A DNA stretch of 64,000 nucleotides from Beroe forskalii (taxonomy: Eukaryota; Ctenophora; Nuda; Beroida; Beroidae), in the NCBI GenBank assembly GCA_011033025.1, contig WFMF01000120.1, positions 124,001-188,000 on the forward strand. Reading direction: 5' to 3'. Of this stretch, positions 1 to 64,000 are shown one piece after another; within the stretch, counting starts at the first letter, position 1; every line of letters starts with the position of its first letter. The translations under genes were made by a program, and so were the position numbers. The notes under the pieces were generated by a model, which made no database searches, had not been told where the DNA came from, and worked only from the letters and a program-made list of their open reading frames with translations.

Positions 1-1
1 G

Positions 2-183
2 TCTTTCAACAGGGAAACGGTCGTGTGCCAAACAACGCCAGTGGAAGTTGATTCTGGTGGCCAACTGGAGGGTCCAGCCTCTGTTACTATCGACCAAGCA
101 GTTTACTCGTTCAAGACCGCCTCCTTCATCTACATCGATATTCCGGATGTAAACAGTGTTAAACCAATCGAATCAATAGTAGA
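2..183 (+). CDS. Plexin-like exon a (window-truncated)
   Basis: Open in the frame starting at base 2 and ending in phase 2 at a GTAAGT donor. It encodes VVCQTTPVEVD and then YSFKTASFIYIDIPDVNSVK, a typical IPT-to-IPT linker. The TTTCAACAG at bases 4-12 could be a true acceptor, which would put the exon start at 13. Confidence 0.6.
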
Positions 184-3100
184 GTAAGTGCAGAGGCGGA
201 CCTACCTACTTTACGGAAGGCGCGAAACTTTTGATCTCTAATGTGGCTAAATTTGAAATTTTATCATCTTTTTTTGTGCGCGGCTTACGCGCGCACGCGC
301 GCGTGGGAATTCCCTTAGTTATTGCCCGGTTAATTGGTTGTCTGCAATTTGGTACACCCAACTTAATTATCGATTTAGTATACACTCCAATTCATGCACA
401 ATCCACGACCTTTATTAGAAATGTGATTCACCTTTCTTACATTGATAAGACTCTGGACTGCTATGTTCCATCAGCCATGATTGAGATGTGACACAATTCA
501 TACAGTGAAATCTTCCCGTAACTTAATCTTTTCTTCAGAGGAGGCATCAACATGACCTTCACCGGTAACAGAGGCTTCACATCAATAACTTCTGCCCAGA
601 TTTACCTAGTAGATACTAGTGATAGGAAGACTAGGCTCTCTGACAACGCACAGGTAGGCCCTGTCGTACTTTGGTTCGCAACATGACCACTAATTTCGTG
701 ATAGTGGTCGTCTCGTCACGATTAGCTAGGGTATTACCCTGTTACTCCGAGAGTTAACTTAAGCTGAAGCTTCCGAATAGCACGTGTCCCTGTGCTGCAC
801 TGTGTACTAATTCGTTATAGTTTATTCGTAAGAGTTTATTATTATACAAGTATTGCAAAACCCATTACAAATCTCATACCTCTGACAACGCACAGTGTTA
901 CCCCGTTACGAATGACATCTTCGTGGTCTGCAACTCCCCCAAACTCTACAGCTCCGTTGACATACCGGACACAGGGAAACTGGCTAACATATTCTGGGTT
1001 CTGGAGAACAGCTACGAAGCGTTGCTATCTGGTTACACGGTCTACGTGTACCCTAACCCTACCATTAACCTGGACAACATGGCGGATCTGAGTGTGGCGG
1101 CAGGGGAGCCCATCTTCATCAGGGTAAGAGAGAGATACACGTGCTGTACACGCAGGGTCGTGTAGTAGTAGGGGTGATTAGTTGATTGCTTTTGTCAGGT
1201 GGTGTGATTTTATACACACACGTGGGGGGTTGGGGGAGTTATTTCATCATGATATTCAGATATTGAAATATAGGTTCAAAGTGTGAAATATATATTTTTT
1301 TGGATATTATAAACGAAATGGAAATGTTTTGCAAACATAGGAGGTGATGAGTGTCGTTCATATGGTCCGGTTATAAAATATCAAATGTTCCGCATGTAAC
1401 TGGACCGTGGTGTATGGCCTATCTAGTTCACAGTCAAATGAAACACATATCATGCACTGGACATCGTATCAGGCATTCACGTTTAGTATATTCTTATGTC
1501 CGTAATACCCAACATGACCTTTAAAGACAAGCTCATCTTTAAATTTAAAGGCGACCTTTAAAAAATTGGGAATTTGAAAATTTGAGGTATTACCCAACAA
1601 ATTTAAGGTCGACTTTAAATTTAAAGTCCGCCAAAATTTTACGTAAAGGTCACCTTTAAATCGACTCTTATTTGGTATTCCCCAACGAAGGTCGTCTTTA
1701 AATGATCAAAAAACCGGTTTAACCGGTTTTATGACCTCTCTTCACCCACACTTCTGAGTTCATGGGAAATTTACTTCCTATGCATGAGTATCAGTTTACG
1801 GAGTATCGGATAGGCGACTGAAATCATGGTGATAAATAATGAAATCATCCAAACTTCAGCTTTGCATGTAGTAAGGGATTGATCCATAACCCCCCGTGAA
1901 CTAAATCCTCCCAAAGATGTTAGAACGGAATTCGGTAGTCCATAGGCCCAAGAACCACCAAAAAAAAGTTGCCCAAGAAAATCCTTGGGGAACCTTGATT
2001 TTTTACCCCTTTTTTACCCACGCATAGGGTAAAACTTTAAGAGGTCATATCTCTGCTTTCTTTTGAGATAGAGAGGTCAACGACCAGTCTAAAATGTGTG
2101 CAATGGTCACATTTGGTGGGGCGGATCAAGGTTTGAAGTCGTTATCTCGAACCGTTTTCGAGATAATCCCCAAAAACCCCTTTTTCACTAAGCACAAAGG
2201 GGTAAAAAAGTGGTACTGCTAAATTTGGCTCTACTGCAGGCAAATTGACCATTTTTGTAATTGTAGAAACGTTTCTGAGTCGCATATAGTCTAAAGTTGC
2301 ACCGAAAAAAGTTGCCCAAGGTATTCCATAAGGAACCCCCATTTTACCCCTTTTTCTTGCGTAACGAAAATTTGAAATTGGGATATCTCCGCTTCCTTTG
2401 AGATAGAGAGGTCAACGACCAGTCTAAAATGAGCGCAATGGTCATATTTAGTGGGGCGGATCAAGGTTTCAAGTCGTTATCTCAAACCGTTTTCGAGATA
2501 ATCCCCAAAAAACCCTTTTTCGCTAAGCGCAAAGGGGTAAAAAAGTGGTACTGCTAAATTTGGCTCTATGCTGCAAGTAAATTGACCATTTTCATGATTG
2601 GAGACACATTTCTGAGTCGTTTACAGTCTAAGGTTGCACCAAGAAAAAGTTGCCCAAGATATTCCATAGGGAAACTCCATTTTAACCCCTTTTTCATACC
2701 CCTCCATGAGCGAAAATTAGAAATGTGGATATCTCGGCTTCCTTTGGCGATACAAAGGTCAGCAATCAATCTAGAATATGTTGAATGAGCATATATTTGG
2801 TGGGGTAGAGCATGGTTTGAGGCCGCTTTTTCCATCGGCTTTGAAGATAATTGATCAAAATTCCATTTTTCGTCACTTCTATGGAGTCAGCTAGATTTTC
2901 CATCATCCCTAATTAGTGCGATTAAAATGGTCTTATCAAGGCTTTTAAATTTAGAAATGGTTTCAATAATGGCATAAACCATCGTGGGTTGTCAATCTAT
3001 GATCAACGTCAAATTATTGGTTAATTATTAATGGTGGCCAATCCTGTACCCAATATCGATTAATCCTCGTTGACTTGCCCCAGTTATTGTTAATTTGGGT

Positions 3101-6100
3101 AATGCAAGACTAGTCACAATTAAATCCATTATTTGTTTGTGAAATACAAGTCAACAAAAAAACCTATATAACTGTCAAATTTTTGCTGCTTTTAGTTATT
3201 GCTGGTTGTTGATTTTTTCCGTCAATAATTTTAGATCTTTGTAATAAAATTGTTGACCTGAAGTGTGGGCAGAAGAAAACCAAAGCCATTCTTCATGAGC
3301 TCAGTGATTCGTAAAAAAGCCTTGACAGTATCTATCTAGATAGCTTTCGCAGTGTAAGTTCAATATCATAGACCTATTTTCTGCCAAATATTCTGTCGAC
3401 TGTCAGTGTCCCTACAATTCGGGACAATCCAGATGAATTGCACTCGTGGTTTAATCCAAAGAATGCGAAAAGTTGGAACTTTTTGTCTCGAGACACGAAG
3501 ACAGCGTTCTTAAAGGAAGTTTTCACTTTTATTTCTTTCTCAGGTTAGTCTTTTTACTTATATGTTAGCCACTGTTCGCCGAAGAAATGCATCTTGCTTG
3601 TCTGTTTATTAGGAATTGTGTAATTATCGTTGTTTAGAAATGAAAACGATCCTGGAACACTCGAAACACACATTGTTCCATTTTTTCGCTTGATCCACAA
3701 CCTTTATAAATAAATAAACACGCACCTATCGGGTTCATTTAAGGATACTTCCCGAGGGATGTATCTGATTTAGGCCCGAGCCCGTGGGGGCGGGGCGAGG
3801 GTCTAAACCAATATGGATCCGATCAGATGTAGACTTCAGAGGGTTCTATGCTCAACTACTACAGAATGGTTAAAATGCATCTTTACAGGGTTTCAGGATC
3901 AAACTGTTTGTGTACAATAGCATTGTCACATTGAAAGCAGCTGTCAAATTTTATAATGGATGATGGCATTTTGCTCACTAGCAATCATCAAGTATTTTCT
4001 GTCAACATAACTTGGCATCGGTGGAAGTTTGCTCACAATGGATCTGTCTTTATAGCCTGGTCTGGTTTGTCTCGAATTGAAGCAGAAGGGCAATCCCCCA
4101 GCTCGTATCATAAGACACTCTACCCACCTTTGAAAAATGTGACCTTTAAAGCAGAGATTTTTCCGAACTCAGACAAGGGGGAAACGAGATATAATTGGTT
4201 GGATATACCATGCTAACCAGTACCACTCACTAGAGAATGACTATATGAGGATGACAGTCAATGAGGCGCAACTGATAAAAAGAAGCAATGCCAATGAAAA
4301 CTCACATCTTTGTTTGGGCTTCGTTGGCAATCTTGATCGTTTTTATTGTGATTCTCTTTGCTGTCTGTATGAGAATTACGTTTAGAAACACTGTGTTTAT
4401 TCAAACATCTACAGTATAAACAGAAGCAACTATCATTACCTTTGCTGATTACAATGTAAATGATAATAATCTATGGCTTTGTTTACGAATCAAGGCTTCA
4501 GTTTTTTTTTAATCTTTTCTACAAATAGTACAACAAAAATATTAAAAATTTGCTGAGATTTCTAATTTTCGCTCATGCAGGGGTATGAAAAAAAGGGTTA
4601 AAACGGAGTTCCTTTATAAAATATCTTGAGCAACTTTTTCTTGGTGCAACTTTTGACTGTAAACGACTCAGAAATGTGTCTCCAATCATGAAAATGGTCA
4701 ATTTACCTGCAGTATAGAGCCAAATTTAGCAGTACCACTTTTTTACTCCTTTGCGATTAGCGAAAAAGGGGTTTTTGGGGATTATCTCGAAAACGGTTTG
4801 AGATAACGACTTGAAACCTTGATCCGCCCCACTTAATGTGACCATTGCGCTCATTTTAGACTGGTCGTTGACCTCTCTATCTCAAAAGGAAGCGGAGATA
4901 TCCCAATTTCAAATTTTCGCTTACGCGGGGGTACGAAAAGAAGAGGGGGAACTGATTGTTAGTTTTGGTGATGTTTTTGGTGTTGTATTATTGTTCATTA
5001 ATCATAGTAATGTTGCTAAATCAGATTTATTGGGAGGGGACATCCTTTCGAAATGGGCTGCAGGTTATTGTATTTATTTCTATGGGTCTAGATGTACAGA
5101 AATTTGTTGTTTGAAAGAAGTGGTGAGGTAATGAGACTTAGCTGGTTTGAAGTACGGAGTACCCAGCAAGTGAGGGTGATGAAAGTGGGAGATATAACGA
5201 AATAAAATGTTGTTTACTTATTGGATATAATATGGGAGAGTTGGACAGGGGGCTAATTTTTATAGCAGTAAGAGGGTTGATAATGCAGGGGTCGCCAATG
5301 CAACTGCTGATTCCAGAATGAAACAAAATTTATTTCATGATGGTGCTGAGGAACCTTGGAGGGATCTGAACTTTAACAAGTTGTATGAGGAGAAAATTTT
5401 TATCAGGGCTTCTTGAGTGGCCTTTGATAGTTTGATGGAGGAAGCCATATTGGTTTTTTGTAGTACAAAGTGGGTTATGACTACAAGGCTGTGCCAATGT
5501 TGTTATTATATAATATGTATGTATGGGTTGATCATTCCCTTTGAGGACAGTCTTCAAGTAGTGTACCTGAATTATAATGAATTAAGTAAAAAGATAGAAG
5601 AATAGTATAGATATAGAAAGAGGGGGCTAGGGCAGTTATAATGTAAAATCAAATGTTAATGTACCGTGAGGGGCTGGATAGTGAAGTTATGATACTTAGC
5701 TGGTGAGTGGTACTAGCGAGTACCCAGCAGGTGGAAGGTGTGGATGATACCAACTGCATGGGGAAGTGCAGTTGGCACACTCGGGAGGGGGAGGTGCGTG
5801 AGGCCCCAACTGGAAAGAACCAGGTCCCTGCCCCCCTGAAAAAGGGGTAAAAATGGGGGTTCCTTTTGGAATATCTTGGGCAACTTTTTTTTCGGTGCAA
5901 CTTTAGACTATATGCGACTCAGAAACGTTTCTACAATTACAAAAAAGGTCAATTTGCCTGCAGTAGAGCCAAATTTAGCAGTACCACTTTTTTACCCCTT
6001 TGCGCTTAGCGAAGAAGGGTTTTTTGGGGATTATCTCGAAAACGGTTCGAGATAACGACTTCAAACCTTGACCCGCCCAACCAAATATGACCATTGCGCA

Positions 6101-8392
6101 CATTTTAGAGTGGTCGTTGACCTCTCTATCTCAAAAGGAAGCAGAGATATGGCCTCTTAAAGTTTTACCCTACGCGTGGGTAAAAAAGGGGTAAAAAATC
6201 AAGGTTCCCAAAGCATTTTCTTGGGCAACTTTTTTTTGGTGGTTCTTGGGCCTATGGACTACCGAATTCCGTTCTAACATCTTTGGGAGGATTTAGTTCA
6301 CGGTGGGTTACAGCCTGGGGCAGATACATCCCTTACTAATGCCACAGTATTGTAAATACGATACGAGGCATCAAACGAATCAAGCTCTCGGCGAAGCTGT
6401 AAAATCTAACTATCGTATTTTAGTTGATATCAGAATTCCGATATACCATTTCATTTGTTGGTGTTACTTATACTAGACATAGTTTATGCCAATATGTCTA
6501 CAGTCAAGCCAAATTACTCGGACTCTCGGAATACTGGAGGTTTTCTTCTGAGGGAAGTCGGCACACCAGCAGCCGCCAATTCTTTAATTATTGTTAACAT
6601 TTAAATTTCATTCGAGAATTCAAAATAATTTCCCCTAATTCATGTGCATTGTTCTTCAATGGGTAAGCACCAGAAACTGCAGGGATCTATCAATATTCAA
6701 TAGGTATTCTGCAAACATAAGGCAAATTACAACGTAAAAGAGGATTTAAAGGTGACCTTTAAATTTAAAGTAGCTCCGAGGTCAGCTTTTTAAATTTTAC
6801 GATTGAAAAGGTGACCTTTACCGAATTTAAAGCTGACCTCGTCTTTAAATTTGTTGGCTAATACCGTTTAAAGGTCACCTTTAAAGGTCACCTTTAAATT
6901 TAAAGGTCACCTTTATGTTGTTGTTGGGGAATACGAACTCGTCTTTAAATTCATTTAAAGCCCACCTCGGCTGTAAATTTTGTTTAAAGAATGTTGGGTA
7001 ATACGGACATTATATTTCTCATGTGCCTCTCACAATCTCAGCTGATATCTATCTTCAGGGCAACTACTTTGACCGGGTTCAGGGGATTGAAGTTATTCTG
7101 AGTTACGAGGACCAGACGGCGTCATGTGCGGAGTTGGAGGTGTTCGGGCAGATTATTACCTGCGTCCTCCCGGACCTACTGGCAACGCCGCCGACTGAAG
7201 ATACGGTACGAGCATTATGTAATCCCTCCTAATTACCATTCAGAGCAACAAATTGCAGTTTCACGTCACCACGAATTTGTCTCAAAATTTATTAGAGATA
7301 TAATGTTTAGATCATACACGTACTTGCATTTAATAAAACATCTACCCCGCAACTTGCTTCTATTTATATAAAATTTGCCGGAATTTTCAAGAGCTGTGCC
7401 ACTTCCATTGAAACACCCGCGCTCAGAAAGAAGCTGGTCGGTGTCAGCAATTCACCATTGTGAGCCATGATAATGAAGTCCCTCACATCTGTCTGTTATG
7501 CGCGCTTGTCGTGTACAGCTCCATAAAATACCTAGAAACCATTTAACGAGTGACGCGGCGTGTGTGGTTGCTCTCATATTATGTAGGGGGGGGGGCAGTA
7601 AAATTTCCCGCAATCATGTCCAGATTAACCTCTTTTTCGGGATTTGGACAAAATTAGACTAAAATGACTAAATGGACATGTTCGTCAAAACTATGCAGCT
7701 TCCACGTATTTAAGTGTTTTAAACCCGTGTGCCTAATTTGGACAAGAAAATGTCTAATTTTTTCCAATCATGTTGTTGTCCAAAATAAGACTTGCCCCCC
7801 TATGTACAACATTACCCAAATCATGACAGTTCATTAAGAGCTGCGTCACGTAAATTGCTGACATGTCATTCAATATATTGTACGTTGTTTAATATTCAGC
7901 AGTTACACAACAATAGATGATGGGGTTCTCACTTTTAGGTGGCATTTCAAACAGCACTCTTCTTGCCTAAGATCGCTGAACAAAGAAATCCAATTTATAC
8001 AATTATAACTCAACGTAAGACAAAAGCAAACAAAAGAAATAAACTTCATTCCTCCATCAGGTCTCCAGGAGACGCGAGCCTCGATTCTGACTCTGACTCT
8101 AAATCAACTATCAAGAAGGATTTCGAAATAACGGTCAGAATTAAATTTAACAACTTACTTTATCGGGAAGAATCGACCTCCTGAGACTTCCAGTGTATTA
8201 TTTCAATAAAAACCATTGACTGCTATTGACGATTGATCCATTCATACTTTTGTACAAAGTTTCTAAGGTTTATATCATTTATAAAAAGTTTAGGAACTGA
8301 TGGTTTTGATCAGGTGAAGCTCGGTAACTACAAGTCGGACCCGATTAAAGCAGAGTTTATACAGGAAGTTCCTGTTGAGGCTAACATAATCG
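2..8392 (+). CDS. Plexin-like receptor, extracellular IPT/TIG region (partial, 6 exons)
   Basis: Spliced plus-strand gene fragment with exons at 2-183, 539-653, 896-1123, 7059-7205, 7939-8133 and 8314-8392. Every junction is GT-AG and the phases agree (2, 0, 0, 0, 0, then 1). The joined protein of about 315 residues has the pattern of plexin/MET ectodomains: VVCQTTP closing one IPT domain, IDIPDVNSVKPIES then GGINMTFTGNRGF opening the next, then VYVYPNP and GEPIFIRGNYFDR, which resembles the YYPNP...GxxIxIxGxN signature before the last IPT domain. It ends in VKLGNYKSDPI, just where plexins approach the membrane. Plexins are semaphorin receptors with a cytoplasmic GAP domain. Sema/PSI domains would lie before the window; the membrane and GAP exons were not found after 8392, so they lie in a long intron or elsewhere. 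Another IPT receptor remains possible. Confidence 0.6.
539..653 (+). CDS. Plexin-like exon b
   Basis: Acceptor TTCTTCAG, donor CAG/GTAGGC. It encodes GGINMTFTGNRGFTSITSAQ, the opening strands of an IPT/TIG fold. Its last 16 bases are repeated exactly at the end of the following intron (880-895). Confidence 0.65.
654..895 (+). other. 242 bp intron flanked by a 16 bp direct repeat
   Basis: The exon end CTCTGACAACGCACAG (638-653) recurs at 880-895 immediately before the next exon. Splicing removes one repeat copy together with the intervening DNA and rebuilds a continuous reading frame. This looks like an intron created by insertion with target-site duplication, or by a local duplication. Confidence 0.75.
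896..1123 (+). CDS. Plexin-like exon c
   Basis: Exactly 76 codons, phase 0 at both ends, donor AGG/GTAAGA. It encodes CYPVTNDIFVVCNSPKLYSS and later YTVYVYPNP and AAGEPIFIR. The VVCNSP strand and YPNP step are characteristic of plexin IPT domains. Confidence 0.65.
3708..3832. repeat. Interspersed repeat shared with 39222-39490
   Basis: The words CACGCACCTATCGGGT, GATACTTCC, GAGGGATGTATC, CGAGGGTCTAAACCAATATG and CGATCAG occur in the same order here and at 39240-39355, so both are copies of one family. This copy lies in the central part of the large inverted-repeat element. Confidence 0.7.
3890..4420 (+). other. Open frames of unknown origin in the centre of the large element
   Basis: Between the inverted arms there are overlapping plus-strand open stretches in three frames. 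One (3956-4216, 86 codons) contains the possible N-glycosylation sequons NITW and NVTF. A second frame is open from about 4191 into 4380. A third starts with ATG at 4288 and encodes about 43 residues with a hydrophobic, membrane-like core (FVWASLAILIVFIVILFAVC) followed by basic residues. Stepping from frame to frame could mean a frameshifted remnant of a captured surface-protein gene. No family was recognised, and chance open frames are a real alternative. Confidence 0.25.
7059..7205 (+). CDS. Plexin-like exon d
   Basis: 49 codons, acceptor ATCTTCAG, donor ACG/GTACGA. It encodes GNYFDRVQGIEVILSYEDQ and then C...QIITCVLPDLL, an IPT domain with its cysteine pair. Its upstream intron contains the 5.5 kb element. 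Confidence 0.65.
7579..7806. mobile_element. Short MITE-like element with G/C-run termini
   Basis: Starts TATGTAGGGGGGGGG and ends CCCCCCTATGTA, a near inverted repeat around about 200 bp of AT-rich sequence with no coding potential. It lies in a plexin intron. Confidence 0.45.
7939..8133 (+). CDS. Plexin-like exon e (boundaries less sure)
   Basis: 65 codons in phase 0, acceptor CTTTTAG, donor ACG/GTCAGA, which is a weak site. It ends in KKDFEIT, which joins naturally to VKLGNY of the next exon as a beta strand. The middle (KTKANKRNK) looks unlike an IPT domain, so an internal GTAAGA near 8013 and a CATCAG near 8060 may split it; that split breaks phase and is less likely. Confidence 0.45.
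8314..8392 (+). CDS. Plexin-like exon f (last one found)
   Basis: Acceptor GATCAG, donor G/GTAATT. It encodes VKLGNYKSDPIKAEFIQEVP, the strand that precedes the membrane segment in plexins. It leaves in phase 1 with no continuation recognised downstream. Confidence 0.55.
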
Positions 8393-8512
8393 GTAATTAT
8401 TGCTACCTAAGAAGTTTCATCTCCCTGTCTTATCAGTCCTGTCACTTAAATGATCCCTTTACTCCATGCATGTTTCCAGATCTGATCTATTTTACCTGTG
8501 ATTTGATTTGTG

Positions 8513-8600
8513 GGTCAGTGGTTTAGTGGTGTAGTGGTATCGATTTGGGCACAGGATCTAAAGATCATGAGTTAAAATCCCGGCCAGCACCACTGAGCTA
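8513..8600 (+). repeat. tRNA-derived SINE-like sequence
   Basis: A tRNA-like stretch: TTTAGTGGTGTAGTGG resembles an A box, a short GATCTAAAGATC hairpin sits where an anticodon arm would be, and GAGTTAAAATCCC resembles a B box, followed by CCAGCACC. The fold is too degenerate for a working tRNA, so a tRNA-derived SINE head is the better call. Confidence 0.45.
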
Positions 8601-8879
8601 AGGGTGAGAGATTTATTTTGAGCCTATGCAGCCCTACGGTTCACTCAGCCGAGCGTACAGGAGTACAGGAAACTGTGTGGGAGGGGTAAATAAAAGACCG
8701 TCACTGGTTTGTTTCCTTTGATTCCTGTCATTGTACAGCTGTTGGAATAGTAAAACCTTAAAAGTGATGGCCTGGCTCATGCAAACATCAATTAGCTAAT
8801 TAGGCTTTTATTAGCTCTATTGGATAATGAAGGATTTAAAATTGAATCAACCTCGCAGACAAAAAGCCATTTAAAAGGG

Positions 8880-9262
8880 TCAGCGTAAAAGCGTCAAAAC
8901 GCGACAAAAAGTGTCAAAAGCGCCAGAAATGAGTTCAAAAATGCGTAAAAATGCGACAAATGGCGCCCAAAAGTGTCGAAATATGCGATAAAAGTGGCAA
9001 AATGCGCCAAAAAAGCGCCAAAATGCGCCAAAAAACGTCGAAATGCGCCAAAAAAAAACGTCAAAATGCGACAAAACACGTCAAAAGAGTACCTAAAATT
9101 GCGTCAAAACGCGACAAAGCGCGTCAAAAACTGTCCAAAAATGCGACAAATTGTGCCAGACTATGTCAGAATGGTGTCAAATACAAAAAGTGTCGAAACG
9201 CGACAAAAAGTGACGAAAAGCGCCGAGAATGTGTCAAAACATGCAAGAAAAATGACAAACTG
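8880..9262. repeat. Degenerate minisatellite, unit about 10 bp (GCGNCAAAA)
   Basis: About 380 bp of imperfect short units such as GCGACAAAA, GTGTCAAAA and GCGCCAAAA. The lysine-rich or phenylalanine-rich open frames on both strands are a by-product of this composition, not genes. Confidence 0.85.
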
Positions 9263-9292
9263 AAAATGTCGCCGTCCCCCTAGAAATGGGGG

Positions 9293-9660
9293 GTAGACAG
9301 TGCAAGTGAAATAACTCACAAAACAACAATGCTGATTTCACTCAAACAGTGCAAACCAGACAGATTTCACTTCACTATACAGTGCAAGTGAAATAACACA
9401 CAACACAGCAAAGCAACGACACTGGTTTCACTCAGACAGTGCAAACCAGATAGATTTCACTCCACTCAGGCAGTGCAAGTGAAATAACTCACAACACAAA
9501 CTGGTTTCACTCAGACAGTGCAAACCAGACAGAAATCACTCCACTAAGGCAGTGTGAGTGAGAAACAATAGGACAGGTTTGACTCCACTCAGGCAGTGCA
9601 AGTCAAGATGAAAAGTTCTAACTCCACTAAGGCAGTGTGAGCTAGAATGACAGTCAACAC
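9293..9660. repeat. Tandem array built on CAGTGCAAGTGAAAT / TTTCACTC
   Basis: Blocks CAGTGCAAGTGAAATAAC, TGGTTTCACTCAGACAGTG and CAAACCAGACAGATTTCACT alternate several times with a spacing of about 85-95 bp. CAGTGCAAGTGAAATAAC starts near 9298, 9381 and 9471. Later copies are degraded. Confidence 0.75.
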
Positions 9661-10290
9661 TAGACAAGGGACAGTGTCACTCCAACAGTGAACGCACTCA
9701 CTCAAACACACAGAGTTTAGCAAGGTACCTTCATTACGATCAAATAACAAGCTAAACCAGCAGAAAAGATCACTGATCAAAATACAAGAAAGAGTGACAA
9801 GACTCAAAAGTCAAAAGAATGAGCAACTTAGTTCGAAACTAGAGGCCACCACTTGTTGTAAGGGCCTTTGGACAAAAGAATAGACGTTTCGTATAGGTAA
9901 CGTAAATAAGAGTGTCGTAATGATAACTGAACAAAGAAATGTAGAAACAATCTTTTGTGAGTCGCAGCTCACGCTCTCACGCGATCCTAATATAAACATA
10001 AAAGTTACGTGGCATAAAAGCCCGCCACTTTCACACACGTCTCTACAGTAGTCTGCAGGAAGTCTGCAGTAATCTAATAAAGGTAAACAAACATTGCTAA
10101 AGTGAAAGTGAAAGTAAAACGCCGCAGGGCACTCTTATTAACCTGATTGGGACGAGATCTCATTACTGAGAAATGTCCCCAGCAGGTTAATGTTTCAAAG
10201 CCTACGGAGTTTCTACGAAGTGATAAACTACGGAATAAATAACTGAATAAGGAAATAATACGTCTAGGCAATTATGGGAACCATCGTACA
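9661..10290. other. Unassigned intergenic sequence
   Basis: No gene or clear repeat was recognised. Short GTGAAA repeats occur near 10100. Open frames here are short and look random. Confidence 0.4.
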
Positions 10291-10640
10291 ACACAACTTC
10301 ACGATGAAAAATATTGATCTGCCTAGTCAGTTTCAAAGTGTCGCAAACACTGGAGTCTGCTAACAGAATAAGCTGAACCCTACACTTGACCCAGGAAGGT
10401 TTTCATAGTAACTGATTCGCCTAAGATACAAAACTGATGCTTCATACTTTCATAGCATTGTCAATTCTATAATTTGAACTCATAAACTGTCCTTGAGATC
10501 CTCAATTTTTGCAGAAACTGCCTTTAGAAATGAATGAGATGTGTTTTTCTTTATTGTTAGACAGTGGCACTTTGATACCGCTGCAGCAGATCAATATTTT
10601 TCATCGTGAAGTTGGTCACAGTATAACTTTAAACCTTGAG
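10290..10640. mobile_element. Foldback (inverted repeat) element
   Basis: ACTTCACGATGAAAAATATT followed by GATCTGC near 10300 is exactly inverted near 10586-10612. Inward the arms continue imperfectly (TCAAAGTGTCGCAAACACTG against an inverse copy near 10560), leaving a central spacer of roughly 170-200 bp. No coding sequence is seen. Confidence 0.65.
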
Positions 10641-10690
10641 ATGTGTATTTTTGATAGTTCAGACACCACACAGCCTTAGTTGTAACCTCA

Positions 10691-11230
10691 AAACTTAGTG
10701 CAGTGCCTAAACGGTATGCGAAACAGCGAATCTCCTAGCATGCATCAAATTTGAAAATTTTCAGTTTCTGAAACTGTAGCCCTAGCAAAAGGTCAATTTG
10801 TGAAAAAATAAATAATTAATGATAGGTAGTAACGAGTTAGTGTATGAATCTAGTTAGCCCTAGAACCCCGTAATTTAAGGTATTTCAAGTTCTTAGGTTA
10901 GGCATTACATACTCCGTAGTTTTAAGAGTTTAGAGTTTATAATTTTATTCTATATTAATTTTATTGTATTTACAGACCTGAAGATGTCGTAGAACGACGA
11001 AATTGATTGTCATTAAAGAACCACATCGTTTACATTTGTATCTGTACCATTGAGTCAAAAGAGAATTAATAAATTACTCATCAATAATAAATAATTACAA
11101 TCATCTGGAAACTTTTTGGGCATAAATTCCAATCATATTATACAAGAAGACTGATAATCAGTGCCAAGTCTTTCGTTGAATTTTCAGTACAGTTTCAAAA
11201 TAGTCACAATTAATATGAAACACCCTGTAC
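10691..11230. other. AT-rich sequence beside the duplication breakpoint
   Basis: No gene or repeat was recognised. The Maelstrom duplication begins at about 11231, where homology to 18509 starts. Confidence 0.4.
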
Positions 11231-11404
11231 TATACTTTAATACACCTCAGGTAGATTGCTGGCAAAGGCAGAGATATTTGAGATTTTTGCAGGGAAAATT
11301 GAATTGCGAGGACATTCAATAGCAATAATTTCACGGGTGTGGATTAACAAATTTGCATCGACTAAGAATTTTGTAATTGGACTTGTGTGGAGTAAGAAGT
11401 TTTG

Positions 11405-12026
11405 GTAAATTGAGCAATCCGTCGAGGCCAGTATCGCGCCAGTATCACGCCAGTACCGCGCCAGTATCAGGCCAGTACCACGCAAGTATCGCGCCAGTAT
11501 CAGGCCTGCCTCACGCCGTTATCACGCCAGTATCGCGCCAGTAGCACGCCAGTAGCGCGCCAGTAGCACGCCAGTAGCACGCCAGTATCGCGCCAGTATC
11601 ACGCCAGTACCGCGCCAGTAGCATGCCAGTAGCACGCCAGTATCACGCCAGTCGACACTAACTTATAGCCAGGACGCCAGTAGCGCGCCAGTTTCAGATC
11701 ATATACTGGCGTGTTACTGGTGTCCTGGCTTAAAGTTAGTTCCGACTGGCGCGATACTGGCGTGATACTGGCGTGCTACTGGCGCGGTACTTGCGCAATA
11801 GTGGCGTGCTACTGGCGCGCAACTGGCGTGCTACTGGCGCGCTACTGGCGTGCTACTGGCGCGATACTGGCGTGATACTGGCGCGATAACGGCGTGATAC
11901 TGGCGCGATAAGGGCGTGAGGTAGGCCTGATACTGGCGTGGTACTGGCGTGGTACTGGCGTGGTACTGGCATGATACTGGCCTGATACTGGCGCGATACT
12001 GGCCTCGACGGATCGCTCAATTTACC
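11405..12026. mobile_element. Foldback element with 11 bp GCGCCAGTATC-type repeats
   Basis: About 622 bp. Ends GTAAATTGAGCAATCCGTCG and its inverse (one mismatch) flank about 25 copies of an 11 bp unit (GCCAGTATCGC, GCCAGTAGCAC and relatives), then a short spacer near 11700, then the reverse complement array. The 9 bp GAAGTTTTG is present on both sides (11396-11404 and 12027-12035). The duplicate at 18670-18680 has a single GAAGTTTTG and no element, so this is a true insertion with target duplication. No transposase is encoded. Confidence 0.9.
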
Positions 12027-12387
12027 GAAGTTTTGTAGTAATGCTTATCATGCGAATATAAGTCATAAAAATACGGACAAGATGTTGAAATCTGGTTCAT
12101 AATAACAAGCATTTAAGGATTTAAAAAAAATATGTTAAATAGTATGTTGCAGTCCTTGAACTCTCATTCAAAATTTGCTAAAATATTTACATCATATGAA
12201 GTAAGCACTATTCATCATGAAAACGTCAAACCTCAAGCAATGTTGAGCAATGTACCATAAAATCCTCCAGATAAATGATCTGAAAATTGTTGAGTATCAG
12301 AAAATTTGAAATGTAGAATAAGTTGAGAATAGAATCAAGGAAGCATGGATGTCATAGCTTAAATTTCTTAATTAGGTTACCAAGTTG

Positions 12388-12535
12388 TTTCGATGTTACA
12401 AACATACAATACATCTGCATCAGTTCTCAAATTTGATTAAATAAAGTTGTGTTGTAAAGTTTAAAACTTTACAACACTACTTTAAACAATCAATGGGTGA
12501 TGTAGATGCATATTGCATGTTTGCAACATTGAAAT
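12388..12535. mobile_element. Palindromic MITE around AAAGTTTAAAACTTT (copy A)
   Basis: The perfect core GTTGTAAAGTTT/AAAACTTTACAAC extends through imperfect arms to about 70 bp each. Related palindromes lie at 19037-19185 (the duplicate) and 24126-24352. Confidence 0.75.
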
Positions 12536-12730
12536 GTTATGATCCCTCCTTAAAACACATTTTAATTTTGCCCCAAAAATTGTGAATCAAAATCCATAGG
12601 AAATATGGTTCAAAAATACGTTGATCATGTCATTCATATCATACATCTCCATAAAAAACAACACACCTGGTACTTGTGTGATGACTCATAATACTTTAAT
12701 AGTATCAAACATTATGAAATTATTAATTAC

Positions 12731-12850
12731 CTTTAGGTCAGGCAATATGCTCTGCTGTTTTTGGACCCAAATCCATGACCCAATTACAGATTTGAAATCC
12801 TCCTTTCGACAGAGTAAGAAAAGTTGTCCATTTTGAGTAAATTTCACTAT
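12731..12850 (-). pseudogene. Maelstrom exon 4, partial copy
   Basis: 40 codons in phase 0, acceptor TGTTTCAG, donor AAG/GTAATT intact. It encodes IVKFTQNGQLFLLCRKEDFK. No fifth exon follows on this side because the duplication ends at 11231. Confidence 0.75.
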
Positions 12851-13261
12851 CTGAAACATAGGGTTTTCAGAAAGTTTAATAATTTGGTGGTCCCTGACAT
12901 TTTTCTGACTAAAAAGTTTAATAAATTTGGTGGTCCTTGACATTTTTCTAACTAAAAAGTTGCACTGTACTTACTTTATAGAAACAAAATTATGAAGGAC
13001 CACCCAATTTAGTACACTATAGTAACTGTTTACATATAAACATTTCAAAGACCACCCAACTTAGTACATGACTTACTGTATTTCACACTCGACCAGGACC
13101 CACAACCTGTGTCATGTACTTAGACCTGATCCCCCTGTACATATCGAAATCTGAGAAAGTCAAATATGGCCCTGAGGATTTCTTTGAATAAAGGAATAAA
13201 AGGCTATTTCTAGATTGACGGCCATCACTTCTACATTCTATTGCCTTTTTTGCCTTCTTAT

Positions 13262-13382
13262 CTGTCTAGAAATGTTATCAACTGAATCAGCACAAATGTA
13301 GAAACATTTGTCATAAATGTCAATACCATGAATCCTCTCACAGTTTGTCATAACTTGACTTGCATCACCTGCTCTCAAATCC
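13262..13382 (-). pseudogene. Maelstrom exon 3, partial copy, donor lost
   Basis: 121 bp, encodes RDLRAGDASQVMTNCERIHG and then KCFYICADSVDNISRQ. The donor base at 13261 is A instead of G (CAG/ATAAGA). Reading through adds IRRQKRQ and then a stop. Confidence 0.75.
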
Positions 13383-13585
13383 CTGGTTTGGAAGTAATTT
13401 TAATGAAATTGAATTTAACTTAAGCAACAATAATTGATAGCTATTTGGTTTTATGATAATGCAATATTACAAAACAGAAGTCATATTCCTAGAATATCTG
13501 CACTTGTACCTTTTGGGTGCTTCTTGTTAAGATATTCAGGCTACATGATCTAGAACTTAACATAAAATTGTTGAAGAGAAGCTAC

Positions 13586-13825
13586 CTCTGGATGTCAATC
13601 TTTACCAGAGCATCATATTCATCTATGATGCCATTCCTCAGTGTCCCTTTACAGAGTGAAAACTCAGCAGGAACACAAGAACCATCACCAGAGTTTACAT
13701 GAATGTTGACTCCTATGAGTCCAAATTCAAAGTCAAGAAGATCATCTGCAGAGTAAGCTTTTCTTTTAAATTCAGAGCATACTTGACTTATTTCTCTTTC
13801 CTTCTGTTTTTGATGCTCTATTCCA
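13586..13825 (-). pseudogene. Maelstrom exon 2, partial copy
   Basis: 240 bp, acceptor TTCTCAG, donor AG/GTAGCT, nearly identical to 24500-24739. It encodes the start of the Maelstrom domain (DLLDFEFGLIGVNIHV, VPAEFSLCKGTL). Confidence 0.75.
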
Positions 13826-14688
13826 CTGAGAATATCAATTTATAAAACAATTGAATTTAATAAAACAATAGAATTTTATTTTTACACCATTTTGACCAAA
13901 TATCATTAATGAGGTAACATATGAATGAGATGAATTATATATAAGTATATAGGTTGGTACTAACTAGGTATCAAAATAAGAACTATTTATACATCATGAA
14001 AGAAAATATACATATATAATTATAATATTGATAACAAATGCATTGGGCACCCGTCAAATGCATTCAACCCCACAATACAGTTGCAAGTCTCTGATGAAGG
14101 TATCTCACTTGGATCCTGGCAAAGACTAAGAAAAGAGTTGTTGGAAAGTTTTGTGGCTTGACTGTACAAAGATGACTGTATTCATATCCCAAGGATAGTG
14201 ACAATGATCATAAAATGAGGTATTCTGTACAAAGTAATGAGCTAGTTACACAATATTCAAAATACTCTTTTCCTACACTATCCCTTCAGAAAGTCTATGT
14301 CCAAGCAGATCCTGTGGATGATGGGTATACTGTTTGATGTATGCCTGACAACACTATACTTGGCATTAATTATTATACTTGGCATATTAGAAATTGGCAG
14401 ATTAATTAACAGTGTTCATTAACAGTGACACCCTCTCATCTCTGGAATGTCCCTGTGGGCTGATCTCATTGATTAATTAACCTGAGAGAGTAATTGGCAA
14501 GCATATTTAACTTTAAAAATCAGAGATAAATCCTGATATTACTCATGCTCAATGATCCATGGACTATCTTGTACTTCAAGCCAAGCTAGAGGCTTACAGT
14601 AGAAAATTGCCACCTCTAAAATGCGATCATTAATTAATAAGCCTGTATTCATTCTAAAATAAAGATTAATTAATATTAATAGTCATAC

Positions 14689-14957
14689 ATGGTATAGTCT
14701 GTAATGATGGGAGCCTCAGTATCTAATCTTTGAGACGATGTCTCCATTTTAGGGATATTCTTTGGCATAGGCCTTCCTTGGCCTTTTGCCATGTCCTTAA
14801 ACATCTCTTTTACATCCTTAGTTTCATTTTTCCAGTCTTCACTGGCATATTTAACCAACTCAGGAACAGACAAAGGTTTTCCAGCCATTCTTTCATATTT
14901 CTTTCTGTTTTCTTTTGCATACACAATGTATGCATTTCCCTTTTTCTTACTTGACAT
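14689..14957 (-). pseudogene. Maelstrom HMG-box exon, partial copy
   Basis: ATG at 14957, encodes MSSKKKGNAYIVYAKENRKK and an HMG box nearly identical to the copy at 26447. If the GTATGA donor is not used, the frame stops at 14676 to give a 93-residue HMG protein. Confidence 0.75.
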
Positions 14958-15075
14958 ATATGCCTGTTAAAGTTTGAGATGATCAAGGCAAGGATATCCT
15001 TTTTGGTGGCAAACTCCTGCATGCATGGCTTATCCATACATGGCTTATCCATGCATGGCATATTTGTGCTTGGCC

Positions 15076-16660
15076 TAATACCAAGAATTATCTCGAAACA
15101 GACATCTTTTAAAGTAGAAATGCATTGTATGACGTAAGTATTGTACAGATGCAAATGTATAGTACAGTTTTATTCCAGACAAAAATTAAATAAAAATCTG
15201 AAACTATTCTAAAACTTTTTATTTATTTTTAAAATGTGAAATATTATATTCAAAATTATCACAAATTCATAATTCAATGCACTAGTTCAATTCGATGTCA
15301 ATAGTTAAATTTACCAGACCCTGGTTTTCAATTGACCATTATAATAAAACCAAAATTAACATTCAAGTCCAACAATTAATCATAATTCAATTGGCCATTA
15401 TTTACTTATTTCTTGCTTATTATGTAAATCAAGGGAATCAAGGTTAATCCTTGAACCCTTGATGAGGTAATGAGGAGCAACACTATTATAGTATCACATA
15501 ATATACGGTTATAATACGGTATTGAATAACAATTTGATTATTCATTCATAGTTGTAAAAGGAAACAGAATTATTGTATTAGAAAGAAAGTGGTCTTTTAA
15601 ATTTTTTTACTACCCATTAACCAATACCAACCAAGCCGTACTGTACAAAACAGCCAATTTTTTGTAGAATCAATCTCAGTCTGAATTAAGAAGTTATGAA
15701 ATTAATGGCCTGCAATTTAAGAAAACACAATCAAACTTAAATATAGAACATTACTTACTGTGTTTACTTATTATATAACTGGTCAAGAATCTTTTTCAGG
15801 TAAAAGCCAGGCAAAAAATCTAAGGTTCGTCCTTGTTTTTAGATTCTGTTTTACCAAGCTTTTTACTTAAATATTAAATCAACATCTTTTATTTACATTT
15901 ACTTTTACTTTCCATTGAATTATTTTATCAATTATATTCCCAATATATTATAATTTCTTTACAAGTTCTAATGATTTTATAGCATCACTGCTTTTGATAT
16001 TTTTCTATTTCTTCTCACCCTTTTATCCAATTATAGTAAAACAGATCTATATTGCAGGGCAATATATACCTAGTCAACCAATAATCATAATATCTGAGGT
16101 CATGTCTGTCACAGTGAACTGATCAGGCAAAGTGGATAGCTCATAGCTTATCTCAGGTTGATAAACTTAAATCAACTGCAAGCCAAGGGTGTTTTGATCT
16201 GGTGAGTGGTCTGCTTGACGCCTAGGGCCCAGCGTTGATGGTCACCAAACTAGCATGGTCCAGGACTGGCAACCCATCCAGGTCATCAACAGCTCAGGAT
16301 ATCCCCCGATGGTTTATGTCCAAAGAAACATATAATACCACCACCTTTCAGGTTGATTACAACGACCTTGGAATTGTCTTTAGACTAAACTCGAATTTAA
16401 ATAGTGCTGGCTTGGTCATGTGACACAAAACTGACCCAAAGTGGTATCTACTTCTACACAGGGACCAAAATCTTCGACAAGTTTAAGATCAGCAGGATTC
16501 TTAGCTATGCTCATAGGACCAGGCGGCTGGAACCTAGAAAAGCAAGTGAAAATCCTGCAAGTGCAACGAACTAGCCTTGGGATTGTCCTGGACAGATTTT
16601 ACATGGAGTCAAATCTATGTTTTGGGTCGTGTTACCATGCTGGAGCCTGGCACAATTCAA
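15076..16660. other. AT-rich intergenic sequence
   Basis: Nothing gene-like was recognised between the HMG exon of the partial copy and the MITE at 16665. Only short, random-looking open frames are present. Confidence 0.4.
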
Positions 16661-16664
16661 ATAA

Positions 16665-16821
16665 GAGATCGTTCACATATTACGTGATCGCCTATGGAGG
16701 GGGGGGTCCGAATGATTGCGTTACATGTTATTGTAACAAATACAACTACTGTAAACTAGATTACAGGGGGGGGGGTTAAAATCGACCAGAAATTGATTAT
16801 GTAATATATGAACGATCCCTA
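16665..16821. mobile_element. MITE with GATCGTTCACATATTACGT ends (copy 1)
   Basis: Terminal inverted repeats GATCGTTCACATATTACGT and ATGTAATATATGAACGATC surround G runs and GTTACATGTTATTGTAAC. An inverted copy lies at 17291-17458, so the two bracket the last Maelstrom exon. Confidence 0.8.
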
Positions 16822-16860
16822 AGTGTAGACAAGAAAACAATACCTTATGATAGAAGCTTT

Positions 16861-17237
16861 TTACAACGTCCCTATAGTCCCAGACTTACTCGTCGGATGA
16901 GTGCTAGTTTTTGTTCTATGACCACGGCCATAACTAACAGGTTGAGTACAGATTCTACCGAATAACACTGAAGTAGTATTATTCTCAGGAAGACTTGGTG
17001 GAGCAACTTCCCCATCCCTACTTGGGAAGCCAGGAGGTGGTCGGACTACAGGTGGGCAGTTGCTGGGGACAGATGGAGGTTTTCCAGCAGAAAGGCAAAG
17101 GGTGGGTTCCGTATAAACAGTCTCTGTATACTGCTGCGTGATGGCTGGTGCTGGTTGAATGGACATGTCCTTCTCCTCCTCACAGTTCATGGCATGTTCC
17201 TTTCTTCCTAGCTCTTTCTGGGACGCAGGAGAACTAC
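16861..17237 (-). CDS. MAEL: Maelstrom exon 6 (C-terminus)
   Basis: Acceptor CATCTTAG at 17238, phase 1 entry, stop TAA at 16861. It encodes SSPASQKELGRKEH, a proline-rich stretch (VVRPPPGFPS) and PVSYGRGHRTK. Low-complexity RG tails are usual for Maelstrom. If the weak GTCAGT donor of exon 5 is skipped, the protein ends at 17711 instead. Confidence 0.55.
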
Positions 17238-20200
17238 CTAAGATGTTTTAGGATCATTTAAGAAAGTTTGAATATAGGCAGTGTTGAATTAGGGATCGTT
17301 CAGATATTACGTAATCAATTTTTGGCCGATTTTAACCCCCCCCCCCTCCCCCTCGTAATCAAGTTAACAGTAGTTGTATTTGTTACAATAACATGTAACG
17401 TAATCGTTTGGAAACACCCCCTCCCCCTAGGTGATTACGTAATATGTGAACGATCCCTTAGAGAGTAACTGATCAATGAATTAATTGAGGAACTAACCAT
17501 TTCTTGTATAGGAAGTATATTGTATTTTTCAACGATTTCCAGAACGATTGTTCCATCATTCATTTAGGTCTATTCAGTATATGAAAGCTTGACATTTAAA
17601 ATATACCCATTAGACCTAGTACAACTGGCAGTTGAGATAGAGACACGTATGGCAGGAATTAATTGGATTTGAATTTGAATATAAAGGGTGAAGGGTGAAG
17701 AATGAAGATCCTACTGAAATAACTGACCATCACATGCTGAAGCAAGTTTATGTCCTGGCATCTGATGAGGTCTCCTGAGGCCCCTGCCTCTTCCGACGCC
17801 TGTCTTCTTGTACAGCCCAGTGGCCTGCCCAAATCCAATGGAGCTCTTCCCATGACTATATGATGCGGTGTTGGAAGTATCATAGGTTACAGATTTTTTA
17901 TCATAAGTACCAGAGCAATCTTCCATCTTGTTTTTCCCTTCACCGTGGTCCACATTTTTCTTTGGCCTCCTGGGCATGAGAATATTGCCCTCAGGGTCAG
18001 GGGACTCTGTTTGCCTCTTTCCAGTGGCAGTGGCAGGTTTATCTGAACTACAGCTATCTCTATTAGTGCATCCTTCAGACATGCCACAGGTGAGGTTTCT
18101 GCTTGAATAAACATGGCTGGGTTTTCTCGGCATAGATGCCTCAAGATAGTTCCCTGGAACTGGGTCTAGTAGAAGATCGTTATAATCTTCTGCTGGGCAG
18201 GCAGGGGTATTGTTAGGCGCCTTCATCTTTAATTTACTGGTTGGGATAGTTTCATTAACATGAAAATGTTTCCCATTGATTGGAATTATTTCTGGAATCA
18301 AATCTACAAGATATTGTGCCAGCAAGAAAAAATATTTTCTTGTATTCTTCTTGGCACATGCTGCCTTGTCCCGAGCATTCTCATTTTCATTATGGTATGG
18401 GCAGCGGAATGATTTCTCAAAATCATAAGTTGGCTTGCTGAATAGTTCTGTGAACGTGGTTGCTGAAAATGCTGCTTTGGCACGATCACTCTGAAAAAAC
18501 ATGGAATATACTATACTTTAATACACCTCAGGTAGATTGCTGGCAAAGGCAGAGATATTTGAGATTTTTGCAGGGAAAACTGAATTGCGAGGACATTCAA
18601 TAGCAATAATTTCATGGGTGTGGATTAACAAATTTGCATAGACTAAGAATTTTGTTATTGGAATTGTGTGGAGTAAGAAGTTTTGTAGTAATGCTTATCA
18701 TGCGAATATAATTCATAAAAATACGGACAAGATGTTGAAATCTGGTTCATAATAACAAGCATTTAAGGATTTAAAAAAATATGTTAAATAGTATGTTGCA
18801 GTCCTTGAACTCTCATTCAAAATTTGCTAAAATATTTACATCATATGCGAAGTAAGCACTATTCATCATGAAAACGTCAAACCTCAAGCAATGTTGAGCA
18901 ATGTACCATAAATCCTCCAGATAAATGATCTGAAAATTGTTGAGTATCAGAAAATTTGAAATGTAGAATTAGTTGAGAATAGAATCAAGGAAGCATGGAT
19001 GTCATAGCTTAAATTTCTTAATTAGGTTACCAATTTGTTTCGATGTTACAAACATACAATACATCTGCATCAGTTCTCAAATTTGATTAAATAAAGTAGT
19101 GTTGTAAAGTTTAAAACTTTACAACACTACTTTAAACAATCAATGGGTGATGTAGATGCATATTGCATGTTTGCAATATTGAAATGTTATGATCCCTCCT
19201 TAAAACACATTTTAATTTTGCCCCAAAAATTGTGAATCAAAATTCATAGGAAATATGGTTCAAAAATACGTTGATCATGTCATTCATATCATACATCTCC
19301 ATAAAAAACAACACACCTGGTACTTGTGTGATGACCCATAATACTATAATAGTATCAAACATTATGTAATTATAAATGATCTTTAGGTCAGGCAATATGC
19401 TCTGCTGTTTTTGGACCCAAATCCATGACCCAATTACAGATTTGAAATCCTCCTTTCGACAGAGTAAGAAAAGTTGTCCATTTTGAGTAAATTTCACTAT
19501 CTGAAACATAGGGTTTTCAGAAAGTTTAATAAATTTGGTGGTCCTTGACATTTTTCTGACTAAAAAGTTTAATAAAATTGGTGGTCCTTGACATTTTTCT
19601 AACTAAAAAGTTGCACTGTACTTACTTTATAGAAACAAAATTATGAAGGACCACTCAATTTAGTACACTATAGTAACTGTTTAGATACAAACATTTCAAA
19701 GACCACCCAACTTAGTACATGACTTACTGTTTTTCACACTCAACCAGGACCCACAACCTGTGTCATCATGTCATGTACTTAGACCTGATCCCCCCCTGTA
19801 CACATCGAAATCTGAGAAAGTCAAATATGGCCCTGAGGATTTCTTTGAATAAAAGGCTACTTGTAGTATGAAGGCCATCACTTCTACATTCTATTGCCTT
19901 TTTTGCCTTCTTACCTGTCTAGAAATGTTATCAACTGAATCAGCACAAATGTAGAAACATTTGTCATAAATGTCAATACCATGAATCCTCTCACAGTTTG
20001 TCATAACTTGACTAGCATCACCTGCTCTCAAATCCCTGGTTTGGAAGTAATTTTAATGAAATTGAATTTAACTTAAGCAACAATAATTGATAGCTATTTG
20101 ATTTAAAGATAATGCAATATTACTAAACAGAAGTCATGGCGTGTAGAATAGGGATTTCTTCGTCAATTTAATCAGAAATGAGGAAAACAAGAAAATTTAT

Positions 20201-23200
20201 TTTACACAAACAACATAAATATAAATATTAATTGTCAGAGATAAAGATGGTTCCAAAAAACTCAGGTGATAAAGGATTTGAGTGATAATGTTGAAAATTG
20301 TTCTCTGTGAAACTGTTCTGAAAATTATATTCCTTGCCATTTTTGAAACTTGAAATTTAGTTTAACACATGCTTAACTGAGCTCAATCGTTTGCACGGAA
20401 CTGACTGAGTTTGGGAATTCATTTTAAATTCCCGCCCTGGCCAGGGCGGTAACCCCCCGCGGTAAAAAGAAAACTGGCCAGGGGTATAAGTTAGAGATTT
20501 GAGTGTCACAGGGTGATATAAGATATAATATATAATAATATCATGATAATTGGGACCCATCTTAAAACGATGAGATCTCAAGAACGGGAAGTGGTAGAGC
20601 CATGATCGAGGTCACGTTTTGTTCATCTAAGATGGAAGTTTGGCTTAGGCTATAAGAGAAGTTCTGGTGACGTCATTTTCACGTCACTATGACGTCATCA
20701 ACTTAGCGAAATTCTATTGCTTTTTTAGCGAAAATAGGCCATTTTCGAGCCATTATTCACCAAGAAGGAAAGGAGATAGCTCTCTGATTTTTCAGAATGA
20801 TTTTTAGCAAATTTAAAGAGCTTTCAGAAAATTATATGGATTATTGGGCTATCTCGATTTTTCATCGAGATATACGCGATTTTCTAAGGTACGGTGAAAA
20901 ATTGATTTCCAAATTATAGGACAAAACTTAAACGAGTGAGATGTCAAAAACTGCGACGTATCTTGAGATGAGACCGGCCAAAGTATGTTGTACTAAGGCA
21001 GAATTGTGGCTTAGGCTATATTGGAAGTTGGTTTGAGCCTATTTGGGTGTTGTGATGACGTCATCAAAATCGCGTAAAACCACTAAAACAACGTATTTTG
21101 TGGTAGAACGCTATTTTGGGCTACTTTGAACATCTCTAACTCAAAGAGTTTATATCGGATTATGTTTTACTTTGATATGCTGCTTTTAGACCTTGAGATT
21201 TAGCTATAAAACGAGTTTCAGGGCGATCAGTTGAAGATTGTCGTCCTGGGAGACTTCTAAAAATTGAACTGCAAATTGATTGAAATTATGTTTATGACAA
21301 AAATTTGTACTGTAGTCCGGTTCTGTGATACGATGGTGAACTGATGTTTGTTTGTTTGTTTGAAAACCCACGGTGGGGCACCACTAAGGGCTTTGAAATC
21401 AATAAAATTAGAACAATAAAAAATTGATATAAAATCCCTCGATAGGGAACTCGACAAACTGAATGAAAAGAAATGTTTGACACGCCAAAGTTCTTAAACA
21501 CAAACATAACAATCAGAGAATGTGTTGCGAGATCTAAAAAGACCTGTATGCGCGACAGACTGCTGATATAAAACTTAACAGCATTTTAAACGGCTTAATG
21601 TCATTAATTTCCCACACTCCTGAACGCATATGCTCCATGCACCCTTCAGCTCATGTGTTTGATCGCGCTGTCTTCTCCACACTGTTGACAATCCCACTTC
21701 TGATGAAATGTCGCTTTCCAGGCTCATCTGCCTTCTTCTTCTTCAGTTCTGCAACAAGGGTCCTGTGCACAGCCCGCTGATCGTAGGATCTGTCTGGAGA
21801 CAGATATACAGTCTTAAACTTGTCCTTCTCGCTGAGTCGTCGAGACTTAGAAATGACCTGCGACACAATTAACGAACTGGACACAGCGACCTTAACAGGC
21901 CGGGATCTACCGTCCTTACCCTTACCCACTCGACAAACCTCCATCTTTGGCTTCTCTCCGATCACTTCCATGATTTCGACGATCTTCGCGTTGAGGTCCT
22001 CGTTCTTTTCTTCCACAAGTCCAAATACCATGATATTTCGACTTCTGTCCTCCTCTTCCACAACTTTCTTCACTACTGACACGATGTTAGCTGGTGTGAC
22101 GGGTGTCTGCTCTTGTTGTCCTGACTGCACGACCTGACTGTAGCTCCTGAACTCCTCTTTCACAGTCTCTTGAACTGAGGACTTAACGCTTGAAGTGACT
22201 GCTCGCAGCTGTTCGTCCTTGCATTCCAGTAACTCCCCCTGAAGCCGAACCACAGTCTCTTGCGAGTCCAGAAGCTTCTTCTGCAACACCAGAGTCTCAC
22301 TGCTTGCCTGATTGACACTTACTGAAGCCTCCAGAGACTCATCAAGCTTTTCCTGCAACTCCTCCGACTCTTCAGTTATCCTTCTGATCTGATTGTTCAG
22401 CTGGTAAATGATTGATAACGCTGCATGCAGTGAAGAGGCGAGCTCCTCCTTGACAGGGACTTTACACTTGCTGAGAGTCACTTCTTTCACGCTCGAACAT
22501 CCAAGCATCTGCAGTCTTGAATTGAGCCATTTTTCCGATTTAACTGTACAATCCATCACAAAGCAGTGTATTGCTACAAGCTGCTGTTGAACGCACAATC
22601 ACTTATCAGTGGTAGAGATAACAGACGAGCAACGTATGATAAGTGACAGATGATGATAAGTGACAGATGATGATAAGTGACAGATGATAATGGTTTCTCC
22701 ATGTCTCGCAGTGAATAGGGATACGAAATATACGATTGACTAGTGAAGCACATGAGTTCACGCGGACGTTTTGTAGAAATTAGGGGATTTGAAGAAATTG
22801 ATATTTACATGGGATTTTCGACTAGATTATGTTGAAATGAGTTTAAATACGACTAATGCACGTGAAATTAGATCTAGTTGCCATTTTCAGCACGTGAGTA
22901 CACACGGACGTTTTATAGAAATTAGGGGATTTGAAAAAATTGATATTTACACGGGATTTTCGACTTGGTTACGTTGAAATGAGTTCAAATACGACAAATG
23001 TGCGTAAAATTAGATCTGGTGGCTATATTTCAGCACGTGAGTTCACGTGGACGATTTGTAGAAATTAAGAAATATATCAATTCTAGTAATTCCAAGTTAG
23101 AATAACGTAGTTTTGGACTTCGTCAGGGTGAGTTATGTGGATTGGACTTGCGTTTGGGCTAGTAACGTGTGTTCGGACTACGTGAGGGCAAGTTACGTGG

Positions 23201-26200
23201 GTCCAAACTGCCTTTGGGCAAGTAACATGGGTTCAAAGTACATACATCTGTCAAGATATCACCACCAAAACCGTTGGACGGTTGGTCTAGTAACCCCCCG
23301 CGGGTTTGGATGTGACAACGGAACCTGAAAAGAGACAAAATGGGCTGATCACATCCAAACCAGCGGGGGGTTACTAGACCAACCGTCCAACGGTTTTGGT
23401 GGTGTAGACAATTAGGCAACGAGGCACTTTTTGTTGTTTTAATACATTGACCTTATATCAAATCTCATATCAAATCCTTTATTCTGAGTAATAACTTACA
23501 ATTCTTAATCAAGCCAATACTGTTTTTAGCAATGATATTGTCGATATTGCTTGGTTATAACAACAGTGAATTGTTCAATAGACTAGATATAATAAATACA
23601 TTTTTATATAAATAAAAACATGCATTCCATTCAACTTCAAGTTAAATAACAATATTTTCAATTAGTGTGATGAGTTTTTCTGCTTATTTAAAATTTTCAA
23701 AGTGAAATATTTGGGTTAAAGTGGTAAGGTCTGAGACACAGGAATAACGTTAAAATTACAATCTTTGCTAGCCATGATGTTGTGTATGGAGAGTTACGAG
23801 CAATTTCTTGCCTTCTGCACCCACCATTCATCTGGTTAGGTTGTAAGGGCCTTTTGATTCGTTAATTATGTATTGCAAGGAAAAATTTAGCAATGTTTGG
23901 ATTCTTCAATAGGATCCATTTTTTCGATTTTCTCAAATTATATTACAATTTTTCAAAAACATCAACTTTTGCAGATTTTTTGCTCACACACACACAAGCT
24001 TAACAAAAAAGAAACATTACACACATCTTTCAAAGTGCATAGTGAAATACCTATTTCTATATGTTTTAATGTTTGTTGTGGTTGTTTTATTAGTTGTAAT
24101 AAATAGGACGAGTAGAGTGGTTACGAACATCTTCAATTGTAACAATTAAAACGTCATGTTCTTGTGATATTTCAATGAATATATCATTCATCATAGTCAT
24201 ACATTCTCAAATTTGATTGTATAAAGTAGTGTTGTAAAGTTTAAAACTTTACAACACTACTTTATACAATCAAATGTATGACTATGATGAATGATATATT
24301 CATTGAAATATCACAAGAACACGACGTTTTAATTGTTACAGTGAAAGATGTTAACTACCTACTCTAAATCTATTTCTGATTAAATAAACAGAAGTCATAT
24401 TCCTAGAATATCTGCACTTCTACCTTTTGGGTGCTTCTTGTTAAAATATTCAGGCTACATGATCTAGAACTTAACATAAAATTGTTGAAGAGAAGCTACC
24501 TCTGGATGTCAATCTTTACCAGAGCATCATATTCATCTATGATGCCATTCCTCAGTGTCCCTTTAGAGAGTGAAAACTCAGCAGGAACACAAGAACCATC
24601 ACCAGAGTTTACATGAATGTTGACTCCTATGAGTCCAAATTCAAAGTCAAGAAGATCATCTGCAGAGTAAGCTTTTCTTTTAAATTCAGAGCATACTTGA
24701 CTTATTTCTCTTTCCTTCTGTTTTTGATGCTCTATTCCACTGAGAATATCAATTTATAAAACAATTGAATTTAATAAAACAATAGAATTTTATTTGTTAC
24801 ACCATTTCGACCAAATATCATCAATGAGGTAACATATGAATGAAATGAATTATATATAAGTATATAGGTTGGTACTAACTAGGTATCAAAATAAGAACTA
24901 TTTATACATTATGAAAGCAAATACACATATAATAATAATAATAATTTAAACTTATTAATTATAATAATAATAATAATAATAAACTATGGTGGCTTAAAGA
25001 CAGCAACGAAAGAAGTTAAAACTAACCCTTTATGCACAGCTGTCTATTAGAGCTAGAAAGAAACATTTAAATCAAAATTTCAAAAAAACATGCATAAGGC
25101 ATGTTGATTCAAAGCATCATAATCAAAATGTTCTCAATGTATATTTAATTAATTTTCAATTGGTTGTGATATTAAAACTTTTCTTGAATAAAAGGTCTTA
25201 AGTTTGTTCTTAAAATCCCAATATCAGTACATTCTTTAAGTTCAGATGGGAGTTTGTTCCAAAGAGTAGGCGCACTAGAAGTGAAAGATTGACTACCAGC
25301 GGCTGATTTAAATGAAGTCTGTTTAAGTGTTGGAGTGCGACTTCCACTGATGTTGTTGTATTGCAAAGTATCAGACAGATAGGATGGAGCAAGACTATTC
25401 AAGCATTTGAATGTTAACAAAATAACCTTGAATTCGATTCTCTCCTGAACTCTTAGCCAATGCAACTCTTGAAGATGGTCATTGACAGTGGCACATTATA
25501 GTGGCACATCAACTTAATTAATTGCACCTGTCAAATGCATTCAACCCCACAATACAGTTACAAGTCTCTGATGAAGGTATCTCACTTGGATCCTGGCAAA
25601 GACTAAGAAAAGAGTTGTTGGAAAGTTTTGTGGCTTGACTGTACAAAGATGACTGTATTTGTATCCCAAGGATAGTGATAATGATAATGAAATGAGGTAT
25701 TCTGTACAAAGTAATGAGCTAGTTACACAAAGATGACTGTATTTGTTCTACAAAGAAGAGCTAGTTACACAATATTCAAAATACTCTTTTCCTATGCTAT
25801 TCCTTCAGAAAGTCTATGTCCAAGGAGATCCTGTGGATGATGGGTATAATGTTTGATGTATGCCTGACAACACTATACTTGGCATATTAGAAATTGGCAG
25901 ATTAATTAACAGTGTTCATTAACAGTGACACCCTCTCATCTCTGGAATGTCCCTGTGGGCTGATCTCATTGATTAATTAACCTAATTAGCAAGCATATTA
26001 AACTTTAAAAATCAGAGATAAATCCTGATAACTCATGCTCAATGATCCATGGACTATCTGGTACTTTAAGCCAAGCTAGAGTCTTACAGTAGAATATTGC
26101 CACCTCTAAAATGCTATCATTAAGTAATAACACTGTATTCATTCTAAAATAGAGATTAATTAATATTAAGAGTCATACATGGTATAATCTGTAATGATGG

Positions 26201-26447
26201 GAGCCTCAGTATCTAATCTTTGAGAGGATGTCTCCATTTTAGGGATATTCTTTGGCATATGCCTTCCAAGGCCTTTTGCCATGTCCTTAAACATCTCTTT
26301 TACATCCTTAGTTTCATTTTTCCAGTCTTCATCAGCATATTTAACCAACTCAGGAACAGACAAAGGTTTTCCAGCCATTCTTTCATATTTCTTTCTGTTT
26401 TCTTTTGCATACACAATGTATGCATTTCCCTTTTTCTTACTTGACAT
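16861..26447 (-). CDS. MAEL: Maelstrom, HMG-box piRNA-pathway protein (6 exons)
   Basis: Minus-strand exons 26447-26179, 24739-24500, 20035-19915, 19500-19381, 18490-17728 and 17237-16861 join in consistent phases (2, 2, 0, 0, 1) into about 630 residues. The N-terminal HMG box (MSSKKKGNAYIVYAKENRKK..., about residues 1-75) is followed by the Maelstrom domain: VPAEFSLCKGTL, then in exon 5 TYDFEKSFRCPYHNENE and a CAKK stretch supplying the family's Cys/His positions, then a Gly/Arg-rich tail (GVGRGRGLRR; YGRGHR). In animals Maelstrom acts in germline nuclei and nuage in piRNA-guided transposon silencing. Two oddities: the fourth-exon donor reads AAG/ATCATT where the partial duplicate keeps AAG/GTAATT, and a 4.2 kb insertion lies in intron 2. 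Unless another donor is used, a normal transcript would be impaired. Family assignment is firm; functionality is uncertain. Confidence 0.8.
17291..17458. mobile_element. MITE with GATCGTTCACATATTACGT ends (copy 2, inverted)
   Basis: AGGGATCGTTCAGATATTAC at the left and the inverse GTAATATGTGAACGATCCCT at the right, with C runs and GTTACAATAACATGTAAC inside. It is the reverse of the copy at 16665-16821 and sits in the last Maelstrom intron. Confidence 0.8.
17728..18490 (-). CDS. MAEL: Maelstrom exon 5 (Cys/His core and RG region)
   Basis: Acceptor TTTTTTCAG, phase 0. It encodes SDRAKAAFSATTFTELF, FRCPYHNENENARDKAACAK and FFLLAQYLVDLIPEI, then a disordered stretch ending in GVGRGRGLRRPHQM. It leaves at GAT-G/GTCAGT in phase 1, or continues to a stop at 17711. 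Confidence 0.8.
19037..19185. mobile_element. Palindromic MITE around AAAGTTTAAAACTTT (copy B)
   Basis: Counterpart of 12388-12535 carried by the segmental duplication, so it was inserted before the duplication. Confidence 0.75.
19381..19500 (-). CDS. MAEL: Maelstrom exon 4, donor lost
   Basis: 40 codons, acceptor GTTTCAG, encodes IVKFTQNGQLFLLCRKEDFK and WIWVQKQQSILPDLK. The first two intron bases are AT (19380-19379) where the duplicate has GT. A GTGTTG after ACACAAGTACCAG is a possible cryptic donor but would shift the frame. Confidence 0.75.
19915..20035 (-). CDS. MAEL: Maelstrom exon 3
   Basis: 121 bp, acceptor CAAACCAG, intact donor CAG/GTAAGA. It encodes DLRASDASQ-type sequence (DASQVMTNCERIHGIDIYDK; CFYICADSVDNISRQ). 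Confidence 0.8.
20640..21245. other. Non-coding part of the insertion, TGACGTCAT-rich
   Basis: Several TGACGTCA words (20668-20700, 21056-21064) in sequence resembling that at 49-50.4 kb in style. No coding sequence was recognised. Confidence 0.35.
21651..22598 (-). CDS. LINE ORF1-like protein (CR1/L2 type), 315 aa
   Basis: Intact open frame. The N-terminal half is coiled-coil-like and rich in Glu, Gln and Leu (residues about 55-130). The C-terminal half has RNIMVFGLVEEKNEDLNAKI, CRVGKGKDGRSRPVKV and YLSPDRSYDQRAVHRTLV, the RNA-binding domain pattern of ORF1 proteins of CR1/L2-like non-LTR retrotransposons. Such proteins coat the element RNA and act as chaperones. No reverse transcriptase follows before the insertion ends at 20138, so the element is incomplete. 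It lies in an intron of Maelstrom, on the same strand. Confidence 0.7.
   Translation of the reverse strand: MCVQQQLVAIHCFVMDCTVKSEKWLNSRLQMLGCSSVKEVTLSKCKVPVKEELASSLHAALSIIYQLNNQIRRITEESEELQEKLDESLEASVSVNQASSETLVLQKKLLDSQETVVRLQGELLECKDEQLRAVTSSVKSSVQETVKEEFRSYSQVVQSGQQEQTPVTPANIVSVVKKVVEEEDRSRNIMVFGLVEEKNEDLNAKIVEIMEVIGEKPKMEVCRVGKGKDGRSRPVKVAVSSSLIVSQVISKSRRLSEKDKFKTVYLSPDRSYDQRAVHRTLVAELKKKKADEPGKRHFIRSGIVNSVEKTARSNT
22749..23066. repeat. 142 bp tandem repeat, about 2.2 copies
   Basis: Units start with CACATGAGTTCACGCGGACG at 22749, CACGTGAGTACACACGGACG at 22891 and CACGTGAGTTCACGTGGACG at 23034. Confidence 0.85.
23260..23404. repeat. Long palindrome with GGTCTAGTAACCCCCC arms
   Basis: CACCACCAAAACCGTTGGAC through GGTTTGGATGTGA is repeated in inverse after a spacer of about 35 bp. 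Arms are about 55 bp and nearly perfect. Confidence 0.85.
24126..24352. mobile_element. Long palindromic MITE (copy C)
   Basis: Arms of about 113 bp with few mismatches, centred on AAAGTTTAAAACTTT, the same core as at 12388 and 19037 but with different outer arms. Confidence 0.85.
24500..24739 (-). CDS. MAEL: Maelstrom exon 2
   Basis: 240 bp, acceptor TTCTCAG, donor AG/GTAGCT. It encodes GIEHQKQKEREISQVCSEFK, DLLDFEFGLIGVNIHVNSGD and VPAEFSLCKGTLRNGIIDEY, the opening of the Maelstrom domain. The exon is nearly identical to 13586-13825. Confidence 0.8.
24930..25520 (-). mobile_element. LINE 3' end (CR1/L2-like), truncated
   Basis: The minus-strand frame 25465-25172 encodes MHWLRVQERIEFKVILLTFK, LNSLAPSYLSD and APTLWNKLPSELKE, the conserved C-terminal tail of CR1/L2-type reverse transcriptases. 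A (TAA)n tract at 24930-24985 lies on its 3' side. It is absent from the duplicate near 14040, so it inserted after the duplication or was lost there. Confidence 0.85.
26179..26447 (-). CDS. MAEL: Maelstrom exon 1, HMG box
   Basis: ATG at 26447. It encodes MSSKKKGNAYIVYAKENRKK, KPLSVPELVKYADEDWKNET and KEMFKDMAKGLGRHMPK, an HMG-box DNA/RNA-binding fold. The donor AT/GTATGA gives the phase 2 exit that exon 2 needs. If unspliced, the frame stops at 26166. A possible 5' acceptor (TTAACAG) lies just upstream of the ATG, so a non-coding first exon may exist. Confidence 0.8.
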
Positions 26448-26565
26448 AAATACCTGTTAATGTTTAAGATGATCAAGGCAAGGAGATCCTTTTTGGTGGC
26501 AAACTCCTGCATGCATGGCTTATCCATGCATGGCTTATCCATGCACGGCATATTTGTGCTTGGCC

Positions 26566-28318
26566 ATCAGGCTGTTTATAACAGTGAGTGGAATGGGTCA
26601 ATCAATCAACTCCATTCCGACAACTGATGTGTTATACAGGCCACACATGACTAAATTGTGTTCAATCAAGTTCATTTCTAGGTTAAAGATTTTCTACTTA
26701 ATACACAGCAGGTGATCATATGAAGTTGATTGATAGACCAATTCCAATCAATAGACCCATGTATTATAAGAAGAAGGGTATTATAAACATTCAATTCAAT
26801 TCAACCCAATGCAACTATATATTTTTACAGCACATTCAACTAATTTTTAATACTGTCTATCCCTTAGATTTTTCTTTTCAGGTAGCCACAGGCCCACCCA
26901 AGAATGCTGATTTTGTCCTTCAGGCCCACTTTCTTCAGCCACAGACTTCAGACTCAATTTTTTGGTGGAAAACTTGATCAGGTAAATTTTAATTATTTAA
27001 TTAAGAACCACAGGTTCTTTACAATTTGAAATACCTGATACAAGCACATTTGAGATACAACAGGTCCATACTCCATTTCAGACATCACATTGTCTGACGT
27101 TGACAGAGTGACAGACCCTTTCGAGAATCAGCGCCGCCGCTGGCGTCAGCGCGGGTCATACATCGTACGACAAACATCACAGGCCATGCTTGCGAGCTCA
27201 ATTATATGTTTTAAATGTTTTCACTTTTTCCCATTGGACGACAGAAGCTTCTGGTGACTAATAATATTGCTGATCCTCTTAAATTATTTAGGTCACTTGG
27301 CATGTCGTCAAGATCATGATATGTCACTTTGTGTGCGCGTTTTTGTGTTTGCAAATTGTATTTATAATCTTAATTATAATTTCGTAAGAGCACGTGAATA
27401 ATGTTTGTTTGTGCTCCCGTACACAATTAAATTTGAGCTTGCCAAGTAAATATCAAGAGAAATGAATGCAAATGGGAGAAATGAGGTGCCGTTGCTATGG
27501 AAACAAATTTTGTGCACGTGCAGATTATGATCAGTTCTATGCGAGTGCTTTCTGATACGTTGTTGACTGCAGCATTGTAGCGTTTGAAAGAACTTCCTTT
27601 TACTGTTTTTCATTTGAAATTAAAGATCTGGAAATAGAGAACGGGTATGGCTGGCATCGTGGAGGCTATTTCCGATAGCATCTCTTCATAAATCTGTGAC
27701 AGACGTCGGTCGATTTAAATCAATGCTGAGTTGATGGTAACGGAAAATGTGAATTTAGAGCAAATTTAAGATTGAACAAAATCAAAATTAAATTGAATCG
27801 AATTTGGGCATAGCACATTGCGATTTTGGAATACTGCTCTTGGCATGAATCAATGCTTTGATTTAACGTTCACTATGAGTACGATACTCGGTTTTAATTT
27901 TCAGATTTACATTCGTCATACAAGAGCAAATAATAATGATCAAAACTTGCAAGGTCCAGCATTTGTCTGACGTCGTCAGACCCATGCGCGCGCGAGGGGG
28001 TCAGGCAACGCCTGACAATCCAGCATTACTAAAAGTTACCAACGAATAATGACATTTTTGCTCCTTCATAAACTTTTTGAGAGCTTATTATTTGGTCCTG
28101 TGCGCATTTATAATGCTGTTTTAATTTTGTTGCTCCGTAACGTTTGACTTGATTGGAGTTTTTTGATGCGGTAAAAAGTATTCATTAAATTGGAGTTGCA
28201 GCGTTATAAATTTGCAAACGAGGTGCTGCGTAGCAGCGCCAAGTGAGCTGTGTATTTGCAGGCCCAATGGGCCTGCTAGTGATCAAATAAAATTAGAATT
28301 GTTTTAATTGTTTTCATT
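26566..28318. other. Intergenic sequence with a duplicated block
   Basis: The block at about 26830-27070 (CCCTTAGATTTTTCTTTTCA, CAGGCCCACTTTCTTCAGCC) recurs at 30080-30340. The rest is AT-rich without a recognised gene. Confidence 0.45.
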
Positions 28319-28583
28319 GCTAAACACGTATATCCCTGTTTGGCTCGCACGGCCGCGGCGCACTTCCCCCATGCCATGGAAGATTGGAAGCTTAAGCGCG
28401 CGGCGCGTACAAACACCTATGCGGGCTTAGGAATTCCTAAGCAGTAAGCCCGCATGGGTGTGTGTGTGTGTGTGTACACGAAGTTGTGTGTACGCACGCG
28501 GCGCGGCGCTTCCCTACGCTTCCCTGAGGAAGCGCGCGGCGCCGCGCAACGCACGCGCAGACAGGGATATACGTGTTTAGCAA
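28319..28583. mobile_element. GC-rich hairpin element, TIR GCTAAACACGTATATCCCTG
   Basis: Begins GCTAAACACGTATATCCCTG and ends with its inverse near 28583, enclosing GCGCGCGGCG-rich sequence and a (TG)n run. Further copies of the terminus lie at about 28770-28795, 30368 and 30838-30862. Confidence 0.8.
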
Positions 28584-29033
28584 GAGTTAGGGTCAAAATA
28601 TCCAGATATGATTAGGGTCATGATTTGTTAGGTTCAGTGTTAAGATTAAAATTAGTGTTTTGGTAAGGGCTATGGGTAGGTTTAGGATACAGAAAAATTG
28701 ACGTTTAGATCGGTGACGTCACTCAAAACCGTTTATATGGGAGATCGAGATATATCGCGCCGTTCAATGCAAACAGGGGTATACGTGTTTAGCTAACCTA
28801 TACGGGCTTAGGAAACCAAAGCCCGCGCCCACTGGCCTCTTTGTGCACCCCGTCGTTTCAATTTTCGAAAGAGTGCAAAGCACTTAAATATCTGATGAGA
28901 TGAAAGCAACTATTGTGATAGAAAACTTAAATCCATACATACATGAGCATATGAATTATGAATTAGATATTGCAGTGTTCCCCTAACCGGAACCAGGGGC
29001 GTCGCGAAACCAGGGCGCTGGTTAGGGCAATTG

Positions 29034-30077
29034 CAGTGTTTTGTTCAAGACTTGAAAATAATTACTTGAGATAGAATCGAATAGGTTTTGCTATTCATAA
29101 AATAGATACTGATTTTTTACCCCTGAGGTCAGTTTTTTCATCAATTTTACCTTTGTTATAATGTTATGACCCTTATGATCAACATTGGCTCTTAAAAGAT
29201 TTTCACACAGTTCATTTAGGAATTTTAAAAATATTTCATGTAAAATTTGAACTTTGAAATAAAAAATCATGAATCTTTGTCCAGTGTAGGGAATTCAAAG
29301 CTCCATCTGGTCAAACTACTAAACTAGATCAAAAAAATCAATTCAACTGTCACATAAAAATGTTATGAGCACATTTGAAGGTGACTCTGTAGATATGAAA
29401 CAACCATTGAAACATTGGCTCCATTCTGGGTGATGCATTTTATTTAATTTATTGAAGCTCATTTCTTCAATTTACTGAGGCATGAAATTTTATATGGAAC
29501 AGACCATGTGTTCTTTGTAGAACAAATACGGTCATCTTTGTAGAACAACTTGAATAACACAAGTACTCCTCTGATTTAGAGTCAACCACCAGTACCGACC
29601 ACTACCTCAGACTCTCATACAGATCTCCTGAAACTGCTTCACCCAATAGTCGAGCTCACCACTGATATGGCCCATGTGTCTTGCACCGTGGACTTCTAGT
29701 CTCCTGTCTGTAGCCATGTCCCTCTGCACGTCTTCACTTAAAACCAAATGCCTCCAACTCCAGAACATTTCAGCCTGGTCATCATTATGGTACTTGCTAT
29801 AAGGAGTAAGTGAGATTACTATAAACATAGAAGGTTCATATCATAGCATTCTAATCGAAACAGATCCTAACAGACCATGCATTATGAAATTTTAAGGAAC
29901 TTATTTGGTGTGGTATTATTTTCATAATAGCATTGTTCCAAAGTTCCAAACACTCTATATTAAAGGGATAGGATTTCTAGGCATAAAATTATGGAAATAA
30001 TTGCACTCCACTTCGCCTTGTGCAATTAATATTGTGCTGTAACACTTAGATTTGCCTTGTGCAATAAGCACAATTGC
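29034..30077. repeat. Tandem segmental duplicate, copy 1
   Basis: Starts GTGTTTTGTTCAAGACTTGA and is homologous to 30702-31830. The minus-strand frame 29828-29607 (ELDYWVKQFQEIC) and its continuation in the other copy (FGSGRYWWWTLSQRS) could be a decayed exon; no family was recognised. Confidence 0.75.
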
Positions 30078-30701
30078 ATTTTCAACTAATTTTTAATACT
30101 GTCTATCCCTTAGATTTTTCTTTTCAGGTAACTAGCCACAGGCCCACCCAAGGATGCTGTTTTTGTCCTTCAGGCCCACTTTCTTCAGCCACAGACTTGA
30201 GACTCATTTTTTTGGTGGAAAATTTGATCACTAAAAAGATAAGAGGTAAATTTTAATTATTTAATTAAGTACCACAAGTTCTTTACAATTTGAAATGCCT
30301 AATACAAGCACATTTGAGATACAACAAGTCCATACTCCATTTCAGACATCACAGGCCATTGCTATACTAAACACTTATATCCCTATTTGGCTCGCACGGT
30401 CGCGGTGCACTTCTCCAGGGAATTGCGCGCGGTGCGTACACACACCTATGCATACTTAGGAACACTGAACAGTGCAGTATTAATCAACGGATAGGGCCAG
30501 GGATCATATCCGTTGCCCATTTATACCTCTTACATGACCTGGCCTGGTTGCTTTAACTTAACCATTATTAACCTAACCCTTGGCCCTTGCTAAACCCGTA
30601 TAATCCTCTTTGCGTTGCGCGCGGCGCTTGACCTAACCAGGACCCTGGTTAAGCGCACAGAGTGCGCGGCGCGACGCGGCCCCTGGTTAGGGGAAATTGT
30701 T

Positions 30702-31830
30702 GTGTTTTGTTCAAGACTTGAAAATAATTACTTATACTTGAAATAGAATCGAATAGGTTATTTGCTATTTATGAAATAAATACTGATTTTTTACCCCTGA
30801 GTTCCTAAGCCCGCATAGGCGTGTGTACGCGCCACGCGAGCCACACAGGGATATACGTGTTTAGCAAACCCCTGAGGCCGAGGTCAGTTTTTTAAATCAT
30901 TTTTACCTTTGTTGCAATGTTATGACCCTTATGATCAACATTGGCTCTTAAAAGATTTTCACACAGTTCATTTAGGTATTTTAAAAATATTTCATGTAAA
31001 ATTTGAACTTTGAAATAAAAAGTCACGAGTCTTTGTCCAGTGTAGGGAATTCAAAGCTCCATGTGGTCAAACTAGTCAAACTACTAAACTAGATCAAAAA
31101 ATCAATTCAACTGTCACATAAAAATGTTATAAGCACATTTGAAGGCGACTCTATAGATATGAAACAACCATTGAAACATTGTCTCCATTTTGGGTGATGC
31201 ATTTTATTTAATTTATTGAAGCTCATTTCTTCAATTTACTGAGGCATGAAATTTTATATGGAACAGACCATGTGTTCTTTGTAGAACAAATGCAGTCATC
31301 TTTGTAGAACACTTGAATAGCACGAGTACTCCTCTGACTTAAAGTCCACCACCAGTACCGACCACTACCAAAGACTCTCCTACAGATCCCCTGAAACTGC
31401 TTCAGTGCTTCACCCACTAGTCGAGCTCACCACTGATATGGCCCTTGTGTCTTGCAGTTTGCACCATGGACTTCTAATCTCCTGTCTGTAGCCATGTCCC
31501 TCTGCAAGTCTTCACTTAAAACCAAATGCCTCCAACTCCAGAACATTTCAGCCTGGTCACCAGTGAGTGAGATTAGTATAAACATAGAAGGTTCGTATCA
31601 TAGCATTCTAATCGATACAGATCCTAACAGACCATGCATTAAGAAATTTTAAGGAACTTATTTGGTGTGGTATTATTTTCATAATAGCATTGTTCCAAAC
31701 ACTTTATAATAAAGGGATAGGATTTCTAGGCATACAATTATGGAAATAATTGCACTCCACTTCACCTTGTGCAATTAATATTGTGCTGTAACACTTAGAT
31801 TTGCCTTGTGCAATGTGCACAACAATTGCA
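30702..31830. repeat. Tandem segmental duplicate, copy 2
   Basis: Homologous to 29034-30077, interrupted at about 30800-30870 by a fragment of the GC-rich hairpin family ending GGGATATACGTGTTTAGC. The minus-strand frame 31417-31223 is open here but has a stop in the other copy. Confidence 0.75.
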
Positions 31831-32944
31831 TTTGGCTTTGCCTTGTGTGATTATTTCCACAGTCACATTTCTAGGACTCCTTTTACAATATATGATTGAT
31901 TATCAATAATGATAAGCAAACCCATTAATTTAGATTTTGATAAATATATGCTGACTTCTAGATGTTACTTCTGATGAAAGAAAATGGTGATTTGAAGTGA
32001 AATGGATTCCAACAATTGCTGCTCAAACGTAATCTCTATCAAGATCCTTATTTTGGAATGGTTTGTTATGTACTTAATCACTATATGTACTATCATCAAT
32101 AAACTTTTTGCTGTGTTTTTAGGAGTTTGTTAATGAAATTTCAGGATGTCATAGGAATGTGCTAAATTTTAGCATTTATAAGTGTCTATCTCATAAAATT
32201 TCAATGAAAGTTATCACTGATTGACCAGTTTTTTGGGTATATTTATGCATCTGGAACTCAAAAATGAACTTCAACTCAAATTCCATTATGCTCTAAAAAT
32301 ACTCAAAATAGTAAAATTTTCATTTAAATACATGCAATTATGCAAAATTAACAGAATCTGTTAATTAGAAGTAAACAAAAATGATGCTTATCTCTACATT
32401 ATGGAATGTGACTTTGCATCTGGTCACTCTTTTGTGTCCCTAAAATGAGCGTATCTCCAATATTTTTTTGAGCAAACTTAATGAAACTTCCATGATGTTT
32501 TAGGCGATATTAGAGAATTTTCCTTAATAACTCAGTGAAATATTGAGATGAAATTTCAAATAGTTGATGCTAAAAGTTATGACCCATGCCTATGACATCC
32601 CAAAATTTTATTAAAAAATTCCATATGCAGAAAAAGTTATAAGCTTTACTTTTGTTGCATTTATGGGGCCACCTGATAAATGCAAATAGAAATTGAAGAA
32701 TTGGTGCTTTAATAAGACATCAATGATCAATCTGCCATATGTTCAATATAAAAAACTTAAATGTTAAATTGGTTAGTAGGCTCATAACCAGCTACCTTTA
32801 TTAATGTCTAAATGATAAAGTGTGATTCCTTCAATATAAACATCAAGACAGTGGCATTTTATTCATCTTAAAAAGTAATGAGACCAAATATAACTACCAG
32901 CTTTGTCATAACAATGAAAATTATACAACTTATCAAAATTTCAG
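31831..32944. other. AT-rich sequence upstream of the first mannosidase exon found
   Basis: No coding exon was recognised. The promoter and first coding exon of the mannosidase gene should lie here or further upstream but could not be placed. Confidence 0.4.
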
Positions 32945-46112
<13,168 letters not shown>

Positions 46113-46215
46113 CTCAGAGTCTGGCTCGGCGGTGACATAGCTGACTATTGACTTAAAGTCAAGGCTGTGATGTCCTGATTTTTGACTTTAAGTCAAGGCG
46201 GTGACACAATACATA

Positions 46216-46286
46216 CTCAACTCATAATCATATCATGTACTCATAATCATGTACTCATAATCATGTACTCATAATCATATCATGTA
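46216..46286. repeat. Short tandem repeat ACTCATAATCATGT
   Basis: About five copies of ACTCATAATCATGT/ATC just downstream of the mannosidase stop, in the likely 3' UTR or flank. Confidence 0.7.
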
Positions 46287-46351
46287 CTCACAGGCATCGG
46301 TTTTAGAATTAGTATAGTCCATGTAGCCAAGGGATTTAATTTTCAATTTCA

Positions 46352-46692
46352 GAACCGCGCCAGTTGCACGCCAGTATCATGCCAGTATCAGGCCTACCTC
46401 ACGCCGTTATCGTGCCAGTATCACGCCGCGCCATTAGCACGCCAATAGCGAGCCAGTAGCACGCCAGCTAATCGCGCCAGTCGAAGCTAACATAATGATA
46501 AAGCCAGGTCGCCAGTATCAGATCATATACTGGTGTCATAGCTTTAAGTTGGTGTCGACTGGCCGTGCGATACTGGCGTGCTACTGGCGCGATACCGGCA
46601 TGAGGTAACGAGGTAGGCTAGGCCTGATAGTGGCCCGATACTGGCTCGATACTGGCGCGATACTGGCTTAGACGGATGGCTCAATTTACCGA
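46352..46692. mobile_element. Degenerate relative of the 11 bp-unit foldback element
   Basis: CGCGCCAGTTGCACGCCAGT at the left and GATACTGGCGCGATACTGGC, then GACGGATGGCTCAATTTACC, at the right match the family at 11405-12026. It is shorter and more diverged. Confidence 0.85.
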
Positions 46693-47413
46693 TTATCGTT
46701 TGATAACGATTTTGTAAATACCATGAATCATCATTGAAATGTTTGCAATAATCATAATGGAAATGGAATTTAAAACTTTTTACTCAGTTATAATCAAGCT
46801 AATTTTTTTAATTTATTATCATTGGCAATAACTTAAAGCGAGAATATAGCGATATCGAATAACTGTATCATATAGTAGAAATTAATGTAAAAATGAAAAC
46901 TTGTTTAGAAACGAAAGTTGGACTGAAATTTTAATTTAAATAGGACAGCATTTGTCATGGCAATGTTGTTGTAAATGTACTTGTAAGATTTACATCTTAG
47001 GGTTAGATTTCAAATAATGATGTATCAGTTTATTTATTTTTGACGATTGATATCATTTAATCAATATTCAATGAAAATGAATATTCATTGTATTTAATTG
47101 GACGATTTTGGTATTTTGATTTTGGTATTTGAATTTAAGAACCGTGTTAACTACAAGATTGAATTTATTGACCATTTAATTTTAATAACATTATCGGTAA
47201 ACCGGCTCTTTTACTTTCTTAATCAATAATATTCCGAGGGACAATGTAGACCATATATTATTAAAATTTTGGTTGTCGAGCTTCGAGTTCGAATCTTTAT
47301 CTTATCTCATTCAGAAGCTGAATGACATATCATATTTTAAACATACAGCTACATGCCCATTCGCCTGTATGGTGTCCGAGAGTGGACACAAAAAAAATCT
47401 GCACCTCGAAAAA
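46693..47413. other. AT-rich intergenic sequence up to the gap
   Basis: No gene or repeat was recognised. Confidence 0.4.
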
Positions 47414-47513
47414 NNNNNNNNNNNNNNNNNNNNNNNNNNNNNNNNNNNNNNNNNNNNNNNNNNNNNNNNNNNNNNNNNNNNNNNNNNNNNNNNNNNNNNN
47501 NNNNNNNNNNNNN
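47414..47513. other. Assembly gap (100 N)
   Basis: Exactly 100 unknown bases, a conventional placeholder; the true distance is unknown. Open frames that run across it are meaningless. Confidence 1.
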
Positions 47514-48135
47514 ATTTATAGCTGAGAATGAGATCTTTCCAATGATGTAACATTTGACAAAAGTTTTTTCAATAAATTTCACTCAATTTGCCCTACCATA
47601 CAATTTTTTGCAATATTGGTGCGCGCGCGTCGTATCGTAGCGCAATACGTTAACTTATAATAATGACGTAGTACGCGCTCGACCAATCAGATTGTGCAGC
47701 ACTTTCTGCTGCAAAATCTGGCCAGTTTCCCCCTACCCCGGGCGAGGTTGCAAAGTGACGTCCAAATGTGGAACGTTGCGCCGCGCGCGAGGGTAGGGTA
47801 ACATCCTACGAAATTGTAGGAGAATGAAATATATATAGCGCCCGCATAACGTGGAATATTTATAAAATTCAAAAATTGATTCAATGATGTTATAGTATTG
47901 CGATGTCACACTTGATAGAAGAAGCGTTTTATCACGGAAAATTATTTCAGATAAATATTTAATCTATTCAATACTTCAATACCATCTGTTGCTCTTAATT
48001 CCCGCAGGTGTACGCCCGCGATTGTATCTTGATTTGTAAGGTCACTTTTATGCTTTATCGTCAACTCACTATGTCAGTAAGACTGACAACGGTCAAATGA
48101 CAGCGTACGTTCTAGTAATACCAGCCCCGGGGAAC
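47514..48135. other. Intergenic sequence, no gene recognised
   Basis: A CG-rich patch (47620-47790) with CTACCCCGGGCGAGG and GCGCGAGGGTAGGG, roughly inverted, may be a remnant hairpin element. Confidence 0.35.
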
Positions 48136-48210
48136 AGGAAATTAAGCGCCTGCATACGGGAACAATCAACAACGCACAAGAAATGCTCCAGCAGGCGCAA
48201 TTCTTGTTAA
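48136..48210. repeat. Conserved hairpin repeat (copy 2)
   Basis: GGAAATTAAGCGCCTGCATA with CGGGAACAAT, then GCAGGCGCAATTCTTGTTA, matching 36255-36332. The loop differs, but the stem and ends are conserved. Confidence 0.7.
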
Positions 48211-48466
48211 TTGTTTGGAATGACCATAATCAGGAAACACCATTATTAAGAATTTAAGAAAATAAACAATTATAAATACTTCATCATCATGAAAAACCAG
48301 TCAAGTTTTATCAATATCTTTTGTCGGTTACTGTTTGAATTGTTTTCGATGTTTAATAATAGTAGTTCAAATTTTACTCTCAGTCAACCATTCTAAATCT
48401 TGATTTCTATAATATAAATTTATCTTCGAAATTGTATCTTAATTAATCAGAAATCAAATTATCACG

Positions 48467-48532
48467 GGCTATGATATTATAGTTCCCTTTTTAGTTTAAT
48501 TAAAAAGGGAACCTATAATATCATAGCCCATA
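48467..48532. repeat. Strong hairpin, arms about 29 bp
   Basis: GGGCTATGATATTATAG and TTCCCTTTTT are inverted after the short spacer AGTTTAATT, with one mismatch. Confidence 0.9.
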
Positions 48533-48689
48533 ATTATATTCTACCCAATATTGGCAACTACTCAGTCTATGCCACGGCACCATAATGCACCATTTTCTCT
48601 CCTCTTTAAAGTTTAAGGAAAGTCCTAAATTATAAATCAGTTGTAGAGGCAGAAAAGGAACAATTCAGGAGCCAACTTCAACTATTTTT

Positions 48690-48948
48690 AAGAACTATTC
48701 CAAAAACCAAAATGGATTTGGTTGTGTTGGGCGCGGCGTTTTTTGTTGAAAACCAATGATATGAGAAAAATGCGACGGTTTAAACAGCTGCAACTTCACT
48801 TGAAGAGCCCAGTTTTGTTTTAAGGCAACAGAAGGCAATTCGGAGTGACGTTGCGGCCGTTTAAACCGTCGCATTTTTCTCATATCATTGGTTTTCAACA
48901 AAAAACGCCGCGCCCAACACAACCAAATCCATTTTGGTTTTTGGAAAA
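48690..48948. mobile_element. Foldback element, TTCCAAAAACCAAAATGGAT ends (copy 1)
   Basis: Arms of about 95 bp including GATTTGGTTGTG, GGGCGCGGCGTTTTTTGTTG and CGACGGTTTAAAC are inverted around a spacer of about 70 bp. A second, diverged copy follows at 49622-49908. Confidence 0.9.
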
Positions 48949-50530
48949 AATATCACCCCTTTTCAGTGCTAAGTTTTCAGCGCTAAAACTCAAATAAATG
49001 CTGAGTATAGCTTTACAAATGCGTAGAAAGCGGCTGTTGCAAAGTAGGTGAATTTTTGATTACCGCATACCACTGATGACGTCATAAATACGTCATAATA
49101 TTGTAGCAACCACATGAGACCTATTCATTAGCACACTTGGGACTATGACCGACAACATATTAAAAGATGAAGTTCTGAAATGTTTCCGTTCTCTTAAAAT
49201 CATCCTTACCGTTTTTGCTATTTTTTGCGATTTTTTCGTGTCAAGGTGTTTCAAACAAGCGCAAATATCTCAATGATCTCGAGAAGCCTAGAAATTTTTG
49301 ACCACATTTTTGGAAAGTACATTAAATTTCCTTTCTGCACTAGGAGGAGCATTTTTTCCTATCTCAAAAGCTTCATACCGAAAAAACGCACTGAAAAACG
49401 TTCATTTTTCGGAAATTCAAATTTGAAATACATGACTTTGTGACGTCATAATGACGTCATAAACATGACGTAAGACACTTTTCAAGGGTATTATTCGTAA
49501 GTTCTATCTTTCTTCTTTCCAACGCTGGGTCGATGAGCCATGTATCTTGTATGGTTCTCGAGATATGGCTCTTTAAAGTGGGTACACTTTTAACCTAAAA
49601 ATGTTCTCTATTGGTATGTATATACATTTTTCCAAAAACCAAAAAGGATTTGGTTGTGGTGGCCCGCGGCGGTTTTAAGGCGTTCTTTACTTTAAAACCC
49701 ATGATATGGAATAGAACGCGACGGTTAAAACTGCTGCAACGTCACTTCAAAATGTACAGCTTTCACGAAACTATTATGCTTCGAAAAAGTGCCGTTGCGG
49801 CAGTTTTAACCGTCGCGTTCTATTCCATATCATGGGTTTTAAAGTAAAGAACGCCTTAAAACCGCCGCGGGCCACCACAACCAAATCCTTTTTGGTTTTT
49901 GGAAAAAAATATCATCCTTTTGCTGTGCTCAGATATTGCAATTTGGCGTCAAATCGCGCGTACAAAATTTGCGTTACCTAGCATTACTGATGACGTCACA
50001 ATTACGTCATAAAATTATATTAACTATCTGAGACCCATTCATTAGCACAGTTGGGACTATGACCGACAACATATCCAAAGATGAAGTTCTGGGATGGTCC
50101 CGTTCTCTCTAACTCATCCTTACCGTTTTTGCTATTTTTTGCGATTTTTTCGTGTCAAAGTGTTTCAAACAATTGCAAATATCTCAATGATGCCGGAGGG
50201 CCCGGAACTTTTCGACCCCATTTTTGGAAAGTGCATTAAATTTCCTTTCTGCATTATCATAAGCATTTTCACCTATCTCAAAAGCTTCATGCCGAAAAAT
50301 TGCGCTGAAAAACGCCGATTTTCGGGAAATCAAAATATGAAATTCACGACTTTGTGACGTCATAATGACGTCATCAACATGACGTAAGATGCTTTTCGAG
50401 GGCACTTTTCGCAAGTACTATCTTTCTACTTTCCAACGCTGGGTCGATGAACTCTGTATCTTTTACGGTTCTCGAGATATGGCTTTTTAAAGAGGGTACA
50501 CTTTTCGCCTAAAAATGTTCTCTATTGGTA
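48700..50530. repeat. 914 bp tandem duplication (two units)
   Basis: Each unit is a foldback element plus about 650 bp. GACTATGACCGACAACATAT is at 49141 and 50055; CTATCTCAAAAGCTTCAT, TGTGACGTCATAATGACGTC and GTTCTCTATTGGTATGT also recur in order. The units differ by many substitutions, so this is not a recent copy. No convincing protein is encoded. Confidence 0.85.
49622..49908. mobile_element. Foldback element (copy 2)
   Basis: Arms of about 110 bp (TTTTCCAAAAACCAAAAAGG, GTGGTGGCCCGCGGCGGTTT, GAACGCGACGGTTAAAACTG) are inverted around about 60 bp. Arms within each copy are more alike than arms between copies. Confidence 0.9.
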
Positions 50531-50742
50531 TGTTATTGTCGTAACCCTTTTTAACAAGAACAGCCTCAATTTCGGCGATTTCAAGTAGTAATAACTCAGC
50601 CATTTTTAATGAATTGATCTCAAATTTGGAACTCCGAGCGCGCGCACAGCAAAGGCGCGAAAACTCAATTTTCAATCGATTTGATCGTCGGAAGGTTCCG
50701 TAAAAATTTTGAAATTTGGCGAATCCACAAAAACATATATAT

Positions 50743-51203
50743 GGGGGCTGGCAAGCGCAGCGCGATGCGTACGCATCGCGTGTACGATTTCAGTGCGAAT
50801 AAGTTGTCATAACTTGGGCATCTTTTATCCAATCGATCTGAAATTTTGACAGTTGCACCTTTGACCCTCAAACATGCGACGTATCGATTTTGGTGGAAAT
50901 CCAATAACGGAAAACTGCCCAAATTTCTTCGTGAAATGTGGGGAAATACATGTGATTTCTCTTGTTAGAATCGCCGTCCAATGCTCGCCCTCGGACCCTT
51001 CGGGTCCTCGGGCTCGCGCTCGGGCCTTCGGCCCTCGCACTGTTAGGTCCGCCGTCCAATGCTCGCCCTCGGACCCTTCGGGTCCTCGGGCTCGCGGCTC
51101 GGGCCTTCGGCCCTCGCACTGTTAGGACCGCCGTCCAATGCTCGCCCTCGGGCCCTTCGGGCCCTCGGGCTCGCAAACCGCCGCGGGGGGCTTGCCAGCC
51201 CCC
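50743..51203. mobile_element. GC-rich element, GGGGGCTGGCAAGC ends, with 78 bp array
   Basis: GGGGGCTGGCAAGC at 50743 is inverted at 51190-51203. Inside, three units start CCGTCCAATGCTCGCCCTCG at 50974, 51052 and 51131. Each contains hairpins such as CCGAGGACC-type CCCTTCGGG and GGGCCTTCGGCCC. Long open frames across it on both strands come from the repeat and are not genes. Confidence 0.85.
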
Positions 51204-51615
51204 TGATTCTCATTCTCAAAAAACTGTTGTTTTATTTGTGTTTAAAAGTACAGCTGAGTGAATAAGATATCGCCATTCGCCACACAATTCCGATAAAGTA
51301 GTGTATGATGAAGAAATATGTTATAGATATGGTAAATACTAAATATCATAATTGTGAAATTGTAACTGATCGAAGTTGTACAAAGCAAAATATAAAAATA
51401 AAATTTTCCAGTTCGCTCTTTGACAACGGTTCCAGAGCAAGTCCTAAAACCGAGGAAAGCTCTGGGAATTTCAGTTGAATAAATCGAGTTTTTCATACGA
51501 AATTGACTTCAAATAATCATGCACGGTCTCTTACATTGCCATGGAAGAGGCCAGTTATTGAAGAAGCCATAAAAATCAACATGCCTCAAATTTCAAATTC
51601 GAATCTTAATTTTGT

Positions 51616-52018
51616 TAGGGGCTGTCCATGAAGGGCGTCCACATTGAGGGGGGAGGGGGTCTAGCCAATGCGGAAATATATTTCCGCATTGGTCAGACCC
51701 CCTCCTTTATCCACATATATGTGGATAAAGGAGGGGGGATGTTTTGCCGAATGTGGACGTCTGCATTTCATGAAAATTTCGTTAGATTTAACAGGTATTT
51801 TACCAGAAAATCTACATTTTTAGAACTCGACGTTGACTGAGCCAACTCTACAAAAGTTTAATAGACATTGAGTCAAATAATCGAGTTGATTTTGTCGAGC
51901 TACCTAATTACGAAAACGTACGCAAAATATTTCACTCAAAAGGTTTCAAGAAAAATGTGGACGTCCGGGGGTCTAAAATAGCGAAAATTTTGTGTAAGTC
52001 CTTCTTGACAGCCCCTTA
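51616..52018. mobile_element. 400 bp MITE with nested hairpins
   Basis: TTAGGGGCTGTCCATGAAGG at the left and CTTCTTGACAGCCCCTTA at the right are imperfect terminal repeats. Inside are the hairpins CCAATGCGGAAATATATTTC/CGCATTGG and CCTTTATCCACATATATGTG/GATAAAGG. Confidence 0.8.
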
Positions 52019-52194
52019 CAAATTATAAACTTTCATAGTATGAACGAATCATATAATAATGCTTTTCATATCTTGTCTTGCCCTATGAAACTATTTAATT
52101 TTCTTGTACAGTAACATGTTGAGCATAGGCGCATCAAAATAACCAGAAATTAAGGAATGTGTGATGGTAAATTCAGTTGGTTCAGTAACAGACC

Positions 52195-53386
52195 GTGTTT
52201 CACAATCTAGAGTACTGGTTTGAGTTATTCTTATACTCTGAAGTCAAACATTCGTCGTTTATCAGAGTTAGCAGAATGCTCTTTTCCGCTACGACGCAGC
52301 GATCGGTGTCTTTTCCGTGGTTCCTTGATCCGACGGTGCCACGTTCAAGTTCGTCTTTGTCAGGGTCGAGCCCACGATCAGCGTTCCCCTCGTCTTCAGC
52401 CGGGATAGTGACGTATTTACTGAGGATAGGGACGTATTTACTGAGGATAGTGACGTATTTACTGAGGATAGTGACGTATTTACTGAGGATAAGGACGTAT
52501 TTACTGAGGATAGTGACGTATTTACTGAGGATAAGGACGTATTTACTGAGGATAGGGACGTATTTACTGAGGATAGTGACGTATTTACTGAGGATAGTGA
52601 CGTATTTATTGAGGATAGTGACGTATTTACTGAGGAAAGTGACGTATTTACTGAGGATAGTGACGTATTTCCTGAGGATAGTGACGTATTTCCTGAGGAT
52701 AGTGACGTATTTCCTGAGGATAGTGACGTATTTACTGAAGATAGTGACGTATTTACTGAGGATAGTGACGTATTTACTGAGGATAGTGACGTTTTTACTG
52801 AGGATAGTGACGTATTTACATTTTACTGAGGATAGTGACGTTTTTACTAAGGATAGTGACGTATTGACTGAGGATAGTGACGTATTTACTGAGGATAGTG
52901 ACGTATTTACTGAGGAGAGTGACGTATTTACTGAGGATAGTGACGTATTTACTGAGGATAGTGACGTATTTACTGAGGATAGTGACGTATTTACTGAGGA
53001 TAGTGACGTATTTACTGAGGAATGAGGATAGTGGCGTAGTGATGATAATGAAGCATTCAATGAAGTATCTCGAAAAAATGAGATTCTTCCAAAAAATCCA
53101 AAACTGTAGATACCCCTTCAAATCCCAAATATTTGCATTACATGCCGCAGCTGAACACAGCTCTGATCCAGCTTCCAGTGTGTTTAAAACTCGAAGAAGC
53201 TCAAAATCTCCATTAGCAGTCTCAGCTCTTTGCATAGAAATAGAAGAGTATTCTACGAGAACTAAGATGACATCATCCAAACAAAACAGTAAAACACCAA
53301 GTCACCAAAAACCGCGGCCAAATATTGGCAGACACAGACCTATTACTCTATTAATGGAGTCTAAACCTTTTCATGCAAAACAGTAG
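52195..53386 (+). other. Overlapping open frames around the 21 bp array, coding status unresolved
   Basis: The plus frame 52195-53025, plus frame 52877-53386 and minus frame 53060-52200 are all long because a 21 bp unit without stops stays open in several frames. The most protein-like flanks are on the plus strand after the array (KYLEKMRFFQKIQN, SSVFKTRRSSKSPLAVSALC) and, in another plus frame, acidic DSDVFTED repeats. No family was recognised and no frame is clearly preferred. Confidence 0.2.
52406..53024. repeat. 21 bp minisatellite, about 29 units (AGTGACGTATTTACTGAGGAT)
   Basis: Nearly perfect tandem units GTGACGTATTTACTGAGGAT(A), with single-base variants (GGGACG, AAGGACG, CCTGAGG) and one irregular unit near 52815-52830 that shifts the frame. 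Every unit contains TGACGTA or GGACGTA. Confidence 0.95.
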
Positions 53387-53399
53387 AACAAACAAATAA

Positions 53400-54770
53400 C
53401 ATGCTTTCAGCTCTATTAAATTAGTAGACAGACGTGTTAATTCTAAAATAAACGGTTTAATGTCATGCATTCATATTATCAACAAGGTGCCTTTATGTCT
53501 ATTAATAACTCATTCGTTGTCATCAGTTTGGTAGTTTTAGTTATTGGGTAAAAATACTCGAATGGCATGCTGTTTTTCGATAAATATGAAAAAATGAGCA
53601 CTGAGTGGTCATATCTAAATGACAAAATCTTCGTGAACCTGAATGACAAGAAGAAATGACCGACATCCAGAGAAAGTGAGGTCTTGCGAAAACTCGAGGG
53701 GTTTACTGACAAAATATAAGCCCCGATTCGGGTGAATTGACAATAGTCAAAAATAGAAGTTACATCTTCAATCAAAATTTAACGACAAAAACTATTTGTC
53801 TTGTCAAGTGATTGTAAAACAATTGGAAAATTAGAATCAGCTCCGGAATATTATTGATTTATTCAATCAAAATTGATTATTAGACTTGGCAGCTGCACCT
53901 TGAATACAGCAAAATTTATTCAATAGTTACGAATCACAGTGATTGTCAAGACAACATATAGTACAATATGGAGTACAAGTACATGCGATAAGAATGTATA
54001 ATTCATGACGTATCAAACAGCGCATATATTTGTAGCGACAGCAATACAAACTTTGTCTTGATCCGTTTTAAGCGGACTGTAGAAGCCCTGCTACTGACTG
54101 TTAACCGCCTCGCTGAAAGGGGAAGGTGGGGATGTTTGTTCTGTCTGGTGGGGGGCTTTATGGTTCTGTAGTGCTCTTGCTGGTTTCACACTTCATAAAC
54201 ACACTTTGATATCAATTCCTTCAACCAGTTGTACTCAGCAGCACATGCACACACGTTCACACACGTTGAACTCGGGAGAGGTATCAATGATTGTCTTCAT
54301 TTTCGTTAATTCTCACTGTCCTACCTCTGGGCAAACACACTCACACATACGCTGCTACATTAGGTACAGGCAGTTGCTTTTCTCAAAGCTCTCATAAAAT
54401 CATACGATATAATCATACGGTATTACCATCTATTCTGGGCCTCGCATCAACTTATCAATTGCACACAATGCACCTCACAGTCATGAAACAATGAAACAAA
54501 ATTCATCTTGGAGCCAAGTTTCTTACACTGAAGAAGTAACGTCCTTCACGCTAAAACGCTGTCTCACTAAAAATATAAAAATGTGATCGTGATACCGGAT
54601 ACGGTTTTTTGAATGATGTTTCTTAATTATAAGCTTCTGTTCATTCAATGTGTTTGAGTAGAAAAGCTGGTACAAAATGTTACTTATTGGAAGTACTTAT
54701 TAATTTGAGTTCAAAAACAAATCAAAATCATCATGAAAGATAGCATAATAGCGATGACAGTTCGAACTGA
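53400..54770. other. AT-rich sequence, no gene recognised
   Basis: No exon of the downstream GPCR tail could be identified here. Open frames are short and without recognisable features. Confidence 0.35.
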
Positions 54771-54779
54771 CACTGACAG

Positions 54780-54842
54780 TTGCGCGTCTTTTGTGTGCGC
54801 GTCTTAAGCCGCGCCCACAAAAGACACGCAACTGTCACTCAG
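54780..54842. repeat. Palindrome ACAGTTGCGCGTCTTTTGTG
   Basis: ACAGTTGCGCGTCTTTTGTG is inverted as CACAAAAGACACGCAACTGT around GCGCGTCTTAAGCCGCGCC, with one mismatch. Confidence 0.85.
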
Positions 54843-54845
54843 TCA

Positions 54846-54925
54846 GTTAGAACTGTGCAGTTAGAACTGTGCAGTTAGAACTGTGCAGTTAGAACTGTGC
54901 AATTTGAACTGTGCAGTTTGAACTG
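54846..54925. repeat. 15 bp tandem repeat (AGAACTGTGCAGTT)
   Basis: About six copies of CAGTTAGAACTGTG. The unit is itself near-palindromic (AACTG...CAGTT). Confidence 0.9.
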
Positions 54926-55802
54926 CCATAGTGAACATAAAAATAATAGGTAGAATACAAGACTAAACCAAAACTTAAAGAATAGCATGAATTGAAGCAA
55001 GAGATTTTGGCAGCCTTATTAAGAAAGTTACATTGGCAAGGTATGACTTACTACATGGGTTTTGCATTACTTCGTTGAGTCAGAGCAATAACTAGAGAGA
55101 AATAACTTAGATTTGATAAATTAATTGGTGTCGAGAATTATCCGACTCTAGACTTTGTTTATTAAACCCAGAAGGGCAGAGTATCTATCAAGTGATAACT
55201 GATAGCATTGACACGAAATAATCAGAAGGTACGGAAATTAAGAAATCTGTCACCCCGGTCACCTGACAGACTTTTGCCGATTTCTTACTGAAGGAAAGTT
55301 AACGGGTTTTTAGAGTAAAATTTAAAAAGATTAGTGGTAGCGTTCACGGCTCACGGTCAGACCTACATTATCCGTTGGCGTCAACACTCAAAGAATTTTT
55401 GGACAAGTCAATGTCACATTTACTCACGATAACACAAAACATACAGAATTTCTCCGGCTTGAAATATATCCTTGTGTTTAAACACACCACATAAGATAGA
55501 CCATGTTCAATCATTTTCTTGGCTGAAATCTTGTAGTCTTAGGATTAAAGGATTTATGAATAAAATAACGGATTTTCTTGGACAATTTCAAGTCATTAAT
55601 ATCGAGACACACATTTGAAAAAAATCATGGAATAAAAATTTAAGGGGATACAATTCAGAAAAACTCTCGGATCTTGATCCACTTGATTTGCTGATTACGT
55701 TTCTCGTTGTTTTTACTGCTTAACTAAGGATGTACTATCCAATAAACCAGCTTTAATTTCATGATTTATTCCAATGTGTGGAATAGTTTAATACAAACTT
55801 AC

Positions 55803-55929
55803 CAGAGGATGCAAAGGATTGCTTTTTAGCTGAGAAGAATGTTCTGATGCTAGCCATCCGAATAGGGTACAGCCAAGGATTCAGCATGGGTCCGATGAAT
55901 ATCAAAACCTTGGCTATCAGATGGTACTT
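55803..55929 (-). CDS. GPCR exon 5: TM7 and helix 8
   Basis: Acceptor TCTTTTCAG, donor G/GTAAGT. It encodes KYHLIAKVLIFIGPMLNPWL and YPIRMASIRTFFSAKK. Confidence 0.85.
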
Positions 55930-58495
55930 CTGAAAAGACACACAATTTACTAAAAACTATTAGTGGAGAATCATGGTCAAGAGGTAATTCATAGGCACCT
56001 GCACCGTTACGCGTCAATCGAATGAACTGATCAAATGAAAATGGCACACAATCGCGCATGCTTGCTTTTTTGCGCGGATGTCTTCATAAAAGTGTATTGT
56101 GCACGTTTTTCATTTGATCAATCCATTTGATCAACGCAGAATGATGAAACCACCTTACTTATCCAACTGAATGTGGAAGCTTAATCTGGAAACGTAACCA
56201 AATTATGCGCACCTTGTGGTAGTTCTGATTGCCGTAATCACAGAAGTATTTGCCAGCATTTTCCTCCAAGGCGCACTGATCCAAATAGAAGATACTGAGT
56301 CTATGTTCTATCTGGTAGATGCGAAGTGGGAGGGTTGAGGCCAGGAGAAGGACAGCTTGCAGCAAGGCAACAGCGCTGTTCAGCTGGACCATCCGCGTGA
56401 CTCTGAAACAACCAGAATGATAAACCAGAATGATAAACCTTTATCATTATAAATATAACCTTTATCATTATAAAACCTTTATCATTATAAAACCTTTATC
56501 ATTATAGTACCATATATAGTAAATGGACGGTGTAATTAAAGTAAGGCTGGTAAAAAAGAACGAGCACGTAATCAAGGTGAAAGCCGACAGAATTATCTAA
56601 ATTAATAGATACCTTAATTTCATTTAATAAAGTAGGTTTGCCATTAATGAGTGTTTCTAATCTTGCTATTTATGAATGTTCCTAATTTTCTACCCACTTG
56701 CCCACTTGTTTCCCATTATAAAATAGAGAATGTTATTCAGTCATGCTCTAACGAGTGTGCAGGGTCAAGGTAGAACGGATTAATGGTCCCAAGAACTGCA
56801 TACTGCAGGCGCCTGACAGTTCTAATGAAAGTTTAGCTCGGAATCAGCCCTTAAAAGTTACTGTTACACCTAGTGCCACTGCATGTCATCATGTTTGAAG
56901 TTATGTAAAGCTAGAGACCGCCTGTACAGTACCTCACTGTCGCTAGGTGTGCCGTACAATTCCTCACATTTTAGCATTTTATGAATAATTTATACAACTA
57001 TATGCTGAATATGAAAAGAGAGAATTCTTACTTCTGGTCCTCTTTTCTGATGGACGCTGGTCTGCTCATGTTGCTCCTTCTGAATCTGGAGCTCTTCACC
57101 AGCTTGTAAATGATGAGGCAGTTTGAGACGACGAGAGCAGCGGATCCCAGGAAGAGCATGAGAGGGTGTGATACACTCTCCCACCACTGAACCTTGTGGA
57201 GGTCTCTCAATCTGCTCTCCTCCCCCCACTGACTGGGAAGTGCTACTGTACACGCTGAAATGTAATGCATTACACTGGACTGGTGGGGGTATTTAAACTC
57301 AAGTCAAGTTACAATCTATTATTTCAATCCACATGAGTGCAGAGTAGTTGCATTCCTGGTACTTCATGTCTATTGTGAGTAGTAAAAACAGTGTAAAAGG
57401 AGAAGGAGAGGAAAACGATGCACATCATTTCAGCATACAATGAATCCTATCTAACAGTCACATGTTAATTAGGTGGCAGGTAGATTTCTACTCACTCATT
57501 CTAACAGAATGCAGGGAGATTTCTACTCACTCATAAAGAGCTGCGTGTCCGATTCAGTGAACAGGGACCTGTTCAACCCCTCCATGTAGTTGATATCCCC
57601 GAAAGAGTCGCAGAGAAAGGAGTGACTGTAGACACACTCGGTGTCCCCAGGCTCGCATGCAATATGCTCCAGCTGGTTCAGGTTTATGTCGATAGTACGC
57701 TCCACCAGCACAATGTTAGGGATGGTCTGCAGAACGAACGGGATGAAGAGACACAAGAAGCACGCTAAAGCAGTCCTGCTCGTCTTGATGGAGAAGGTGT
57801 AGGTGAGAGGACGGCAGATGTGCCCAGCTCGGTCTACACAGATAGCCACAATGACAATCAGCTGTACCCACACGAAGTAGTCCAGTATTGGCTCGATAAC
57901 CGCTCTGAAGGCATGGGGTTAGTTGGACGGGTGCTAAAACTTTGGTTAAATCACCTAGAGGGATTACTTGTTGTCTTAACTGGTAAACTCTAACTGGTAT
58001 TCAATTTTGACTCAGCAGCTGTAGGCACCGATTTATCAAATTCTCTTGGTTTGATGAAAGATAATAAAAAGCTATATTTCAATGACCAGTGAGTCCGCTC
58101 TGCAGCCCTCACCTGTTAAAGTACCCATTTCCCAGTTCCTCATTAAGAAGTTCTATCCTCGCATTGCCCTTGTTTGCCGTGCAGAAGAACAAAGCCGCTG
58201 GAATACCCACCAAAAGCACCAGCAAAACATCCACGGTAGACAGGAGGATGCACAGGATGTTAGACTGGAAGAACGGGTGTTCTAGAATCTTCTTAATGTT
58301 CTTGTAGACGGCGTAAAAACACATGATATTGCCGATCAGAGCGACAATAACTGCGATCCATAGGAAGGCCCCGAGGATGTTGAGTTCATCCCTGGTCCAT
58401 TGCTGGAGGAGGGGGCTGGCAACAGGCTGCACTTCACCCGATACCGCGGGTGGAGTGGTAGTGACTGTAGTGGGAGCAGGATCACTGACATTCAT
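55803..58495 (-). CDS. Class A (rhodopsin-like) G protein-coupled receptor, 5 exons, C-terminal tail not found
   Basis: Minus-strand exons 58495-58113, 57904-57531, 57254-57032, 56402-56213 and 55929-55803 join in phases 2, 1, 2, 0 and 1 into about 432 residues with seven hydrophobic segments. A Thr/Pro-rich N-terminus (DPAPTTVTTTPP) precedes TM1 (ALIGNIMCF, the N1.50 motif), TM2 (LLSTVDVLLVLLVGIP), TM3 ending CVDRAGHICRPLTY (a DRY variant), TM4, a cysteine-rich second extracellular loop, TM5, TM6 after KVTRMVQ, and TM7 with NPWLYPIRM (NPxxY). There is no cysteine about 25 residues before the DRA arginine, so the usual TM3-loop disulfide is missing. The ligand cannot be predicted. The last exon leaves in phase 1; if unspliced it adds a short tail and stops at 55759. 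Confidence 0.8.
56213..56402 (-). CDS. GPCR exon 4: TM6 and third extracellular loop
   Basis: Encodes KVTRMVQLNSAVALLQAVLL, LASTLPLRIYQIEHR and a long loop with two cysteines (DQCALEENAGKYFCDYG). The usual CWxP of TM6 is replaced by STLP. Confidence 0.8.
56440..56507. repeat. 20 bp tandem repeat AACCTTTATCATTATAAA
   Basis: Four copies in the intron between the TM6 and TM5 exons. Confidence 0.85.
57032..57254 (-). CDS. GPCR exon 3: TM5 and third intracellular loop
   Basis: Acceptor ACATTTCAG, donor AA/GTAAGA. It encodes CTVALPSQWGEESRLRDLHK, HPLMLFLGSAALVVSNCLII and a basic loop SSRFRRSNMSRPASIRK. Confidence 0.8.
57482..57540 (-). repeat. Tandem duplication of a GPCR splice donor
   Basis: On the plus strand AGATTTCTACTCACTCAT occurs at 57482 and again at 57518. 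On the coding strand this gives two ATGAGTGAGTAGAAATCT copies 36 bp apart. The exon uses the one at 57531/57530. Confidence 0.8.
57531..57904 (-). CDS. GPCR exon 2: TM3, TM4, second extracellular loop
   Basis: Acceptor CCTTCAG, donor A/GTGAGT. It encodes AVIEPILDYFVWVQLIVIVA, ICVDRAGHICRPLTYTF, TM4 (ACFLCLFIPFVLQTIPNIVL) and a loop with CEPGDTEC...FLC. Confidence 0.8.
58113..58495 (-). CDS. GPCR exon 1: N-terminus, TM1, TM2
   Basis: ATG at 58495, first in frame. It encodes MNVSDPAPTTVTTTPPAVSG, an N-glycosylation sequon (NVS), TM1 (LGAFLWIAVIVALIGNIMCF) and TM2. Donor AG/GTGAGG. Confidence 0.85.
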
Positions 58496-58559
58496 TGTAC
58501 GGACAGATCACAGGGGGAGTGACTACATGACGTCATAAGTCATTTCCTGAGAGAATGGT

Positions 58560-58855
58560 GTGAAGATAGGTGTTGCTAGGTGCGCAGTACATGAAAAAGT
58601 AGAAAGTGACAACATGCATCAGAGTATAAGGAAAGGTAAAAAAGTAAAAAGTACCATCATGTAACTCAAACTGTGTAAAAAGTAGCAAAGTAAAAAGTAA
58701 CAACATGTTATAGTTACTGAGTAAAAAAGTAGCAAAGGTAACAGAAGTAAAAAGTAACAACATGTAACAGATTAGTAGCAAAGGTAAAAAAGTAGAAAGG
58801 AACAACATACAACGAAGTAGTTAATTAGCAAAGGTTACAAAAGTAGACAGTAACG
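58560..58855. repeat. Tandem array of AGTAAAAAGTAACAACATGT units
   Basis: About five imperfect 50-60 bp units containing AAAAAGTA and ACAACATG, immediately upstream of the GPCR start codon. Confidence 0.75.
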
Positions 58856-59468
58856 ACATAATATGTTAATATGTAAAAGAGTTGTAGGTAACAATAGTCT
58901 CTAAGCTAAGGTGGGGGACCATGCACAGCTTTTGAACTTTCCCAAACCCATCAACTCAGGAACAGTTACACAAAGGTCATCCTAAGGGGGCTACTAACTA
59001 TTTATGGTATTCGTTTGATAAGGGCACTGTAGCAGGGAAGCCTTAGACTCGTGTAGAGGTCTGTATTACACATAACAAGAGAATTTGTAATAGATTTGCC
59101 GCCGTGTCCAGTATTGTCAGATGTCTGCCAAGTCTTCTTTTACTCAGCATTACGTAATAATGTTTTGTCATCCGCTGCAATGTTGCAATCTTCTATAATT
59201 CCAAACTACCATGAAAACAGCGTGATCATGCACCAAAAAAGAAGTATTTTTGAATAAATTCTCAAATTAGGTACTTCAAGGGCAGAATACTTGATTTAGG
59301 ATTCAACTTGGCAGAATTCTGTTTTCAATCAATGTCTGAATCCTGAATAAAGCTATAACATACAAATGTACGACAAAGAAAAAGATTGCTGCATATTTGG
59401 CATTAGCATTATTATCAAAAAGTAAGCTGACAAGCTTATAACTAATGTTATACAATTACAATAGAATG

Positions 59469-59691
59469 TTAGTGATGGATGTAGTATGCAGATGCCAACA
59501 CACTGTTGGAAAGAAACAAAGGGAATGAATTTCCGGGGAAAAGTAACATAGGTGTTGCCATGAGAAGAAGTACAGCTTCTCCAATGAGAAGGAAGTTACA
59601 GCGCAGATTCCACAGCACACTCATTCCGATGTAGAAATGCAGGAAGTCTTTCATTCTCAATATACTTTGGCAAGGGTGAGAATGTATGGCA
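59469..59691 (-). CDS. Possible membrane-protein exon (unassigned)
   Basis: A minus-strand frame from a possible acceptor CACATTAG at 59692, open to a stop at 59469, about 74 residues. It contains hydrophobic stretches FLHFYIGMSVLW and CNFLLIGEAVLLLMATPMLL that could be TM2-like in a GPCR. It lies about 1 kb upstream of the GPCR start, on the same strand. The acceptor has a poor pyrimidine tract and no partner exon was found, so chance is possible. Confidence 0.25.
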
Positions 59692-59699
59692 TACCTAAT

Positions 59700-62600
59700 G
59701 TGACATGAATTGTAAGGCTAAATGTCAGAAATGAGACAAAAATATGGCATGTAATTTTATAAAACTTTTCAAAGAGTGAGGCACGTCGTAAATCCAAGTT
59801 TTATTGGTGGTGAAACAGTTTAGGAACTGTTAAACTGGAGTAAGACTGTTGAAAGGGTTCTAATAAACAGTTGAGCAGCTCACTAACTGCCTATTCGCGC
59901 TATTAGCGGTCAATGGTAGTGGAATGGTGAAGCTATTTCTATTTCCTGATTTGGAGCTTTGGAATACACCGGGGGAGGTTCAAGCAGTTTTAACCGAAAT
60001 TAAAAACCCCACCCTTATCATACAATAGAGTTAGTTCCATGATAGTTAACATATCAAATAATGAAATATATCCTGGAATAATTTTTTAGTATCTACTTAC
60101 TAAATATAACCGAAGTGCAAAGGTATAGGACTGCAAATAACTGAAAGTCTTGGACGTATTCAGTATTTATCCGTAACAAACGTCGAAAACTCGAAACTGT
60201 TGACAAACGTGATCACAAAATTTGTTCTCACTTCCTTACTTCTTAACTGCGTTACGTTACGCTTTCTAGCTTCCTGATTTGGTGGGGTAGGTTTGGTTTT
60301 TGGGAGAATGTTCGAGTAAGATGCTGTGAAATTCCTCATGCAACCGGAAAGTGCAGAATTCAAAGTTTAAAATTGAAGCTCAAATATATCTGCAACATTC
60401 TGGAAAGCCATGACTGCAGCATTCATAACGTATTCATGGTAACATCGGCAATTGTAACAGTGACAAACCAAAGGCAACCTCAATACAAGAGGGCAAACAG
60501 GAAGAAGATTAAAATAAACACACTGGGATTGATTATCCGAGTATAGTAGTAGAATATTCCTGTTCTTCAAAGCTATGAATAGAATCTCAGAATATCCATA
60601 TTCAATTAATATGGATATTATGCTAGGCCTCATTATCTAATAATTTTACTTACAGAGCGATAAATCCTTAAGATTTCAAGATAAACCAAATTAACCAATT
60701 TGGGCTTAGGCGTCGAAAAACAAATAGCATTTGATAATTTACTGCTAGGTAAAGGAGAAGTGCTGTGATTCGAATTTCGAACCCTGTCATATTTATGTGT
60801 TATAATTGAAATCAGTAATTCATCTAATCGAAATAAAACAATTTCATGCTTATTGTCGATAGACAAATGTCATTCAAAAACACGATTTCATTAAAATCAG
60901 AAGATTCGACGCGTAATGTCACGATTAGTTCGTGATAAGAGTTAAAATCCTAAATGAACAAACAGAATAAAGCAAAACAAACAACATGAATTCGACAGGA
61001 TAGCTCAATTAGCTACTGTACCCTGTAACTGAGCATTCAGTTAGAAGTGTGTCGGAAGTTGTAAGGTTTGAGTGATGACAAGAAACTATTTCACCATACA
61101 GGAGAGCTTTGTCTTTGGAAATCGCCACGTGAGTTCTGAGCTCTCCCCAAAACAAACCGCTCTCCCAATTACATGGAATTTTCTCAGTGCCGTTTTTCTG
61201 AATGTCATTGAATTTTCATGGAAAGTGAACTCCGGTCTCCGATCAGATGCGAAAATCAATTAATCCATAATTGAAGTTCACGCAGAATAATTTACATCTG
61301 ATTTTAAAAACCATCCATATCGGACGTCCGGGTAGCGGATGGAATGCTTTTATGAATCTACAGACTGAGAACTGCGGAAAAAATTAAGAAAATAGAAATC
61401 TCTGTTTTATAAAACTCCCGCAAAATAAGGACTTGTAATTAGAGAAAATCAGGGTTGTGGTATCAGTAAGGCGCGTGCTGTAATTATTCGTAATAAGAGC
61501 ACATTCAAAGCCAAATTGCAGTGTTGATAGATCAGTAGCTAGTATTCTACAGTAATTAATAGGAGGAATGCTGAGCAGATCTCGGAATTTGTTGAAAATT
61601 ACAGTGGATAAATTGATAAATAATAAAATGCGATTTCTCTCAATCACAATAAAAAAGATGAATAATAAGCTGAATTAAAAGATACGATATGGGAAACCCG
61701 TGTTCTTAACAGTAGCACCACATGAAAAAAGTACATAATTAAGTAATTATTGAGTACAGTAATATACCTACAGCATCAATACAATACATAATCTTGTCAA
61801 AACAAGTATGTGCCTACTGCCTAGGGTAAGGTAGCCAGTTTATTGGTGTACATAATTTCAAAATATGATCATCGAAGAAAAAATCCAAACGGTCAAAGAG
61901 CAAGTAGATTCAGCTATTGCCCATTTCCTAATTTTACAGGATAATAGGATAAAAACGTAGATGCATAATTGCACTTAAATTGCTAATAACTTAATAGGTG
62001 TTGCATTTAGGTATAGGAAAAGTAGATAGATATCTCGTAATTCGAGACAAAATAATTTTGAAATTTTATCTAGAGTAGTAATTAGTACGCGCTAAATGAA
62101 GTCAGGAAGTAGCGAAGATAAGAAGAAACAACACTGCGCCTTAAAAATGAAACCTTCGAACGAGGGTATGACTGGAAAGTTTCATCAGCAGGCGGAATGG
62201 TGGATTCATTGACATTCGACAACCAAATTCAATCAAGGTTATAATTTTCGGAAATAATATTGAAACTTTGAAAGGACCAGAAGTTGCCTCAACAAGGAAA
62301 AAAACAGTGCCTTCACATAGCAGTTCATCACAAAACTACAAAACAATAGATCAACTGAAATTTGAAACTCGGATGGAACGCAACTTTTTGCGAAAGGATC
62401 AAGGAGGACGAATAATTAATGATATTGTGCGTGTGTAGGTACAACGCACTCAGCTGCAAAACAATGTAATAATTACGCCCCCAAATCACATTAGAATACA
62501 CATTGAGAGGGCACCCTACTGTCTTACTGTGTTTGTAATGTATAACGAAACCTGACCCTTCAGAAACATGTTGTTGTGACGATGTGATAATTTCGTGGAA

Positions 62601-62830
62601 CAAATGTTCTCAACAATTTAAGTTGGTATCATAGTCGATATATAATTGTAGCATGATCTTCGCTTCTACTTTTCTCTGACCTAACTGACATGGACTGATC
62701 AGGGAACAGCAATTCTGTACTGTGGTTAGTAGATAAAATATCCATTCTTTCATATTCGATGAATTGATTCTTTCATTGGTATTGGAAGATTGGAGTAGAC
62801 TGCAGTATAGCTCACTGTAGACAGTTCGGT
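59700..62830. other. AT-rich intergenic sequence, no gene recognised
   Basis: Only short open frames without recognisable motifs. An A-box-like TAGCTCAATTAG at about 61002 lacks a convincing B box. Confidence 0.4.
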
Positions 62831-63019
62831 CCTGAATAGACGATGGGGTCGGGGGACAGTTATCAACAGTTTTTGGACTTTTACCACAGCAAGAGATATC
62901 TATTTGTCACCCAAGTCCCACCCACCTCAAAAGCAATAAGGCATTCGGAAATTGTTGAAAATTGTCGGACGATTTTTCAAAATTTGACGATTTCTCATGA
63001 TAAAACCCAAATGTTTGTC

Positions 63020-63170
63020 GCAGCTATGTAGCCAGTGGGGGATGCAGGGGATGCTCTGGCATCCCCTGAGAAACATACATCCTCAGAGATTATTGGTCGA
63101 AATGGGGTGCTCAGCATCCCTTGATCCCTTACAATTTGGCTTGCATCCCCTGCCAAAAATCATAGCCACG
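63020..63170. mobile_element. Possible MITE with GGGGATGC/GCATCCCC words
   Basis: GGGGGATGCAGGGGATGCTC, GGCATCCCCTGAG, CAGCATCCCTTGATCCC and GCATCCCCTGCC suggest inverted ends around 63035 and 63150. Confidence 0.4.
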
Positions 63171-63449
63171 TGGCTGTTTTGTCGCATAGTAATGTCGTAT
63201 CGAGGAATAAGGTAATTGTGAGATTAAATTGTGCTTAACTTCATTTAATGCAGGTCATTTAACATTTTGGTTTATAGGTAATCGACTAGTGAATACTAAA
63301 TTTGCTTTAGAGACGATCTGTCCAAATTCATTGTGGTTTAAACTCCGTCATGGCAGATTAAAAATTTGATTTGTTCCATTAGATATCCAGGCCCACCCGC
63401 TTATTGAGGACCATATTTCAAATGCCATTAGGATTTTACATAAGGGGGG

Positions 63450-63710
63450 GGAGTCACTGTCCCAATTGTCCCAAACTCAAGAAAGCAAGAACAAGTGGAT
63501 TGAGACAGGGACAATTGGGACATTTGGGAAAATGGGACAGAGCAAATGGAACAAATGGGACTCAAAAAATGAATGCAGACTTGGACAATTGGGACCCAAA
63601 AAAGTGAATGCAGACTGGGAAAAATGAGACAGAGAAAACGGGACTCTTAAAGTGAATTGGACTGGGACATTTGGGGCAAATGGGACATTTGGGAAAAAGG
63701 TGACAGACAT
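63450..63710. repeat. Degenerate repeat of GGGACAATTGGGACATTTGG
   Basis: Repeated GGGACA/GGGACC words with AATTGGGAC and ACATTTGGG. An inverse GTCCCAATTGTCCC occurs at the left (about 63457). Confidence 0.7.
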
Positions 63711-64000
63711 CTGGAGCTCAAATTATTGTGTTTTTGAGCGGCAGATTTTTGTTTTTTGTCTCACAGCCTGTTACATAGCGGCACTTGCTGCGTTGCAACT
63801 GCCACTGTGGTTTTCCTATCATAGGTTTGGGAAGTGGGAACACTTAACCACTGCAAAAAGACACAACCAAAATATGAACTCAGTACATATAGTAGTATGG
63901 ATAAAACTTTTATTTCAATTATGAAAGAAAAACTTGGATCAATTTAAAAAATTATAAATGGCTGATTTTCCTCAACTTCCCCGATAAGTAAAGATATGCG

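Follow-up and report, generated by a model that had tools for sequence, protein, structure and literature searches.

Does an exact repeat, standing at the end of an exon and again at the end of the intron that follows it, record how that intron came into being? Most introns are too old to reveal their origin. The question is raised by an intron of 242 nt in a plexin segment within the window, by which we mean the whole 64 000-nucleotide stretch of DNA analysed here (C160:124001-188000 in a 216-Mb assembly of 1134 contigs). Positions given without a contig name are those of the window.

The window segment is a plexin IPT exon pair. It is preceded by the end of another plexin exon of the IPT region (exon 1, 1..183; recognised by its frame, a splice signal and a Plexin-A2 match) and by intron 1 (184..538), whose donor GTAAGTG can be read from the sequence at 184-190. 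The pair consists of exon 2 (539..653; GGINMTFTG...LSDNAQ) and exon 3 (896..1123; CYPVTNDIFVVC...EPIFIR), both in open frame, with intron 2 (654..895; GT-AG, phase 0, donor CAG|GTAGGC) between them. The next plexin exon region (IYLQGNYFDRVQGIEVILSYEDQTASC...; 7012..7232, with approximate exon edges) was placed by its frame and by comparison with a second copy of the segment, and all these features are on the forward strand. The best solved relative for the plexin ectodomain match is Plexin-A2 (E=4e-6, best stretch 7-174 of the query). The match to the Pfam IPT/TIG family is weak and under the cut-off (E 0.11; 12.9 versus 20.9 bits), and a mouse plexin fragment found a single match in the genome (E 1.7). 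A fifth protein match, on contig C736 (weak, E 1.2), was rejected as a plexin exon on inspection.

When 540-653 is joined to 896-1122, a single open frame results, in phase 0 (GGINMTF...LSDNAQ|CYPVTND...EPIFI), and there are stops in the frame of exon 2 within 654-895. Upstream of exon 3 its frame stays open through the second repeat copy and back to 821, so the acceptor is not fixed by the frame alone. From the AG that ends the repeat, together with the frame, we infer that this AG is the acceptor, which keeps the coding sequence in step, and that intron 2 is spliced.

The 16-mer CTCTGACAACGCACAG is found at 638-653, where it ends exon 2, and in identical form at 880-895, where it ends intron 2 (both on the forward strand; start-to-start spacing 242). 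The first copy is followed by GT (its 3′ flank is GTAGG), and the second ends in AG (its 3′ flank is TGTTACC). The earlier note had described this exact 16 bp repeat, with GT after the first copy and the AG taken from the second, and we could confirm both coordinates, the identity and the two dinucleotides; removal of 654-895, as by the presumed splicing, restores the frame. A direct repeat that flanks an insert in splice register is the layout expected of insertion with target duplication. With up to three mismatches allowed, the 16-mer has exactly two matches in the window, the two copies themselves. Genome-wide, with up to one mismatch, there are three exact matches (the two copies and one more exon end, in the second copy of the segment) and three with one mismatch. 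As the reversed-pattern control gave two matches in the same search, against those three, we rejected the idea that the 16-mer is a dispersed repeat element.

How unusual is such a match? We compared exon ends with intron ends in 59 introns of plexin and myosin genes: 57 with junctions chosen by a script, intron 2 and an intron-like stretch on contig C159, described below, with a donor chosen by hand. Each gene in this set was modelled in part, and some modelled introns score poorly and may be wrong; junctions that lacked a usable combination were left out (P691, 1 and 10; P159, 7; B, 3; C225a, 5; C225b, 3). In 57 out of the 59 introns the two ends match exactly over 0-5 nt; the figure is 10 nt in the C159 stretch and 16 nt in intron 2. 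Among 3414 cross-paired exon and intron ends (pairs between the two copies of the segment excluded), one pair reaches 13 nt and the rest have at most 9. Matches of at least 4 nt make up 8.5% of the own pairs (both cases included) versus 6.2% of the cross pairs; once the two cases are set aside, the ordinary introns among the 59 are not clearly richer in short exon-end matches. The ordinary introns of this sample have no visible scars; intron 2 and the C159 stretch stand out. Four more myosin stretches, outside the 59, were scanned for exact repeats of at least 8 nt: six matches were found in C29, all in a tandem array, two in C847 (9 and 8 nt) and one in C580 (8 nt). One of the C847 matches begins at an exon end, but its second copy apparently does not coincide with the next exon's acceptor.

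The second copy of the plexin segment (copy B; the copy in the window is copy A) is on the same contig and is inverted relative to copy A: 118027-132416 of C160 matches 245827-241728, in three main blocks of 92-96% identity and a 43-bp block. The two share about 4.1 kb within the stretches compared, and three segments of copy A, of ∼1.0, 3.7 and 5.5 kb, have no counterpart in copy B. The largest is in intron 3 (1498..7011) and has short terminal inverted repeats with a longer inverted pair inside; the 3.7-kb segment (C160:120146-123830) has inverted repeats of ∼570 bp at its ends; the smallest is at C160:119060-120102. The two larger ones are probably transposons. All matches to the plexin cytoplasmic part on C160 (E<=0.01) are beside copy B (228129-239888) and none beside copy A; an upstream IPT match (246594-246746) is likewise beside copy B. 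Copy B therefore sits in a gene with cytoplasmic exons, and copy A is a partial copy; no cytoplasmic domain was found in the same gene as copy A among the C160 matches at E<=0.01. A single 100-N scaffold gap (window about 47411-47510) lies between the copies, so that their distance and orientation rest on scaffolding.

Copies A and B differ at three out of 527 aligned exon sites: exon 2 has two substitutions in 116 aligned sites (segment 538-653) and exon 3 has none in 227 (896-1122). The introns differ at 15 out of 339 sites (intron 1), 30 out of 216 (intron 2) and 13 out of 364 (intron 3). We also observed that the divergence of intron 2 is about three times that of the other two introns and is not confined to the repeat: without the repeat it is still more diverged than its neighbours (25/200, as entered, versus 28/703; Fisher p about 5e-5). 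Since the exons differ so little, most of the divergence may have arisen with both versions under constraint, e.g. as alleles. The donor of intron 1 is kept in copy A and lost in copy B, near C160 244421, through a 3-bp deletion and a substitution.

Copy B has intron 2 along its whole length at the same place, and its exon ends with the same 16-mer, CTCTGACAACGCACAG; the intron therefore predates the split of the two copies. The intron end, however, reads CCCTAAACCCCTCAG in copy B versus CTCTGACAACGCACAG in copy A, so the repeat belongs to copy A only. The earlier note had called this a recent intron gain. A gain confined to this paralogue is the most economical account, as discussed below, but a strictly recent gain does not agree with the presence in copy B of the same intron, at that divergence and free of the repeat. 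An intron-less counterpart of the site was not found: copy B is filled, and the paralogues are too diverged at the DNA level to act as such a counterpart.

Within the 16 columns of the repeat region there are six difference events between the copies, the densest cluster in the three aligned introns (elsewhere at most five per 16). The exon end offers a nearby template for the intron end of copy A, not for that of copy B, and the 16-nt match spans all six differences; direction of change aside, this is the pattern of clustered differences with a nearby template by which template switches are recognised. We scanned all clusters of at least two differences between the copies for templates, direct or inverted, up to 500 bp away, and the 16-bp match was the only one longer than 9 nt. 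Inverted-repeat template switches that had been picked out by eye in copy A (GACCACTA..TAGTGGTC) were dropped, as the scan gave nothing else above 9 nt. If copy B decayed from the scar, the probability of at least six events in 16 sites is 2e-4, 0.012 or 0.08 at per-site rates of 0.06, 0.13 or 0.20, respectively. The intron end of copy B is identical to the exon end at nine out of 16 positions, a level equalled by three out of 57 other modelled intron ends. Neither this identity nor the decay probability separates a scar lost in copy B from a tract copied into copy A. The donor scores 7.1 in copy B (GTAAG) versus 4.5 in copy A (GTAGG), with 55 and 40 out of 58 modelled donors lower; the acceptors score 0.7 and −0.7, both low, with only eight and five out of 58 lower. 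These scores fit improvement in copy B as well as decay in copy A.

Plexin cytoplasmic matches mark three further loci, on C691, C159 and C561. Two of these, C691 and C561, have the homologous domain in one open exon, with no intron there (an acidic insertion shifts the C561 row out of place in our paralogue alignment, but that exon has an open frame throughout). The C159 domain is interrupted by an intron-like stretch of 189 nt (C159:300635-300447, reverse strand), which lies 21 nt (seven codons) further 3′ than the C160 intron position. Within this genome, then, the intron position is absent from two out of three other plexin loci and shifted in the third. The C159 exon ends in AGGAGCTAAG|GTCTAC and the stretch in TTTAGGAGCTAAG|AGGTAC, an exact 10-bp repeat of the exon end, again in register. 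The predicted splice product (EECYRSGAK|RYTCRTPS) keeps the cysteine spacing of the domain, and in a DNA search of the genome the stretch was unique. Its splice sites are poor: three out of 58 modelled donors and one out of 58 acceptors score lower. The scoring matrix favours another donor (−5.9 versus −8.9) that would delete the first cysteine; the match and array counts instead rest on the donor at the 10-bp repeat, which we selected manually since it keeps this conserved cysteine. Perhaps the stretch became an intron very recently, or it is an insertion with poor splicing or none.

The explanation that we prefer, tentatively and at a little short of an even chance, is that intron 2 was gained in this paralogue by an insertion that duplicated its target, and that the scar was kept in copy A and rewritten in copy B. 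After the plexin paralogues of this animal had separated, about 226 bp of DNA would have been inserted into an uninterrupted exon at ...CTCTGACAACGCACAG^TGTTACC..., the exon before the insertion having read ...CTCTGACAACGCACAGTGTTACC..., with no intron. Sixteen base pairs of the target would have been duplicated, either as a staggered break was filled in or as a target-site duplication. The insert would have begun with GT, and the second target copy would have supplied the AG, so that removal restored the original coding sequence. Copy A would retain both target copies; in copy B the 3′ end would later have been rewritten to a C-rich sequence, and the donor would read GTAAG instead of GTAGG. 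Both the role of the insertion as maker of the repeat and the direction of change between the copies are what we infer from these comparisons.

Several observations argue for such an insertion. The in-register repeat of 16 bp exceeds the distributions of both the 59 introns and the cross pairs, and an insertion scar accounts for the exact register at both ends with no further assumption. It also explains why the intron is restricted to one paralogue and why C159 shows a second case. With the domain uninterrupted in C691 and C561 and the C159 stretch shifted by 21 nt, the simplest history is a gain confined to this paralogue. The better donor and slightly better acceptor of copy B are expected if copy A is nearer to the initial state. 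Against the insertion, the cluster of six events in copy B is unlikely as decay at the local rate, and selection for a better acceptor would be needed, yet the acceptor of copy B itself scores low (eight out of 58 lower). No source of the inserted DNA was found in a genome search with intron 2.

The main rival, which we regard as possible though somewhat unlikely, is secondary templated copying: an older intron would have had an acceptor like that of copy B, and a short piece of the exon end, with a changed core of 12 nt, would have been copied over the acceptor of copy A, by template switching or by break repair primed at the shared CAG. The repeat would then be secondary and silent on the origin of the intron. 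Such copying explains the six clustered differences at one stroke, at the sole scanned cluster with a template match longer than 9 nt, and it agrees with the more canonical donor of copy B and with a partial gene copy that may be free to decay. It requires, however, that the copied tract fell into register with both splice junctions by coincidence, and it leaves the in-register case in C159 unexplained. In addition, the intron end of copy B is already somewhat like the exon end (at the nine out of 16 positions mentioned above, as in three out of 57 other ends), and the exons of copy A are nearly unchanged (3/527), unlike the outcome of long decay.

We consider it improbable that plexins had this intron ancestrally, that C691 and C561 lost it and that it was displaced in C159, with the repeat an unrelated local event or an assembly error. 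Our comparison is confined to the plexins of one genome, and copies A and B flank the 100-N gap in the scaffold, which leaves room for this reading; it needs at least two losses and a shift. A mobile intron family, i.e. an introner with a target-site duplication, is very unlikely: the layout, with the 5′ splice site from the insert and the 3′ one from the target, is among those described for introners in PMC9860276, but the genome has just two matches for intron 2 (the intron itself and its counterpart in copy B), so that the family of similar introns that the earlier note had named as support did not turn up, and the C159 stretch is unique. (Our DNA search scores the best candidates only and skips very common words, and could in principle miss a highly repeated family.) Least credible of all is a tandem duplication of an AGGT-bearing segment, the local segmental duplication also proposed earlier: some tandem arrays here do span splice junctions (copy B and a myosin gene have examples), but the whole intron should then resemble its flank, whereas the match ends at 16 bp on both sides and the second copy is followed by TGTTACC, not by GTAGG as the first is.

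If the insertion is taken together with the C159 case, two paralogues would each have acquired an intron in the same plexin domain, in independent events and at sites 21 nt apart, through the insertion of unique DNA with an exact in-register target duplication (16 and 10 bp, respectively), and the two copies of the first intron would show its ends before and after remodelling. We offer this double gain as a speculation that is more doubtful than not. The parallel C159 case is the most interesting part of the finding, though its splice sites score poorly; if the double gain is true, the exon would be a hot spot at which an animal gained introns in parallel, with scars still visible.

The kind of event is already known; our finding adds a candidate, in which the scar has been lost from a sister copy or was never present there. 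In PMC4202315, new introns of Daphnia pulex are attributed to staggered double-strand breaks, and they resemble our case in their direct-repeat footprints and in parallel gains at the same or neighbouring sites. There, however, gain was shown by outgroups and by many clones with the uninterrupted exon, whereas we have one assembly and no intron-less allele; the Daphnia introns are short (apparently about 78 bp on average, versus 242 nt here), and that paper's abstract stresses repeats inside the new intron, whereas ours are exactly at the two splice junctions. Introners likewise take a splice site from the target duplication, but PMC9860276 names duplications of 3-9 bp, in contrast to 16 bp and no family found in the genome here. 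Short-range template-switch mutations (PMC7954356) also explain a local cluster of changes by a nearby template; here the copied sequence is in direct orientation, at a distance of 242 bp and in splice register. In PMC11782384, direct repeats are reported near the borders of all 213 introns surveyed and, as here, repeats at or near both borders are read as the trace of an insertion. That survey allows mismatches and some distance from the border, whereas with our exact in-register matching 57 out of 59 introns are at about the level of the cross pairs. An intact in-register scar, a scarless sister copy and a scarred stretch in a paralogue would together make a testable case of how an insertion becomes a spliced intron, and of the pace at which its ends are remodelled.

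We also observed minisatellites that contain exon ends or starts together with splice sites, with units of 29 bp (18 copies), 60 bp (nine copies), 69 bp (32 copies) and 43 bp (eight copies). They are found in copy B (C160 about 239437-238900 and 234204-233660), in the C29 myosin gene (L065, reverse strand 2846-4992) and in the C561 plexin gene (the array of about 43 bp with eight copies). Minisatellites are not enriched at splice junctions in our count, to which the C29 gene does not belong: six out of 16 arrays straddle a modelled junction, against a null mean of 5.2 under uniform placement (P 0.41). In another example of local duplication, the C225 myosin gene (L063, reverse strand about 939-1480) carries a motor exon twice, as consecutive tandem copies that are candidate mutually exclusive exons.
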